From: Hyphomicrobium denitrificans 1NES1 | Lineage (GTDB): Bacteria; Pseudomonadota; Alphaproteobacteria; Rhizobiales; Hyphomicrobiaceae | NCBI RefSeq assembly: GCF_000230975.2 | Contig: NC_021172.1 | Span: forward strand, 1,364,001-1,428,000 | DNA: 64,000 bases | Direction: 5' to 3' | Program-made: the position numbers and the translations under genes | The notes under the pieces: generated by a model | What the model saw: only the letters and a program-made list of their open reading frames with translations | What the model was told of the DNA's origin: nothing | Databases searched by the model: none | Shown here: positions 1 through 64,000 of the stretch, piece after piece | Position numbering within the stretch: position 1 is the first letter of the stretch | Layout of the letters: each line of letters starts with the position of its first letter

Positions 1-2
1 AG

Positions 3-821
3 ACTTCCGATCTGGGAGCGGCCGCCGCGAAGCAGGCGCTCGTGCGCGCCGGCATCGACCCCATCGAAATCGATCTCATCATCTGCGCAACGGCAACGCC
101 GGATCGTACGTTCCCGGCAACGGCCATCAGAATTCAATCGATGCTCGGCGTCACCAAGGGTGCGGCCTTCGATGTGCAGGCCGTCTGCTCAGGTTTTGTC
201 TACGCGCTGGCCGTCGCGGACAGCTTTCTGAAGACGGGACAATCGAAACGCGCCCTCGTCATCGGAGCCGAGACGTTTTCGCGCATTCTCGACTGGTCTG
301 ACCGTTCGACGTGTGTGCTGTTCGGTGACGGCGCCGGGGCGGTCGTTCTCGAAGCTCAGCCGCAACACGGCACGCGCGACGACCGCGGGATCCTCGCGAC
401 ACGCCTGAGATCGGACGGCCGCTACGAAGATCTCCTCTACGTCGACGGCGGGGCAGGCTCGACGAAAACGGTCGGACATTTGCGGATGAACGGCCGCGAG
501 GTTTTTCGTCACGCCATCCAGAAGATTTCGGGCGTCATCGAGGAAACGCTCGTTGAAACCGGATACACGGCGGACGAGATCGATCTTTTCATTCCGCATC
601 AGGCAAACAAGCGGATTCTCGACGGTATTGCGAAAAAGCTCGGGGTCGCGCCCGAGAAGATCGTCATGACGCTGCACAAGCACGGCAATACGTCGGCCGC
701 ATCGATTCCACTCGCTCTCAACGAGGCGTTCGAGGCCCATCGGGTTAAGGAAGGTAACCTGATCCTGATGGAGGCGATGGGCGGCGGCTTCACTTGGGGC
801 GCGGCGCTGGCCCGCTGGTAG
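3..821 (+). CDS. fabH: 3-oxoacyl-ACP synthase III (FabH), 5' end outside window
   Basis: Condenses acetyl-CoA with malonyl-ACP to start type II fatty acid synthesis in the cytoplasm. The reading frame is open from base 3, so the N-terminus (about 50 residues) lies before the window; the first in-frame GTG at 42 is internal. The Cys-His-Asn triad is visible: Cys in [11 protein letters not shown], His in IPHQANKR and Asn in KHGNTSAAS. The C-terminus ends with the usual [10 protein letters not shown] block. It is followed by ihfA and a MerR gene, the usual alphaproteobacterial order plsX-fabH-ihfA-merR. Function is secure from motifs; only the start is missing. Confidence 0.96.
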
Positions 822-893
822 TCGCGCCGTCGCGCTTGCGACGTCTAAAATAGAACTTCCTCAATTTTTTGTGTGCTTCTTCAACGGATTACG

Positions 894-922
894 TTGACCC
901 CGCGACTATCTGACGCTACCAT
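894..922 (+). promoter_or_regulatory. Sigma-70-type promoter for ihfA
   Basis: TTGACC (894-899) and TACCAT (917-922) are separated by 17 bases, a good housekeeping-type -35/-10 pair. The -10 lies 31 bases before the ihfA ATG. It suggests that ihfA has its own promoter in addition to any read-through from fabH. Seen in sequence; activity is inferred. Confidence 0.55.
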
Positions 923-953
923 GATCAGTCTGCGGCGTTGATGGAGAATACAT

Positions 954-1259
954 ATGGTCGGCAAGACATTGACGAGGGCGGATCTTGCGGAGGCCGTCGT
1001 CTCGAAAGTCGGGTTGCCGCGGAACGAAAGCCAGGATCTCGTAGAGCGCGTGCTCGAGGAAATTTCGGGCAGTCTTGCGGACGGCGATCCCGTCAAGCTC
1101 TCTTCGTTCGGCTCGTTCGGCATCCGGCAAAAAGGCGAGCGCATCGGGCGCAATCCGAAGACGGGCGAGGAGGTGCCGATTACACCGAGAAGAGTCCTGG
1201 TCTTTCGTCCTTCGAACATCATGAAGGACCGCATCAACAAAGGCCACGTGAAGCGCTAG
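954..1259 (+). CDS. ihfA: Integration host factor alpha subunit
   Basis: A 101-residue HU/IHF-family DNA-bending protein that pairs with IhfB to bend DNA in replication, recombination and transcription. The family signature is present: the N-terminal helices ([10 protein letters not shown]), the core [20 protein letters not shown] and the beta-arm tip followed by VLVFRPSN. Length and termini match IHF-alpha rather than HU, which usually lacks the extended KDRIN tail. The ATG follows GGAGA with suitable spacing. It lies between fabH and a MerR gene, the conserved alphaproteobacterial context for ihfA. Confidence 0.95.
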
Positions 1260-1343
1260 CGCGCTTGAATGTTGAAGCGGACGATAGGACGGCGCGGTGG
1301 AAGTCCGCGGCGGGGTTTCGACAAATTGGAAAGGCATAGGGCG

Positions 1344-1889
1344 ATGAACAAGTCGGCGGAAGCGTTTCGCACGATCGGAGAAGTCGCCGAGGAACTTGAA
1401 ATTCCGAAGCATGTGTTGCGTTTCTGGGAAGGTCGCTTTCCGCAGATCCGGCCGATGAAGCGCGGTGGAGGTCGGCGCTATTACCGTCCCGAAGACATGG
1501 AACTCTTGAGAGGCATTCGCGCATTACTGCACGCCGAAGGCTATACGATCCGGGGCGTCCAGAAGATTTTGCGCGAGCACGGCGTCGATCAGGTCAAGGC
1601 AGCGGCGCGGAGAGCAATGGCTGCTCAAGGGTCCGACAGGGCGGTGCCGCCGCAAACCCGCAAGCGCGGGCGCAAGCCGATCGTGGGTGCGACGGGCAGT
1701 GCATCTCTGCCGCAAGCCGCGCAGGCGATTCCAGAGTCGAAAGCCGAGGGTTGCGCGACGGACGTCCACGTCCTTGCGGCAATCCGCGAACTCCAGATCG
1801 CTCGCGCGATCTTGCTCGGCCAGCCGATCGCGCAGCCCGGCGGGTCGCACGTCGCAGAGGCGAAGAAGACGCGCGCGACCAGGACGTGA
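1344..1889 (+). CDS. MerR-family transcriptional regulator
   Basis: A 181-residue regulator. Residues 8-75 form a winged helix of the MerR type: [20 protein letters not shown], followed by a WE-RFP segment and the wing [15 protein letters not shown]. The remainder is basic, low-complexity and Ala/Arg-rich, without the Cys ligands of metal-sensing MerR proteins. This matches the short MerR protein that accompanies ihfA in alphaproteobacteria; its effector is unknown. ATG 1344 is chosen because it starts the conserved domain; an in-frame ATG at 1269 would add a basic non-conserved leader. The stop overlaps the GTG of the next gene. Confidence 0.85.
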
Positions 1890-2644
1890 GCAGGGCGGCG
1901 ACGATTGGCTCAGTGGTGACACGCTCGCGTTTGTCCGATCTCGAGATCGTCCTCGTCGATCTCGGTGCATCTCGTGCGCTTCTTGAAAGCGAAGAGGCGA
2001 GCACGCTGCGGCTCTCAGCATCCGACCGGCTGCGCGTCGACAGGCTTTCCGGCGATCCCGCCAGACAGTCCCTTTGGCGCGCGGCGCGCGTTGCGACGCG
2101 CATTGTCCTCGAACGCGCCATAGGGCCGAGAGTGCGAGGCGCAGATTTTGAGATCGCCTCTGGCGGACGGCCATCGCTCAGTGAGGGGTTTCCGCATTTC
2201 AACGTCTCGCATACAGCCGACGTCGCACTCATTGCGGTTTGCCGGTCCTCGCTTGTCGGCGTCGACATCGAGAGCCATCGGGCCTTGTCGATTTCTCCGG
2301 AGCGGCGGCGGCGTATCGTTGCAGCAGCGGCCCGCTTCACGGGGGACGAAGCCAATCCCGATAACGACGTGGATGTCCTCGTGGCCTGGGTGCGGCTGGA
2401 GGCCGTTGCCAAGGCTCGGGGGGCCGGTATCGGCGTTCTGTTAACGGAACAAGGAGTGATCGGCAGCGCGGGCGAGAAGCGCGAGAAATCCGCGAAATCT
2501 TCTCCCGCCGTAACCGACCTGGACGTGGGGACGTCTTATGTCGGGGCCGTTGCAGCCGACGCCCTTCCGGAGAAGATCGCGGTGAGGCGATTCCCGAAGC
2601 ACACCGACGAGCTGGCAGAATTTCTTTCCGAGTTCAGCACGTAA
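1886..2644 (+). CDS. 4'-phosphopantetheinyl transferase (Sfp/AcpT family)
   Basis: Transfers the phosphopantetheine arm of CoA to a serine of an acyl or peptidyl carrier protein. Family motifs are present: [14 protein letters not shown] (the FNxSH motif), VGVDIES (Mg-binding Asp and Glu) and [15 protein letters not shown], equivalent to the W-KEA-K motif. GTG 1886 is chosen because it overlaps the upstream TGA in a GTGA arrangement that suggests translational coupling; the frame is open further upstream but encodes only Arg-rich sequence there. The product is about 252 residues, typical of the Sfp type, which often serves polyketide or nonribosomal carriers. No such synthase is in the window, so the partner is unknown. 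Confidence 0.82.
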
Positions 2645-2698
2645 TCGCACGCTTCCGCGAACGGCGGTCGCCGATAGCAGCTGCGTTCCTGCCAAAAC

Positions 2699-3991
2699 TC
2701 AGGGCGTGTATCCAAACATCTTGTAGGGATTATAGACGCTCGTCTGCTCTCTGTGCCGCTGATAGGAACGTACGCGCCGCCGCGGCGGATCGGCCTTGGC
2801 TTCCTTGATATTGCCTCGCGTATCGGCGCGAGTCTTTCGCTCTGACACGTCCGCTGCAGGGTTGGCGGGCGGAATTTCCATCGCCGTCACCGTGCTGTCT
2901 TTGACGGCAAGGAGCAGATTCGATTCCATCGGCCGCCAGCGATAGCCGATGCCGAAATCGATCGGAACGGCGCGGCCTTTGCCGAATACCTCGGAAAGCT
3001 GCGACTGGCGTTGGCCGGCAAACAGTGCGATCGGTCCGACGTAACGGCCGTAGGGGTGCAGACGCCAACCTTGCGCGAAGTGTCGGACCGGTATGCCGGA
3101 GTCATCCTCCAGAATTGAATCGCTGTGCTTCAGGAGATAATCGCGGACCGTCGAAAACTTATCGGAGTGCATCAGGTAGGACGCGCTCTTGATGAAGCTG
3201 TCGGCATGCCCGAACGTATCGCAGAACTGCATGAAACCGCTGGTGTTGATGCCGCCGTCGGAGAGGTCCGTGCTGAAGTAATACAGCGTGCGTTTCTTGC
3301 CGACATTATCGGAGAATACAATCTTGGCCCCCTTGGCCGTGGCGTTCGGGATCTTCTCTTCCGCCGGGTGGATCGTCCCATCGCTCTGGAGGTCGAAAAG
3401 AGAGACGTCGTAAATCGTCTTGCCGGAGCGCGCCAGGAAAGTCATCAGCACGGGGAGCGTGCCGGTCATACGCCCGTGGCTGAAATCGATGCGCATGAAC
3501 TTGGTCTGGAAGAAGCTGTAGCTCATCACGGAGTTGAGCGATGCGCGAAGCTCGCGCAAGGCGCCGGGAAGCTCTCCGCGTGAAAACTTGCCGAGGTCGG
3601 GGACGGGGCCCGGCGGTTCGAGGCCCGCCATGATGTAGGTATCCGCCGACGGGAAAAACGCATCGGCATAAAGGAAGTCCGGACCACTGAAGAAATAGAA
3701 CAAAACCGGCTGCGGGGTCGTGAAATTCTTCGAAACGAAAGAGCGAATCTTGCTGAGTTGCCGCCTTTCGAGCCCGTTCCATGAATCGTCGAAGCTTCTG
3801 GCATGCTGCTTCCAGAATGCGTCGTTAGTGTATGCCGCGATTGGTGATCCGGCAGAGGGCTGTATGCCGGCAAGAAAACGCGCCGTATCATCTGCGCTGG
3901 CGCTCGGGCCGGCGAGCGTCACATTCGATGCCAATGTCAATGCAGCGACGAGAGCGCCGACGATCGTTGCGATAAGTCGCGTTTTTGCCAT
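2699..3991 (-). CDS. Secreted protein of unknown function
   Basis: About 430 residues. Residues 1-28 form a signal peptide (MAKTRLIATIVGALVAALTL then an AGPSASA cleavage zone), so the protein is probably periplasmic. The body contains aromatic blocks such as FYFFSGPDFLYADAFFP and a C-terminal stretch rich in Arg. No catalytic motif was recognised. ATG 3991 is chosen because it begins the signal peptide; an earlier in-frame start would overlap the permease gene. It lies 13 bases after the amino-acid permease stop and is probably cotranscribed with it. It converges with the phosphopantetheinyl transferase gene with a 54-base gap. Confidence 0.75.
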   Translation of the reverse strand: MAKTRLIATIVGALVAALTLASNVTLAGPSASADDTARFLAGIQPSAGSPIAAYTNDAFWKQHARSFDDSWNGLERRQLSKIRSFVSKNFTTPQPVLFYFFSGPDFLYADAFFPSADTYIMAGLEPPGPVPDLGKFSRGELPGALRELRASLNSVMSYSFFQTKFMRIDFSHGRMTGTLPVLMTFLARSGKTIYDVSLFDLQSDGTIHPAEEKIPNATAKGAKIVFSDNVGKKRTLYYFSTDLSDGGINTSGFMQFCDTFGHADSFIKSASYLMHSDKFSTVRDYLLKHSDSILEDDSGIPVRHFAQGWRLHPYGRYVGPIALFAGQRQSQLSEVFGKGRAVPIDFGIGYRWRPMESNLLLAVKDSTVTAMEIPPANPAADVSERKTRADTRGNIKEAKADPPRRRVRSYQRHREQTSVYNPYKMFGYTP

Positions 3992-4004
3992 GAGATGATC
4001 CAAC

Positions 4005-5357
4005 TCAGATCCGTGCCGTAAGCGGGCGTGACTGGGATACTGCATAGACTCCCAAGCCTGCCAACATGATGGCGAGGCCGGCGAGGGACTGTAGCGGCCG
4101 CTCAGCGATAAGGTGATACATCATAAATCCCGTGACACCGAGAAAGATGAGCGGCGTCAATGGGTATCCCCACGTCCGATAAGGTCGCGACAGGCCGGGT
4201 TCCTTGGCGCGCAGGACAATGACTCCTAACACAGCCAGGAACGAGCAGAGCGTCAGGCTGAATTGGATGACGTCGAGGACTGCTTCGAAGCTTTGCGTCA
4301 TAAGCAAGAGGCTGACGATCGCGATCTGCAGCAGCAGAGCTGTCGTCGGCACGCCGCCGCGTGAAGTCTGCGATAGCGGCGCTAGCAGGGGATGGTCGAT
4401 GCCCATCGTCATCGTCACCCGCGGCCCGATCCAGGTCATGGCGCTGATCGAGGAAATCAGCCCGATGCAGATCAATGCTCCGACGATGCGGCCGCCGACG
4501 TCGCCGAAGATGTGCTTGCCGGCGATCAGCGCCACGTCGAGCTGGCCGGCCATCGCCTCAATCGGCGTCGTGTAGAGAAAAACTGCGTTTAGCGCGACAT
4601 AGAGCGCGATGACGATGAGGGTTGCCGCAATGATCGCACGCGGAAGGCTGACGGCTGGGTCGCGGATTTCGCCGGCGATATAGGTCGCGGCGTTCCATCC
4701 GGAGTAGGCGTACATGACGAAAACGAGGCTCACCGCGAACGGTGCGCTCGCCATATAGCTTACGTCGCCCGCAGACGGTGCGAATGAGATTGGTTGCGGT
4801 TGGCCGACGGCTAATCCCGCAACGATCAGGGCGACGATCAGGGCGCCTTTGATCAGGGTGGAAACGTTCTGAAAGGTGGCCGAGTGCTTGACGCCGCTCA
4901 GATGCACGAACGTGATCAACCAGGCGACTGCGAGGCCGAGAAGTTGCGGGGATACCCCCGGGAAGACACCTTTGAAATAAACGCCGAACGCCATGGCCGC
5001 GAGCGCGATCGGCGCCGAAAAGCCAACGGTCGCGGAAATCCAGCCGGCGAGGAAGCCGAGCGCCGGATGATAGATCCGCGAGAGAAAATTGTATTCGCCG
5101 CCGGAGCGCGGAAAGGCTGCGGAGAGCTCCGCATAGGAAAGGGCTCCGCAAAGCGCCGCAACGCCGCCGACGATCCACAGCATCAGCACGGAGAATGCCG
5201 AGGGAATGTCTTTGACCTGAAAGCCAAGGCTCGTAAACACGCCGATGCCGATCATATCGGCGACGGCGAGAGCGACGGCCGTCATCGTCGAGACAGTCCG
5301 GAGGTTAAGCCCGGATGCCTTGGGAGACGGTACGCTCGTGCTGGTTGCGCTTGTCAT
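4005..5357 (-). CDS. Amino acid permease, APC superfamily
   Basis: A 450-residue inner-membrane transporter with about 12 hydrophobic helices. The first helix carries the APC substrate-binding loop (DMIGIGVFTSLGF), and further hallmarks are ELSAAFPRSGGEYNFL and YAYSGWNAATYIAGEIRDP in the sixth-helix region. It probably imports or exchanges an amino acid or polyamine; the substrate cannot be read from the sequence. It leads a two-gene minus-strand unit with the downstream secreted protein. The 320-base upstream gap is shared with the divergent Tat-exported protein. Confidence 0.9.
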   Translation of the reverse strand: MTSATSTSVPSPKASGLNLRTVSTMTAVALAVADMIGIGVFTSLGFQVKDIPSAFSVLMLWIVGGVAALCGALSYAELSAAFPRSGGEYNFLSRIYHPALGFLAGWISATVGFSAPIALAAMAFGVYFKGVFPGVSPQLLGLAVAWLITFVHLSGVKHSATFQNVSTLIKGALIVALIVAGLAVGQPQPISFAPSAGDVSYMASAPFAVSLVFVMYAYSGWNAATYIAGEIRDPAVSLPRAIIAATLIVIALYVALNAVFLYTTPIEAMAGQLDVALIAGKHIFGDVGGRIVGALICIGLISSISAMTWIGPRVTMTMGIDHPLLAPLSQTSRGGVPTTALLLQIAIVSLLLMTQSFEAVLDVIQFSLTLCSFLAVLGVIVLRAKEPGLSRPYRTWGYPLTPLIFLGVTGFMMYHLIAERPLQSLAGLAIMLAGLGVYAVSQSRPLTARI

Positions 5358-5677
5358 CAGAAAGGCTTAGCCCCGGCAGATTCGGCGACACTATTGACTC
5401 GCATGAGTTCCAACAACGGGCGGCGCGACATGTTCAATTTGCGTTGCCAAAATGCATCTGGCATCCAGTTGCAGGGTATTACCGCGCTCCTGCTCGAAAA
5501 ACAGCCGGAGTCCATTTGATCCTTTAACTCACGATATGGACAATTTTGGACTTTATGGGTCACGCGGAAATGGTGCGAGCCGTCATCTGACTGTCGTCGG
5601 CGAGGGTAAACGAGATTCTAACCTCGGCGGACGCACATTGAAAACAGCAGTGTCCGAACGAAGTTGCACTCAAGACC
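5358..5677. other. Divergent intergenic region, no gene seen
   Basis: This 320-base gap separates the permease (minus) from the Tat-exported protein (plus). No convincing small coding frame, RNA or strong hairpin was found. It should hold the promoters of both neighbours. Confidence 0.5.
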
Positions 5678-6697
5678 ATGAATCACGGGCGACGGGGATT
5701 CCTCGCGACGGCATTTGGTACAGGTCTGGCTCTAATTCTCGGCACAGCGGGCGCTTTAGCCGCCCGCAAGACCGGCAATCATCGCCAGATTACGCCGTCA
5801 AAGACACAGGTTCGGTCGCGCAGCGCGCCCCTCGCAACGGCGCGGACTGCGCTCGTTCCGTTCGAGACGGCGCCGTTTCCCTATCATGGTACGGTGCCCG
5901 GATCGAATGCGCCCTTTTTGAATGTCGACGAGGGCGGGCGCAAGGGTCACCGGACAGGCTCCGGCCGCGTCTATTGGGAAGATGAGACGTACAACGATAA
6001 CCGTGTGCTGTTGCACATTCCGAAGGGTTTCGACATTCGCCGTCCGGCGCTGATGCTCGTCTTCTTCCATGGCCACGGCGCGACGCTCGAGCGCGATGTG
6101 CTCGACCGCCAGAAGGTTCCGGCGCAGATTTCCGCTTCGAATGCCAATGTCGTGCTCGTCGCTCCGCAGCTTGCGATCGACGCGCGCGACTCGAGTGCCG
6201 GCAAGTTCTGGCAACCGGGCGCCTTCGGCCGTTTCATCGGCGAAGCCGGCCAGCAGCTCGCGCGTCTCTTCGGCGACAAACGATCGCTCAGAACGTTCGC
6301 CAGCATGCCGATCGTTCTTGTTGCCTATAGCGGCGGCTACGTCGCGGCGGCATCGGCCATCGAGAAGGGCGGTTTAAAGAAGCGCGTCAGAGGCGTGGTG
6401 CTGCTCGATTCCCTTTATGGCGATCTCGACAAGTTCGCGCACTGGATCGAGGCCGACCCGTCAGCATTCTTCGTGAGCGTCTATCTTGGATCGACCCGAA
6501 ACCAGAACGCGCAGCTTGAGGGCATTCTTGCCGCGCACGATGTCGACGTCAGTCCGGAAATCAACACGCGGCTTGCATCCGGCGGGGTAACGGTCGCTCC
6601 CGGTGGCTCCGGCCGCCACCGCGATCTCGTGACCCACGCCTGGGTCGACTATCCGATCATCGACATCTTGAAGCGGTTGCCGGAATACCGCCGTTGA
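5678..6697 (+). CDS. Tat-exported alpha/beta-hydrolase-like protein
   Basis: A 339-residue protein. The N-terminus is a twin-arginine signal (NHGRRGFLATAFGTGLALIL, cleavage near AGALAA), so it should be folded before export to the periplasm. The body resembles an alpha/beta hydrolase: a strand and oxyanion-type loop in MLVFFHGHGATLERD and a nucleophile-elbow-like VAYSGGYVAAAS with a candidate Ser, followed by VVLLDSLYGD. A His near the C-terminus (GSGRHRDLVTHAW) could complete a triad. The substrate is unknown. It is monocistronic, followed by tRNA-Pro. Confidence 0.7.
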   Translation: MNHGRRGFLATAFGTGLALILGTAGALAARKTGNHRQITPSKTQVRSRSAPLATARTALVPFETAPFPYHGTVPGSNAPFLNVDEGGRKGHRTGSGRVYWEDETYNDNRVLLHIPKGFDIRRPALMLVFFHGHGATLERDVLDRQKVPAQISASNANVVLVAPQLAIDARDSSAGKFWQPGAFGRFIGEAGQQLARLFGDKRSLRTFASMPIVLVAYSGGYVAAASAIEKGGLKKRVRGVVLLDSLYGDLDKFAHWIEADPSAFFVSVYLGSTRNQNAQLEGILAAHDVDVSPEINTRLASGGVTVAPGGSGRHRDLVTHAWVDYPIIDILKRLPEYRR

Positions 6698-6873
6698 GCT
6701 GGCACAGGCCTGCAAGATGCGATTTGTGGCATTTTGCGAACCCCGCGCCCCGTGTCGGCCGGTATCGCGCCTTGACGGGCAAGGGGCGTTCCTTTACCCA
6801 ACGCGGACGACCGCGACGGTGGCCGTGGGGCCCTGGACAAGCGGCCTTTATGGCATTGTCGAGACGTCTGGAA

Positions 6874-6951
6874 CGGAGCGTAGCGCAGCCTGGTTAGCGC
6901 ACCAGTCTGGGGGACTGGGGGTCGGAGGTTCAAATCCTCTCGCTCCGACCA
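6874..6951 (+). tRNA. tRNA-Pro (anticodon GGG)
   Basis: A full cloverleaf is visible. The acceptor CGGAGCG pairs with CGCTCCG (6941-6947). The D-arm GCGC-AGCCTGGTTA-GCGC and the anticodon stem CCAGT/ACTGG carry a loop with GGG at positions 34-36. The T-arm is GGAGG-TTCAAAT-CCTCT. The discriminator A and a genome-encoded CCA end the gene at 6951. A possible promoter, TTGACG-N17-TACCCA, lies at 6772-6800. In many relatives tRNA-Pro lies close to ihfA-merR; here about 5 kb separates them. Confidence 0.96.
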
Positions 6952-7257
6952 TTTAAATTCGAGCACGCAGAGAGCCGTATGCAATTCATCGGCGGGGCTC
7001 GTGTCTCGGTGACGTCTCGGGCGGCGCACGTCGCTTATTTTTCGTGCCCGTGACGCGGCGTAGAATATTTGACCGGCAACTCCCGTATTTCAAAATCGCT
7101 GTTAGGTTATCCGCCGCGGATAGAGCGCGAAAGCCGTCTTGGCGCCTTCGGCGAGAAAGGCGAAATAGCGGTTCAATTAACCAATCCATTTTTGTTGGAT
7201 GAAGGAACCTCGAAATGTCGGCGGAGTTTCGTCCCCGTCTAGCAGAGGATATTTCCG
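6952..7257. other. Intergenic region after tRNA-Pro
   Basis: No supported gene was found in these 306 bases. The part from about 7170 is AT-rich and carries the probable promoter and AGAGGA ribosome-binding site of the small secreted peptide gene at 7258. Confidence 0.4.
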
Positions 7258-7377
7258 ATGAAAAAAGCGATCATGTCACTCATTGCATTGAGCTTCGCAT
7301 TTGGAATCCCGCTGTCACTGACGACTGCTTCGCCGGCCAGCGCCTGCTGGTGGAAAGACAGGCACGGCGAACCCTAG
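7258..7377 (+). CDS. Small secreted peptide, 39 residues
   Basis: ATG 7258 follows AGAGGA with an 8-base gap. The product begins MKKAIMSLIALSFAFGIPLS, a textbook Sec signal (two Lys, hydrophobic core), with a probable cleavage after ASPASA. The mature peptide would be only CWWKDRHGEP. The Cys at +1 could be lipidated, but -3 is Ala rather than Leu, so a lipoprotein is only possible. An intrinsic-terminator-like hairpin begins 31 bases after the stop, which supports a real single-gene unit. No known family is recognised. The start, signal and terminator are seen in sequence; function is unknown. Confidence 0.6.
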   Translation: MKKAIMSLIALSFAFGIPLSLTTASPASACWWKDRHGEP

Positions 7378-7407
7378 GATCGTTGAGCCTTAAATCTAAA
7401 CGATTTT

Positions 7408-7440
7408 GAACCCTCGGATTGTCCCACCGGGGGTTCTTTA
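7408..7440. terminator. Hairpin terminator between convergent genes
   Basis: GAACCCTCGG (7408-7417) pairs with CCGGGGGTTC (7427-7436) as a 10-bp stem with one G-U pair and a 9-base loop, followed by TTTA. It lies between the small peptide gene (plus) and the convergent FAD oxidoreductase (minus). Confidence 0.7.
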
Positions 7441-7473
7441 CGAGTGTTGCTGAAAGCAAATGAAATTCATCGT

Positions 7474-8610
7474 TCAATGTGCGTCGAGCAGCGCGTGGCA
7501 ATACTTCGCGATTGTGAGGCTCGACGTGAGACCAGGACTCTCGATGCCATAAAGCGCAACGAGACGCGGGATGCCGTGTTGGCGGGGGCCGTGGATTGCG
7601 AAGTCTTGCGCGGGTTGGCCTTGTCGCGAGATTTTGGGGCGAATGCCTGTGTAGCTCGGACTGAGCGCGTTAGCGGGGAGGTCGGGCCAATATCGCCGGA
7701 TGGAGCGCTCGAATTCCGCCATTCGTGTGCCACCCGGATCGTCGAAGGCATAATCGATCCGTTCGATCCATTGCACGTCGGGTCCAAAGCGAACATTCCC
7801 TTCGAGATCGAGCGTCAAGTGGGTGCCGAGACCACCATCGACCGGGACCGGATAGATCAAGTGCCGGAACGCTGATTTGTGCCGAAGAGCGAAATAGTGA
7901 CCTTTGGCAAAATGGAGCGTGGGTGATGCGTAAGATTCCGCGTGCGGCAGGTGAGCGCCGAGCTCCGCCATTCCGAGTCCGGCGGCGGCGATCAGATTGC
8001 GCGCCATAATTTTCGCAGGCTCGCTGCTGCTGGTCATACCGATTTCAAAAAGACCGTCAGTACGGAGCGTGATGCTCTGAACAGCCGTTTGCAGCACGAT
8101 GGCGCCGCCGTGGTTCGCGAGATCGGTCGCAAGCGCCTGCATCAGGCCATGACTATCGACGATGCCCGTCGAGGGAGAGAACAGTGCTTTAGTGCCGACA
8201 ATTTCCGGTTCGAGCGCGTGAATGTCGGCGGCGGATAAGATCTGGATGTCTCCGACGCCATTCGCCTTCGCGCGAACGGCGATCGCCTCGAGGGCGGTCT
8301 CCTCCGCGGGCGATGTCGCAACGACGAGCTTTCCGAGGCGCCGAACGTCGACGTCCCTATCTCGAGCATAGGCGTAAAGAAGATCTCTGCCTTCGACGCA
8401 CAGCCGTGCCTTCAGCGACCCATTTGGATAATAGAGCCCGGCGTGGATGACTTCGCTTGATCGCGAGCTGACCTCCTCTCCGATCGCACTGTGGCGTTCG
8501 AGGACGTAGGTCTCCTGTCCGGCCTTGGCGCACTCTGCGGCGATTGCGAGTCCAACAACGCCTCCGCCGATGATGATAGTTTCGATGTCGGGAGTGGAGG
8601 AGGGGGGCAT
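7474..8610 (-). CDS. FAD-dependent oxidoreductase, DAO/LhgO-like
   Basis: A 378-residue flavoprotein. The N-terminal FAD-binding Rossmann motif is IIIGGGVVGLAIAAECAKAG followed by the acidic ribose-binding end YVLERH. The next block, SSRSSEVIHAGLYYPNGSLK, is typical of the L-2-hydroxyglutarate oxidase (LhgO/YgaF) branch of the DAO family, which oxidises L-2-hydroxyglutarate to 2-oxoglutarate. C-terminal GIRPKI and GIESPGLTSSLTIAKY also fit. The exact substrate is inferred from family resemblance. No strong ribosome-binding site precedes the ATG. A truncated paralogue of its 5' end lies 2.6 kb away at 11161-11316. Confidence 0.88.
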   Translation of the reverse strand: MPPSSTPDIETIIIGGGVVGLAIAAECAKAGQETYVLERHSAIGEEVSSRSSEVIHAGLYYPNGSLKARLCVEGRDLLYAYARDRDVDVRRLGKLVVATSPAEETALEAIAVRAKANGVGDIQILSAADIHALEPEIVGTKALFSPSTGIVDSHGLMQALATDLANHGGAIVLQTAVQSITLRTDGLFEIGMTSSSEPAKIMARNLIAAAGLGMAELGAHLPHAESYASPTLHFAKGHYFALRHKSAFRHLIYPVPVDGGLGTHLTLDLEGNVRFGPDVQWIERIDYAFDDPGGTRMAEFERSIRRYWPDLPANALSPSYTGIRPKISRQGQPAQDFAIHGPRQHGIPRLVALYGIESPGLTSSLTIAKYCHALLDAH

Positions 8611-9081
8611 GTTATCTATGATAATTATTGATGAAGTCGGGAATGCAGCTAGGCGACTTTGTACTTGTGGCGCAAGATACCGCGATAGTTGAGTGCATGC
8701 GTGCCAACTCGTTCACGCGTCGCAAAATGACCTTTGTAGTCTTGCCCCCGTGGGGCGTGCGTATTTTCAGCCCCTGAGTGCGGTGGTTGTCGTTTTAGTC
8801 CTCGATCCAGCCTCCGATCAATCCGAGAATGGTCTGGGCATCCGGCAGTGGCGTGAAGCATGGTTTTCAGGCCGAGCTGACGACGACGTTCCGATCTTCG
8901 TCGAGCTTTCCGCAATTTCGGCAGAGGCGACTCTTGCGCCAGCGGCCGTATGGCTTCAGAAACGGTAGTTGAGGTCGGCGATAGGTGGAGTTGTGCTGGA
9001 GTTTGAATTTTCGGTCGGCTTCGCAATAGGCTGATGTCAGGTGGACGCGTAGAACTCGTCGCGCTGACGGAGGTTTTCGTA
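8611..9081. other. Intergenic region with mobile-element debris
   Basis: This 471-base gap lies between the FAD oxidoreductase (minus) and the beta-propeller protein (plus). It contains the IS3-family transposase remnant at 8748-8866, annotated separately. A second minus-strand frame at about 8867-8990 carries a CRNCGKLDEDRN stretch with no assignable family. The first 40 bases next to 8610 are AT-rich and probably hold the oxidoreductase promoter. No intact gene is supported. Confidence 0.5.
8748..8866 (-). pseudogene. IS3-family transposase C-terminal remnant
   Basis: On the minus strand the frame reads TPLPDAQTILGLIGGWIED, an in-frame stop, then NDNHRTQGLKIRTP. This matches the C-terminal pattern of IS3-family integrase-type transposases, in which the last catalytic region is followed by GWIEDYN-NHPHSGL-MRSP. 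The Tyr is replaced by a stop, and both the upstream DDE core and the terminal inverted repeats are missing. It is therefore a decayed fragment. Recognised by pattern only, without an alignment. Confidence 0.6.
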
Positions 9082-11154
9082 ATGCGGTGGTGGTTGCGAG
9101 CGCTAATTGCCTGCGTTTGGGTTGGAGTCGGCAGCGGATTAGCACGCGCTTCAGACGTCCGGTGGGAATTTGCCGGCTGGTATGGCGGGGGTTGCTATCC
9201 GAATATCGAATTCGATCCGGTGCGCAGCGGACGATTGTATTTGACGTCCGATGTCGCAGGGTTGTGGCGAAGTGACGACAATGGGGACACATGGTCCTTC
9301 ATGACGAAGGGCCTCAACAATCTCCTCGTCTCGCAAGTCAAGGTCTCGCCTGCAAATCCAGATATCGTTTACGCAGCAACGGCCGCCGGAGTTTCCGTGT
9401 CGCTTGATGCGGGTGAGCACTGGGCATCTCTCGACAATCTGAACGGACGGATTGAATTTCAGCGGCCAAAGAGCTACCGCGCGATCTGGGCCGACGATGC
9501 CGACGATCGCTCCTTGTGTGTCGGGACGTCGCGAGGCGAGGTGTTCTGTTCTAACGACCGCGGCCGGACTTGGCGCGATTTGCACCTCCCGCATCTGGCT
9601 CAAAGATCTTCTGCCGTGGTCGCGCTGCATCGTTTGCCCGATAAATCGGGCCTGCTGGCCGCAACTGCGAATGGCATCAGTGTCTATAAATACGCGTCCC
9701 AGACTTGGACTTCGGCGCCTCAATTGACTGGAATATCTGACGTCATTCCCTATCGCGGCACATTTCTCGCAGCCAGCAACAGTGGCATTTGGCGATCGGA
9801 TGCTAATGGCACCAGCTGGTCGCGCATGGAAAGCACGCATCCAGATTTCGTTTTCAGGCTGGAGGAGAGCCAGCGCAGCGGGCAAGTCTATATTGCTCGA
9901 AACAAAGGGTGGAACGGCGAAGTCTTCACTTCGAACGATGGTCTCAAATCCTGGCAGGCGATACCCTCTCCGGCTCGCGGCGACGTCCGTTCTGATCCGA
10001 CGCGGGCTTGGGCTCATCCAGGTGGGCCCACTACGGCTCTGAAGACGTCTCCCTTCGACACGAACGTGATTTTTCGCACCGACTGGTGGGGCGTCTGGCG
10101 AAGCCTTGACGGTGGAAAGACGTGGCAGGAAAAAATAGTCGGAACACCGAACACCGTGGGGACCGATATCGTTGCCCTCGATCGGCAAACGGTCATGGCC
10201 GCGACCATGGATAATGGCTTGCTGGAGAGCGCCGACGGCGGAGTGTCGTTCACTGCTCTTTTCCCATCCGATGGTTATAAGGACGATGAGAATGGGCACG
10301 TTTGGCGTGTCATCAGTCCGTCGCCCGGCCGGATCGTTGCGACGTCATCGCCTTGGAATCAGCAGATAAATCAGGTGCTGCTCAGCGACGATGGCGGCAA
10401 GACATTCGAAAAAATTCGTGCCGGATTGCCGGCGAAGCGCCCTGTCGTCAATACGCTGTGGGATCAGGGATATCCGCGTGTGCTGGTAATCGATCCGCAC
10501 AACGACAAACGTCTCTACCTCGGTATAGACGGAGATGACGGCGGCGGTTTGTTCATCACTGAAGACGGCGGCCGCACATGGTCGCGCTCCGCAGGCCAAC
10601 CGCCGTCGCGAAAGATCTACAGTGCTTTCGCCGTCGACCGCGAAAAGGCCGGGTACCTTTATTGGGGAACGGTGGGCGATAGAGGCGGCATATACCGCTC
10701 GACCGATGACGGACGGACCTGGGCGCCGGTGTTTCAGGCAAGCCGGGCGATTTTCGACATGACAACATCGGCCAACGGCACGATATACGCGACAGGCATC
10801 GGGAAGGGCGGCGCCATCTTCTTATCGCGAGATCACGGGGAAACCTGGAACACGCTGGTTCAATTCCCCGATGCAGAAACCACGAAAGCGATTGCCGTCA
10901 GCCCAGCCGACCCAAACATCCTGGTCACGAGCACAGTCTCGTGGGCGAGCAAGGCGCCGCAAAAGTTTTACGCCAGTAACGATGGCGGGAGAACTTGGAT
11001 CGATATTACAGGCAATCTTCCTGACGGCGCGGGGGCAGCCGCTTTCGCATTCAATCCAGACGGAAGCCTGCTGTATATGTCGCGCTATGCGGGCAGCATT
11101 TACAAACTCAAGATGGATCAACTCACAGGTTTGAAAAAGGCAACACCGCGATAA
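9082..11154 (+). CDS. Secreted Asp-box beta-propeller protein (BNR/sialidase-like fold)
   Basis: About 690 residues with an N-terminal signal peptide (MRWWLRALIACVWVGVGSGL). At least ten Asp-box motifs (S-x-D-x-G-x-T-W) are spread along the chain, for example SDDNGDTW, SNDRGRTW, SLDGGKTW, SDDGGKTF, TEDGGRTW, STDDGRTW, SRDHGETW and SNDGGRTW. This many suggests one or two beta-propellers, as in GH74 xyloglucanases or VPS10-like proteins. Sialidase catalytic residues were not identified, so activity is uncertain; a glycan-binding or glycan-cleaving role fits the adjacent polysaccharide locus. ATG 9082 is chosen because of GGAGG upstream and the signal peptide; an earlier in-frame start at 9034 lacks both. 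Confidence 0.8.
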   Translation: MRWWLRALIACVWVGVGSGLARASDVRWEFAGWYGGGCYPNIEFDPVRSGRLYLTSDVAGLWRSDDNGDTWSFMTKGLNNLLVSQVKVSPANPDIVYAATAAGVSVSLDAGEHWASLDNLNGRIEFQRPKSYRAIWADDADDRSLCVGTSRGEVFCSNDRGRTWRDLHLPHLAQRSSAVVALHRLPDKSGLLAATANGISVYKYASQTWTSAPQLTGISDVIPYRGTFLAASNSGIWRSDANGTSWSRMESTHPDFVFRLEESQRSGQVYIARNKGWNGEVFTSNDGLKSWQAIPSPARGDVRSDPTRAWAHPGGPTTALKTSPFDTNVIFRTDWWGVWRSLDGGKTWQEKIVGTPNTVGTDIVALDRQTVMAATMDNGLLESADGGVSFTALFPSDGYKDDENGHVWRVISPSPGRIVATSSPWNQQINQVLLSDDGGKTFEKIRAGLPAKRPVVNTLWDQGYPRVLVIDPHNDKRLYLGIDGDDGGGLFITEDGGRTWSRSAGQPPSRKIYSAFAVDREKAGYLYWGTVGDRGGIYRSTDDGRTWAPVFQASRAIFDMTTSANGTIYATGIGKGGAIFLSRDHGETWNTLVQFPDAETTKAIAVSPADPNILVTSTVSWASKAPQKFYASNDGGRTWIDITGNLPDGAGAAAFAFNPDGSLLYMSRYAGSIYKLKMDQLTGLKKATPR

Positions 11155-11160
11155 TCGCCA

Positions 11161-11316
11161 TTATTGCCTTCGCGCGTGTGAGCTTACTTCCTGGCCTATG
11201 GCCGCGCTGCGTTCGAGAAGATAAACGTCCTGTCCTTTTTGGGCGCATTCCGCAGCGATGGCCAGGTCGATGACACCGTCATCGATGACGGCGGTTTCCA
11301 TATCCGGCGAGGATGG
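11161..11316 (-). pseudogene. Truncated paralogue of the FAD oxidoreductase N-terminus
   Basis: The minus strand encodes PSSPDMETAVIDDGVIDLAI and then AAECAQKGQDVYLLERSAAI before a stop. This aligns without gaps with the first about 48 residues of the oxidoreductase at 7474-8610. The nucleotide-binding motif GGGVVG has become DDGVID, so FAD could not bind. The reading frame ends after EVSSHARRQ where the intact gene continues. By eye the two DNA segments are about 70 percent identical, so this is an old diverged copy rather than a recent duplication. It begins 5 bases after the GT2 stop and ends 6 bases from the beta-propeller gene. Confidence 0.8.
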
Positions 11317-11321
11317 AAGAG

Positions 11322-12518
11322 TTATCGACCGCGCTCCGAGCGCGTCCATTGGGATCGATGTCCCATCACGAAATCCTTGGCGATCGACAGTCGGTGCCTT
11401 GCGTATCGCGCGACTTCACGAAGCTCGCTGATCCCGATGAGATCTCGCCCGGCTTTAAACCAGGCCGCGATAAGCGTTGCTCCAGTCAGGAGAAGCCCAA
11501 TAAGCGCAAGTGCAAGCGGCCCACTGTATCCTGTTGCCAGAAGCCAAACGAAACATGCGAACGCCAGCACGATGAGTCCGGCGAGCAGCAGTCCGAGCGG
11601 AGGAACTGCGATGTCAGCGGCAAGGGCCAGAAGTTGGATGTCCCGGCGCTGATACGCGGCGACGATGAGTTTTGGTACGAACTCGGTGATCGCCGAGAGA
11701 TGGCCGTGCATCCAACGTTTCTTTTGCGTGCTTCGTCCTGCTTCGGTTGGGGCAAAGTCGCTGCTGATCGTGGCCTCCGGACACAGCGCAGGAGGATAAC
11801 CCATGAATGCGCAATTGACGGTTATCAGCGTGTCTTCGGTGATATGGCCAGACGCGAGGTCAATTTTTCTCAAGACATGCGAAGGAATGGCCATGCCGGC
11901 TCCTGTCAGCAGGCATGGCATTCCAAGCGCATGAAACCCGAGTAGACGGACCATGTTTTTGACACGCCATGCGAACGCAGCAAGGCGCTGAGCGCTATCT
12001 GCGTCAGCTGGCGTGTTCATCAGATAGATGCCTTGAATCGGCCGGTCTTTCGCCGTGCAATTCCATGCAAGTGCGTCTATGGCGCCGGCCGATAACGTGC
12101 AGTCCGCATCGACAAAAATTACGACCGAAGGGGCACTTGGCGCATCGAGATACTTGAAGCCGGCGTCGAGGGCGTAGCCTTTCCCGATACGATCGAGATT
12201 GTTGCGCTCGACGACTTCAGCGCCGGCGCGTGTCGCGACGCTAGCGGTATCGTCGGTACAATTGTCGGCGATGACGATCAACCGGTCGAATGAACGAAGC
12301 TGCTCACGGATGGATGAAAGCGTCTGCTCGATTCCGGCCGCTTCGTTGTGCGCCGGAATGAGGACGGCAACTGCAGGCCGGTCTCCATTTGGTAACGCGA
12401 TTTGGCGCTGGCGTGAGCGTCCGCATGCGATCTGCGACGCAAGTGTTGCCACAGGGACGAGCATGGCTGCGGTCAACACGAGCAGTACCACATTTGCGAG
12501 CATGAGCACGATAGACAT
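11322..12518 (-). CDS. Membrane glycosyltransferase, GT2 (cellulose-synthase-like)
   Basis: A 398-residue processive-type glycosyltransferase. An N-terminal membrane helix (residues 5-28) precedes the GT-A domain, with VAVLIPAHNEAAGIEQTL, nucleotide-binding ADNCTDD, the metal-binding FVDADC and the acceptor-site QKKRWMHG (QxxRW). Two or three C-terminal helices (about 285-350) anchor it in the inner membrane. It transfers a sugar from a nucleotide sugar during polysaccharide assembly; the sugar is unknown. It lies 23 bases downstream of the GT4 gene and is probably cotranscribed with it. Confidence 0.88.
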   Translation of the reverse strand: MSIVLMLANVVLLVLTAAMLVPVATLASQIACGRSRQRQIALPNGDRPAVAVLIPAHNEAAGIEQTLSSIREQLRSFDRLIVIADNCTDDTASVATRAGAEVVERNNLDRIGKGYALDAGFKYLDAPSAPSVVIFVDADCTLSAGAIDALAWNCTAKDRPIQGIYLMNTPADADSAQRLAAFAWRVKNMVRLLGFHALGMPCLLTGAGMAIPSHVLRKIDLASGHITEDTLITVNCAFMGYPPALCPEATISSDFAPTEAGRSTQKKRWMHGHLSAITEFVPKLIVAAYQRRDIQLLALAADIAVPPLGLLLAGLIVLAFACFVWLLATGYSGPLALALIGLLLTGATLIAAWFKAGRDLIGISELREVARYARHRLSIAKDFVMGHRSQWTRSERGR

Positions 12519-12541
12519 GCAGTTTGCCTGTCAGGCGCCTT

Positions 12542-13834
12542 TCAGTCGATTGTTGCGCGCGTTCGGCGTGCGGACGATTGAAACAGGTTTGCGAGCTTTT
12601 CGCATTCGGTTGCGATGTTGTGGTCTTTAAGTGCGGCTTGGCGAGCGTTTCCGCCCATCATCGCTAACACGTCGTCGGAGGCTTCCAAGCATTCCTTAAT
12701 GGCCTCTGTCAGCGCATTGACGTCGCCAGCAGGGGTCAGCCAGCCGGATACGCGATCTTTTACCAGCTCGGGAATTCCGGCAACGTACGTCGAAATGACG
12801 GGACGTTCGAGGGCCATGGCCTCCATCAAAACGACGGGGATACCTTCCGCGAAGCTCGGCAGCACCAATGCGCGTGCCTGCTTGATCTCGCGGATGATCC
12901 GATCGCTGTCGATCCATCCGGTGATCGAGATGCGGTCGGCAAGATTAAGTTTGGCAATCCGTTTCTCTATATCGGCCCGCATTTCGCCATCGCCCGCCAG
13001 GACGACCTCGACGTCTGATCCTTCCGAAGCGAGGCGTCCGACGGCGTCAACAAGTAATAGTTGCCCTTTCTGCTCGCAGAGCCGGCCAATGCATACGAGG
13101 CGGTTTTTCGAAGTTGCAGGCGTTGGCGCGATTGCGAGGAATTGTGCATCAAGGCCGCAATGCACGAGTTTGATCTTCGACCACTCACGATATGGAAGCC
13201 AGCGCCAGAGCTGGCTTCGGCCATAAGAGCTTATGGCGCAAACGAAGCTCGCGGCTTTTACTTTCTCCGGTAGTCCAAGCTCGACCGGCCTGTCGAATTC
13301 TTCGGGCCCGTGAACCGTGAAGCTGTACGGCAGGCCCGTTAGTTCATGCGCAAGCATCGCGACCTCGGCAGAATTGGTGCCAAAGTGAGCATGGATATGT
13401 TCGACACCGGCCTTCAGGGCCCAGTCGGCGATAACCGCAGCTTCGACGAGATATGCCAAATGCACGAGGCGGCGACCCTTCGATCGTCGCATTGCAGAGA
13501 ACGCGCGGCCCGTTGCGGCGAGAAATGATCGCGGATTTTGAACGACTGCCGAGAGAAGGGCGACCGCAAGCTTGAGAATAGGTTGCTGAAGAATGTAGAT
13601 CGTCCGGCTTTGCTCTTCGCGATCGGCAGGGTCGACGAGTGTCTTATCGACCCAGCCCCGGATGGCGTATCGCGATATGGCGATGTCGTGCTCCTCAAGT
13701 GCTTGAATCTCACGCCGAATGAACGAGTGGCTGACCTTCGGATATTGGTTGATAACATAGGCAACCTTGGTGCGAGGCGTCGGCGCAAATTTGGGAAGCG
13801 GCGTGTGCATGTCGTTCAGTCGACGCTCTTGCAT
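12542..13834 (-). CDS. Glycosyltransferase, GT4 family
   Basis: About 430 residues with a GT-B fold. The N-terminal domain begins KVAYVINQYPKVSHSFIRRE, the usual GT4 opening with the S-FIRREI block. The C-terminal domain has VCIGRLCEQKGQLLLVDAV and PSFAEGIPVVLMEAMALERP, the EGIPV-E motif that binds the nucleotide sugar. It adds a sugar to the lipid-linked repeat on the cytoplasmic face. Two starts (13834 and 13810) are possible and neither has a clear ribosome-binding site. It is first in a minus-strand pair with the downstream GT2 gene. Confidence 0.88.
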   Translation of the reverse strand: MQERRLNDMHTPLPKFAPTPRTKVAYVINQYPKVSHSFIRREIQALEEHDIAISRYAIRGWVDKTLVDPADREEQSRTIYILQQPILKLAVALLSAVVQNPRSFLAATGRAFSAMRRSKGRRLVHLAYLVEAAVIADWALKAGVEHIHAHFGTNSAEVAMLAHELTGLPYSFTVHGPEEFDRPVELGLPEKVKAASFVCAISSYGRSQLWRWLPYREWSKIKLVHCGLDAQFLAIAPTPATSKNRLVCIGRLCEQKGQLLLVDAVGRLASEGSDVEVVLAGDGEMRADIEKRIAKLNLADRISITGWIDSDRIIREIKQARALVLPSFAEGIPVVLMEAMALERPVISTYVAGIPELVKDRVSGWLTPAGDVNALTEAIKECLEASDDVLAMMGGNARQAALKDHNIATECEKLANLFQSSARRTRATID

Positions 13835-14343
13835 ATTGGCGTAAATGACGGCGTATACCCGTGCGGATTATCTTTTTCATCATCACGTGAAGCTTTATGC
13901 CTGCTTGCAAAGCTTTTGCCAGCTGAGGCTTGGGGCTCGATCTCCCGTCGGGTTGGTCAACACGCCCTCTTCAGTGCAGTCCACGGCCTGGGAGTGGACA
14001 GTCATTCGCACGAGTAACGAAGCCGCTATGAGGTGGCCACCGCGCATCAAAAGGCGAGGGCGCAGGGAGCCCTGCTACGTCTAAATGATACCGATGGTGG
14101 GCGCTGACCGTTAACGGCGTCTACTCTAAGTTTGATCTTGTGAAGACTGTCGTCCTGGCGCGTGCGGTCGTGACGCCGACCGCAGACATCGGGTCATGAA
14201 ATCGGCTGCGGCGCCGTCGTTAATACCGAAACATAGTAAATATCGGGCCGTTTGCGCACTTGGCATGCGGCGTGCACACCGTTTCGCGACGGCATTTTGC
14301 ATTGCAGTCGAGCATCGTGGTTACGCAGCCGGAGCATCTCTCT
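13835..14343. other. Divergent intergenic region, no gene seen
   Basis: 509 bases lie between the GT4 gene (minus) and the chain-length protein (plus). A 79-codon plus-strand frame at 13845-14084 shows no recognisable protein and no ribosome-binding site. GGAG about 9 bases before 14344 is the ribosome-binding site of the next gene. The region probably holds promoters for both directions. Confidence 0.4.
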
Positions 14344-16374
14344 ATGGAGTTTGAGCGACATATCATTGAGGCTGGGCCGCCGACCGATCAAGGGCTCGAG
14401 CCTTACCGTCCTGTATCGACTGGTATCGATCTTAAGATGCTATTGGAGATCATTCGCCGTAGCGTCCGCGAGCTTGCCGGCATCGCGGTTTTTGGCGTCT
14501 GTCTGATGGTGCTTTTTCTCCTTGTTGCGCCAAAATCGTACACCGCTACTGGCAGTATCATTCTGGATTCCCGTCAACCCAAGCTCTTCAATATCGATGG
14601 GGTTCTCGCGAGCGCCGATGCTAACCAGGACAATATCGATACGCAGATCGAGTTGCTGCGCTCTCCGCGCATTGCGGAACGAGTTCTTGACCTGATGGCG
14701 GAGCGTGGGATTGCGTTGCCTAAAATCACGAGTTCGGAGTCCGTGTCGCCAGTGCAACCTGTCGACGTCGGCGTGACGGCGCAATCCACTGGAAAAATGC
14801 CTGATCCTCGTTTGATCGATGCGCTTGGGCGCCGTCTCAAAATCGAACGTAAAGGTCGGAGTCTCCTCGTCAATGTGATGTATTCCGATACGGATGCCGT
14901 GCGCGCTGCCGGGATCGCAAATGCCTTCATGGATGGCTACATCTCCGATCAATTGCGTAGCCGGTCGGCGGCGACGCAAGTGAACGGCCGAGTTCTAAAA
15001 GAACGTGTCGATGAACTGCGAAAGGAGCTGGTCGATGCGGAAAACCAGATCCAGAAATACAAATCGGATAACGATATCGTTGAGCTGGGGGCGCTGACGC
15101 TTACTCAGCAGGAAATAGCCAATCACGAGCAGGAACTTGCGAAAGTACGTGCCGAAGCCGCGCAGGCTGATGCGCGCGTTGGTCCGGTTGGCTCAATGGC
15201 AAACGAACTAGCGCGAGATACAGCGCAGGGTCAGGTCAAGATTCTCGAAGCTCAACTCAATGAACTCAAAGCGAAGCTTCAAAAAAGCTCGGCAAAGCTT
15301 TTGAAACTCGATGAGCTTCGTCGTGATGCGGACGCGTTAAAGGCCACCTATGTTGGACTTCTCAACCGCCTTCGCGAAACCCAGGCTCAGGAAAGCGCCA
15401 TCTCCTCTGATGCGCAGATCGTCAATTATGCCGTCCCTCCCGCCGATCCGAGCTTCCCGAAGCGCACGCTGATGCTAGCGGCGGCATTGATCGCATCGCT
15501 GTTGATTGGAGCGACGAAAATCATCATCCGAGAGCTGGTTAGGGGGCGAATTTATTCTGTTGTCGACGTCGAACGCATTTTCGGCATGCAGCCGCTTGCG
15601 AAAATTCCTTTGCTCCCCGGATTGCGCTTCAATCCTCTGCGCGCAGGCGAGCAAGGTTTCTTCAATATGGACAGCAGCGGCAAGTTCGAACAGGCGGCAT
15701 TCAGTATTCGCCGTTGGGCCGAGGCAGTATCGACGCCGCGCAATGCCATCGTCGCGGTCGTGTCGGACAACACTGGCGACGGTCGCAGCACAATCGCTTC
15801 TGCGCTGGCTTTCAGTGCCGCTCGCAGCGGGCGGAAAACGCTTCTCGCCGATGCCGATTTCCGTGATCGTGGTCTGACGCGGGCGCTTGCGGACGGGACA
15901 GGCGTCAGCTTGGAACAGGCTGGAGCCGACGATGCCTCTCTTATTGTTGCGCGACTCGGCGAACGGCTGCCGGATTTTTGCGGCGCCATCTTGCGGGATA
16001 CGGATTCGCCACTCGACGTTCTCGACTCCCCAGAAATTGCTGCGTTTCTAAACAAAGCGCGCGAGACTTACCAACTGACCGTCATCGATACAGCGGCGAT
16101 GGGGCAATACATCGACGCGGGTGCTATCATCGATCTTGTCGACGGCGTTCTCGTGATCTTAAAGTCGGGGATCACCACACAGGCGGCTGCGGAAGATATT
16201 ATGAAACAGCTTGCAGTTTCGGACTCGAAGCCAATTGCGGTCGTATTGAATGGCGTCCCGGCTCATGAAAACGGCTTGTTCGACTATTCATTAGAAAATT
16301 TGTGGGGTGCACTGCGTAGCCGAATAGAGAAGTTGAAAAAGCGCGCGCGCGCTGCAGTGTCATCGGCTTCGTGA
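14344..16374 (+). CDS. Polysaccharide chain-length determinant, Wzc-like with degenerate kinase domain
   Basis: About 676 residues. A membrane helix near residues 45-68 starts the Wzz domain; a long periplasmic coiled coil (about 210-345) and a second helix (VRELVRG-proximal, about 375-395) follow. The C-terminal cytoplasmic domain resembles a BY-kinase: Walker A' TLLADADFR and Walker B-like LTVIDTAAMG. In the Walker A loop (TGDGRST) the invariant Lys is Arg (codon 15784), and there is no C-terminal Tyr cluster. It probably sets chain length or assists export without normal tyrosine kinase activity. ATG 14344 is preferred over 14260 because of its ribosome-binding site. Confidence 0.85.
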   Translation: MEFERHIIEAGPPTDQGLEPYRPVSTGIDLKMLLEIIRRSVRELAGIAVFGVCLMVLFLLVAPKSYTATGSIILDSRQPKLFNIDGVLASADANQDNIDTQIELLRSPRIAERVLDLMAERGIALPKITSSESVSPVQPVDVGVTAQSTGKMPDPRLIDALGRRLKIERKGRSLLVNVMYSDTDAVRAAGIANAFMDGYISDQLRSRSAATQVNGRVLKERVDELRKELVDAENQIQKYKSDNDIVELGALTLTQQEIANHEQELAKVRAEAAQADARVGPVGSMANELARDTAQGQVKILEAQLNELKAKLQKSSAKLLKLDELRRDADALKATYVGLLNRLRETQAQESAISSDAQIVNYAVPPADPSFPKRTLMLAAALIASLLIGATKIIIRELVRGRIYSVVDVERIFGMQPLAKIPLLPGLRFNPLRAGEQGFFNMDSSGKFEQAAFSIRRWAEAVSTPRNAIVAVVSDNTGDGRSTIASALAFSAARSGRKTLLADADFRDRGLTRALADGTGVSLEQAGADDASLIVARLGERLPDFCGAILRDTDSPLDVLDSPEIAAFLNKARETYQLTVIDTAAMGQYIDAGAIIDLVDGVLVILKSGITTQAAAEDIMKQLAVSDSKPIAVVLNGVPAHENGLFDYSLENLWGALRSRIEKLKKRARAAVSSAS

Positions 16375-16456
16375 GGGATCGAGACGCCGCATCTTGGCGG
16401 CCTCTCTGCCAAACTCTGTGGGTGGATCCGAGTGAATGTTTAGTCGCGGCGGCTCT

Positions 16457-17803
16457 TTAAAGCGTTGCCGTACTGCCGTCGTTGTAGGACCGATAGACGA
16501 TCTGTGACGGCCGCCCGACGAGATATCGGCTAACATCGCTCTCCAATGCTTGCGCGTATATGTCGAGCGCGGCGTCGATAGCTTCGAGGGTATGGTCGAT
16601 GTCCGCGTCTGTGTGTGTAAAGCTGACAACAAGCGAGGGCATAAGAATACCTTGCCTTATCGTCTCTTGCAGAAATAAAGATCGGAACGCCTGCGACGGG
16701 TTGAGCTCTCGATCGAGGGTTGAGTAGGCCAAGCAACAGGGCTTGCCGAATATTCGGATGTGCTTTGCGAGGCCATGCGAGGCAATCAAGGCATTACCCT
16801 CGGTAAGCAAGCGTTGACCGAGGCGATTGATGTGGGCGATGACGGGTTCGCGCCGGTATATGCCCATTGTCGCGATCGCCGCCGCAAGCGCATGAGTTTC
16901 TGCGCCGTGGGTCGTAGACAGTAAGAAAACACGCGGTTTATCAGTATGATTGAGCCCGCCAAGGCGCATGAACTCGCGGCGGCCTGCAAGTGCGGAAACG
17001 GAAAATCCGTTGGCCAGAGCTTTTCCGAAACACGAAAGGTCCGGGACGATATCGTAATATTTCTGTGCTCCGCCATTGTGCCAGCGGAATCCAGTGATCA
17101 TCTCATCAAGAACAAAAAGCGCGCCGTGCTCGTGGCACAAGCTCCTGAGTTCGTGCAGATAGCCCGGCTTAGGGTCTTCTGAGCGCGCGGCCTCAAGGAT
17201 GAACGCTGCGATTTTACCTGGATGCGCTTCGAATAAGCGGCGGGCACTTTCGATATCATTGTAGCGGAAGGTGAGGGTCAAATCGCGGGTTGCTTGCGGT
17301 ATCCCTGCATTTACCGCGGTTGTGCCGATGAACCAATCATCGGTCGAGAAGAATGGATGGTCGCCACATAGCGCGATCAGGTCGCGCCCGGTATATGCCC
17401 GCGCCAGGCGCATGGCTCCCGAGGTCGCGTCGGATCCGTCCTTGCAGAACTTGACCATCTCTGCGCCTTCGATGAGCGACAGAAACTCTTCGGCGCAAGT
17501 AATCTCGATCGTAGAGGGGCGGGTGAAATTACTGCCATTGATCAGCTCCTGCCTCGCGGCTTCGACGACCTCGGGATAGGCGTGGCCGAGACCAACGGCG
17601 CGATTGCCCATTCCATATTCGATGTAGGAATTCCCATCGGCATCCCAAACATGACATCCAGAGCCGCGCGCAATGAAGCCCGGTGCGAGAATGGGATATT
17701 GATCGTCGCCCTTCGCATAGGTATGGCTGCCGCCAGGTATGATCTCATGTGCGCGGCGCTGCAAAGCGCGCGAGGATTCAAAGCGGCGGGTGATACTGTT
17801 CAC
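16457..17803 (-). CDS. Class III aminotransferase (GSA-aminomutase-like)
   Basis: A 448-residue PLP enzyme. The fold-type I class III signature is clear: GGSHTYAKGDDQYPILAPGF at the N-terminus, ALFVLDEMITGFRW (PLP-ring Asp) and CFGKALANGFSVSALAGRRE with the Schiff-base Lys. It resembles glutamate-1-semialdehyde aminomutases, but its place between polysaccharide genes suggests amination of a sugar or sugar-derived precursor. The GTG start at 17803 follows AGGAG with 6-base spacing. The substrate is inferred from context only. Confidence 0.85.
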   Translation of the reverse strand: MNSITRRFESSRALQRRAHEIIPGGSHTYAKGDDQYPILAPGFIARGSGCHVWDADGNSYIEYGMGNRAVGLGHAYPEVVEAARQELINGSNFTRPSTIEITCAEEFLSLIEGAEMVKFCKDGSDATSGAMRLARAYTGRDLIALCGDHPFFSTDDWFIGTTAVNAGIPQATRDLTLTFRYNDIESARRLFEAHPGKIAAFILEAARSEDPKPGYLHELRSLCHEHGALFVLDEMITGFRWHNGGAQKYYDIVPDLSCFGKALANGFSVSALAGRREFMRLGGLNHTDKPRVFLLSTTHGAETHALAAAIATMGIYRREPVIAHINRLGQRLLTEGNALIASHGLAKHIRIFGKPCCLAYSTLDRELNPSQAFRSLFLQETIRQGILMPSLVVSFTHTDADIDHTLEAIDAALDIYAQALESDVSRYLVGRPSQIVYRSYNDGSTATL

Positions 17804-18024
17804 ACTTGGCTCCTGTTAAGGAAGGCAGTGACCCGCGAAATCAGAACTTTGTCCGAGCCGACGTCCTGCTGGACGAGCCGCCTAGGGTCCAAAATCCTCC
17901 GCGCTAATGCTGTGCCTAATGCCTGATAATAGATCGAGTTTGGTTTCGCATGTGCAAAATATACGCCAAATGTTTAAAGAGCATATCGGCCGACGCTCGT
18001 ACAATCAACCAAATGACCTTTCTA

Positions 18025-19323
18025 TTAGAGGTAACGATTGAGCAGCACCATTTCTTGGTTTTGCAATTCTTCGCGGAATCTTTTGTTTTGCACCGTTAGA
18101 CCGTCCCCGTAGGCCTTTCGGTTCGCGACCAACTTCTCAAACTGTTGCGTCAAGAGATCAAAATCGAGTGTTTCAATAGCTTGACAGAAGCCGATCAACC
18201 CCATCGATTGAAGCAAAGCATCGTTCTTGGTGGCGTATCCAATCGAGAGGGTCGGTCGTCCGAGTTTCAATGAGCAGACAATGTTGTGAAAGCGGGTCGC
18301 GACGACGATATCGGTATCTACCATCTGGCGCATGACGTCATGCAAAGAGTAGGCAAGCTCGGCGATAATGGGGGCAGTGCTGGTTTCTGGCTGTGCGCCG
18401 TAGAGCGCTTCCAGCAGTTGCTCGATTGTCGCTTGGTCGGACGTATCACCCATCAATAATCGGACGCGATAACCCTTGGTAATAAGCCAATTTATGAAGC
18501 GCGCCATTTTGGCGAGATAGTCTTCATAAATCGCAGAATTATTGGCTTTGTCGCCCCTCCAACCGTTGTAGGTCATGACACCGATCCCTACCGTCAACAC
18601 GCTTCCCGATGCGCGGGGTGGGCGGAAGGTGGCGGGAGCCGGTAGCGCAAAGGCGATGTCGGGGAAGATTGTATGCTGACTTACGTCACAGCCAATACTC
18701 TGCATGAAATTGTACGAGATTTCGTCCCGGTATGACACATAATCTGCCTGTTTCGCCGCCATTTTCATGAGCCACCGGCTTAGTGGGTGTTTGATTGGGC
18801 CGGCACCAATACTTACAAAACCGACTTTTGTGCCGAAAAGCCGTGCAAGGACGGTCCACCGGAAAAGCCAGTAAGGCATCCCGAAAGGGCCGGTTAAGTA
18901 GTCATCGAGAATACCTGTCCCGGGAATGAGAAGCACGTCGATTTCGCGCAAATGGCGCAGTGCCTGAGTGAGTGATACGATCTCTCCGGGAATATTGAGA
19001 CAAAGTGTGTTTAGCCACCGCAACAGCCGGTGTTTGGGCCGGAAGTTCATTGCGATACTCTCAACAGAATATCTCCGCGCAATTTTGTCGGGGTCTCCGC
19101 AAATGCAGACGATCTCGGTCGTCGGCGCTTGACTGCGCAGAAAGCGCAGCATCGCCTCCAGCGAGCCGTCGTTGCCGTAATTACCGATGCCGAACAATCC
19201 GAAGAGCCCGATCCGACGTGCCGGTTTGCGGCCGTCTGTGGGCGATCGAGGCAAGGTAACGCTGTCTGGCCGCGCAGGCTGCAAACTGGCCCGGGCAGTC
19301 ATCTTATTCATCTTAAATGGCAT
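18025..19323 (-). CDS. Polysaccharide pyruvyl transferase family protein
   Basis: A 432-residue GT-B-like enzyme of the CsaB/WcaK/ExoV family that moves pyruvate from phosphoenolpyruvate to a sugar, forming a ketal. Typical elements are the N-terminal GLFGLFGIGNYGNDGSLEAM, LLIPGTGILDDY, VGFVSIGAGPIKHP, VSYRDEISYNFM and the C-terminal VVATRFHNIVCSLKLGRPTL. Acidic ketals are common in exopolysaccharides. Three in-frame ATGs lie at the N-terminus, and the first is used here. It is transcribed divergently from the flippase gene. Confidence 0.85.
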   Translation of the reverse strand: MPFKMNKMTARASLQPARPDSVTLPRSPTDGRKPARRIGLFGLFGIGNYGNDGSLEAMLRFLRSQAPTTEIVCICGDPDKIARRYSVESIAMNFRPKHRLLRWLNTLCLNIPGEIVSLTQALRHLREIDVLLIPGTGILDDYLTGPFGMPYWLFRWTVLARLFGTKVGFVSIGAGPIKHPLSRWLMKMAAKQADYVSYRDEISYNFMQSIGCDVSQHTIFPDIAFALPAPATFRPPRASGSVLTVGIGVMTYNGWRGDKANNSAIYEDYLAKMARFINWLITKGYRVRLLMGDTSDQATIEQLLEALYGAQPETSTAPIIAELAYSLHDVMRQMVDTDIVVATRFHNIVCSLKLGRPTLSIGYATKNDALLQSMGLIGFCQAIETLDFDLLTQQFEKLVANRKAYGDGLTVQNKRFREELQNQEMVLLNRYL

Positions 19324-19628
19324 CCCTGTTTCGAGAGGTGCGGTACATGTTGGCCAAGTATCAGGCTCGAAGCGCGAAGCAATATCCGTTCCAGATTAAA
19401 AGCCTAGTCGCGCAACGAAAATCCCTAGTCTAACGAGGTAGGGATTTCAATTAACCTACTTATTTTGAAGCTCGAGATTGTTTTCTGAAGTCATTTTTGC
19501 ATGGCCAATTAGGGTTTAGATTTCCCTGAGGACCACCAATTCCGACGATTGGCAGGCGCCTTGCATATTGGTTACGGACCATTTCCTGCATTCAAACAAC
19601 CATAGCGCCGGCCATTTGAGGAACGGTA
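19324..19628. other. Divergent intergenic region of the polysaccharide locus
   Basis: The 305 bases between the pyruvyl transferase (minus) and the flippase (plus) contain no gene. They are AT-rich between 19440 and 19500 and hold a 9-bp perfect inverted repeat (19419-19447), annotated separately. GAGGA precedes the flippase ATG at 19629. Confidence 0.45.
19419..19447. promoter_or_regulatory. Inverted repeat, possible operator
   Basis: AAATCCCTA (19419-19427) and TAGGGATTT (19439-19447) are perfect complements separated by 11 bases, a centre-to-centre spacing of about two helical turns. The site lies between two divergent genes, so it cannot be the terminator of either. It could be bound by a dimeric regulator, such as the LuxR-type protein encoded at 32016, but this is inference. 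Confidence 0.4.
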
Positions 19629-21113
19629 ATGATAGGAATACGACGAGCTCTTCTCATGGCCAGCGGCGAGCGCTATGCCGGCCTTCTGATCAGCTTTGTC
19701 ACGTTGCCGGTCGTCTCGCGGCTTTTAACCCCCGCCGAGATTGGTGTGTCGGTGGTTGGTTTAGCAATTACGACGCTCATTCTTTCGGTTCGTGAATTTG
19801 CTACGACGAGCTTCATCATACAGCATCGCGACCTCCAGCCGACGCATGTCCATGCGTCGTTCACCTTTCTCCTCTTGGTGTCGGTGCTTATCTCCTCAGT
19901 TTTGACCCTGCTTTCCGGCAGTATTGCTGAGTTTTACGGTGAGCCGCGGCTTGCACCATACCTGTGCATTGGTGCCGTCTCGATTTCGGTCGAAGTCGTG
20001 GGCGCGATGGTGGCTGCGCTGTTGCGCAGAAACATGGCGTTCGGAACCCTTGCAATCATCAACATATCGGGTGCGGCCGTTGGAGCATCTGTAACACTGG
20101 CATTGGCGTCGCTCGGTTTCAGTTACATGAGCTTCGCATGGGCGACGCTCGCATCGACAATAACTATTGCAATTATGTCTCTCTTCTTTTGGCGGGACTG
20201 GTCGATCTTCCGCCTTTCGCTACATGCGTGGGGAGGCATGGCGGAGTTTGGAGGGTACAACGGCCTCAACGTGATGCTGTACAGGATCTACGAAGCATTG
20301 CCATCGATGGCCCTTGGACGTGTCCTTTCTTTTGAACATCTCGCACTCTATACACGCGCAATAACGCTTTGCCAGTTGCCGGATCGCGCGGTCTTACGTG
20401 GTCTCGATTCAATCCTCCTGCCGGCATTTTCGATCGAGGTTCGCAACGGCCGTTCGTTGGTCGGCGCCTATGTCCGCTCAATTGAGATCATTACCGCAAT
20501 CCAGTGGCCAGCCCTCGTTACACTTGCAATTCTCGCCGATCCGTTGGTCCGTTTGATTCTCGGTGCTCAGTGGGAAGGCAGCGTGCCATTGGTGCGTATC
20601 ATGGCGATCGCATCGATGTTCTCGTTTTCTGCCGAGCTCAATTATCCTGTGCTGATGGCAATGGGGGCAATGCGGGATATTTTCAAACGCAGTCTTATTG
20701 CATGGCCGATTTCGGCATTGGTCATCGTCTGCGCCGCCATGTTTGGAGTTATGGCTGCTGCTTCCGCTTGGCTCGTGACGCTACCTTTCCAGGCGTATGT
20801 CTCCATCTGGTTTGTGCAGCGCCATGTTGACATTAGCTGGAAACAGCTTGCTAGGGCAGTCATCATATCGGGAATTGTTACGCTCTTTAGCGCTGTGGGT
20901 CCCTTGCTTGCTGTCGTTCTGTCAGGAAGCGGACAGATAAGTTATTTAGCAAGCTTCGTCGCAGCCGCTTTGAGCGCGGTCGGCTGGATCGTCGGTCTCA
21001 AGTTGACGGGGCATACTATGTTCTCGGAACTCGAAAAAATTCTGGTCCACATTTTGTTGCTTCCATCAACACGAGGGCGAACGCCCGATGAGGCCGTTGG
21101 TCGGAAGGCGTGA
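19629..21113 (+). CDS. Polysaccharide flippase, Wzx/MATE-like (PST family)
   Basis: A 494-residue protein with 12-14 predicted membrane helices. The N-terminal RRALLMASGERYAGLLISFV and VVSRLLTPAEIGVSVVGLAI blocks match the Wzx/RfbX and PST flippase families (R-LTP-E-G pattern). It should move undecaprenyl-linked repeat units across the inner membrane. ATG 19629 follows GAGGA. It opens the plus-strand operon running through two glycosyltransferases to the deacetylase at 27475. Substrate specificity cannot be read from the sequence. Confidence 0.9.
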   Translation: MIGIRRALLMASGERYAGLLISFVTLPVVSRLLTPAEIGVSVVGLAITTLILSVREFATTSFIIQHRDLQPTHVHASFTFLLLVSVLISSVLTLLSGSIAEFYGEPRLAPYLCIGAVSISVEVVGAMVAALLRRNMAFGTLAIINISGAAVGASVTLALASLGFSYMSFAWATLASTITIAIMSLFFWRDWSIFRLSLHAWGGMAEFGGYNGLNVMLYRIYEALPSMALGRVLSFEHLALYTRAITLCQLPDRAVLRGLDSILLPAFSIEVRNGRSLVGAYVRSIEIITAIQWPALVTLAILADPLVRLILGAQWEGSVPLVRIMAIASMFSFSAELNYPVLMAMGAMRDIFKRSLIAWPISALVIVCAAMFGVMAAASAWLVTLPFQAYVSIWFVQRHVDISWKQLARAVIISGIVTLFSAVGPLLAVVLSGSGQISYLASFVAAALSAVGWIVGLKLTGHTMFSELEKILVHILLLPSTRGRTPDEAVGRKA

Positions 21114-21167
21114 GTGAAAGTGTGGTTTGGCGCTAACGCATCGATTTTTGGAAGGTGGCGAAAATAA

Positions 21168-22232
21168 ATGACGAGTATCGATGTTGCAGTACCTTGTTAC
21201 CAATACGGCCGTTATTTGCGGGACTGTGTCAGCAGCATCCTTAGCCAGGACGTCGAGAACTTGCGCGTTCTGATCATCGACAACGGTTCAACTGATGATT
21301 CAGTTGACGTCGCCCGACGTCTTGCCGCCGAAGATGATCGTGTTCACGTTGTCCATTTCGAAACCAATCGTGGGCCGCAAGCAGCATATAACTACGGCAT
21401 CGACTGGGCATCCGCCGACTATTTTCTACTCATTGATGCCGACGATGTTCTTGCGCCAGGTGCGCTTGCGCGAGCAATTGCGTTACTTGAGCGCGATAAG
21501 AATGTAGTTTTTGCTCACGGGGTTGAGCTGCTGCAATCGTTCGAGGCAGGAGTTGAACATCACTTACCGGAAAATGCGGAGGAGGGGTCTTGGCGTGTGA
21601 CGTCCGGGCACAGCTTCATCAAGCGCGCGTTGCGCAGGGGGTGTTGGACGGTTGGAGCGACCACGGTGATCAGACGGACTTCGGCGCAGAAGCAGGCTGG
21701 CCACTACTCAGCGCAACTGCCTGACTCGGATGATCTGGAACTCTGGCTGCGGATGGCGCTGCTTGGTGACGTCGCAGAGACGACGGCGGTACAAGCAGTG
21801 CGGCGTGTACATGGCAGTCAAATCACTACCAGGCTACGTAACGATGCGCTGTACGAAGTCGAACAGATTCGTAGGGCTTGCTTTTCGTTTCTTGACGGTC
21901 CCGGCGCAGCTCTGCCCGATGCAGATGCGCTGCGCACGTTGGCGCTTCGAGGTGTGGCGAAGAGCAGTTTGTGGGCTGCGGTGCTGCACTTTAGAGGTGG
22001 CAAAAGCGAGAGTGGGGAACGACTAATGCGCTACGCGGTGGAGGCATCCTTAATGGCTACGCTGCCGCGAATTATGCGTCGTTTCTGGTTGTTTTCTTGG
22101 CCGCCATCGCGCATGCGTTCGCTCGTTCGGGCGGTGTGGGGCGTGCTTCGTCACGGCGGTCCTACTGCGTATCATGGTGAGCCTCATATTTCGCCGCGGG
22201 TTGCTTATTTGGGCGAGGGCAAAAAGAGATGA
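21168..22232 (+). CDS. Glycosyltransferase, GT2 family
   Basis: A 354-residue soluble GT-A enzyme. IDVAVPCYQYGRYLRDCVSS starts the nucleotide-binding fold, followed by IIDNGSTDDSVDVARRL and the metal-binding YFLLIDADDVLAPGAL. It adds a sugar to the lipid-linked intermediate on the cytoplasmic side. The last four bases overlap the start of the next GT2 gene (ATGA), indicating coupling. Donor and acceptor are unknown. Confidence 0.88.
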   Translation: MTSIDVAVPCYQYGRYLRDCVSSILSQDVENLRVLIIDNGSTDDSVDVARRLAAEDDRVHVVHFETNRGPQAAYNYGIDWASADYFLLIDADDVLAPGALARAIALLERDKNVVFAHGVELLQSFEAGVEHHLPENAEEGSWRVTSGHSFIKRALRRGCWTVGATTVIRRTSAQKQAGHYSAQLPDSDDLELWLRMALLGDVAETTAVQAVRRVHGSQITTRLRNDALYEVEQIRRACFSFLDGPGAALPDADALRTLALRGVAKSSLWAAVLHFRGGKSESGERLMRYAVEASLMATLPRIMRRFWLFSWPPSRMRSLVRAVWGVLRHGGPTAYHGEPHISPRVAYLGEGKKR

Positions 22233-23143
22233 TGCTCAGTGTGCTCATCGCCACAATGAACCGCCCAGACGATCTCCGGCGGGCACTCTTGTCGCTGGCA
22301 GCGCAGCAGCGGCTGCCGGACGAAGTCATCGTCATCGACCAGAGTGAAGACCGTCTCAGTCAGCTCGCTTGTGCGGCAGTCAATGCCGAGGGACCGCTGG
22401 TTTCCCGCGTCCGATATTTCCATCAGGATGTTCCAAGTTTGGTTCGCGCCCGAAATCGCGGAGTTTCAATTGCTGCCGGCGAGATCCTGAGCTTCCTCGA
22501 TGATGATGTTGTCCTCGAGCCGGATTACTACAGCCATGTCCTCGCGGCATTTTCGGTTGATCCTGGCATCGGTGCTATTGGAGGATCGGTACAGAATGTC
22601 AGATTTGGCGGAGTGAAATGGCGTGTGCGGCAAGCACTCGCTTGTCTTTTTCTTCTTAATAAGTGGAACGGCCGAATGACCGCATCGGGTTTCGGATATC
22701 CTCTGTACCACAGGCCGATCACCCGCAACACGTCCGTCGACATGCTACATGGATGCAACATGTCAGTCCGTCGATCTGCAGTCGACGGAGATTGGTTCGA
22801 TGACTGGTTTACCGGCTATTCCTTCCGGGAAGACGCAGAGTTCAGCTATCGCGTCTCGCGCCGGTGGAAGGTCATCATGATCCCCGAAGCACGACTCGAT
22901 CACAACGAATCGCGAGCCAATCGCCTCTCCAACACGGAGCGAAAAAGCATGGAGGTTCACAATTACGCCTACGTTTGGCGGAAGCACCGCGGTGGCGGCT
23001 TGGCCAGCCGCATGCTCTTTATGTATTCGCTTGCTGGCCTTCTCCTGATCGAATGGGTCGAGGCAATCGGGAAGACACAGAAGAAAGCGGCGACCTTTCA
23101 GTCGGCGCTCGATGCGGTTCGCACATTGAGAATTCGGGCATGA
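22229..23143 (+). CDS. Glycosyltransferase, GT2 family (second)
   Basis: A 304-residue GT-A enzyme. Hallmarks are LSVLIATMNRPDDLRRALLS, VIVIDQSED, the metal-binding ILSFLDDDVVLEPDYY and, after a basic linker, FREDAEFSYRVSRRWK, which holds the likely catalytic ED. A short C-terminal hydrophobic stretch (LFMYSLAGLLLIEWVE) may bind the membrane. It overlaps both neighbours by ATGA junctions, so the three genes are translationally coupled. Confidence 0.87.
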   Translation: MMLSVLIATMNRPDDLRRALLSLAAQQRLPDEVIVIDQSEDRLSQLACAAVNAEGPLVSRVRYFHQDVPSLVRARNRGVSIAAGEILSFLDDDVVLEPDYYSHVLAAFSVDPGIGAIGGSVQNVRFGGVKWRVRQALACLFLLNKWNGRMTASGFGYPLYHRPITRNTSVDMLHGCNMSVRRSAVDGDWFDDWFTGYSFREDAEFSYRVSRRWKVIMIPEARLDHNESRANRLSNTERKSMEVHNYAYVWRKHRGGGLASRMLFMYSLAGLLLIEWVEAIGKTQKKAATFQSALDAVRTLRIRA

Positions 23144-24498
23144 ATCTTATGTCTTCTCAGCCCACAGGCGACTCGCGCAGCGTCGCGTCGGATGACTACG
23201 GCAACGGCGCGATTGGCGAGACAATTTTTTCCCTGGCTGCGGAAATCTTTCCTATCTGCCGCAGCATCACCGGCGATGGCGTGCGGCAGACGTTAAATAT
23301 TCTGCGGCGCCACATCGATTTAGACGTACATGAAGTACCGAGCGGCACGCAGGTTTTTGATTGGACGATACCACTCGAGTGGAATATCCGCGATGCATAT
23401 ATCAAAGCGCCTTCAGGTGAGCGCGTAGTCGATTTCAAAACTTCGAGTCTTCACGTGCTCAACTATAGCCAGCCCGTGCACGTGCAGATGCCGCTCAGCC
23501 AACTCAAGGAGCACATTTATACACTGCCTCAGCAACCCCATGCGGTGCCTTACCGGACGGCCTATGGTGGTGATCGCTGGGGCTTTTGCATGGCGCACAA
23601 TCAATTCGCTCAACTTGAGGATGGTATTTACGAGGCCGTGATCGATTCATCGCTCACGAAAGGCAACCTGACGTACGGCGAGGTGTTTCACCGCGGTGCC
23701 ACCGACCACGAAGTGTTGCTGTCGACACATATTTGTCATCCCTCCCTTGCCAACGATAATTGCTCCGGACTGGCGCTGCTTACAGCTCTCGTTAAATGCA
23801 TAACGAGACGGAAAACGCGCTATAGCTACCGCTTCCTATTCGGGCCGGGAACGCTCGGAGCCATCAGCTGGCTGGCGCGCAACTCGTCGTCAGTGCGAAA
23901 CATCAAGCACGGCCTCGTACTCTCATGTGTCGGCGATGGCGGTGGGCCGACGTACAAGAAATCGCGGATCGGAGATGCGTTTATCGATCGTGCTTTCATC
24001 CACGTCCTGAAGCACGCGAGCAGCAATCCCAACATTATTGATTTTTTTCCGTATGGCTATGATGAGCGACAATTCTGCTCGCCGGGATTTAATTTGCCGG
24101 TCGGCTTGTTTCAGCGGAGCCAATTTGGGACGTTTCCCCAGTACCATTGTTCGGACGACAATCTCGATTTCATAAAGCCCGAGCATCTCGCTACGTCCTT
24201 TCAAATGATCACCTCGGTGCTCGATGTGATTGAAGGCGACCGGTATTACGCGCGTACGAATCCATTCTGCGAGCCCCAGCTTGGGCGGCGGGGGCTTTAT
24301 AGCTCCGTCGGCGGTACGAAGGACGTTGCCGACCGCAACATGGCTATGCTCTGGGTTTTGAATCTCAGCGACGGCGAGCATTCGCTGCTCGATATTGCGG
24401 AACGGGCCGGTGTGCCATTTTCGGTCATTGCGGACCTTGCTAGTGAGCTGGTTGTTAACGACCTGCTGACCGAAAGAGATATCGTGACATCCGCATGA
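23140..24498 (+). CDS. DUF4910 aminopeptidase-like protein with C-terminal winged helix
   Basis: About 452 residues. The N-terminal FPICRSITGDGVRQTLNILR and VFDWTIPLEWNIRDAYI blocks are typical of the DUF4910/DUF2172 family, built on an M28 zinc-peptidase fold. STHICHPSLANDNCSGLAL gives the candidate metal ligands His and Asp, and GYDERQFCSPGFNLPVG and YHCSDDNLD fit the rest of the site. The last about 80 residues (HSLLDIAERAGVPFSVIADL) resemble a winged helix. Such proteins occur in sugar-modification clusters; the reaction is not established. ATG 23140 overlaps the upstream TGA; the longer upstream frame overlaps the GT2 gene. Confidence 0.78.
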   Translation: MNLMSSQPTGDSRSVASDDYGNGAIGETIFSLAAEIFPICRSITGDGVRQTLNILRRHIDLDVHEVPSGTQVFDWTIPLEWNIRDAYIKAPSGERVVDFKTSSLHVLNYSQPVHVQMPLSQLKEHIYTLPQQPHAVPYRTAYGGDRWGFCMAHNQFAQLEDGIYEAVIDSSLTKGNLTYGEVFHRGATDHEVLLSTHICHPSLANDNCSGLALLTALVKCITRRKTRYSYRFLFGPGTLGAISWLARNSSSVRNIKHGLVLSCVGDGGGPTYKKSRIGDAFIDRAFIHVLKHASSNPNIIDFFPYGYDERQFCSPGFNLPVGLFQRSQFGTFPQYHCSDDNLDFIKPEHLATSFQMITSVLDVIEGDRYYARTNPFCEPQLGRRGLYSSVGGTKDVADRNMAMLWVLNLSDGEHSLLDIAERAGVPFSVIADLASELVVNDLLTERDIVTSA

Positions 24499-24702
24499 CG
24501 GACGGTGATCGCATATCCGCGACGCTCTTCAAAAGAGGTAGATTTTCAACCTTCGAGTACCACTGATTCAGAGTCCCATCCCGATAGAGATTGAGCAGTA
24601 GAATAGGCTGCGTTCAGCATGCTTAACGCGCCGCTCATTGGCATGGCCGTTGCATGATTATTGAACGTTTTGCGCCGCTCTGTCCGGTGGCGATCGGTCA
24701 AC

Positions 24703-26013
24703 ATGGATTTCAGTCTACAGATGAATATCCGCTTCGCTCACGATCAAACACACGGTCACATTCACGAGTCTGCGCCTTGCCGGCTCTGTGGTTCGACGGT
24801 GAATACCTCATTTGTCGATCTCGGGATGTCGCCATTGTGCGAGAGCTTCCTTGCCTCCGACCAACTAGACCGAATGGAGCCGTATTATCCGTTGCGCGTG
24901 ATGGTGTGCGGAAAGTGCTTTTTGGTGCAGCTCAAGGAATATGTCAGTCCACACGACATCTTCCATGAGTACGCGTATTTTTCGTCTTACTCGACGAGCT
25001 GGGTTTCCCACGCCAAGCGATATGTCGAGATGATCACGCAGCGACTTAAGCTTGGACCGCAAAGTCTTGCGGTCGAACTCGCCAGCAACGACGGTTATCT
25101 TCTGCAGCATTTTCTGCCGCTCGGCGTTCCGGTGCTCGGTATTGAACCGGCAGCGAACGTTGCCGAGGTTGCTATTGCCAAGGGGATAGACACGCGTGTT
25201 GCGTTCTTCGGAACAGCGCTTGCTAATACTCTCGTGGCGGAAGGAAAGAGGGCTGATCTCATCGCCGGCAATAACGTCCTGGCGCAGGTACCCGATCTCA
25301 ATGACTTCGTCGCCGGCATGAAGACGCTTCTCGCGCAGGAAGGTGTGATTACGCTTGAATTTCCTCATGTGCTGCGGCTCATGGAGGAAAACCAGTTTGA
25401 TACGATCTACCACGAACACTTCTCTTACTTCTCGTTGCTGACGATCGCGCACATGGCGGAGCGGCACGGGCTTAAGATCATCGATGTCGAGGAGCTGCCG
25501 ACCCACGGCGGTTCGCTGCGCGTATATCTCGCACACAAGGCATCCGTCAGAGAGCCGACTGGTGCCGTCGGGGCTCTTCTTGCGCGTGAGGAGCAAGCAG
25601 GCTTCAATCGGCTTGAAGGCTATGCAGGTTTCCAGGAGCAAGTGCGGCAGACAAAGCACAAGCTGCTGGCATTCCTTACGCAAGTCAAAGCGGAGGGCAA
25701 GCGGATCTGCGGATATGGCGCGCCGGGCAAGGGCAACACGCTGCTCAATTATTGCGGTATCGGGCCTGATTTCCTGGATTTCACAGTCGATCGTAATCCT
25801 TACAAGCACGGCCGCTTTACGCCAGGTATGCACATCCCGATCTACCCCGTTGAGGCGATTGATGCGGCTCGCCCCGACTACATTCTTATCCTTCCTTGGA
25901 ATCTCAAAGCCGAGATCGTGAACCAGATGCGACATGTCGCTGAGTGGGGCGGCAAGTTTATTATTCCTGTTCCGGAAGTCAGCGTTCTTGATCCGAAGGA
26001 CTTCATATCATGA
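24703..26013 (+). CDS. Sugar C-methyltransferase-like SAM enzyme
   Basis: About 436 residues with the three-part architecture of TylC3/NovU-type nucleotide-sugar C-methyltransferases. The N-terminal zinc region has CRLCGS (CxxC) and later VCGKC. The SAM domain reads AVELASNDGYLLQHFLPLGV. The C-terminal domain has the YHEHFSYFS block with the probable catalytic Tyr and His, then THGGSLRVY and CGYGAPGKGNTLLNYCGI. It probably methylates a keto-deoxyhexose carbon. The start at 24703 or 24721 is uncertain. The stop overlaps the cytidylyltransferase start (ATGA). Confidence 0.83.
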   Translation: MDFSLQMNIRFAHDQTHGHIHESAPCRLCGSTVNTSFVDLGMSPLCESFLASDQLDRMEPYYPLRVMVCGKCFLVQLKEYVSPHDIFHEYAYFSSYSTSWVSHAKRYVEMITQRLKLGPQSLAVELASNDGYLLQHFLPLGVPVLGIEPAANVAEVAIAKGIDTRVAFFGTALANTLVAEGKRADLIAGNNVLAQVPDLNDFVAGMKTLLAQEGVITLEFPHVLRLMEENQFDTIYHEHFSYFSLLTIAHMAERHGLKIIDVEELPTHGGSLRVYLAHKASVREPTGAVGALLAREEQAGFNRLEGYAGFQEQVRQTKHKLLAFLTQVKAEGKRICGYGAPGKGNTLLNYCGIGPDFLDFTVDRNPYKHGRFTPGMHIPIYPVEAIDAARPDYILILPWNLKAEIVNQMRHVAEWGGKFIIPVPEVSVLDPKDFIS

Positions 26014-26822
26014 AGGTCGTTCTGTTCTGCGGTGGACTTGGCACGCGGATCCGCGAATATTCCGAGACCATTCCGAAGCCGATGATTCCGATCGGCAATC
26101 ATCCGATCATGTGGCACGTCATGCACTACTACAGCCAGTACGGGCATCGCGACTTCGTGCTGTGTCTCGGTTACAAGGCCAATACGGTCAAAGATTTCTT
26201 TCTGAATTATCGGCCGCAGACCTACGCGGACTGCGTCGTCTCGGGCTTCGGCTCCAAGGTCGAATTTATTGGCGAACCCGAGGCGGACTGGCGCGTGGCC
26301 ATGATCGACACGGGCATCTGGCGCAATATAGGTGAGCGTCTGTGGGCCGTGCGTCATCTCGTGAAAGACGAGGAGATTTTCCTCGCCAACTATTCCGATG
26401 GGCTTACCGATGTAAATCTTGACGAAATGATCGAGCGTTTCAAGGCGAGCGACAAAGTCGGCTGCTTCTTGGCCATCCGGCCGCCCCTCACTTATCATCT
26501 CGCCGACATAGATGCGAACGGCAAGGTGCGGGAGTTTCGTTCTTCCGACCGTTCCGAGATGTGGATCAACGGAGGCTACTTCATCTTCCGCCGCGAGATC
26601 TTCGATTATATGCGTGACGGGGAAGAACTCGTTTTGGAGCCGTTCCGACGTCTGATCGAGGCGGACAAGCTCATGGCCTATAAACACGAAGGCTTCTGGC
26701 GTTCGATGGACACGCTCCGAGACCGTCAAGTCCTTGAGGACATGATCGAGAAGGGCCGCATGCCGTGGCGCTTCGGCGACGGCGGCGTCAGGCGTCACAA
26801 CGTGACTCTTGCCGGCGAATGA
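26010..26822 (+). CDS. rfbF: Glucose-1-phosphate cytidylyltransferase
   Basis: A 270-residue nucleotidyltransferase making CDP-glucose from CTP and glucose 1-phosphate, the entry to CDP-3,6-dideoxyhexose pathways. VVLFCGGLGTRIREYSETIP is the nucleotide-binding loop with Arg and Lys. FLANYSDGLTDVNL has the metal-binding Asp, and EMWINGGYFIF and FWRSMDTLRDR match the family closely. It overlaps both neighbours by four bases. No CDP-glucose 4,6-dehydratase (rfbG) is recognised in the window, although it normally follows rfbF. Confidence 0.92.
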   Translation: MKVVLFCGGLGTRIREYSETIPKPMIPIGNHPIMWHVMHYYSQYGHRDFVLCLGYKANTVKDFFLNYRPQTYADCVVSGFGSKVEFIGEPEADWRVAMIDTGIWRNIGERLWAVRHLVKDEEIFLANYSDGLTDVNLDEMIERFKASDKVGCFLAIRPPLTYHLADIDANGKVREFRSSDRSEMWINGGYFIFRREIFDYMRDGEELVLEPFRRLIEADKLMAYKHEGFWRSMDTLRDRQVLEDMIEKGRMPWRFGDGGVRRHNVTLAGE

Positions 26823-27475
26823 AACCTCTTCGGCTTGCAATTCCCGGCGAGAGCCTTTCCGTGCTCTGTCTTGGCGCTCATTCCGACGATATCGAGATCG
26901 GCGCGGGCGGTACGATCATGGCGTTGATCGACGCCGGCGTGCGTCTCGATGTGACGTGGTGCGTCTTCAGTGCGAACGGCGCGCGCAGAGGCGAGGCGGA
27001 GAATTCGGCTCGGGCGTTTTGCACCGGTTCGAATCGCGTGACCCTGGAGTTCGGCGGCTTCCGCGACAGCTACTTTCCGTATCAGGCTGTCGACATTAAG
27101 CCCTGGCTGGAGGATATCGGAAAACGAATGTCGACCCCCGATTTGATCTTTACGCATCGTCGCGACGACGCACATCAGGATCATCGTGAGGTATCGATGC
27201 TCACGTGGAATCTATTTCGTGACCATTTTATCCTGGAATACGAGATCCCCAAGTGGGACGGCGATCTCGGTCGGCCGAATGCATACGTATCGCTTTCGGC
27301 CGACGTCATGGACCGAAAGATCAAGTTGCTTCACGAGCACTTTGGTTCGCAGCGGTCAAAGGATTGGTTCGACGACGAAACCTTTCGAGGTCTCGCCCGG
27401 TTGAGGGGCATGGAGTGCCGGGCGCCAGAGCTTTATGCCGAGGGCTATTTCTTGCGGAAGCTTAGACTAGGCTAG
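26819..27475 (+). CDS. PIG-L/LmbE-family deacetylase
   Basis: About 218 residues. VLCLGAHSDDIEIGAGG corresponds to the zinc-binding A-H-P/S-D-D-x-E-x-G-x-G motif, and FTHRRDDAHQDHREV supplies the third ligand region. Family members remove acetyl groups from N-acetyl-sugars and related amides. ATG 26819 overlaps the upstream stop (ATGA); a longer frame begins inside rfbF. It is the last gene of the plus-strand operon, and no clear terminator follows. Confidence 0.87.
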   Translation: MKPLRLAIPGESLSVLCLGAHSDDIEIGAGGTIMALIDAGVRLDVTWCVFSANGARRGEAENSARAFCTGSNRVTLEFGGFRDSYFPYQAVDIKPWLEDIGKRMSTPDLIFTHRRDDAHQDHREVSMLTWNLFRDHFILEYEIPKWDGDLGRPNAYVSLSADVMDRKIKLLHEHFGSQRSKDWFDDETFRGLARLRGMECRAPELYAEGYFLRKLRLG

Positions 27476-27585
27476 TTCGGTCTAGCTCCTGCTCAATAGC
27501 GCAATTTTCTAAGAAGTATGCGCTACGCCTCGCGTCGTTTTGCGCATTAGCGCGGTGGTCACGATGGCATTGTGCCTAAACAGCA

Positions 27586-28158
27586 TCAACCGGCGTTGTG
27601 CGACATTCGCTTAATTAGTTCCGTTTCAATCTCGTCGAACCTGCGGTAGGCCTGATCTTTATCGGAGATCACGCTTGGTTCGAGCGGCCATACTAAGCCA
27701 AGTCGAGGATCGTCATATTTGATGCCGGCTTGGAGCGATGGGCTGTACATAGCGCCCATCTGGTAGGTTGTGTCTGTGTTGTCTTGTAGCGTCTGATAGC
27801 CGTGGGCAAAGCGCTCGGGCACGTAAAGAGCGCGCATGTTATCCGCGGTCAGCTCGACCGAGAAATGCTGCAGGTAGGTTTTGCTTTCCGGCCGCAGGTC
27901 GACAATGGTGTCTACGATCGCTCCACGAGTGCAGCTGACTAGTTTTGTTTCGGCAGCCGGAGGGTACTGGAAATGCATGCCGCGGATAGTTCCCTTGCGA
28001 ATGTTGTGTGCAATATTTGATTGGGCGATTATGGGCTTCAGGCCATGTTCTGCGAATTCATCCTGGCAGAATGTTCGGGCGAAGAAACCACGTTCGTCAA
28101 TGTGCTTTTCAAGCTCTATAAGGAACGCACCTTTCAGCTGTGTTTCAATAAATTTCAT
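27586..28158 (-). CDS. rfbC: dTDP-4-dehydrorhamnose 3,5-epimerase (RmlC family)
   Basis: A 190-residue cupin enzyme epimerising C3 and C5 of a 4-keto-6-deoxyhexose nucleotide. Family landmarks are DERGFFARTFCQDEF, TIRGMHFQYPPAAETKLVSC with the active-site His, DTIVDLRPESKTY and LYVPERFAHGYQTL. The paired rmlA, rmlB and rmlD genes are absent from the window, so its substrate could be a CDP- or dTDP-sugar made from the genes nearby. It converges with the plus-strand operon. Confidence 0.9.
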   Translation of the reverse strand: MKFIETQLKGAFLIELEKHIDERGFFARTFCQDEFAEHGLKPIIAQSNIAHNIRKGTIRGMHFQYPPAAETKLVSCTRGAIVDTIVDLRPESKTYLQHFSVELTADNMRALYVPERFAHGYQTLQDNTDTTYQMGAMYSPSLQAGIKYDDPRLGLVWPLEPSVISDKDQAYRRFDEIETELIKRMSHNAG

Positions 28159-28509
28159 AAGCCGGGCCTAGTAATCATAATTTTGCTTAATTATGCAGAA
28201 TTTCTGCGGGCATTCTACGAATAGCTATTCGCGAGTATTGTTGATCCGACGCAGCGTGCAACCTCCGTGGAGGAGAAGACGCGTAACGCCCCATGGATAT
28301 TCCGAAAAATTGACAGAGTATTGTCACGCACGAGCTTTGGGAGACGTTACCGAATATTTGCGTGCTGGCATCAAGAGATTCGATGCGGCGGCTCATTTCG
28401 TCGATCAGGCATCAATAAACATGCAGACCGCTCCACCTCATAGCTATTGGCTCGGATCAGCGTTGTTGCTGCGCCTGCGCACTTTGTGTGCGCAGGCGCC
28501 CTGCATTGT
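28159..28509. other. Intergenic region with strong hairpin
   Basis: The 351 bases between rfbC and the export protein, both on the minus strand, contain no supported gene. They include the hairpin at 28471-28499, annotated separately, and an AT-rich stretch (28160-28210) that probably carries the rfbC promoter. Confidence 0.4.
28471..28499 (-). terminator. Strong GC-rich hairpin after the export protein
   Basis: GCGCCTGCGCAC (28471-28482) and GTGCGCAGGCGC (28488-28499) form a perfect 12-bp stem with a 5-base loop, 11 bases downstream of the minus-strand stop at 28510. There is no T-run on the minus strand, so it may act as an mRNA-stabilising 3' hairpin rather than a classic intrinsic terminator. 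Confidence 0.5.
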
Positions 28510-29934
28510 CTACTGCTTGAATATTGATGTGAGTCTATCTGAAATTGTCGTGACCTGCGGATCTTTATCAATTCCAAAATTATCAATATTGGTTTTTTCG
28601 ATTGTTACCTGGACGACGTCACCGGGGAGCAATGTAGAGGAATCGGTTGCGGTTAGAGGAGTGAGACCCCCAACATCGTTCTTACGTAGAATCTTGTAAT
28701 TGTATTGAAGCGTGCCATCCTTAGATACCAGGTCTTTTGGCAAGCCACCGACCTGATGAATAATTTTTACTGACTGATTAATGTTAGTTTCAAGGTTTGC
28801 AAGTTGATCATCTATGCCCTGTAAATCTTTTTCAATTGTCTGACGACGCTCCAATGTGAGCACGGCTAGCTCTCTCTCCAGGCGACCAAGGTTTTGGCGG
28901 CTGCGAGCTATGTTGGCAGACGTTTGTCGTTGGTCGCGTTGCACCAGGGCGACTAAAATTTCGGAGTCGGTCAACCGCTGCTGCGTCGTTAAACCTTTCG
29001 TGGCGAGGTTTTTAATTGACGCCAGCATATTTTGCCTTGCGGTCAACTGGTCGTGCAGGGCCGATTGCTCGTTGATGTAGGATTCAGTTTCAAGCTTAGC
29101 TTGCTGAATAGAGTCCTGAAGCGAGCTCATTTGGGTTTGCAAGCTATCGCGCTGGCTATTGTAATAGCGTTGCTCGTCCGCGATGAGGCGTGTTGCTTCA
29201 ACTGGGCCGGCGAGGTCAATAAGGACCTTCGGTACGTCGATTTCCGACTTATTTTCCAGGTCAGCGAGCAGACGCGCCTGGCGTGCAACCAAACGCTTAT
29301 ATTCGACGTCGGACATGCGTAGCTTCGCCGTCTCGCGCAGAGCTTCGGTCGGCAGCTGTGCCGACGCCGAATTTATTACGCCACCGGCGAGGGCCAGCGC
29401 CTGAATGACTGTCATATCTCGCATAAATGGATATGACCCTGGCTTGGCAACAAGTCCGCTGACAAAGATCGGTCGGCGATCGCTGACTTCGACAGTTACG
29501 TCGGTCTTGCGCTGCATGACCTTCTCGACGGCGGTCCCGATCTGCTCTTCAAGCGACAGCGGGCTATGTCCTGCCGCCTCGAATCCGCCCAACGTTGGTA
29601 TGCGCACTTGGCCCATTTCGTTGACTGAGTAGATGGCGGAAAGGTCCTCTCGGCCATAGATTGAAACTTTGACCCGGTCGCCGATATCGAGATCGTAGGT
29701 CTGATCAACATCCGCTACGGCCTTGCTTTCCTGACTTTCACCCAGGAGAGACGGTTGATGCGCTACTTCGGTAACCGGCGCGGCATTCAGCATATCGGCG
29801 GCTGCTGGTTCGAAATATCCCGACGCGATTGGCAGGCCGAGAACCATCAGCACTCCCAGAGTCCTCATAAGACCGGCAACCTTTGGCTGCGCGAGCCGGG
29901 TGAATCCAATCTTGTTGTGTCTAGTGGTGTCCAT
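28510..29934 (-). CDS. Polysaccharide export protein, ExoF/Wza-like
   Basis: About 474 residues. A signal or anchor segment (LMRTLGVLMVLGLPIASGYF) is followed by the Poly_export domain (YDLDIGDRVKVSIYGREDLS, then RPIFVSGLVAKPGSYPFMRD as SLBB-like). A long coiled coil (about 220-375) follows, then a second SLBB-like C-terminal block (LLPGDVVQVTIEK). The coiled-coil insertion resembles ExoF-type periplasmic export proteins rather than short Wza. It would link the inner-membrane complex to the outer membrane. ATG 29934 is chosen because GGAGA stands 8 bases upstream. Confidence 0.86.
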   Translation of the reverse strand: MDTTRHNKIGFTRLAQPKVAGLMRTLGVLMVLGLPIASGYFEPAAADMLNAAPVTEVAHQPSLLGESQESKAVADVDQTYDLDIGDRVKVSIYGREDLSAIYSVNEMGQVRIPTLGGFEAAGHSPLSLEEQIGTAVEKVMQRKTDVTVEVSDRRPIFVSGLVAKPGSYPFMRDMTVIQALALAGGVINSASAQLPTEALRETAKLRMSDVEYKRLVARQARLLADLENKSEIDVPKVLIDLAGPVEATRLIADEQRYYNSQRDSLQTQMSSLQDSIQQAKLETESYINEQSALHDQLTARQNMLASIKNLATKGLTTQQRLTDSEILVALVQRDQRQTSANIARSRQNLGRLERELAVLTLERRQTIEKDLQGIDDQLANLETNINQSVKIIHQVGGLPKDLVSKDGTLQYNYKILRKNDVGGLTPLTATDSSTLLPGDVVQVTIEKTNIDNFGIDKDPQVTTISDRLTSIFKQ

Positions 29935-30000
29935 CTCAGTTCTCCGCAAATGCCCAAATTTTCGGTGCTCGCTGCACATCTACGCGGTTTCTGTCCTCGG

Positions 30001-30273
30001 TTAGTTCGGCGCGCGATTTGCTGACCTATCGGCCTTCGAGGCAGTCGATAGGCGCTCCCCGCCGGGATAGGGTTGCTGCGTCGTCCAATCGATGGTTTTT
30101 ATTTTAACGGTTGGCGTGTTGCGCCGCAGATAATCATTGCCATTCGGTAAATTCAGGGATCGCAATTCAAAATAGAGCCGCTCAAAAAGGTCGACGGCGC
30201 GTTGCGCCGTGTCGGAATCTTTGTCGTCGGCCCAACCAATCACGATAGAAACGCCTACACTATCGGAACGCAA
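30001..30273 (-). CDS. Hypothetical small protein, doubtful
   Basis: A 90-codon frame with a TTG start and an upstream in-frame stop two codons away. The product has an amphipathic segment (DTAQRAVDLFERLYFELRSL) and the phrase TVKIKTIDWTTQQPYPGG, but no known family is recognised. It lies between the export protein and the ligase on the same strand. It may be a remnant of a larger polysaccharide gene or a shadow. No good ribosome-binding site is visible. Confidence 0.3.
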   Translation of the reverse strand: MRSDSVGVSIVIGWADDKDSDTAQRAVDLFERLYFELRSLNLPNGNDYLRRNTPTVKIKTIDWTTQQPYPGGERLSTASKADRSANRAPN

Positions 30274-30598
30274 TTCCGGTCAACCACACAAGCTGGCTTG
30301 TAGGCCAGCGCTTTTGCCCATCATTGAACTTCTGCGATCCCGTCGACAAGCTGTACGGAGTGAGATGGTATGGCATCGAGGGGTAAGGAGGACATTGTGG
30401 TTTACCTCTTTCGGCGTAACGAGATAGAGGCTGATGTGAGCAGCATCTTGAGAGTTCGAAGGCTGCTTTGGTCAGCGATCGTCGCGAAGGGCGATCGCGG
30501 CAAATCTCGGAGACGATGCGGGGAAACTACAGCAGAACCATTGCCGATGGCGTTGGAGGCCGCTCATAATGATATGATCGATACGTCTTTGCCGGCGT
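30274..30598. other. Intergenic region, no gene seen
   Basis: These 325 bases between the doubtful small frame and the ligase, both minus strand, hold no recognisable gene, RNA or strong hairpin. A plus-strand frame through here runs antisense into the ligase 3' end and shows no family signature. Confidence 0.35.
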
Positions 30599-31972
30599 TT
30601 ATCCGGCGGGGCGTGCGTTCGCCGTATTCTGCCCCGAAGCAGACCAGCCCGATACTCTCGCGACTTGAGAGCGATATTTTTTTGATCTCGGAAACAAAGA
30701 GCGGCGAAAACGCAGGTCTTCTGAAGCGGCATAACTGCGACCGGAAGCAATCAGGGCGCCCAAGAACGCGAAAGCGTACCAGTTAGATGCTAGGTAGTAC
30801 AACATGTTGTCGGAATAGGATACGGCCAGATAGGCGGCGCAGTATGTTATGCCTATCACGCTCGCCGGACGATCAATTTTGAACATCGAGATAAACGTCC
30901 ATGCTTTTTGAGCGAAGATCACGAAAAATAATGCAGCACCGATGTATCCGACCTCGAATGCAAGCTGAATAAAAACGTTATGTGCATAGACACTCACCGT
31001 TTCGAGGGTGAAGAAATTCGGTGATTGCGTGAAGAATGATCCCAGGCCGCCGTGTCCAGCCAGCGGGCTTTGATCGATCCATGTAAACGCATCGTGCCAT
31101 AGCCGGCGCCGCCAATCATATGAATTCAAAATGACGCCGTTGCCGACATATTCTGCCGGCTCCATGATGTTTAGCAGGCGCTCTTGGATACTTGGTGAAA
31201 GTAGGACTACGAAGGGTAAAGCGACGAGGCTCAATAGCGCCTGCGGCCGTATGAATACAGCATAGCTAAAAAGCAGGAGTGTCGCAGCGAACCAGGCGCT
31301 CCGTGTCTGCGTGGTGAGTAAAAATACGCAGAGAAGCCCGCTATACGCGATCAACACAACACGCTTTGGTGTCGAGTCATGAAAAGCGGGGCTCGCAAAA
31401 CGATAAGCGATAGCGGCGCCCACCACAAGTAGATAGAAGGCGAAGATATTCGGATGAGTGAAAGTTGACGCGATGCGACCGTCTATATTCGATGGCAAGG
31501 CACCTAAGATTTGAGCGGCAGCTACCAGCGATGGGACGATTGATGAATAGAGGATGATATTTATGAAGGGCTTTACGCCATGCACCGTACGAATAAAAAA
31601 GAATGGTAGCATGAAAGCGCACTGATACGAGAAGAGAACGAGCATGAGTCTCGCGACGCCGATCGGGTCCGGCGTCCTGAGTGACATGATAGTGCAGAAG
31701 ACGAGAAAAACTATCCAGCCAGTTTGAACTCTCCAAGATACCCGGTCAGGATGACACAGGGCCAATACTGTAGTGATTGCGATCAGCAAGGCATTGACGG
31801 CTGCTCCGGGCGTAAACGTGTTACCCGCTCCGACATTGATCTGTACAATTTCAAGAACGTTATCGAGCGAAGAACGGGTAAGGAAAATCGCGAGAGCGGC
31901 GATGTACAGAATGTTCGTCAAGCTGACGTATCTGCGGTGAGCGAACGCGGGCTGGAGGGAAGACAATCGCAT
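30599..31972 (-). CDS. O-antigen ligase/polymerase family protein (Wzy/WaaL-like)
   Basis: About 457 residues with around 11 membrane helices. The family region is the large periplasmic loop near residues 290-345, with GRIASTFTHPNIFAFYLLVV earlier and LAGHGGLGSFFTQS and SVYAHNVFIQLAFEVGYIGA containing the conserved His-Asn pair (AHN). It probably polymerises repeat units in the periplasm. ATG 31972 follows GGGA; a longer frame would overlap the LuxR gene stop. A basic hydrophilic tail follows the last helix. Confidence 0.87.
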   Translation of the reverse strand: MRLSSLQPAFAHRRYVSLTNILYIAALAIFLTRSSLDNVLEIVQINVGAGNTFTPGAAVNALLIAITTVLALCHPDRVSWRVQTGWIVFLVFCTIMSLRTPDPIGVARLMLVLFSYQCAFMLPFFFIRTVHGVKPFINIILYSSIVPSLVAAAQILGALPSNIDGRIASTFTHPNIFAFYLLVVGAAIAYRFASPAFHDSTPKRVVLIAYSGLLCVFLLTTQTRSAWFAATLLLFSYAVFIRPQALLSLVALPFVVLLSPSIQERLLNIMEPAEYVGNGVILNSYDWRRRLWHDAFTWIDQSPLAGHGGLGSFFTQSPNFFTLETVSVYAHNVFIQLAFEVGYIGAALFFVIFAQKAWTFISMFKIDRPASVIGITYCAAYLAVSYSDNMLYYLASNWYAFAFLGALIASGRSYAASEDLRFRRSLFPRSKKYRSQVARVSGWSASGQNTANARPAG

Positions 31973-32015
31973 CGTATTTCCCGTTGCGGGTAAACATGGC
32001 TTTGACGGCGGGCGG

Positions 32016-32747
32016 CTAGCGCGCCAGCCTGCTCGCCAGGAATGCAACTTCCGTGCGATTCTTCGCGTTCAGCTTCTTCATGATGTTGCGAACGTGAACC
32101 TTCACCGTGCTTTCGCACATGGAAAGTTCGTATGCGATCAGCTTGTTGGACTTGCCGATCCGCAGCTTTTCGATAATTGCTGTCTGACGAGCCGTGAAAC
32201 CGTTTACAGGCGCTGCCGGAGAACTTCGTGTTTCATCGCTGTTGCGTTGAGCGGCAATAATACTGCTAGCCGGTATGAATGTCCCGCCGGCGATCACCAG
32301 GTTGAGAGCCTCAACGACAACATCAAGCGGGGTGCTCGGTGCAATGTAGCCGCGCGCACCTTTTTCGAGGGCACTCACGATATGCTTGATATTCTCGTCA
32401 TCTGAAAAGACGATGATGGGCGGTATGTCGAGGGATTTCGGCCACACGCTCAAGAGGTTGTTGATCTCTGCTTCGACCAGCCAGCCGGATACGAATAGAA
32501 GTACAATTGCAGGCGGTTCAGTCTGGCCCGTTCTTATCCAATCTTGGATCTCGGCGACGGGAATGACATCTAGCCCGTAGCCCGAAACGAGCGCTTTCGT
32601 CAGGCAATCTCTATTGAGCGTACGTCGATCGAGCAGGACGATTGGACGCCTGCTGAGTTCCAGACTTTTGAAACGCGAGTTTGCTGCCGGCTTGGAATAG
32701 TCGGAATTTTGGTGGTCGGCTGCGATACCCGAATGCTGTATCGTCAC
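32016..32747 (-). CDS. LuxR/NarL-type regulator with pseudo-receiver domain
   Basis: A 243-residue protein. Residues 35-155 have the receiver fold, but the phosphoacceptor position after IVLL is Phe (about residue 85), the acidic pair near the N-terminus is reduced to one Asp (IVLLDRRTL), and the conserved Lys in the GYxxK motif is Pro (GARGYIAPST). The C-terminal helix-turn-helix is intact: FTARQTAIIEKLRIGKSNKL and ESTVKVHVRNIMKKLNAKNR. It should bind DNA without classical phosphorylation, as CsgD- and VpsT-like regulators of matrix genes do. It is encoded upstream of the ligase and is the likely local regulator. Confidence 0.85.
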   Translation of the reverse strand: MTIQHSGIAADHQNSDYSKPAANSRFKSLELSRRPIVLLDRRTLNRDCLTKALVSGYGLDVIPVAEIQDWIRTGQTEPPAIVLLFVSGWLVEAEINNLLSVWPKSLDIPPIIVFSDDENIKHIVSALEKGARGYIAPSTPLDVVVEALNLVIAGGTFIPASSIIAAQRNSDETRSSPAAPVNGFTARQTAIIEKLRIGKSNKLIAYELSMCESTVKVHVRNIMKKLNAKNRTEVAFLASRLAR

Positions 32748-32974
32748 GATGATTGCCTATAACTTCCGCACACAGCGAATCTACGTCGATTGATCAAATT
32801 GCGATCTCTCGCTGACACCAAGACTTATATTGATCTTATAATAGGCCGATAGTTTGTATTTGAATAAAACTTCTATCATTAGTTAATATCACAAATGACA
32901 GATAGACAGTATCCCATTTTTCGGGTGCAAGGCGCGTCTCGAGAGACGCTGCCCTTTTCGCTATCGGCTGATCC

Positions 32975-34018
32975 TTACGCCGCCGCACTGTTAATGTGGC
33001 GAAGATGGAGATCGACGATTTCTTCGATCAGCAATTTCTTTATATGGCCGATGCGCTGGTAGCGAGGGCCTTCAAATTCTTCGAGTGTCAGACCCGATTT
33101 CTTGTAGGCAGCGAACATTTGTTCGGCGCCCTTGCGAGCTGTCCATCGCGGTTTGAAGTCTGGAAGGGCGCGCGCGATTTTGCTGAAATCCACTCGGTAG
33201 CAGCGGGTATCCGGGCCGGCGCCGTCGGCGTATTCGATCCGGCAGTGAGGCACGACGTCTGCCACGATGTCGGCGATCTCACTGATGCGATAGTTCTCGC
33301 TCGTTTGACCGACGTTGAAAGCCTGATTGAATACGTTTTCGCGCGGAGCGGAAAGCGCCGCAATAAAGGCATTGGAAATGTCTTCGATATGGACGATAGG
33401 CCGCCAAGGGGTTCCATCAGACTTCATATAAATTAGGCCTTTCGTGACCGCCCAGGCCGTGAGATTGTTGAGGACGATATCGAAGCGCATGCGTGGAGAT
33501 AGCCCATAAGCCGTAGCCGGGCGCATGTAGGTCGGGCAGAACCCATCGTCGGCGAGGCGCGAGATTTCCTTTTCAGCCAGAACCTTGGATTTGCCGTATG
33601 CGGTAACTGGGTTCAGGTCGCCGGTCTCGTCTATCAGGTGGTCATCCGCTTTTCCGTAGTTGCTGCAGGATGACGCGAACACGAAGCGCCGAACCCCAGC
33701 ATTTTTCGCGAGATTCGCGAACCTCACGCTGGCTCTGTAATTGATATCGTACGTCAGTTCGGGATTGAGGTTGCTCAGCGGGTCATTGGAAAGTCCCGCC
33801 AAGTGGATGACGCCTTCAAAATCTTGAAGGTCTTCTTGAGAAAGATCTCGGATATCCTTGCGGATATGAGGGACGTCCGTAATTTTTCCGCCCTCAGCAA
33901 ACGTGCAGCGCTCGTATAGGTTACTGTCGCATCCGGTGACCTCGTGACCGGCCGCAATCAACATTGGTGTCATGACTGTGCCAATATAACCTAAGTGACC
34001 CGTAACGAGCAATTTCAT
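32975..34018 (-). CDS. NAD-dependent nucleotide-sugar epimerase/dehydratase (extended SDR)
   Basis: About 347 residues. The NAD-binding motif is [14 protein letters not shown] (GxxGxxG), followed by [20 protein letters not shown]. The active site shows [13 protein letters not shown] (Ser) and [13 protein letters not shown] (YxxxK). [16 protein letters not shown] is typical of the family. The NDP-hexose substrate is not determined. ATG 34018 is chosen because AAGGAAG lies upstream and the Rossmann motif starts immediately. It could supply the missing oxidoreduction step of the local sugar pathway. Confidence 0.88.
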
Positions 34019-34185
34019 GGTTAATCTTCCTTTTGGGAATGGATGTGCATATTGCACTGCATGTTTCGCGCCAAAATGACAGGCTTCGGCAGCCCCGGCA
34101 GGACAAGCGATTTAGGAACTCGCCGGTTCGCTGCGTGTAACAGCACGGGGGGTGCGCTCAGGCGCGCTTCATTTCCACGGTTCGT

Positions 34186-34965
34186 CTAGGTGCTCGTCGG
34201 ATATCCCAAAATCCGTTCCGCAACGACGAGACGCACCAGTAGCGTTGCACACTGAAGATATCTGAGCGCGAAGCGCCTGGGACTGCTGCTTAGGCGCCAA
34301 AGCCATTCGGTGCCAGTTTTTTGAAATAATTTTGGAGCCCTTATTTGATTGCGTGCAAGAAAATCCAATCCGGCCCCTATGCAGACGAATCCGGCTTCGA
34401 CGCCCTGCGCAACGGCACGTGCCGCGAAAATCTCCTGTTTGGGAGCTCCTAGCGCGACGAAGCATATTCGCGCGCCCGAATTCTTAATCCGCGCGATTGC
34501 CTCGTCGGCAGCCTCTCCCTCAGGATCGAAACCCTGTGGGGGCGACATGCTTCCAACGATATCGAGTTCGCTACCGGCGTGTCTTGCTAGCTGCTCGCTG
34601 GCAAGCTCCAGCGTTGACGGTGACGATCCAAAGAGGAAAATCGGCAGTTTCGCCTGTGCACATACTGCCGCGAGCGGCAGAACCAAATCCGCGCCAGTTG
34701 TCCGCGTGACTCGCCTATCTCTGCGTCTCAGAAGATGTGCAATGGGTGCGCCGTCAGCGGTAACGAAAGTGGCACTTCGGTATGCATCGCGAAAGGCTGC
34801 ATTCGTGCGGAGCTTGACCAAGTGATCGAGATTGAGGGTGAACACCGTAAATCCCGCCTTCGACCTGCCAGCGAATTGGATCGCATCCAATGCAGCCTTT
34901 TGATCGGGGATATTAATGGTCCACCCATCGACGGATGATCCCCGTTCCGCAATCACACTTTCCAT
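34186..34965 (-). CDS. WecG/TagA/CpsF-family glycosyltransferase (GT26)
   Basis: A 259-residue enzyme adding a ManNAc-type sugar to a lipid-linked acceptor. Conserved blocks are FTVFTLNLDHLVKLR, ATFVTADGAPIAHLLRR, RTTGADLVLPL, LPIFLFGSSP and FVALGAPKQEIFAARAV, followed by CIGAGLDFLARNQIRAPKLF and GTEWLWRLSSSPRRFALRYL. The last block is the basic C-terminal membrane-association tail of GT26. Length and motifs are complete. Confidence 0.92.
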   Translation of the reverse strand: MESVIAERGSSVDGWTINIPDQKAALDAIQFAGRSKAGFTVFTLNLDHLVKLRTNAAFRDAYRSATFVTADGAPIAHLLRRRDRRVTRTTGADLVLPLAAVCAQAKLPIFLFGSSPSTLELASEQLARHAGSELDIVGSMSPPQGFDPEGEAADEAIARIKNSGARICFVALGAPKQEIFAARAVAQGVEAGFVCIGAGLDFLARNQIRAPKLFQKTGTEWLWRLSSSPRRFALRYLQCATLLVRLVVAERILGYPTST

Positions 34966-35242
34966 GACCGCCGTACGCCAGATTCAAAAGGATTTGGTCA
35001 GGCTTTATATATTTTGAGGCGGTGCTGTATTGCGATTACTGCTTTAGTACGCTGTGAATACCTAAATTGATGCGGGGTGATAGTGGTAATTGGCTAAGGG
35101 GCCCGCCGTCAGAGGTGCGTCTCAGAGTTGCCAATTATTCATCGGCGATTTGAAACACCTGAGTTGGATTTCGCTGCGCTGCCCGTCGATTTGCCAATCA
35201 GGCCCGCAGGCCTCGATGCTGGATCAACCGGATGAGGGGGTA

Positions 35243-37435
35243 CTACGGGGCGGACTGCTGCGTTTCACTGAGGAGCTGCGGGGGACGCACCCCTGCAAGG
35301 CCGAAGACAAACATTGTATTCCCGGCAGTTGCCTCAATGACCTGCTGGCCATTTAACGCAAAAGATATTGGCGTCGACTGGGCCTTACCCCCGAGAGTGG
35401 CTCGCCAAAGCTCGCTGCCGGTCTTGGAGTCGAGCGCGAAGATAATTCCATCAGCGACCGAGAAAACGACACCGCCCGCACTTGATAGTACGCCGCTGTA
35501 GCTTGAATATTCGGGCAGTCGCGGAGAAGCATATTTCCATATCAAATTGCCTGTCGCTGCATTTAGCCCGAGCACATAGTTATCCAGCGGTTGCGGCGTT
35601 GACGATCCGCTGCCTACATAAATTCCATTGGTGCCCCGCACAACATGTTCGGGCGCGCTCGTGGTGTATATCGATTTCCCCTCTGTGGCGTGAACAAAAA
35701 TTGTTCCTGTATTGGGATCATACGATGGGGGAAGCCAATTTGTGCCGCCGGCGACCGACGGTTTGGCCGTCACCCCTTCGGGTGTGACCTCGTTGGCTTT
35801 TGTCGTGAGTGGACGGCCTTTGGCGTCAAGACCGGTCGCCCAGGTAACTTCGACGAAAGCCCTGCCGGCCAGGAACTCCCCATTGGCCCGGTCGAGGACG
35901 TAGTAGAACCCATTTCGATTGGCCCAGCAGATTACATTTCGCTTGGTTCCGGCGATGGTCAAGTCGGCCAGGATGGGGGTCTGGTTGGAATCCCAGTCAT
36001 GAGCATCGTGCGGCGTAAATTGGAAGTGCCAGACAAGTTTACCTGTATCAATGTTGAGAGCGATGACACTATTCGTGAAGAGATTGTCGCCTGGGCGCAA
36101 ACTCCCATTGTAATTTGGAGATGGATTTCCGACGCCCCAATAGAGAAGATTGAGTTCTGGGTCGAAGCTGCCAGTGACCCAGGTCGGTCCGCCTCCGGTC
36201 TTCCACGCATCGTTCTTCCAGGTTTCTGATCCGAACTCTCCGGGGGCCGGAATGGTGTTGAAGCGCCAGCGCAGCTTTCCGTCCTGGGCACCGTATGCTG
36301 AGAGGAAGCCACGAGTGCCGAATTCACCACCTGAGATACCAATGATAACGGCATCCTTGGCAACTAGGGGTGCCGCAGTGATGCTGTAACCCTTGTTAGC
36401 GTCCGCGACGGTCGTTTGCCACCGCACTTCTCCGGTCTTGGCATTGAGTGCGATTAGCTTGGCGTCTAGGGTTCCAATAAAGAGCGTGTCACCTAGAACC
36501 GCCAAGCCACGGTTTGTACGCCCACAGCACAGCGCTAGGTTATTTGGGAGGGTATAGTCAAAGCGCCAAATCTTTCGCCCAGTTTCGGCGTCAAGTGCAA
36601 CGACGCTGTTAGGCGGCAAGCTCATGAAGATGGTTTTGTTCACTACCAACGGGGTCGCAGCGATAGTTCCACCCTGCGGTACTTCAAACTGATGGGCCCA
36701 GATCAGCTTGAGGGCCGAAGCATTGCCAGGATTGATTTGATCCAGCTTCGAGTGGCGCCAGCCATCGAGGCTACCAGAATAACTCAGCCAGTCGGACGTG
36801 TGGTCTTTTGCATCCAGCAAATCCCGCCAAGTCACGCTAATTTCCGGCATCGCTTGAGTGTCAACTATCTTGGCAGCGCTCTGAAGCGTCCGCAAATAGC
36901 TGATGATGTGCCAGCGCTGCGCAAGAGAAAGGTCACGGGGAGCCATCGCCGTGCCATTAATGCCATCGCGCAGAACTTTATAGATTGCGAAATCACTGTT
37001 TCCAATTCGATAGCTGTCGCGACGAAGCGAGGGAGCGTGGCCAGCCCCTCGCCCGTCACGGCCATGACAGGACGCACATTTCTCCTGGAAGAGGGCAGCA
37101 CCATCGGCAATGCTTTTCGGATCGTTGAAGGGATCAGCAATAGAAGCTTCAAAGCCTCTGCCTTCCAAGTATGCTTCGATTGAAATAAAGCCCCTGCCGG
37201 GCCATACACCCTGAATCACTTCAGACCAGGACAATTCTGGTAAGCGCCCAACTAGTTTTTCGCCGAAGATTTCAAGACGGCCGACAATGGCATCTTCAAT
37301 TTTAACACTGTTTTTGGGACGGTTTTGAATGGTTGTGTAAATCGCCTGCCCGGCTACTAAAGATGCGATGGCGGTGGCTGCAAGCAATCCAAGAACGATC
37401 AAACGACGGTTCCTCGTAGCTGACGAAGTCGGCAC
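35243..37435 (-). CDS. Membrane-anchored PQQ-dependent dehydrogenase with N-terminal cytochrome c
   Basis: About 730 residues. A signal anchor (RLIVLGLLAATAIASLVAGQ) is followed by a cytochrome c domain with the heme motif CASCH (about residues 120-124) and a candidate Met ligand in NGTAMAPRD. The rest is an eight-bladed quinoprotein propeller with several W-motif blades (ALDAETGRKIWRF, ALNAKTGEVRW). It has the vicinal Cys pair LALCCGRTNRG that sits above PQQ and the catalytic-type Asp in PHDAHDWDSN. It oxidises an alcohol or sugar in the periplasm. The GTG at 37435 after GGAGAG is preferred to an upstream TTG. In typical quinohemoproteins the heme domain is C-terminal. Confidence 0.83.
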   Translation of the reverse strand: MPTSSATRNRRLIVLGLLAATAIASLVAGQAIYTTIQNRPKNSVKIEDAIVGRLEIFGEKLVGRLPELSWSEVIQGVWPGRGFISIEAYLEGRGFEASIADPFNDPKSIADGAALFQEKCASCHGRDGRGAGHAPSLRRDSYRIGNSDFAIYKVLRDGINGTAMAPRDLSLAQRWHIISYLRTLQSAAKIVDTQAMPEISVTWRDLLDAKDHTSDWLSYSGSLDGWRHSKLDQINPGNASALKLIWAHQFEVPQGGTIAATPLVVNKTIFMSLPPNSVVALDAETGRKIWRFDYTLPNNLALCCGRTNRGLAVLGDTLFIGTLDAKLIALNAKTGEVRWQTTVADANKGYSITAAPLVAKDAVIIGISGGEFGTRGFLSAYGAQDGKLRWRFNTIPAPGEFGSETWKNDAWKTGGGPTWVTGSFDPELNLLYWGVGNPSPNYNGSLRPGDNLFTNSVIALNIDTGKLVWHFQFTPHDAHDWDSNQTPILADLTIAGTKRNVICWANRNGFYYVLDRANGEFLAGRAFVEVTWATGLDAKGRPLTTKANEVTPEGVTAKPSVAGGTNWLPPSYDPNTGTIFVHATEGKSIYTTSAPEHVVRGTNGIYVGSGSSTPQPLDNYVLGLNAATGNLIWKYASPRLPEYSSYSGVLSSAGGVVFSVADGIIFALDSKTGSELWRATLGGKAQSTPISFALNGQQVIEATAGNTMFVFGLAGVRPPQLLSETQQSAP

Positions 37436-37458
37436 CCTGATCTCTCCGTTGCTCACTC

Positions 37459-38907
37459 TCAATATGCACCGCGGAAGAGAACGAGTATCGTCCGGACCAT
37501 GATCTCCAGATCAAGCCAGATCGACCAGTTCTCGATATAGTAGAGGTCGTATTGCAGGCGGTCCTGGATATCTTTCGGAGTTCTGGTTGCGCCTCGGAAT
37601 CCATTGACCTGTGCCCAACCCGTAAGACCCGGGAGAACGCGACGGCGTTGTGAAAAGCGGTCCTGTTGCTGCTCGAAGATCATGTCGTGGGCAAGCGCGT
37701 GAGGGCGGGGGCCGACAATCGACATTTCTCCTTTTAGAACATTGATGAGCTGGGGCAGTTCATCGATGCTCGTCCGTCGGAGGAACCAACCCACTCGCGT
37801 AACTCTTGAATCGTTTCGTTTTGCCTGTTCGACATTTTGCCCGTCTTCGGCGACGGTCATTGTTCGAAACTTGAAAATTCGGAAAACGCGGTTGTTCTGT
37901 CCGTAGCGGCGTTGACGGAAAAGAACCGGACCCGGGCTGTCAAGCTTGATGGCCAGCGCGACAAGCGCAAGGAATGGTGCGAGCAGGACCAGGGCGATGC
38001 CGGCGACGATGAGGTCGGTAAGAGATTTCAGCAAACGGTTGCGCTCGGACAACGGAACTAGGTTAACGACGCTGGTTCTCAATTGGCCGAAATTCCGCGC
38101 TCCCTGAATCGTAACAGGGTACCGATTAAGTTCGGTGCACAGCAAAAGATCGGTCGAATAAGACGCGAGCTCACGAACGCTCGAATGAATACAGGCGGCT
38201 TCGGAAGCCGGGAGGCAGATAATGACCGTATCAAACTGGCGGCGCGCGATCGCAGCTTTCAGGTCATAGAGGCTGTCGTCAATCGCCGGATCCGAGAGGC
38301 GGATACCCATTGGCTTAGATATAAAGAATCCCTCGATAGCCAGCGAACGGTCAGCGTTTTCCGCCTCACTCCTTACTGCATTCACGAATTCATGGGTCCC
38401 GTAGAGCGCAATGCGCTGACGCAGGAAACCTCTTTCAACGAGCTGCCGGACACGTCCCATCGCGGCAATTCGCACGGCGACCAGGACGACGCTGCTTAGA
38501 GCGAACCACGACAAAAACCATCCGCGAGAATACCAGTCCGCGAATTTGAGCACGTACAAGATTCCGAGAAGAACTAGGAACGACGTGGCAAGGGCACCCC
38601 AGATTTTCCCATAGGGTACGGTGACATCATTGATCGTGTCGATGTCATAGAGTCCAGCCTGCTTCAGGAATAGATGCGCGATGAGCGCCAGGAGGCCGGC
38701 GGGCGCTAGATAGGGCCAATCTGGCTGTTCGAGGTGAAGGAAAATGCCGAAATAGACGAGCTTTGCGGCGTACGCCGCGAAAATGACGGAAGCCGTCTCT
38801 GCGATTGCAATGAGGGCGATACACGTGTCGAACTTCGAAAAAATATCTCGCCAGATAGTAGGCCTTTGGAGGCCATCGAACTCGACATCCGCACGACTGT
38901 CAGCCAT
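37459..38907 (-). CDS. Undecaprenyl-phosphate sugar phosphotransferase, WcaJ-like
   Basis: About 482 residues. Four N-terminal helices and a CoA-binding-like region precede the C-terminal bacterial sugar transferase domain. That domain begins [20 protein letters not shown], continues with [20 protein letters not shown] and KFRTM, and includes [32 protein letters not shown] and [15 protein letters not shown]. It loads the first sugar phosphate onto undecaprenyl phosphate and so starts the repeat unit. ATG 38907 is chosen over a TTG 12 bases earlier. The PQQ dehydrogenase starts 24 bases after its stop. Confidence 0.93.
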
Positions 38908-39178
38908 AAACGCACACAACTCTAACTACGCCGTCGGCTTAAAATTTTCTGCTTAGGTAATGGTGTCTCGCACACAGGCAATCTGCTGTGTTTTTAAGAA
39001 AAATTCATTTCCTATTTTAATCTAGTATTAATGGTGCTCGGTCCCTTTGCAAGTATTAGCCCATCTATAATAAGAGGGATGTGATCCCGAGCGAACGATT
39101 GTCCGCAGCAAGCTGGAAAGATTTGCTGCCTAATAATGTTGGTTCCACCCATTCCCGCGGCCGAAGATGCTCATCGGC

Positions 39179-39994
39179 TCACAAAACCTTCCGCAGGTTA
39201 GTTAACCACCCAAGCACATCCGCCGGGCCGGTGAATGAAGCTTCGTTCTTTGAAAAGTTCTCGCCAGCTACTTTCAATCCAAATCCACCCATGGTTTCCG
39301 CGGCGCGGAACGCATCGAGATCGGCGATATCGTCGCCAATCATAACGGGTACCCGGTTCGCAAACTCAGGGAGGCTCGCAAGCTTGCGGAGTGCGCGGCC
39401 TTTCGAAAAGCCGACGGGAAGGATTTCGACGACCTTCCTACCTTCGCAAATTGTGAATTGGCCGGGATACTTCGGCATTAATGTTTCAAGGGTAATCAGC
39501 AGCGAATCCCGCAATTCCGGCGCCAATCGGTAGTGCAGGGCGATCCCTGTGCCTTTGTCCTCTGTTACGGCCCCCGGTATCGAAATCGCCGCTATCCGTA
39601 TGTCCCTCAATAGAGCTGGACTGAATGACGGGGTCAGCGGCGTGATCTCTCCCGTTGCGGTTGTGCGCATTTCGGCTCCGTGCACGCCGGCGGCGATGAA
39701 CTTCATCGGCCGAAGCAATTCGTCGGCTTCTGCGATGGGCCGTCCCGTCACAATTGCCAGCGCGCCTGAGAGGCGTGTCGCGACGATACCGAGTAACTCG
39801 GCCAGCCCCGGCGGGACGTGGACTGTCGAAGGTGTGAGCGCCATGTCGAGCAGTGTTCCGTCAATGTCGAGGAACAAGCCGATCGGCGTGGGCTTGAGGA
39901 GGAGCTGCTCGACACGGCTTCGCGCAGAAGTCGCCTGGTTCAGTTGAGATGCTTTTGTCCCGTGCAAAGGATATTCCTCCTTCCAATCCTGCAT
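39179..39994 (-). CDS. otsB: Trehalose-6-phosphate phosphatase
   Basis: A 271-residue HAD-type phosphatase giving trehalose from trehalose 6-phosphate. Motif I is LFLDIDGTLLDMA, motif II LAIVTGRPIAEAD, and motifs III/IV are KGRALRKL and PVMIGDDIADLDAFRAA. FIAAGVHGAEMR is characteristic of OtsB. It lies 13 bases after the PfkB kinase stop and is the last gene of a four-gene minus-strand operon started by otsA. Confidence 0.93.
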   Translation of the reverse strand: MQDWKEEYPLHGTKASQLNQATSARSRVEQLLLKPTPIGLFLDIDGTLLDMALTPSTVHVPPGLAELLGIVATRLSGALAIVTGRPIAEADELLRPMKFIAAGVHGAEMRTTATGEITPLTPSFSPALLRDIRIAAISIPGAVTEDKGTGIALHYRLAPELRDSLLITLETLMPKYPGQFTICEGRKVVEILPVGFSKGRALRKLASLPEFANRVPVMIGDDIADLDAFRAAETMGGFGLKVAGENFSKNEASFTGPADVLGWLTNLRKVL

Positions 39995-40007
39995 ATCCTG
40001 ATCATTC

Positions 40008-41108
40008 CTAGATCGACCAGCTATGGAGCGACGGCGTTGTTGCGGGCGCGCGCTGCAACTCGGCTTCCAGGGCTTCGAGGGTCAGAAGCCCGGATTGCGT
40101 GTCGACGAATTTGACGACGCTTGCGGCGTTGAGCACCGCGGCGCTCAACGCCCGTGCCACGTCGTCCGTTTGCGACGCGTAGCAGGCAAACGTGGCAGAG
40201 AACGCATCTCCCGCCCCGGTGGTGGCAGCCGCGACGACGTGCGGCGCCTCGCGAAAGTAGAGATCGTGTCCTTTAGCTATGAAAGCACCGTTGGCGCCGT
40301 CCGTCAAAACGACCGCGCCAACTCCGAGTTTTACGAGGGCGCCGAGAAATTTCCCGAGGCTCATCTCGTATCCGCCGTTGCGTAGCCCGCGTTTCGCGAG
40401 CGGAGGGGTCGGTTCGCCGCTCCTGATCGCAAGGGGGGCTCCGCCTTCGCCGAACGATTGCAATAGACGGGGCATCAGCGCCTGAGCTTCGGAGCGATTG
40501 ACCGAGAGAATATCGATGTGGCGGAGGCTCGCCCAAAAATCATCGTAACGCGCCGTCAACTGGCGCACGCCAGGATTTACGGCAAGCCTTGCTCCCGCGG
40601 CCTTGGCGCGTCCGACGATCAGCGGATAGCAATCGGCAGACTGATTGCTCAAATTTGCGACGTACACGAGATCTTTTCGTTCGAATGCCGCTGCGGGAAT
40701 GTCGATGGCCTCCAGCTTCGTATTGGCGCCTCGGTAGGTGAAGACGGCGGCATTCCGGTCATGGGATGAAACGATGACGGACGCTCCGGTCGGCGCCTCA
40801 TCGTCCGTTGCAATCCAGCGAAGGTCGACGCCTTCCTCGGTCAGCCGGTCGAGGATGGTGCGCGCCTTCGCATCTTGCCCGAGCTTGACGATCGTCGACG
40901 TGGCATTCCCAAGGCGCGCGGCAGCAACGGCAGCGTTGACTGCGCCGCCGCCGGTGCTCGTCGAAACCTGATCGGCTTCCGTCTTGATGCCTTCCTCAAG
41001 AAGCAGATAGGAGCTTTCGGCATTGAGCATTTTCATCTGCTCAATCCGGTCGCTCGCGATCGTGACGATGGTATCGACCATCGCGCCGCCGACAGTGAGG
41101 ACGTTCAT
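40008..41108 (-). CDS. PfkB-family sugar kinase
   Basis: About 366 residues. It begins MNVLTVGGAMVDTIVTI, has the family signature STGGGAVNAAVAAARLGN and the C-terminal ATTGAGDAFSATFACYAS with the catalytic Asp in GAGD. The substrate cannot be deduced; related enzymes phosphorylate ribose, fructose, adenosine or modified hexoses. An insertion of about 25 residues (GEGGAPLAIRSGEPTPP) precedes the ATP site. ATG 41108 overlaps the ROK stop (ATGA), replacing a longer frame that would overlap the ROK gene. Its place inside a trehalose operon is unusual. Confidence 0.88.
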   Translation of the reverse strand: MNVLTVGGAMVDTIVTIASDRIEQMKMLNAESSYLLLEEGIKTEADQVSTSTGGGAVNAAVAAARLGNATSTIVKLGQDAKARTILDRLTEEGVDLRWIATDDEAPTGASVIVSSHDRNAAVFTYRGANTKLEAIDIPAAAFERKDLVYVANLSNQSADCYPLIVGRAKAAGARLAVNPGVRQLTARYDDFWASLRHIDILSVNRSEAQALMPRLLQSFGEGGAPLAIRSGEPTPPLAKRGLRNGGYEMSLGKFLGALVKLGVGAVVLTDGANGAFIAKGHDLYFREAPHVVAAATTGAGDAFSATFACYASQTDDVARALSAAVLNAASVVKFVDTQSGLLTLEALEAELQRAPATTPSLHSWSI

Positions 41109-41911
41109 GGGCGTATCCGTGCTTCCTCGGTTGCCGGTCGCCTCGGTGCGAACCAGCGGTCCATATCGGCGTGCCACAAGCGTGCGCCGCCCGCGACGCC
41201 GGACGAAGGTGGGACGATCGTTGCCCATGGCGGCAACGCAAAGGAAATGCGCCGCGAGTTGCCACCGCCGAGATATACGCGATCGCTGTTCGTCAGGGCA
41301 TGAACGGCCGTGATGACGCGCACGGCGCGTTCGTTCCAGGCTTCAAGTCCGATCTCGAGATAGGCGGCATGGCCGATATACTGGTCATAGCTCTGATCGT
41401 CGCAGGCGTAGTGCTGGCCAAGCTCAAGTCCGAAAAATATCGCACCATCGCTGAAAAGCGCGCAGCCCATGCCGGTGCCGAAAGTGAGCACGCATTCGCG
41501 GCCTGGCCCTTTTGCAACGCCCAGGCCGTAGACGATGGCATCGTTCAAGATCCTGACCGGCGCGCCGAAGGTATCGTGCAGCGTTCGTTCGAGGTCAAAG
41601 TTTTTCCAATGCTGCGTGCCGAGATTCGGTGCCGTGACGATGCAGTCGCGATTGACGACTCCGGGAAAGCCCACGGAAATCAGTCCGAAGTCGGGCAACG
41701 GCTCGGCGATGCGCGTTATAAGGGCGATGACGGTTTCGGGTGTTGCCGGGTGGGGCGTCGGTGTCGTCACGAATTCCGAAATGAGCGTTCCGACATGATC
41801 GACGACCGCAGCTTTGATCAGGGTGCCGCCGATATCGACCGCCAGAACGTTCGGATTGCCGCCGCGAGCGTCATGGCGAAGGAGATGCTTCCTGTCGCTT
41901 GTGGCGGGCAT
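41105..41911 (-). CDS. ROK-family sugar kinase (glucokinase-like)
   Basis: A 268-residue kinase with the ASKHA fold. VLAVDIGGTLIKAAVVDHVG is the phosphate-1 loop; SVGFPGVVNRDCIVTAPNLG, RILNDAIVYGLGVAKGPG and VLTFGTGMGCALFSDG follow in the usual ROK order. The C-terminal VYLGGGNSR motif binds the nucleotide. It resembles the polyphosphate/ATP glucokinase branch and could phosphorylate glucose released from trehalose, which is inferred from context. The ATG overlaps the otsA stop by one base. Confidence 0.85.
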   Translation of the reverse strand: MPATSDRKHLLRHDARGGNPNVLAVDIGGTLIKAAVVDHVGTLISEFVTTPTPHPATPETVIALITRIAEPLPDFGLISVGFPGVVNRDCIVTAPNLGTQHWKNFDLERTLHDTFGAPVRILNDAIVYGLGVAKGPGRECVLTFGTGMGCALFSDGAIFFGLELGQHYACDDQSYDQYIGHAAYLEIGLEAWNERAVRVITAVHALTNSDRVYLGGGNSRRISFALPPWATIVPPSSGVAGGARLWHADMDRWFAPRRPATEEARIRP

Positions 41912-43374
41912 CAGCCACCTACGTGTGCGGCAACGGATTTCTTGGAGCCAGCCTTCTTCTTAGGTTCCACGCCGAGACGTTTCATAGCCTCTGTCACCCG
42001 GGCCGAAGGTTGTTCCTTGCCGATGCGCCGGCGTCCAGCTTTGACGAGCGCAGAGATGTACGTCTTGCCCCACGCTTTCGAATCCGATTTGCAAACGACG
42101 CTTGCAAGTTTTTCGTGCCGCGCGACACGTTCGTCAACAGGCATCTCCAATGCTTGCCGCAAGCCTTGCACCATGTCGTTCGGATCATATGGGTTGACGA
42201 GCACGGCATCGTGTAACTGCTCCGCGGCGCCGGCAAACTTCGACAGAATGAGCACGCCGGGATCCGCTGGATCTTGTGAAGCGACGTATTCCTTCGATAC
42301 TAAGTTCATCCCGTCCATCAGCGGCGTGACCCAGCAGACGCGTGACGAGCGATAGACGTCGCGCAATTCGTGTCGTGGCATCGGTCGATGGATGTAGTTG
42401 ATCGGCACCCAGTCGAGTTCGCCATAGCGACCGTTGATGGCGCCCGACAGTGCTTCAAGCTCGGCTCGGATATCCGCATAAGCTTCCACGCTCTCTCGTG
42501 TCGGAGGAGCAAACTGGGAGAGTACGATGCGCCGGCGATGCTCGGGAAAAACTTCGAGAAACTTGCCGAAAGCGCGGAATTTCTGCGGAAGGCCTTTCGT
42601 GTAATCGAGCCGATCGATGCCGATGATACGGCTCGTCTCCGGGCTTTCGCTGTCACGCACGACGCGCGAATCCGAGAAGTCATTCGGATCTATGCCGACG
42701 GGGAAGCACCCGATATCGAGTTCGGCGTCGCACGCGCGGATGCGGCCCGAAGGAAGAAGGCGCCCGAACACGCTTTGCTGAAGAAAGTCGATGAGATTCC
42801 GCACGTCGCGATGGGTTTGCACGCCGACGAGATCATAAGCGCTGAGCGCGCGCGCGATCTCGCGGTGCTCCGGAATGGCGATCAGTGCCTGCGCCGGGCC
42901 TACTGGAATGTGCAGGAAAAAGCCGATTGGATTCTCGATACCATGTTTGCGCAACTCGAGCGCCAGCGGGAAGAGGTGGTAATCGTGGATCCAGATCGCA
43001 TCGTTCGGCTCGATCAGCGGGGCGAGATGGGCTGCAAACTTTTTGTTCACCGCGACGTAGCGGGAATAATATCCGGCCTCGAACTGCGCGAGATCAAGAC
43101 GGTTATGAAAAACCGGCCAAAGAACTGAATTCGAATAACCGAGGTAGAAGTCGTTGTAGTCGGCCGCCGTCAACGGCATCGTCACCGTCGCATGCTCGCC
43201 ATCGCGCGAAACCATCATCTCCGGCGTTTCAGTATCTTCGACTTGGCCGTTCCAGCCGAACCAGAATCCGTTGTGGCGGGCAAGCGCGTCATAGATCGCG
43301 ACGCTAACGCCGCCCGCTTGCGACGCCGCACTGAAATCGATGACGCGGTTGGAAACCATTGCGAGCCGTGTCAA
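41911..43374 (-). CDS. otsA: Trehalose-6-phosphate synthase
   Basis: A 487-residue GT20 enzyme joining UDP-glucose (or ADP-glucose) to glucose 6-phosphate. The N-terminal MTRLAMVSNRV, IWIHDYHLFPLALELRKHGI, GFFLHIPVG and IIGIDRLDYTKGLPQKFRAF blocks are standard, as is VTPLMDGMNLVSKEYVASQD near the C-terminus. A TTG start at 43374 is chosen because GGAAGGA lies about 8 bases upstream and the N-terminus matches OtsA. An EcfG-type promoter sits 77 bases upstream. It leads the otsA-ROK-PfkB-otsB operon. Confidence 0.94.
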   Translation of the reverse strand: MTRLAMVSNRVIDFSAASQAGGVSVAIYDALARHNGFWFGWNGQVEDTETPEMMVSRDGEHATVTMPLTAADYNDFYLGYSNSVLWPVFHNRLDLAQFEAGYYSRYVAVNKKFAAHLAPLIEPNDAIWIHDYHLFPLALELRKHGIENPIGFFLHIPVGPAQALIAIPEHREIARALSAYDLVGVQTHRDVRNLIDFLQQSVFGRLLPSGRIRACDAELDIGCFPVGIDPNDFSDSRVVRDSESPETSRIIGIDRLDYTKGLPQKFRAFGKFLEVFPEHRRRIVLSQFAPPTRESVEAYADIRAELEALSGAINGRYGELDWVPINYIHRPMPRHELRDVYRSSRVCWVTPLMDGMNLVSKEYVASQDPADPGVLILSKFAGAAEQLHDAVLVNPYDPNDMVQGLRQALEMPVDERVARHEKLASVVCKSDSKAWGKTYISALVKAGRRRIGKEQPSARVTEAMKRLGVEPKKKAGSKKSVAAHVGG

Positions 43375-43708
43375 ACTCTTTTCCTTCCGTCTCTCTGAAA
43401 TCTTTTGATTATTGGGGCAGACCCGGACAAGCGCTCGGGCCCGGGAGCTAAACGCCCGAGATCGCTAAGGGTTCCCGCTTTTGTGTACTGCAGGATGGTG
43501 TGAGATCCCCGAGGGCCATCTTTCGCCGAACGATGAAATTGGGTTATGTCAAACGGCTTTAACCAATGATCCCAAGCGGTAACAGAATCGCGTTGAGGCT
43601 CGCAACGGCTGCAAACCATGTTAATCTGATTGGCCGTGTGGACGCGGGGGTGCCACGGCCGTTGGTGGGTCACTTACAAATCTCAAAACGAAGGCTGGGG
43701 AGCCGTTC
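43375..43708. other. Divergent intergenic region upstream of otsA
   Basis: 334 bases lie between otsA (minus) and an HWE kinase (plus). Apart from the EcfG-type site at 43451-43475 no other element is clear, and no gene is seen. Confidence 0.5.
43451..43475 (-). promoter_or_regulatory. EcfG-type promoter for the trehalose operon
   Basis: On the minus strand GGAAC (43475-43471) and CGTT (43454-43451) are separated by exactly 16 bases, the alphaproteobacterial EcfG consensus. Transcription would start near 43443, about 70 bases before the otsA start. Otherwise identical spacing is seen at ecfG, phyR and the HAMP kinase in this window. Confidence 0.75.
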
Positions 43709-44779
43709 GTGAGGCGGATGGTTCAACTCGTCGACAATCTGGTCGAACGTGTATTGCCGCGAATACGGCGCAAGCCGGTGCTCGCTTATCCGGTTGCCGC
43801 GGCTATCTTCGTAGCCGCTGCGCTGTTGCATGCTTTTCTGGCAAACTGGTTGCCGCCGAGCCTACCGTTCCTGACGTTTTTTATTGCGGTTCTGCTCGCA
43901 ACACTGCTCGCGGGAACGGGACCTGGCTTGCTCGTCGTCGGTGCTTCGCTGCTGTTCGCATGGCGATTCTATTTTCTTGCATCCAATCAGTATACCGAAT
44001 TCGACGCGACGATTGCGCTTGCGGCTTTTGCTTTAATGGCGGGGCTGATTGTAGCGGTGGTGCATTTGCTCAATCGCAAAGTCGAGAGCCTGCTCAACGA
44101 ACGGGATCGCAATGAGGGTCTGCTGCAGGACAGCGCACTGGGGGAACTGCAACTCGAGCAATTGAACGTCGAATTGCGCCACCGGCTGAAGAACACGTTC
44201 GCCATCATCGCCGGACTGGTCAGCCAATCGGCTCGGTACAGCGCCGACGTCCAGAGCTTTGCGAGCGCATTGTCCGGACGCCTCGCCGCGATGGGGACAG
44301 CCATGGATCTCGTCGCGACGCGAAGTTTTCTCGGAGCCTCGTTGAACGAGTTGGTGATCGATACGCTCAAGCCGCTCGTACCGCCCGGGGCATCACGAAT
44401 GACGATCCAGGGGCCTGATGGGATCGTGCCCGGGGACGTCGCGAACGCGCTGGCGCTGACCCTGCATGAGCTCGGAACCAACGCGATCAAATATGGAGCC
44501 TGGTCGCAGGAGCAGGGGGTCGTCCGTGTGTCCTGGAAGTTCGACCGGCTGAACGACGATGACGCCGAATTCGAACTTGTGTGGGACGAGAGCGGCGGGC
44601 CGCCCGTAAGCCAGCCGGAGCGGCGAGGGCTCGGTTCACTGCTGATCGACAGCGGTTTTCCAAGCGCCAAGGTCGAACGCACATTTACCGTGGACGGCGT
44701 GTTCTGTCGGATGACGGCAGTTATCAAGCAGACCACGACGCGCAGGACGCGCGGGCGGCGAACGGCTCAACCGACATGA
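43709..44779 (+). CDS. Membrane histidine kinase, HWE type with DUF4118-like N-terminus
   Basis: A 356-residue sensor kinase. Residues 25-125 contain about four helices (YPVAAAIFVAAALLHAFLAN, FFIAVLLATLLAGTGPGLL), like the DUF4118/KdpD-type membrane module. A short coil leads to the HWE/HisKA_2 dimerisation domain with the phospho-His in VELRHRLKNTFAII. The ATPase domain has LHELGTNAIKYGA and DESGGPPV, with a conserved RRGLGSLLID. HWE kinases commonly phosphorylate PhyR-type regulators, and PhyR is encoded 12 kb away. The GTG start (43709) and an ATG at 43718 are both possible. It converges with GH15 with 6 bases between stops. Confidence 0.87.
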   Translation: MRRMVQLVDNLVERVLPRIRRKPVLAYPVAAAIFVAAALLHAFLANWLPPSLPFLTFFIAVLLATLLAGTGPGLLVVGASLLFAWRFYFLASNQYTEFDATIALAAFALMAGLIVAVVHLLNRKVESLLNERDRNEGLLQDSALGELQLEQLNVELRHRLKNTFAIIAGLVSQSARYSADVQSFASALSGRLAAMGTAMDLVATRSFLGASLNELVIDTLKPLVPPGASRMTIQGPDGIVPGDVANALALTLHELGTNAIKYGAWSQEQGVVRVSWKFDRLNDDDAEFELVWDESGGPPVSQPERRGLGSLLIDSGFPSAKVERTFTVDGVFCRMTAVIKQTTTRRTRGRRTAQPT

Positions 44780-44785
44780 TGGTGA

Positions 44786-46660
44786 TCAGGCGCTGCGTTG
44801 GAGCGTTTGCTCCGTTTGTTCCATCGTAGCCTCGGCGCTCTCGGAGGGAGCAGCATGGGGCAGCGGAGCCCAAGCATCGTCCCAACGGCGCGATAGGCTC
44901 ATTGCGGAATTGATCAATCCTGCCATCGAATAGGTCTGCGGAATGTTGCCCCATAACTGGCCTGTCGCAGGGTGCAAATCCTCGCTCAGCATCCCGAATG
45001 CATTGCGATGGTTGAGCAACTCACTGAAAAGCTCGCGGGCATCTTCGGTCCGCCCGATCAAAGCGAGAGCGTCGATGTACCAGAATTGGCAGGCGAGAAA
45101 GGCTGACTCAGGTAAACCGAAATCGTCCTCGGCGGCGTAGCGCAACATCAGCCCATTGCGCATCAATTCGCGCCCGATTGTATCGCAAGTCTTGACGAAG
45201 CGCGGGTCATTCGGTGCGACAAGGCCAAGTTCCGCGAGCAGCAGCACGCTCGCGTCGAGTTCGCTGTTGTCGAAAGCGCCGGTGAAGGCGCCGCGCTTTT
45301 CGCTCCAGGCGCGAGTCAGGATTTCCGAGCGGATTTTATCGGCCGAGTGCCTCCAATAGACAGCGCGCTCGTGGAGCCCGAGCAGGCTCGCAATTCTTGC
45401 CAGGCGATCGCAGGCGACCCAGCACATCGTAGCAGAATGGGTGTGGATGCGTTCGCGTCCGCGATACTCCCAGATGCCTGCGTCGGGCTTGAGGTAAAGC
45501 CGGCGCGCCTGTTGACCGAGATGCTCGAGCTCGCGAAAGAGGCTGGCGTCGCCCATGCGCGGCAGACGCTGGTCGATGAACATTTGCGACGCGCCGAGAA
45601 TGACGCTGCCGTACGCATCGTGTTGCAGTTGTTTTGAGGCAAGATTTCCGACGCGCACAGGCCCCATGCCGAGGAAGCCTTGCAGATCGGGTGCGACGCG
45701 CTCTTCCATCGTATCGTTATGAACGATGCCGTAGAGCGGCCTCAGCGGGCTTTCGGTGTCCGCGACGATTGTCGTGATGTAACCAAGGTAGTTTTCCATC
45801 GATTGCGTCGCGCCGAGGCGGTTCAGCGCGCGGATGACGAAATAAGCGTCGCGCAGCCAGCAGAAACGGTAGTCCCACGTGCGCGGCGTATTCGGCGCTT
45901 CGGGTATGGACGTCGTCAGCGCGGCAATGATGGCGCCGGTTTCCTCGAACGTGCAGAGTTTCAGAGAAATGGCGGCGCGGATGACCTCGGACTGCCATTC
46001 GTAGCCGATGGCGAGACCGCGCACCCATGTCACCCAGTAGTCGCGCGTCTGATCCAAAAATTCACGCGACATGGCGTCGATCGAGCTTTCGATCGGCTCG
46101 TCGCTGCCGAGGACAAGCGTGACGGGATGCGTCAATACAAATGGCGTCTCGTGAACGATGTAGGACACGGCGAGGTCGGTCGTGACACGAATAGGCGTCG
46201 AACCCGCGCTATATCGGATGTGATTGGAACCTTGGGCAGGTGAAGCTGTCGCCTCGCCATATCCGAACGCCGGCCGTACCCGGCAGACAATACGGGGGAG
46301 GCCGTTCAGCGGTTCGATGCGGCGTATCAGCTGCGTCGGGTGGAACGACCGGCCAAAGCGAAGGAAGCGGGGGGCGAAGTCCGTTATTTTGACGCGCGCG
46401 CCGTTACTCGCAACGAGAATGGTTTCGAGGATGCAGGTGTTGCGCACATAGCCCGACGTCGCCGAAACCTGCCCCTCGAGCTGGACGTCGCAGAATCCTT
46501 TGTCTTCGTTTCCCGAGAGCAGCCGGCAGAATACCGGATCGCCATCCAGCCTCGGGAAGCACCACCAGACGATGCGGCCGCCAGGGTCAATCAACGCTGC
46601 AACGCGGCCGTTGCCGATAGCCGCGACGTCGAGCGACGAACGATATTGCGTGACGGTCAT
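44786..46660 (-). CDS. Glycoside hydrolase family 15 (glucoamylase/trehalase-like)
   Basis: About 624 residues. The N-terminal beta-sandwich domain (AAIGNGRVAALIDPGGRIVW, WCFPRLDGDPVF) and the (alpha/alpha)6 barrel (NTPRTWDYRFCWLRDAYFVI, GIWEYRGRERIHTHSATMCW, LWGNIPQTYSMAGLINSAMS) match GH15. This family includes trehalases and glucan hydrolases in bacteria. Given the trehalose operon nearby it may be a trehalase, but that is inference. There is no signal peptide, so it is cytoplasmic. ATG 46660 follows a GGGGGA ribosome-binding site. It is 185 bases downstream of the hybrid kinase on the same strand. Confidence 0.87.
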   Translation of the reverse strand: MTVTQYRSSLDVAAIGNGRVAALIDPGGRIVWWCFPRLDGDPVFCRLLSGNEDKGFCDVQLEGQVSATSGYVRNTCILETILVASNGARVKITDFAPRFLRFGRSFHPTQLIRRIEPLNGLPRIVCRVRPAFGYGEATASPAQGSNHIRYSAGSTPIRVTTDLAVSYIVHETPFVLTHPVTLVLGSDEPIESSIDAMSREFLDQTRDYWVTWVRGLAIGYEWQSEVIRAAISLKLCTFEETGAIIAALTTSIPEAPNTPRTWDYRFCWLRDAYFVIRALNRLGATQSMENYLGYITTIVADTESPLRPLYGIVHNDTMEERVAPDLQGFLGMGPVRVGNLASKQLQHDAYGSVILGASQMFIDQRLPRMGDASLFRELEHLGQQARRLYLKPDAGIWEYRGRERIHTHSATMCWVACDRLARIASLLGLHERAVYWRHSADKIRSEILTRAWSEKRGAFTGAFDNSELDASVLLLAELGLVAPNDPRFVKTCDTIGRELMRNGLMLRYAAEDDFGLPESAFLACQFWYIDALALIGRTEDARELFSELLNHRNAFGMLSEDLHPATGQLWGNIPQTYSMAGLINSAMSLSRRWDDAWAPLPHAAPSESAEATMEQTEQTLQRSA

Positions 46661-46845
46661 CAAATCCCCCGAGGGAAAGCACACTTTCTAAGATCGAACT
46701 AACGCACGATCGGAGGTGTTGGTTGCGGTCTTCAGTCTCGCGCCTGCAGCCGGCGGCATCGCGTCTCTATGCGCGATGGGCGGACGCGCTAGACGCAGAA
46801 AGCCAGTTGTACCCGCGCCATTGTGCCAAACGTGTGGCCGGCCCT

Positions 46846-48774
46846 TCAGGCGACCTGATTCGATTCATCGCGCGATAGGGCGACACGCTCCGATGCTTGA
46901 TGCTGAAGCGTCGCAACGAGATCCCTCACGTCGGCCGGATTATACGGTTTTGTCAGATGCGGATATTCCCGCAACAGCGGCGGCAGAAAGATCAAATCAT
47001 TGTAGCCCGTAGTAAACGCGAAGGGAACGCGTCGCCGATCGAGGATTTCGGCAACCGGAGCACTGTTGTCCGCCCCGAGATTGATGTCGATCAGGGCGAT
47101 GTCGAACTCGGAATCGGTCGCAGCGCACAATGCTTCCGAGAGCTGCGCGAATGGTCCGACGACCACGTGGCCATCATCCTCGAGATCGAGCTTTAGCTGC
47201 AAGGCTATCAGGGCTTCGTCCTCGATGAGAAGAATTTTGCAACCTTTGCAAGCAGGCACGCTTGCAACCGATTGAGCCATTCGAGTCTTCGAAACGATTG
47301 CGACATGACGTGTGCCGACCATTTGCGTGCGGGTCGAAAGGTCGCCCTCGAAGCTGAATTCGAAGCCCTCGGCCGCAAGTTCCATCTTCGCTTGTCCGCC
47401 GCACTCGGATGCGGCGCTGCGGATGACGGTCAGGCCGAACCCATTGCGGATCGGTTTCGTGCAGGGTGGTCCGCCGCGCTCCTTCCACGCGAATTTAATC
47501 TTCTCGCCGTCGGCCGAGACGACACGTGACCAGCCTACGAATACCGTACCGCCGGCTGCCGACAGTGCGCCATGTTTCACAGCGTTGGTTACGAGTTCAT
47601 GCAGAACGAGCGCCATCGATTGTGCGAACTTTGACGTGAGGCGCACGCGGTCGCCTTCGATCACGATGTCATTGTCGGTGCGAGATCGGAAGGGTTCCAG
47701 CGCACCTGCCACCAGCTCGTGCAGGTCAACTCCCGTCCAACTGCTCTGACGCAGCAGATCGTGCGCCGCCGACATCGCGTGAATGCGCCCGTCGAGGGCA
47801 GACGCAAAAGCATCGATCGAAGTGGCGTTGGAACTCGAAAGGCGCGCGATTGCGGCGACGTTGGCGAGAATGTTCTTTACGCGGTGATCAAGCTCGGCCA
47901 TCAGAAGCTGCTGATGGCTATCGGCCGATTTCCGTTCGGTGATATCGAGCAGTGTTCCGATGACGCGCGCGGACCCGCCGCTGCTGGTCTGGAAGGCGCG
48001 CGCGCGGGCGAGAACCCAGGCGACGCCGCGCATGCCGTTGACGCGGAATTCAAGCTCAGAAGTCGTGTCCGCAAAATTTGCTGCTCTGAAATAGCTGCGC
48101 ACGGCGTCGCGATCATCGGCGTGGACGAGGTCGATGAAGGCATCGAAGCGCTGATGCTCGGGCACCGCAACGTGAAGAACTTCGGCGATATTCGGCGACC
48201 ATTGCAGATGCTGCTCGGACTGGTCGTATTCGAAGGTTCCCAGTCGTGCCGCCTCGCTGGCGAGGCGTAACCGCTCCTCGCTCTGTTGCAGCATGGCGTG
48301 GGAATGTTCGAGTTGTTCGGTGCGCTGCCTGACGCGCTCCTCAAGCTCGGCGTTAAGAGCGTCGAGCTGACGGCTTTTTCGGTACAACTCGACGAAGATT
48401 TGCACCTTCGCTTTGAGAATTTCGGGAACGACGGGCACCGGCACGTAATCGACGGCGCCGGTACGATAGCCTTTCAAAAGATCGTCGGTATCGAGGCGTA
48501 CCGCCGAGATGAAGATAACCGCAGTCTTTTCATGGCGCGGATGATTGTGGATCATTTCGGCAAGCTCGAACCCGTCGAGGTCCGGCATGCAAACGTCCAT
48601 CAGAATGACCGCGATCTCGGTTTTCAGCAGCGCAGCAAAAGCCTCTTCGGCCGTCGTCGCTTTAATAAGGCTTGCGTTCAAGCCATCCAGAATTGCCTCG
48701 TAGGCGAGAAGTTTTCCGGGCTGGTCGTCGACAAGCAGGATGTTGACTGTTTCGTCGGAAATCTCTGAAGCCAC
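46846..48774 (-). CDS. Hybrid response regulator/HWE histidine kinase
   Basis: A 642-residue soluble protein. An N-terminal receiver (NILLVDDQPG, phospho-Asp in ILMDVCMPDLDG, about residue 60) is followed by a coiled coil (about 130-180) and a PAS domain (about 180-300). The HWE/HisKA_2 domain has MAELDHRVKNILANV, and the ATPase domain has LVLHELVTNAVKHGALS. A C-terminal receiver (ILLIEDEALIALQLKLDLED and IALIDINLG) completes it. It begins 12 bases after the HAMP-repeat kinase and is probably cotranscribed. Candidate partners are the HAMP kinase and PhyR. Confidence 0.9.
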   Translation of the reverse strand: MASEISDETVNILLVDDQPGKLLAYEAILDGLNASLIKATTAEEAFAALLKTEIAVILMDVCMPDLDGFELAEMIHNHPRHEKTAVIFISAVRLDTDDLLKGYRTGAVDYVPVPVVPEILKAKVQIFVELYRKSRQLDALNAELEERVRQRTEQLEHSHAMLQQSEERLRLASEAARLGTFEYDQSEQHLQWSPNIAEVLHVAVPEHQRFDAFIDLVHADDRDAVRSYFRAANFADTTSELEFRVNGMRGVAWVLARARAFQTSSGGSARVIGTLLDITERKSADSHQQLLMAELDHRVKNILANVAAIARLSSSNATSIDAFASALDGRIHAMSAAHDLLRQSSWTGVDLHELVAGALEPFRSRTDNDIVIEGDRVRLTSKFAQSMALVLHELVTNAVKHGALSAAGGTVFVGWSRVVSADGEKIKFAWKERGGPPCTKPIRNGFGLTVIRSAASECGGQAKMELAAEGFEFSFEGDLSTRTQMVGTRHVAIVSKTRMAQSVASVPACKGCKILLIEDEALIALQLKLDLEDDGHVVVGPFAQLSEALCAATDSEFDIALIDINLGADNSAPVAEILDRRRVPFAFTTGYNDLIFLPPLLREYPHLTKPYNPADVRDLVATLQHQASERVALSRDESNQVA

Positions 48775-48786
48775 GCCTGTCCCCCT

Positions 48787-51700
48787 TCACCGATGTAGCC
48801 ACATGCGCAACGCCGACAGAAGCTGCTCCGTATCGACGGGCTTTGCGAGATAGTCCGATGCCCCGGCTTCCAGACATTTCTCGCGATCGCCCTTCATCGC
48901 CTTGGCGGTGAGTGCGATAATCGGCAACCGCTGATGCTTTTCGCTGCCGCGGATGCGCTGCATCGTCTGATAGCCGTCCATTTCCGGCATCATGATATCC
49001 ATCAGCACGATAGATACGTCTGTCGAATTCAGCGTTTCTATGGCTTCGCGCCCCGTCGTCGCCGTCAGGACGTTCATTCCGCGGCGTTCGAGCAGGCTGC
49101 TCAGTGCAAATATGTTGCGGGCATCGTCGTCGACGAGCAGAACCTTACGGCCGACTAGGTAATCGTCGGTACCGTGCAATCGGGATAAAAGCTCTCGTTT
49201 TTCGGGAGGCAGCTCTGCGATGACGCGGTGCAGGAACAGGGCCGTCTCATCAAGCAGCCGTTCGGGAGACTCGACGCCCTTGACGACGACGGTGCGTGCC
49301 AATTGACGGATCTTGTGATCTTCCTCGTTGGAGAGTTCGCGGCCCGTGAATACCACGACCGGAATGTCGCGCATGGCGGGCGATCCGCACATCTGCTCGA
49401 GGATTTCGAAGCCCGACATGTCAGGCAACTTCAAATCAAGAACGACACAATCAATCGGATTTTCCCGCAGAGCCTTTAGCGCGTCGGCGCCATCGGCGGC
49501 GGTCAGGATCTCGACATCGTCGTTTTTCAACAGCTCGGCGACGCTCATGCGCTCGGTATGATCATCGTCGACGATGAGGAGCCGTTTCCGCGGCGACTTC
49601 GCGAATTCCGCGATGCGCCTCAAGGCGGATTTGAGTTCCTCGGGCTGCAGCGGCTTCGTCAGATATGAAAATGCACCTCTGGCGAGGCCGTGGTGGCGAT
49701 CGTCGTCCAACGTCACGACCTGCACCGGAATATGGCGCGTCAGCGGATTGTGCTTGAGCTGACTCAAAACGGACCAGCCGAGAACGTCGGGTAAATGGAT
49801 GTCGAGCGAAATCGCTGTCGGATTGTAGTCCGTCGCGACCGATAGCGCATCGGCGCCGCGGTGGCAGACGATGCATTTGAAGCCCGTTTCGCGGGCTGCC
49901 TCGATGAGAATTTTTGCATACCGCGGATCATCCTCGACGATGAGAAGAACCTGATCGCCGGCGACGATGCTGTCGCGATCATCGTTAAGCGGTTCGGGCA
50001 ATGCGGGCTGTACCGGGGCACGCGCCACAGAATTCTGATCGGCTCTTGATCGCGTCTCGACGGCGGGCGGCGCATAGCGAAGTGGAATGTAGAGCGTGAA
50101 CGTGCTGCCCTTGCCCGGCTCGCTGCGCAATTGAATTTCGCCGCCCAGCAGATGCGCCAGCTCGCGGCTGATCGCGAGGCCGAGGCCGGTGCCGCCGTAC
50201 TTGCGGCTCGTACTCGCGTCCGCCTGCTGGAACGCTTCGAAGATCAGTTTCTGCTTGTCCGACGGGATGCCGATGCCAGAGTCGTCGACTTCGAAAGCGA
50301 CGACCATCGGCGCGGCGGCTAGGATCGGGTGATCCTCCGGACCCCATTTGGCAGTCGCAGGCTTGACGGAAAAACGCACGTAGCCCTGGCGGGTGAACTT
50401 GAAGGCATTCGATAGCAGGTTTTTCAATACCTGCTGCAGGCGTTTCGAGTCGGTATAGAGGGTCCGTCCCAGATCCGCGTCGAAGCTCATCCCGAAATCG
50501 AGGTCCCGGCGCTCCGCCTCGTGACGGAAGGGACGTGCTATCGCTTCAAGGAGACCGTTGAACGTGATCTCCTCGGCATCGACCGAGACCGTTCCGGATT
50601 CGATCTTCGAGAGATCGAGAATGTCGCTGATCAGGTTCAGAAGATCCGTGCCGGCGCCGTGAATGGTGCGCGCGAACTCGACCTGTCTTTCCGAAAGATT
50701 GCCGTCGGGATTGTCGCTGAGCTGCTGGCCGAGAATGAGGATGCTGTTGAGCGGTGTCCGAAGCTCGTGCGACATGTTCGCGAGGAATTCGGATTTGTAG
50801 CGCGATGTCAGCGCAAGCTCTGCGGCTTTTTCCTCGACGGCACGGCGAGCCTGATCGATTTCCTCGTTCTTGCGTTCGACTTCGACGTTGCGCTCGGCAA
50901 GCTGCTGGGCTTTCTGTGCCAGTTCTTCGTTGGTCTTTTGCAGCGCCTTCTGTTGCTCCTGAAGCTCGGCGGCCAGCTCCTGCGATTGCGTCAGGAGTTC
51001 CTCGGTTTGCATCGTCGCCTCGATGCTGTTCAGGACGATGCCGATGCCCATCGTCAACTGTTCGAGGAATGTCAGGTGTGCCGGCTCGAAATCGTGCAGC
51101 GAGCTGAGAGAGATGACGGCCTTGATCTGGTCCTCGAACGTGATCGGCAGGACGATGACACTGCGAGGAACAGCCTTGAATACGACGGCATCGATCGGAA
51201 CTGCGGCTTCCGGGATGTTGTTCAGCAGACGGCGTTGTTTTTCCAGTGCGCATTGTCCGATAAGGCCCGATCCGAGTTCGAGCCGGTCGGGATAGCCAGC
51301 CCCCATGTCGTCGGCGTACCTGGCGAGCAGCTTCAACTGATTTTCGGTGCTGGCATCGAACTGATAGATAACGCCCTGGTGCGCGTTGACGAGCGGGACA
51401 AGCTCCGACAAGAGTTTCTTGCCGACAGTTACGAGATCGCGCTGCCCTTGCAGCATGCTGGTGAAACGCGCCAAGTTCGTTTTCAGCCAATCCTGCTCGG
51501 TGTTGCGCTCCGTCGTCAGGCGGAGGTTGCCGATCATTGTGTTGATGTAATCTTTCAGCTCAGCCACTTCGCCGCGCGCTTCGACCTGAACCGAGCGGGT
51601 GAGATCGCCTTTCGTGACGGCCGTGGTGACCTCGGCGATGGCGCGCACTTGGTTGGTGAGATTGTCGGCGAGAAGGTTGACGTTGCCGGTCAGGTCTTTC

Positions 51701-54483
51701 CACGTACCGGCGGCGCCGGGCACGTTCGCCTGTCCGCCGAGGCGGCCTTCGACGCCAACCTCGCGCGCGACGGTCGTCACCTGATCGGCGAAAATCGCGA
51801 GCGTGTCGGTCATGGCATTGATCGTCTCGGCGAGGGCTGCGACTTCGCCTTTCGATTTGACGGTGAGCTTGGGCTTCAAATCGCCCTCGGCGACCGCGGT
51901 CACGACTTTGACGATGCCGCGAACCTGCTCCGTCAGGTTGGCCGCCATCACGTTGACGGTGTCTGTCAAGTCCTTCCACGTGCCACCCGCGCCAGGCACG
52001 GTCGCCTGTCCGCCGAGGCGGCCCTCGGTTCCGACCTCGCGGGCGACGCGCGTCACTTCGGATGCAAAGCCGTTGAGCTGGTCGACCATCGTGTTGATGG
52101 TGTTCTTCAGCTCCAGGATTTCGCCTTTGACGTCGACGGTGATCTTGCGCGAAAGGTCGCCGCGGGCGACGGCGGTCGTCACCTCCGCGATGTTGCGGAC
52201 CTGTGTCGTAAGATTTGCGGCGAGGAGGTTGACGTTGTCGGTCAGGTCTTTCCAGGTGCCGCCGACGCCGGGCACGACGGCCTGACCGCCGAGGCGACCC
52301 TCGGTACCGACCTCGCGGGCGACGCGCGTCACTTCCGCCGCGAACGAGCGAAGTTGCTCGACCATCGTGTTCAACGTTTCTTTCAGCAGCAGAATCTCGC
52401 CGCGCACGTCGACGGTGATCTTCTTCGAAAGGTCGCCCGACGCGATGGCGGTCGCGACCTCGGCGATGTTGCGCACCTGAGCCGTCAGGTTGCCGGCCAT
52501 GAAGTTGACGTTGTCGGTCAGGTCTTTCCAGGTTCCCGCGACACCCGAGACCTGCGCCTGTCCGCCGAGCTTGCCTTCTGTTCCGACCTCGCGCGCAACG
52601 CGCGTCACTTCCGACGCGAAGGCGTTCAACTGGTCGACCATCGTGTTGATGGTGTTCTTCAGCTCCAGGATTTCGCCTTTGACGTCGACGGTGATCTTGC
52701 GCGAGAGGTCGCCGCGGGCAACGGCCGTCGTCACTTCGGCGATGTTGCGGACTTGGGCCGTCAGGTTCGACGCCATCGAGTTGACGTTGTCGGTCAAGTC
52801 CTTCCACGTTCCCGCGACGCCCGGAACCTGGGCTTGGCCGCCAAGCTTGCCGTCGGTGCCGACTTCACGCGCAACGCGCGTCACTTCCCCGGCGAAGGCG
52901 TTCAACTGATCGACCATCGTATTGATGGTTTCCTTCAGCTCGAGAACCTCGCCGCGTACATCGACGTCGATTTTCTTCGAAAGGTCGCCCGAAGCGATGG
53001 CAGTCGAAACGTCTGCGATGTTGCGCACCTGCGTCGTCAGGTTCGACGCCATCGAGTTGACGCTGTCGGTCAGGTCCTTCCAGGTTCCGGCAACGCCGCG
53101 CACGTCGGCCTGACCGCCAAGCTTGCCTTCGGTACCGACCTCGCGCGCAACGCGCGTCACTTCGGATGCAAAGCCGTTGAGCTGGTCGACCATCGTGTTG
53201 ATGGTTTCCTTGAGCTGCAAGATTTCGCCCGAGACGTTGACCGTGATCTTTTTCGACAGGTCGCCGCGGGCGATGGCAGTCGCAACGTCTGCGATGTTGC
53301 GCACCTGCGCCGTCAGGTTGCCGGCCATTGAGTTGACGTTGTCGGTCAAGTCTTTCCAGGTTCCGGCGACGCCGGGGACGGTTGCCTGACCGCCGAGGCG
53401 GCCCTCGGTACCGACCTCGCGGGCGACGCGCGTCACTTCGGATGCAAAGCCGTTGAGCTGGTCGACCATCGTGTTGATGGTGTTCTTCAGCTCCAGGATT
53501 TCGCCTTTGACGTCGACGGTGATCTTGCGCGAAAGGTCGCCGCGGGCGACGGCGGTCGTCACCTCCGCGATGTTGCGGACCTGTGTCGTAAGATTTGCGG
53601 CGAGGAGGTTGACGTTGTCGGTCAGGTCTTTCCAGGTGCCGCCGACGCCGGGCACGACGGCCTGACCGCCGAGGCGACCCTCGGTACCGACCTCGCGGGC
53701 GACGCGCGTCACTTCCGCCGCGAACGAGCGAAGTTGCTCGACCATCGTGTTGATGGCTTCTTTCAATTGCAGGATCTCGCCGCGCACGTCGACGGTAATC
53801 TTCTTCGAAAGGTCGCCGTTGGCGACGGCGATCGTGACCTCGGCGATGTTGCGCACCTGCGCCGTCAGGTTCGACGCCATCGAGTTCACGCTGTCGGTCA
53901 GGTCTTTCCAGACGCCAGTCACTTCGCGGATTTGCGCCTGTCCGCCGAGCTTGCCATCCGTTCCGACCTCGCGCGCGACGCGCGTCACTTCGGACGTAAA
54001 GATCGAGAGCTGCTTGATCATTGTGTTAACGATCGTCGCCGAGCGCAGGAACTCTCCTTTGAGAGGGCGGCCATCGACCTCCAGTCGCATAGGCTGCAGC
54101 AGGTCGCCTTGTGCGACGGCGGCGATCGTGCGGGTCACCTCGGCAGTCGGCCGTAGCAGGTCGTCGATCAGCGAATTGACGGATTCCTCCATTTCGCCCC
54201 ACGCCCCGTGCGCGAGCCCGAGCTTGACGCGCTGGTTCGTCAGCCCTTCCTTACCGACGACTTGACCAACCCGGTGAAGCTGGCCGGCCATGCGCTGGTT
54301 GGTCGAGACGATATCGTTAAAGACGTCGGCGATCTTGCCCGGTAATCCGTCCCAGTCACCGCGCAATCGTACCGTAAAGTCGCCCTCCCGCACGGCCTGA
54401 AGGGCCTGGAGCATCTCGACAAGCACCATGTTGGAACCGCCGACCAAGCGCTCGGCTCCGACCGTGCTGATCTGCTCCGACAT
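48787..54483 (-). CDS. Giant hybrid histidine kinase with nine tandem HAMP units
   Basis: An 1898-residue protein without membrane helices, so a cytoplasmic sensor. Residues about 150-975 are nine 92-residue units, each with a [15 protein letters not shown] segment followed by a [15 protein letters not shown] HAMP helix, plus a diverged N-terminal copy. A GAF-like domain (about 995-1155) and a coiled coil follow. HisKA has the phospho-His in [12 protein letters not shown] (about residue 1239), then the ATPase domain. Three receivers end the protein (about 1500-1625, 1638-1755 and 1778-1898). The layout resembles fungal group III/Nik1 osmosensing kinases. An EcfG-type promoter lies 38 bases upstream. 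Confidence 0.93.
52031..52371 (-). repeat. 341-bp perfect direct repeat, copy A
   Basis: Identical base for base to 53411-53751, an offset of 1380 bases, equal to exactly five 276-base units. The flanking units are clearly different, which points to a recent gene-conversion or duplication event. Confidence 0.9.
53411..53751 (-). repeat. 341-bp perfect direct repeat, copy B
   Basis: Second copy of the sequence at 52031-52371. The boundaries are set by single mismatches at 53410 (A versus T) and 53752 (G versus C). Confidence 0.9.
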
Positions 54484-54520
54484 TACGCTTTTCCCCTCAG
54501 AACCGACCTAAATGCCTCTC

Positions 54521-54545
54521 AACGCCCACAGGACGGAATAGTTCC
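54521..54545 (-). promoter_or_regulatory. EcfG-type promoter for the HAMP kinase operon
   Basis: On the minus strand GGAAC (54545-54541) and CGTT (54524-54521) are 16 bases apart. The predicted start is about 30 bases before the kinase ATG, leaving room for the GAGGGG ribosome-binding site. Confidence 0.72.
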
Positions 54546-54737
54546 GCGCGATATACAGGCGGTGAGCAAAAAAGCGTGCGCAAGGTTGGCCATCGCTGCC
54601 CCATGCGAACCTGCTCATCCGCGGGCGCAGCATCAGCAGGCTGCCGGCTATGCTCCGTGAGCCGGCATGAAGCTCAAGGAAGGTGGCGACATAGGGGCTT
54701 TTTTCCGAATTGTGATATGTGTGTAATGCGCGAGCGC

Positions 54738-55292
54738 TCAACGGCTTGAACTCTTGGCAGGCGGCGCATTTTCTGGATGACGTTGCTCCGCGCCTTCCTT
54801 TGTGTGCTGTTGTCCCGATGTCTCTTCGACCAGGCGGCTTCTGGCGCGGTTGACCCGGCTTTTCATGGTTCCGACTGCGCAGCCGCAGACGCGCGCCGCG
54901 TCTTCGTACGAAAAGCCTTCCGCTGTTATCAGGAGCAGCGCTTCGCGGTGGTCGGGGGATAGGCGCATGAGCGCTCGCCGCATGTCGTCGAATTCAAGCT
55001 GCGTCAGCTGCGTCGCCGGCACGCTGGCGTTCATCGCGGCGTGGTCCTGGTCCAGTTCCTCGCGCTGGGATTTGCGGTAATGGGTGAAATAGGTATTGCG
55101 CAAGATCGTGAAGAGCCACGCCTTGAGATTTGAGTCCGGGACGAAGGAATCCTTGTGCGCCCATGCCTTTAGCAGCGTTTCCTGAACGAGGTCGTTTGAA
55201 AGCTGCCCCTCACCGCAGAGAGAGTGTGCGAAGGCTCGAAGATTTGGGATAGCCGCGATCAAGGCATCCCCGAAGCTTGGAGTTTCGGTCAC
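54738..55292 (-). CDS. ecfG: ECF sigma factor of the general stress response (EcfG)
   Basis: A 184-residue group IV sigma factor. Region 2 reads NDLVQETLLKAWAHKDSFVP then NLKAWLFTILRNTYFTHYRK; region 4 reads MRRALMRLSPDHREALLLIT and EGFSYEDAARVCGCAVGTMK. It recognises GGAAC-CGTT promoters. The GTG start overlaps the nepR stop (GTGA) with GGAGGA upstream, so it is coupled to its anti-sigma factor. Gene order and motifs place it with the alphaproteobacterial EcfG group (ECF15). Confidence 0.93.
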   Translation of the reverse strand: MTETPSFGDALIAAIPNLRAFAHSLCGEGQLSNDLVQETLLKAWAHKDSFVPDSNLKAWLFTILRNTYFTHYRKSQREELDQDHAAMNASVPATQLTQLEFDDMRRALMRLSPDHREALLLITAEGFSYEDAARVCGCAVGTMKSRVNRARSRLVEETSGQQHTKEGAEQRHPENAPPAKSSSR

Positions 55293-55531
55293 TCCGACTC
55301 CTCCTTGGACTCGAGCTGGCGGACGAGCTTTAGGAGCTCGTCGGGAACCGGCTCGCGGACCATCGAGGCATACATGGTGCGCATGCGTTCTCCGATGAGC
55401 TGCGCCGCAATTCCGGGCAAACGGGTGACGCCCTTCTGAGGCGCCTCTGGTTGGGGCTGTGCCTCGGGTTCAGAAATCGCTTCTTCTTTGTTTCGCGTGT
55501 GCTCGTCCGGCGCGTCCAAGCGCTGTTGCAT
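55289..55531 (-). CDS. nepR: Anti-sigma factor NepR
   Basis: An 80-residue protein holding EcfG inactive until phospho-PhyR displaces it. The NepR core is seen as AQLIGERMRTMYASMVREPV and PDELLKLVRQL, the two amphipathic helices that wrap the sigma factor. The N-terminal half is disordered and acidic. It sits first in the minus-strand nepR-ecfG unit and is divergent from phyR, the standard arrangement. Confidence 0.92.
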   Translation of the reverse strand: MQQRLDAPDEHTRNKEEAISEPEAQPQPEAPQKGVTRLPGIAAQLIGERMRTMYASMVREPVPDELLKLVRQLESKEESE

Positions 55532-55617
55532 AATGAAAACCTGGCCTTGCTGATTTTTTGATTGGCCTCGCTAGAGACAAAGTTGTTCCCCATGTTCCGA
55601 GGCGGTCCAGCTTTGCG

Positions 55618-55642
55618 AACGCCGGGAAAGAGAATTTGTTCC
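55618..55642 (-). promoter_or_regulatory. EcfG-type promoter for nepR-ecfG
   Basis: On the minus strand GGAAC (55642-55638) and CGTT (55621-55618) are 16 bases apart, about 87 bases before the nepR ATG. This implies positive autoregulation of the module. Confidence 0.8.
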
Positions 55643-55648
55643 GTCGTG

Positions 55649-55673
55649 GGAACCAGTGGTGTGGCCGGGCGTT
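55649..55673 (+). promoter_or_regulatory. EcfG-type promoter for phyR
   Basis: GGAAC (55649-55653) and CGTT (55670-55673) are separated by 16 bases on the plus strand, 84 bases before the phyR ATG. The two -35 elements of this and the nepR promoter lie only 6 bases apart, back to back. Confidence 0.78.
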
Positions 55674-55756
55674 GAAGTGCCGGTGCAGCTTGACTGTTAG
55701 AATGGACTGGCTATCCGTCCCGTCCCTCGACGTCGGCCCGGGAGGTGCAGTGTGTC

Positions 55757-56560
55757 ATGTCGATTGCCCAGACGATCCGTCCCCATCTGCCGTATCTGCG
55801 GCGTTTCGCCCGGACGCTGACGGGAGCCCAGGAAACGGGAGATGCTTATGTCGCCACGTTGCTCGAAGGTCTGGTTTCGACACCCTCGGATTTTCCGACG
55901 GATATGCCGGCGCGCGTAGCGCTCTACCACCTGTTTCTAAGGGTTTGGAACTCCGTGCGGCTGTCGTCGTCCGACGGCGAAGATGTGCAAGGATCGCTGG
56001 CGACGGCGCAACGCCGGATCAATTCAATCAGCTCGTTGCCACGACAGGCGTTTCTTCTCATTGCTGTCGAAGGATTTACCGCGGCGGAGGCTGCAACCAT
56101 TCTTGAAGTCGGCGAAAAGGATATCGAGAGCTTGCTCGACGTTGCCGGCCAAGAAATTGCGCATCAGGTCGCGACCAATGTCCTCATCATCGAGGACGAG
56201 CTTCTGATTGCGATGGACTTGGAAACAATCGTTACAAGTCTTGGGCACACGGTTCAGGAGGTGGCGACCACCAAGACCGAAGCCCTCGCCGCCGTTAAGC
56301 GTCAGAAACCCGGACTCATTCTTGCCGACGTGAAGCTGGCGGACGGCAGCAGCGGTCTCGACGCGGTGAAAGAGATCGTGGCGGAAGGAGAAGTTCCTAT
56401 CATCTTCATTACGGCGTATCCGGAAAAAGTGCTGACGGGCGAGCGACCCGAGCCGACGTTCCTGATCTCGAAGCCGTTCCAGCGTGAGACCGTCATGGCG
56501 ATTATCAGCCAGGCGCTGTTCTTCGATACAAGGGCCCACCTGCGGACGGCGGCTGCCTAA
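55757..56560 (+). CDS. phyR: General stress response regulator PhyR
   Basis: About 267 residues. The N-terminal half mimics an ECF sigma factor (MSIAQTIRPHLPYLRRFART; SLPRQAFLLIAVEGFTAAEA), and the C-terminal half is a receiver (VLIIEDELLIAMDLETIV, phospho-Asp in LILADVKLADGSSG, FLISKPFQRETV with the conserved Lys). On phosphorylation the sigma-like half binds NepR and frees EcfG. ATG 55757 follows GGAGGT by 10 bases; an earlier GTG would lie inside that ribosome-binding site. It converges with rarA. Confidence 0.95.
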   Translation: MSIAQTIRPHLPYLRRFARTLTGAQETGDAYVATLLEGLVSTPSDFPTDMPARVALYHLFLRVWNSVRLSSSDGEDVQGSLATAQRRINSISSLPRQAFLLIAVEGFTAAEAATILEVGEKDIESLLDVAGQEIAHQVATNVLIIEDELLIAMDLETIVTSLGHTVQEVATTKTEALAAVKRQKPGLILADVKLADGSSGLDAVKEIVAEGEVPIIFITAYPEKVLTGERPEPTFLISKPFQRETVMAIISQALFFDTRAHLRTAAA

Positions 56561-56761
56561 CACCCCACCTTCCTTTTACCCTGATGGGAGCAGGCTCGAC
56601 CAATCCACTCGCTGCGAAGCCCGCCGTCATCAGTTCCGTTGCAGTACCGCTCTGCAGCACAGCCGTGACACCAACTCCTGCCAGAAAGGCGCGAAACCCG
56701 GTCTTGAGCGCGGTGCCCAGCAGGGAGGCTCAGCCATGGTGACCAATCCAATCCGTATTGA

Positions 56762-58081
56762 CTAGGATCGGCGGTTGCGCTCGGCGCGGAGCTTTGCCCA
56801 ATAATCGAGGCGTTTCTTGATTTCACGTTCGAAGCCGCGCTCAGGCGGATCGTAATATTTCGGACGCTTTTTGAATTCGTCCGGAAAGTAGTTCTGGCCT
56901 GAGAAAGCTTCCGGCTGATCGTGATCGTAGAGGTAATCCGAACCGTAGCCTTCCTCTTCCATCAGTTTTGTTGGCGCGTTGAGAATTGTCTTCGGCGGCG
57001 AGATCGATCCGTGTTCCTTGGCAGCGCGCATCGCCGCTTTGAAGGCGACGTAATTGGCGTTCGATTTCGGCGCCGTCGCCATGTAGATCACGGCTTCGGC
57101 AAGAGCCAGCTCGCCTTCCGGCGAGCCAAGAAAATCGAAGGCTTCTTTCGCGGCGTTGGCGATGACGAGCGCCTGTGGATCTGCAAGGCCGATGTCCTCG
57201 ACCGCCATGCGGACGACGCGGCGGGCGATGAACAATCGATCCTCGCCGCCGTCGAGCATCCGGCAAAAATAATAAAGTGCCGCGTCCGGATCGGAGCCGC
57301 GCACGGCCTTATGTAGCGCCGAGATCAGATTGTAATGGCCCTCGCGTGATTTGTCGTAGAGCGGAGCGCGCCGCTGGACGAGCTTGACGAGCGCCTCGCG
57401 GGTGAGTGGCTTCCCCTTCGGCGCAACCGCCGCGAAGACGTCTTCTGCAAGATTGAGAATGGCGCGGCCGTCGCCATCGGCCATGCCTTTGAGGGCTTCG
57501 CGTGCATCCGCATCGAGCGGCAGGGGCCGGCCGACGTCCGCTTCGGCACGCTTCAAGAGCGTTTCGAGCGTCGCGTCGTCGAGGCGATTGAGGACGAGCA
57601 CGCTGGCCCGCGACAGAAGCGCGGCGTTGAGCTCGAACGACGGGTTTTCCGTCGTCGCCCCGACGAGAGTGATCGTGCCGTCTTCCATGTAGGGCAGGAA
57701 GGAGTCCTGCTGTGAGCGGTTGAAGCGATGAATTTCGTCGATGAAGAGGAGGGTGCCCTTACCCTGTTCGCGCATGACTTTCGCGCGCTCGAAGGCCTTC
57801 CTCAGATCGGCAACGCCGGAAAAGATCGCCGAGAGTTGCTCGAAATTGAGATGTGTTTCGCTCGCGAGAAGCCGGGCGATCGTCGTCTTGCCGGAACCCG
57901 GAGGCCCCCAGAAAATCAGGCTTGGCACGCGGCCGCTTTTCAGCATGCGCGTCAGCGTTCCGTCCGGCCCGACGATGTGATCCTGCCCGGCGACTTCCTG
58001 CAGGGTTTTCGGGCGCAGGCGATCGGCAAGCGGCCGCGGCGCGCTCTTCTCCAGTCCTGCAGCTTCAAAGAGATTTGTCAT
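56762..58081 (-). CDS. rarA: Replication-associated recombination protein RarA (MgsA)
   Basis: About 439 residues. A clamp-loader-like AAA+ ATPase acting at stalled forks: Walker A FWGPPGSGKTTIARLLA, Walker B LLFIDEIHRFNRSQQDSFLP, sensor-1 LVGATTENPSFELNAALLSR, and the C-terminal tetramerisation region with GSDPDAALYYFCRMLDGGED and HGSISPPKTILNAPTKLM. ATG 58081 (MTNLFEAAG) fits homologues; another ATG at 58090 is possible. Confidence 0.94.
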   Translation of the reverse strand: MTNLFEAAGLEKSAPRPLADRLRPKTLQEVAGQDHIVGPDGTLTRMLKSGRVPSLIFWGPPGSGKTTIARLLASETHLNFEQLSAIFSGVADLRKAFERAKVMREQGKGTLLFIDEIHRFNRSQQDSFLPYMEDGTITLVGATTENPSFELNAALLSRASVLVLNRLDDATLETLLKRAEADVGRPLPLDADAREALKGMADGDGRAILNLAEDVFAAVAPKGKPLTREALVKLVQRRAPLYDKSREGHYNLISALHKAVRGSDPDAALYYFCRMLDGGEDRLFIARRVVRMAVEDIGLADPQALVIANAAKEAFDFLGSPEGELALAEAVIYMATAPKSNANYVAFKAAMRAAKEHGSISPPKTILNAPTKLMEEEGYGSDYLYDHDQPEAFSGQNYFPDEFKKRPKYYDPPERGFEREIKKRLDYWAKLRAERNRRS

Positions 58082-58186
58082 GACGCGCATATATAGAGGG
58101 CCGCGCGCGCCGTTCCAAACCCGAAGCGCTGGCGTTACCGGTCATTCCCCGACTGAACGGGCGAACGTCCAGGCTTTTGTGGGTTT

Positions 58187-58268
58187 GGCCCTGGATGGCC
58201 GCCTCGGAGGGCGGCCATGACGTGGAATAAGTACAGCGCACCCTCTCACGTCATGGCCGGCCAGGGCC
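58187..58268. repeat. REP-like palindromic element
   Basis: Nested inverted repeats lie between rarA and the bactofilin gene. ATGGCCGCC (58195-58203) pairs with GGCGGCCAT (58210-58218) around a 6-base loop. GGCCATGACGTG (58213-58224) pairs with CACGTCATGGCC (58247-58258), and GGCCCTGG (58187-58194) with CCAGGGCC (58261-58268). The hairpin pattern resembles the dispersed palindromes common in alphaproteobacterial intergenic DNA. Only one copy was seen in this window. Confidence 0.55.
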
Positions 58269-58314
58269 GCACGGCAGTCGGCTAGCGGCGAAATGCGTCT
58301 GGGCTTCCGTTCGT

Positions 58315-58965
58315 CTATGCTCGAACGGCGACGTTGACGGTCTTGGCCGGTCCTGAGCTTGCACCGGATGCGTCGGTCACTTCGACATCGAAGTGCGCCT
58401 TCGGGCCCTGCGAGCCGTCGTGGGAGAAATAGACTTGGCCGCCTGCAAGATCGGCCTGTGAGAACGAGCTGACAGGTGTCTTTAGCGTGCCGGCGAGGGC
58501 CACAAAGCCGCCATTCGCTTTCGAGACCGCAAACGTCAGGTCTTCAGGCTTGTCGTCGGGGTCGACGGCGTTCAGGTCGGCAAGCGTGATGCGCACCGAG
58601 CGGCCCTTGTCGACAGTCAAGTCGAGGTCGCCTGCAATTGCCGGCGGAATGTTCCGGACGTGGGCCGAAAGCTCGGCCCCTTCTTCCATCGACAGGCGCC
58701 CGTACCTGATCTTGCCCGCGGCGCTGCCGGTGCTTTTCAGCGAGAAAAGCTGCTGCACACGAACGTCGCCCTGAAGGGTGCCATGAACCTCGGCTGTGTC
58801 CGATTTGACGTTGCCGAAGACCTTCCCGCCTTCCTGAACCACAAGTTCCGACGCCGTAACGCCGCCTTCGACGTAACCCCAAACCTCAACCCGGCGGCCT
58901 TTCTTGACTTCGCCCTTCAGCACGGCACCTTCGCCGATGATCAAAACACCTCGCGTATCGGCCAT
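58315..58965 (-). CDS. Bactofilin-like domain fused to a CSPG/cadherin-like domain
   Basis: A 216-residue protein. Residues 5-95 are a bactofilin-type beta-helix (VLIIGEGAVLKGEVKKGRRV, YVEGGVTASELVVQEGGKVF, GTLQGDVRVQQLFSLKSTGS). Residues about 110-216 resemble the CSPG/NG2 cadherin-like repeat: LTFAVSKANGGFVALAG, FSQADLAGGQVYFSHDGSQG and FDVEVTDASG. Bactofilins polymerise on the inner face of the membrane, whereas CSPG-like repeats are normally extracellular, so the fusion is unusual. No signal peptide or membrane helix is visible. Both assignments rest on pattern recognition. Confidence 0.7.
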   Translation of the reverse strand: MADTRGVLIIGEGAVLKGEVKKGRRVEVWGYVEGGVTASELVVQEGGKVFGNVKSDTAEVHGTLQGDVRVQQLFSLKSTGSAAGKIRYGRLSMEEGAELSAHVRNIPPAIAGDLDLTVDKGRSVRITLADLNAVDPDDKPEDLTFAVSKANGGFVALAGTLKTPVSSFSQADLAGGQVYFSHDGSQGPKAHFDVEVTDASGASSGPAKTVNVAVRA

Positions 58966-59181
58966 CGGCTAAACTCCCCCATAACACGCATTACCTCGCC
59001 CGAACCTCGACCACGATTTTGTCAGCTTCTCGACCGTGGCATGACGCGGTGCGTTAACCTTGAAGGGGCGTTTCTCTCGGTGCCATTGCCGACTGTTTGT
59101 CAGGCCCCTGCAGAAAGGCGTTGATCGTTCCGCCGGTCGAGGATGCCACGCTTGACCTCGGACCGAATTCCGGGCTCTCCC

Positions 59182-60168
59182 ATGTCCATGAGCGTCGAGA
59201 CAATCACAGTTGCGGATGGCGAGGCCGATATGCGCCTCGATCGCTGGTTCCGTGCGCACTTTCCGGACGTCGGATACACCTATCTCCAGAAGCTCTTGCG
59301 CTCGGGACAGGTGCGGGTCGATTCCAAGCGCGCGCAGGCGAACGACCGTTTGAGTGCGGGCTCCGAAATCCGCGTCCCGGCCATCATTCGCCAGCCGAAG
59401 AAGGTGAGCCCGAACGGAAGACCGGCGCTTGGCGTTTCGAAGGGCGACCGTGATGCCATCGAAAAAATGATCCTTTACGAGGACGACCATGTGCTCGTCC
59501 TGAACAAGCCGTTTGGTCTCGCGGTGCAGGGTGGCACAGGCACCAAGAAGCATATTGACGGCATGCTCGAAGGCATGGCGGATCGCTTCGGCGGCGAGCG
59601 TCCGCGTCTGGTGCATCGCCTCGACCGCGACACGACTGGCGTGCTGCTCGTTGCAAAAACACGTGAAGCTGCGGCGAAGCTCGGCCGCATATTCCAGACG
59701 CGCTCGGCGGCCAAAACCTACTGGGCGCTGGTCAAAGGCGTGCCGAAGCCGCCGCAGGGCAAGGTCGAGGCTGCGCTCGTCAAGGCGTCAGGCCCCGATG
59801 GCGACCGCGTGCGCAAGGCGAAGCCCGGCGAGCAGGACGTCGCGATGCACGCGACGACGCACTATTCCGTCATCGACCGCGCTGCGCATAAAGCGGCGTG
59901 GGTGTCGCTGAAGCCGGTCACCGGGCGGCAGCATCAACTCCGCGCGCATATGCATCTCATCGGTCATCCGATCGTCGGCGACAACAAGTACGAAGGCGAC
60001 GTGCACATGCCGGCGGAGAACATCGAGAAGAAGCTGCACCTGCACGCGCGCCGCCTCGTCATTCCGCATCCAAAGGGGGGCAAGATCATCGATGTGACGG
60101 CGCCGCTGCCCGCCCACATGGCGGCATCGTGGGAATTGCTCGGCTTCGACATTGGAAAGTTCGAATGA
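59182..60168 (+). CDS. RluA-family 23S rRNA pseudouridine synthase
   Basis: About 328 residues. An S4-like RNA-binding domain (MRLDRWFRAHFPDVGYTYLQ) precedes the catalytic domain with VHRLDRDTTGVLLVAKT, which holds the nucleophilic Asp, and WVSLKPVTGRQHQLRAHMHL and GHPIVGDNKYEG, typical of RluC/RluD. The uridine target is not determined; RluC is likely by length and S4 domain. ATGs at 59182 and 59188 are both possible starts. Confidence 0.92.
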   Translation: MSMSVETITVADGEADMRLDRWFRAHFPDVGYTYLQKLLRSGQVRVDSKRAQANDRLSAGSEIRVPAIIRQPKKVSPNGRPALGVSKGDRDAIEKMILYEDDHVLVLNKPFGLAVQGGTGTKKHIDGMLEGMADRFGGERPRLVHRLDRDTTGVLLVAKTREAAAKLGRIFQTRSAAKTYWALVKGVPKPPQGKVEAALVKASGPDGDRVRKAKPGEQDVAMHATTHYSVIDRAAHKAAWVSLKPVTGRQHQLRAHMHLIGHPIVGDNKYEGDVHMPAENIEKKLHLHARRLVIPHPKGGKIIDVTAPLPAHMAASWELLGFDIGKFE

Positions 60169-60213
60169 GGTGCCTCGACTTTTCAAGTCGTAGCGACGAG
60201 ATGAGGGCGAAGC

Positions 60214-60744
60214 ATGGCTGATCTGATTGCATCCACAATCCGCTCCGTATTATCGAATTCTTTCTTGACCTTTCTTGTCGTCGGTCTTGTATTCTCCATC
60301 GTTGCCATCGCCCGCGCGCCGAAGCCGGTGTCTGCCTCGGTCATCGTCGAAAAGCTGTTGTCCTGGCACGTCTTCTGGTCGATCGGCGTCGGCTATTTCT
60401 ATAATTTTGTCATGCACGCATTTTTTGGAGAGATGGTGGCCTCATTCATTGGCTGGGCGGATAGCCCGTTCCAGTTTGAAGTGGCGACCGCCAGTCTCGG
60501 CTTTTCCGCCGTCGGCTTGATTGCGGCCTTTCGAAGTTTCGACCTCCGTCTCGCGGCAGTTGTCGGTCCGGCCTTGTTTATGCTCGGCGCGGCGGTAGGT
60601 CATGCCTATCAGATGGCCGTGCACCAGAACTTCGCGCCAGGCAACGCCGGCGTGGTTTTCTATATGGATATTGTCATACCATTGATCGGGTTCGTGCTGC
60701 TTTGGCTCCAGTATCGGATCGGTCATCGGGGCGTGCAAACCTAG
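60214..60744 (+). CDS. Integral membrane protein, DUF6790-like
   Basis: A 176-residue protein with about five predicted helices (FLTFLVVGLVFSIVAIA, IGVGYFYNFVMHAFFGEMVA, TASLGFSAVGLIAAFRS, AAVVGPALFMLGAAVGHAYQ, IVIPLIGFVLLWLQY). A His-rich helix pattern (MHAFF, GHAYQMAVHQN) is notable. Family membership is tentative and function unknown. It lies 45 bases after the pseudouridine synthase. Confidence 0.7.
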   Translation: MADLIASTIRSVLSNSFLTFLVVGLVFSIVAIARAPKPVSASVIVEKLLSWHVFWSIGVGYFYNFVMHAFFGEMVASFIGWADSPFQFEVATASLGFSAVGLIAAFRSFDLRLAAVVGPALFMLGAAVGHAYQMAVHQNFAPGNAGVVFYMDIVIPLIGFVLLWLQYRIGHRGVQT

Positions 60745-60839
60745 CTTGGTGAGGAGCTGCGCCGCGGCGTGGCGTCGCCCGTCCCGATCATGCATCTCGC
60801 GGAATTTGCGGCGTTATTGTAGCGTGCTAGAACGCATCC

Positions 60840-61520
60840 ATGAAACTCATCGTTTTCGATTGCGACGGAACGATCGTCGACAGCCAGGCCGGTATCGTCC
60901 TGTCGATGGAGCATGCCTTCAAATCGCTGCGCATGGTGCCGCCGACGCGCAAGCAGACGCTTGCCGTCGTCGGCCTGTCGCTACTCGAAGCGTGCTCGGC
61001 GCTGGCGCCTGAAGCGGAATACGGAACGTGCGTCGAATTGGCCGAGGGCTACAAGGCTGCGTTCCGGGAACTCGACCGAAATCCGTCGGACACCGACATT
61101 CTCTTTCCGCTGGCCAGGGAAACAATTGCGCATCTCGCGGCACGCGAAGATCATCTGCTCGCCATTGCGACCGGCAAGTCCCGGCGCGGGGTTGAGCGGA
61201 TGTGCGAGCGGGAAGGATGGCAGTCCTATTTCGTGACCATCCAGACGTCGGACGATCATCCTTCGAAACCCAATCCTTCGATGCTGCTGAGAGCTATGCT
61301 TGAAGCAGGCGTCGAGCCTGCCGATACGGTCATGATCGGCGACACGACGTATGACGTGGATATGGCACGCGCTGCGGGTGTTCCGGCGATCGGCGTCGCA
61401 TGGGGCTACCATAGCGTTGCGGAATTGACGAATGCCGGTGCGCGTAAGATCGTCGAAAGCTTTACCGATCTTCCGGCAGCGATCGACATCGCGTTTGGCA
61501 CCAAGAGCTGCGCGGCATGA
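60840..61520 (+). CDS. HAD-superfamily phosphatase (phosphoglycolate-phosphatase-like)
   Basis: A 226-residue HAD-IA hydrolase. Motif I is LIVFDCDGTIVDSQAGI, motif II LLAIATGKSRRGVERM, motif III KPNPSMLLRAM and motif IV VMIGDTTYDVDMARAAGVPA. An inserted helical cap follows motif I. The substrate is unknown. The stop overlaps the ATP12 gene start by four bases (ATGA), a pairing often seen in alphaproteobacteria. Confidence 0.88.
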   Translation: MKLIVFDCDGTIVDSQAGIVLSMEHAFKSLRMVPPTRKQTLAVVGLSLLEACSALAPEAEYGTCVELAEGYKAAFRELDRNPSDTDILFPLARETIAHLAAREDHLLAIATGKSRRGVERMCEREGWQSYFVTIQTSDDHPSKPNPSMLLRAMLEAGVEPADTVMIGDTTYDVDMARAAGVPAIGVAWGYHSVAELTNAGARKIVESFTDLPAAIDIAFGTKSCAA

Positions 61521-62317
61521 GCGGCACGACGTCCAATGGTAATGGGAAAGATCGCCATCGCGCCGATCTGGAGCGTGCTTCCGGTGGTCCGCGCGGTGTC
61601 ATCAGCGACAGCCTAGCCAAGCCGCTGGCCCGCCGATTCTACAAGGGGGCGAGCGTCAGCGATGTGGCGCCGTTCCAAATTCTGCTCGATGGACGCGCCA
61701 TTAAGACACCGAAGAAGCGTGCCCTTGCCGTCCCGACAAAAGCGTTGGCTGAGGCGATCGCGGAAGAATGGCAGGCGCAGCAGGAGTTCGTCGATCCGTC
61801 GCGCATGCCGCTGACGCGTTTTGCTAACACCGCGATCGACGCCGTCAGCGAAACGGAGGATGCGGTTGCGGCCGATATCGTCGCTTATGCGGGCAGCGAT
61901 CTCGTTTGCTATCGCGCCGAGACGCCGGAGGCGTTGGTCGCGCTTCAGTCTCGCGATTGGAATCCGGTCGTTGCTTGGGCGGACGCGACGCTCGGGGCTA
62001 AGTTCAGGGTCGTGCCGGGGATCGTGCACGTTCAGCAGCCGCCGGCGGCTTTGGCGGCCGTGGCTGAGGCTCTCACTCCCCACGATGCATTCCGCCTGAC
62101 GGGCCTGCATGTGCTGACGACATTGATGGGTTCGGCGCTGCTGGCGCTGGCGCTTGCGCGGGGAGCCTTAACATCCGATGCGGCGTGGGGTGCGGCGCAT
62201 GTCGATGAAGATTATGAGATCTCGCTCTGGGGCGAAGATGCCGAGGCCGCCGCCCGCCGCCGCGGCCGCCGCGCCGAGTTCGATGCCGCCTGGCGCTGGT
62301 TGGAGCTGCTCAGCTAG
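61517..62317 (+). CDS. ATP12-family F1-ATPase assembly chaperone
   Basis: A 266-residue protein binding free F1 alpha subunits before assembly. Key blocks are RFYKGASVSDVAPFQILLDG, RAIKTPKKRALAVPTKALAE, IAEEWQAQQEFVDPSRMPLT, RFANTAIDAV and LTGLHVLTTLMGSALLALAL. It is coupled to the upstream phosphatase gene by ATGA. The family is restricted to alphaproteobacteria and mitochondria, which supports the class of the organism. Confidence 0.9.
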   Translation: MSGTTSNGNGKDRHRADLERASGGPRGVISDSLAKPLARRFYKGASVSDVAPFQILLDGRAIKTPKKRALAVPTKALAEAIAEEWQAQQEFVDPSRMPLTRFANTAIDAVSETEDAVAADIVAYAGSDLVCYRAETPEALVALQSRDWNPVVAWADATLGAKFRVVPGIVHVQQPPAALAAVAEALTPHDAFRLTGLHVLTTLMGSALLALALARGALTSDAAWGAAHVDEDYEISLWGEDAEAAARRRGRRAEFDAAWRWLELLS

Positions 62318-62462
62318 GGCCTTGGTCCAGGCCTCAAACATTGAGATAAAAAACGATTAGCTGGACATCGTTCTTTTGCTTCCTGGGCTTTGCCGTCTTG
62401 CTCTCACAACATAGTTTGCCTCACACTTGAGGCAACTGATTCGCAGAAGCGTAGGCTGATCG

Positions 62463-63155
62463 ATGCTGCACAGGCCGCGCATTCCGGAACTTGCGCAACG
62501 CGACCGGTTTATTCGCCGGGCGGTGAGCGAAGGGCGTGTGCTGACATTCGCCGATGAGGAAACCGCTTCCGTTCCGTCACAGAAGGTACGGGGCAGGACG
62601 GTTCAGCTTTTCTGGTCTAGCCCGATCGAGGCGACACGGTGGGCTGAAGCGCTTGCGGGCAATAACGAGCTGCAGGACATCGCTCTTGCGACCTTCGCCG
62701 CCGAGATCCTGCCCGGTATTGCCAAGGCCAAGGGATTTGCGGGCACCGATTGGGTGTCCGATCCGATCGAAGCCGAGGTCGATCCCCTCGATCTGCAGAT
62801 CCGCCTAAAGACGGAGGCGATCCCCTACTATGCCGCTGCTGCGCGTATTCGGGGCGAAGTCTTTCTCGTCGGCGACGAATCCGGGCCGATACTGACGCCG
62901 GCTGGACCGTGGGCGCCTGCGGGAGACCTTCTGCATATATTCGCAGCGCGAGCCGAGGCCGAACGCCACCTGAAGCAGGCGGGCGGCAAGCGCGTCATTA
63001 CCGATCCGATCATCGACTTCGTCGGCGTGACCCTGTCCTGGGCGGCGACGCGCGCCCGCGCCGTCGCCATCGAGCCGATCGCGGGGGCGGGTTTTATCGA
63101 GGTTAAGATTGGTGAGTTCGGGCGCCAACTTGCCGCGGCACAAACGTCGGCGTAA
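62463..63155 (+). CDS. Conserved hypothetical protein, possibly DUF2750-like
   Basis: A 230-residue cytoplasmic protein without signal or helices. An Ala-rich acidic middle includes VQLFWSSPIEATRWAEALAG and LQDIALATFAAEILPGIAKA. The family was not identified with confidence; the strand order WxxSPxEA hints at DUF2750. It is followed by the carboxylase gene after about 140 bases. Confidence 0.6.
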   Translation: MLHRPRIPELAQRDRFIRRAVSEGRVLTFADEETASVPSQKVRGRTVQLFWSSPIEATRWAEALAGNNELQDIALATFAAEILPGIAKAKGFAGTDWVSDPIEAEVDPLDLQIRLKTEAIPYYAAAARIRGEVFLVGDESGPILTPAGPWAPAGDLLHIFAARAEAERHLKQAGGKRVITDPIIDFVGVTLSWAATRARAVAIEPIAGAGFIEVKIGEFGRQLAAAQTSA

Positions 63156-63296
63156 ACGGCACATCCGGCGGCTTTCGGTTATTAATGATCCGTCCCAATG
63201 CGGCCTGCCGGCCGCGCATTTCTCAACATTTGCGCTCTCCCGAGGCCGTGCTAGAGAGCCAGCGCATTTATCACGGCAAGGCAGGGTGGCAGGTTC

Positions 63297-64000
63297 ATGA
63301 AAGACATCATCGGGGAGCTCGAGACGCGGCGCGCCAATGCTCGCCTGGGGGGCGGCCAGGCTCGCATCAACTCGCAGCACCAGAAGGGCAAGTTGACGGC
63401 GCGCGAACGGATCGAGCTGCTGATGGATGAAGGCTCGTTCGAGGAGTTCGACATGTTCGTCGAGCACCGCTGCACCGAGTTCGGCATGGAAAAGACGAAG
63501 GTGCCGGGCGATGGCGTCGTGACCGGGTGGGGCACGATCAACGGCCGCACAGTCTATGTCTTTGCCAAGGACTTCACGGTGATGGGCGGTTCCTTGAGCG
63601 AAACGCACGCCAAGAAGATCACCAAGATCCAGGACATGGCGCTCAAAAACCGTACGCCGATCATCGGCCTGTTCGACGCGGGCGGCGCGCGTATCCAGGA
63701 AGGCGTCGACGCGCTCGGCGGGTATGGCGAGGTTTTTCAGCGCAACGTGCTTGCCTCCGGCGTCATTCCGCAGATCTCGGTCATCATGGGGCCGTGCGCG
63801 GGCGGCGACGTCTACTCCCCTGCGATGACCGATTTCATCTTCATGGTCAAAGACACGAGCTATATGTTCGTGACCGGTCCGGACGTCGTGAAGACGGTGA
63901 CGAACGAAACAGTGACGGCGGAGGAGCTTGGCGGCGCCAAGGTCCACACGACGAAATCGTCGATCGCAGACCGGGCCTACGAGAACGACGTCGAGGCGCT
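63297..64000 (+). CDS. pccB: Acyl-CoA (propionyl-CoA) carboxylase beta subunit, 3' end outside window
   Basis: The frame is open from ATG 63297 to the window end (234 complete codons). It begins [20 protein letters not shown], has [40 protein letters not shown] and [20 protein letters not shown], and the oxyanion block [20 protein letters not shown]. These match the carboxyltransferase subunit that transfers carboxyl from biotin to propionyl-CoA (or acetyl/methylcrotonyl-CoA); propionyl-CoA is favoured by the EHRCTEFGM and [10 protein letters not shown] blocks. The C-terminal half is missing. Confidence 0.92.

Follow-up and report, generated by a model that had tools for sequence, protein, structure and literature searches.

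Units 3 and 8 of a Hyphomicrobium poly-HAMP kinase array share an exact 341-bp repeat that is probably kept alike by gene conversion

The gene of a poly-HAMP hybrid histidine kinase in Hyphomicrobium denitrificans 1NES1 carries, within one array of repeat units, two stretches of 341 bp that are identical and lie exactly five units apart. How did two distant units come to share their DNA, and can the array lose or gain the units between them? The original prediction offered recent gene conversion or a five-unit block duplication as the origin and expected recombination to delete or add five units in frame. Our answer, to which we give a probability of roughly 0.85, is that units 3 and 8 are of the same unit type, that their likeness in protein is kept by selection, and that their likeness in DNA comes from repeated gene conversion without net change in array length.

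The window, by which we mean the whole 64,000-nucleotide stretch analyzed, contains the kinase gene and the neighboring genes listed in Table 1. Pfam matches in the kinase comprised nine HAMP and ten HAMP_2 stretches, GAF_2, HisKA, HATPase_c, and three Response_reg stretches. The predicted kinase core consists of HisKA (amino acids 1230 to 1297) and HATPase_c (amino acids 1345 to 1469), followed by the three Response_reg stretches. All ten HAMP_2 matches in the genome fell inside this gene, and none was found outside it. A profile of the 92-residue unit counted ten units. We number the divergent first unit as 1; when counted from the first unit with the VTRVAREVG motif, the unit 3/unit 8 pair corresponds to U2-U7. 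Each 276-bp unit is a repeat of the ~92-residue type described in Candida Nik1 as a HAMP domain pair (PMC3848655). A histidine kinase-Gcn4p fusion structure (9trk) matched kinase residues 23 to 299 (E value, 6.7e-112). By a simple measure, no transmembrane stretch was evident in the kinase (highest 19-residue Kyte-Doolittle mean, 1.59, at amino acid 1094, outside the N-terminal part). Group III hybrid kinases are described as having ~92-residue N-terminal HAMP repeats and no transmembrane regions, followed by a histidine kinase and receivers (PMC7643160, PMC3848655), and we call this protein group III-like on the basis of its ~90-residue N-terminal HAMP repeats, its HisKA, HATPase, and receiver domains, and its lack of transmembrane regions by simple hydropathy. 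Antisense to the kinase there is an open frame of 936 residues (50521 to 53331), which most likely arises as a side effect of repetitive, GC-rich coding DNA.

Table 1. Features of the kinase locus, in window positions
Feature	Position	Strand	Remarks
REC-PAS-HWE kinase-REC protein	46846-48774		12 bases downstream of the poly-HAMP kinase
Group III-like hybrid histidine kinase	48787-54483	-	1898 aa; ten 92-aa HAMP units, GAF, HisKA, HATPase_c, three receiver domains
Poly-HAMP array, units 1-10	51505-54273	-	aa ~71-993; unit 1 divergent, others in 92-residue steps
Copy B of 341-bp repeat	52031-52371	-	whole unit 8 (52057-52332) and edges of units 7 and 9
Units 4-7, between copies	52333-53436	-	crossover between copies would lose 1,380 bp in frame, leaving units 1, 2, 3/8, 9, 10
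Copy A of 341-bp repeat	53411-53751	-	whole unit 3 (53437-53712) and edges of units 2 and 4
ECF sigma factor	54738-55292	-	beside kinase
NepR-like ORF	55289-55531	-	named by appearance; no family assigned
PhyR	55745-56560	+	beside kinase

Copies A and B are identical over 341 bp, with zero mismatches, at an offset of 1380 bp (5 x 276). The perfect repeat was thus correctly recognized at the outset, and it cannot be extended by a single base at either end. At the same offset, the flanks contain 9 mismatches in the first 60 bases to the left and 12 in the first 60 to the right. In gene coordinates, the copies occupy bases 733 to 1073 and 2113 to 2453, and in the protein they run from amino acid 245 to part of 358 and from amino acid 705 to part of 818. 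The remaining unit pairs (nine units compared) are 64% to 86% alike in nucleotides and 46% to 77% alike at third positions, which agrees with the earlier observation that neighboring units differ at many third positions. When synonymous codons were shuffled within the array in 3,000 trials, the longest in-register run had a mean of 29.6 bp and reached 59 bp at most, versus 341 bp observed; because of this, the identity cannot be ascribed to chance or to protein constraint.

We compared this repeat with those in other poly-HAMP arrays. After exclusion of 7 of 101 array loci that were shorter than five units or contained N, 94 arrays remained (one array being counted twice), among which 341 bp was the second-longest exact internal repeat. 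Exact internal repeats of at least 100 bp were present in 9 of the 94, and 74 beat the maximum of their own 20 shuffles. The longest exact run lay at an offset of 1 or 2 units in 61 arrays and at an offset of 5 in 10; within the genus, only 5 of 14 arrays had their longest run at offset 5. The array of Aerophototrophica crusticola (L062), a scaffold-level record, contains a 563-bp exact repeat with its copies two units apart, exceeding 341 bp.

A search of 22 genomes of the genus gave a match at an E value of 1e-200 or better in 17. The match in G004 was another kinase (43% identical), pieces of the true gene being present in that genome, and in G012 and G016 the kinase gene was in pieces. It was intact in 14 genomes (L001 to L014), and all 14 genes contain ten units. 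Homologues found in the protein search under species or strain names included those of Hyphomicrobium methylovorum, H. facile, and Hyphomicrobium sp. ghe19.

Had units 3 and 8 simply been diverging independently since before the species separated, their distance within a genome should equal that between genomes. This was not the case. In 13 genomes (L014 was excluded since a one-residue insertion shifts its register), the third-position identity of units 3 and 8 was 0.770 within genomes and 0.651 across genomes, with orthologous units at 0.653/0.654. The observed excess of 0.119 compares with 0.012 expected from shared codon usage, has a permutation p value of 0.0005 (the floor of 2,000 permutations), and is the largest among 36 unit pairs; the two last units, taken as a pair, showed none (-0.006). 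It remained at 0.087 without L001 (this genome) and L007. Two genomes, L012 and L013, had no excess (0.844 and 0.808 within; 0.848 to 0.856 and 0.814 to 0.845 across genomes). A positive excess with an uncorrected p value of <0.05 was seen in 24 of the 36 pairs, units 3 and 8 included and the others smaller, and part of the signal is therefore not special to units 3 and 8. Some of these pairs involve one of the last two units (for example, third-position identities of 0.495 versus 0.464) and exceed the codon-usage prediction. Low-level conversion thus seems to be general across the array and strongest at units 3 and 8. Altogether, within-genome identity higher than that of orthologues, an unchanged copy number in 14 of 14 genes, and an excess above codon usage are the features by which we recognize concerted evolution here.

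A tree of the tract built from both copies in 15 genomes paired the copies by genome in 5 (L001, L002, L007, L011, and L015), with only 2 of its 27 inner branches strongly supported. In L007, exact runs of 203 and 98 bp occur at the same place and offset, the first run starting at the same residue. The copies differ at 2 bases of the homologous tract in L007 and at 16 to 67 bases in the other 11 genomes examined. In a permutation test of run length that covered every offset, 43 of 104 tests reached the floor. Short runs recurring at one position across several genomes accounted for many of these; such a test cannot separate short conversions from local constraint, and we do not use it as main evidence.

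The latest event in this genome appears to have been recent. None of the 113 third positions in the tract differs between the copies, giving an upper bound of 0.027 substitutions per site, and the array distance to G008, the nearest sampled relative, is 0.443. With a simple correction and an assumed clock, the last conversion would date, as an upper bound, to roughly the final 6% of the distance to that relative. The donor of this event cannot be named, the two copies of L002 being equally near (88.3% and 87.4%).

The paired slots can also be followed into longer arrays. In L016 and L114, which belong to the same family and have twelve units, the pair comprises units 3 and 10, seven apart, with two extra units in between. 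Unit-level alignment placed the extra units between the pair in L016 (units 6 and 7), L114 (6 and 7), L031 (4 and 5), L032 (5 and 7), and L053 (6 and 7); in L099, L112, and L116 they were placed at 9 and 10, one inserted residue in these arrays having moved unit 10 off register. The same kind of shift explains why the third-from-last slot scored 0.28 in L014, L099, L112, and L116, for which gapped alignment gives 0.92. By gapped comparison with the repeat unit of the window, 10 of the 11 twelve-unit family arrays (L099 and L112 being one array) had values of 0.97 to 0.99 at slot 3 and 0.91 to 1.00 at the third-from-last slot. The other, L120, scored 0.79 at slot 3 and contains one step of irregular length, 100 residues. 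L016 and L106 likewise represent a single array. In 6 of the 11, the third-from-last unit was only 0.91 to 0.92 like the repeat unit, with slot 8 about as near, and the shorter family arrays L017, L020, and L111 lacked the pair pattern (slot 3, 0.82 to 0.89; third-from-last, 0.82 to 0.91).

Seven Bradyrhizobium arrays, two Rhizobium leguminosarum arrays, and one Nitrospirillum array have a third-from-last slot that is 0.96 to 0.98 like the window repeat unit and a slot 3 that is only 0.84 to 0.86 like it; exceptions outside the family are L039, L055, L075, L076, and L083, with third-from-last values of 0.86 to 0.90. The L114 pair shows 99% amino acid identity but 46% third-position identity, and protein likeness can therefore be held by selection without recent conversion. 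In the within/between test, no excess above 0.055 was obtained in seven Bradyrhizobium genomes, where 2 of 66 pairs exceeded 0.03; excesses in four cyanobacterial genomes reached 0.181, with 34 of 78 pairs exceeding 0.03 and p values near 0.04 in the rows listed. On these small sets, conversion in poly-HAMP arrays probably extends beyond units 3 and 8. In the 13-unit cyanobacterial arrays L047, L054, L056, and L059 (four genomes), the mean excess was 0.05 to 0.06 at a spacing of one to three units and ~0 at ten or more. A parity rule for unit number (7, 9, or 11 in the first motif count) was dropped, as the 86 complete arrays, including two duplicates of others, span 7 to 15 units, both odd and even.

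Several observations favor conversion at units 3 and 8: the copies are identical, such likeness recurs in other species, some longer relatives have a different offset, and the unit number is constant in intact genus genes. Of the two origins first proposed, gene conversion is therefore supported, as the latest of several events that have homogenized these units in other species too, and five-unit duplication is not. Repeated unequal exchange could leave a similar mark. Mechanistically, the event would be a RecA-dependent non-crossover conversion within the array, and slot 3 may have acquired its unit type in the Hyphomicrobiaceae line as a copy of the third-from-last slot. Array length and the unit type at set slots would matter for signaling, and because of this the crossover products, five-unit arrays, would usually be removed by selection.

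The alternative that survives best sees conversion as part of a standing polymorphism in length, in which natural crossovers delete the units between the pair and leave some strains with five-unit kinases, and longer arrays regrow. We consider it possible but doubtful. It bears on the anticipated in-frame change of five units, which was not seen in any of the 14 intact genus genes, all holding ten units, but for which database proteins offer some support. A protein search listed 120 matches of at least 7,999 scored, and 36 complete proteins among the matches listed have a third unit of the repeat type. Among these matches, arrays of seven units or fewer occur in 8 of the 36 versus 1 of 44 other complete proteins (Fisher p = 0.009, the rows not being independent). 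The two protein searches together gave 237 proteins, 191 of them judged complete, and the short ones were the same nine. Six of the 36 complete proteins among the matches listed (P0125, P0126, P0127, P0130, P0131, and P0153), which fall into four lineages when their C-terminal parts are compared, have arrays made up of units 1, 2, 3/8, 9, and 10, the product expected from recombination between units 3 and 8. P0127, P0129, P0130, and P0131, with 5, 6, 5, and 5 units, are 99.4% to 99.8% alike over their last 900 residues, and P0133, 98.4% to 98.6% like them in that region, has at least eight full units though its start is cut off. A Hyphomicrobium protein from a metagenome-assembled genome, P0016, has units 1 to 8, then a second unit 2 and 3/8, and then 9 and 10. 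The arrangement suggests that two units from the front of the array were copied and inserted, and the extra block before unit 9 would also fit a changing array length.

Against a standing polymorphism, the short forms come only from entries with jgi, ena, or ncbi and jgi in the source column, none tied to a named isolate. We take them to be from metagenome assemblies, which the listing itself does not state. Real deletion and the assembly collapse of a repeat longer than the assembly word predict the same short protein. An extension of the polymorphism view, which we hold to be improbable and less likely than the polymorphism itself, would make the matched pair a built-in recombination switch that turns ten or twelve units into the five-unit form, with conversion keeping the pair switchable and populations carrying both long and short forms. 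The five-unit form would retain the complete front (units 1 and 2) and the complete back (the last two units) of the array.

Assembly could also have affected the window itself, the copies being identical only through the assembly or polishing of a repetitive gene, and a check for collapse or expansion had been proposed. Repeats of this kind do break assemblies: in the G016 draft, one contig ends and another begins inside this repeat unit, the ends overlapping by 23 bases, and in gene orientation a G012 contig starts inside unit 8 and a G004 contig ends 44 bases before the tract. However, the present genome is a single contig, its unit number matches those of the 13 other intact genus genes, the concerted signal persists when this genome and L007 are left out, and L007 has nearly the same match. 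An artifact is thus very unlikely as the cause of the identity, while collapse could equally yield the five-unit proteins.

A recent five-unit block duplication giving rise to both copies has even less in its favor than an artifact. It fits the spacing of precisely five units and a fair likeness between units 2 and 7 (85% of nucleotides). However, the identity ends after 341 of 1,380 bp (~1.2 units), mismatches begin immediately in the flanks, the likeness of unit pairs 4-9 and 5-10 is only 70% and 64%, the other 13 intact genus genes also have ten units, and the pair lies seven units apart in L016 and L114. Least credible is that selection on the DNA or RNA itself, rather than recombination, keeps the nucleotides identical, for although no unit is more conserved in protein than unit 3 (0.992 between genomes), the copies differ at 16 to 67 bases in 11 of the 12 other genomes examined, and orthologues differ at ~35% of third positions, so that no fixed DNA sequence is required.

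The genes next to the kinase look like a general stress response locus. The order of the ECF sigma factor, NepR-like, and PhyR genes is kept in G008, G003, and G019; the three were not seen in the regions extracted from G025, G006, and G057. A relative of the REC-PAS-HWE kinase-REC protein adjoins the poly-HAMP kinase in all six relatives examined (in G057, the match covers only 160 residues), which suggests that the two proteins share a pathway.

Concerted evolution by gene conversion is already known (PMC6053082), as is the poly-HAMP kinase family with its thousands of homologues. A literature search of titles and abstracts found no report of gene conversion within HAMP arrays. Homogenization is strongest between two distant slots while length is fixed in the intact genus genes, and selection on length and on slot identity can therefore be separated. 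In draft assemblies, poly-HAMP kinase lengths may be wrong exactly at this repeat. In tuf and other prokaryotic paralogues, long-lasting concerted evolution has been described and attributed mainly to gene conversion (PMC6053082), and, as here, copies within a genome are closer than orthologues. Unlike tuf, where whole genes are involved, the present case concerns two non-adjacent units inside one gene, with other units more weakly homogenized.

The chemoreceptor Aer2 likewise has concatenated HAMP units, for which signal passage by alternating conformers has been proposed (PMC3570549); unlike the window array, it is a three-unit HAMP structure, and the passages of PMC3570549 consulted describe no repeat homogenization. 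The poly-HAMP hybrid plan of the window kinase is shared by fungal Nik1, Myxococcus AskA and AskB, and Sorangium Amb07. AskA and AskB are named as ambruticin sensor kinases in Myxococcus, and AskA is reported to be essential for development (PMC7643160). In fungi, deleting four of the five repeats of DhNik1p is reported to have given a constitutively active kinase (PMC3848655), and the five-unit forms, if real, would be natural deletion variants of this sensor type. The window kinase differs from CaNik1p, which has five repeats, in its ten units, and it has a GAF domain and three receivers and adjoins an ECF sigma factor and PhyR.
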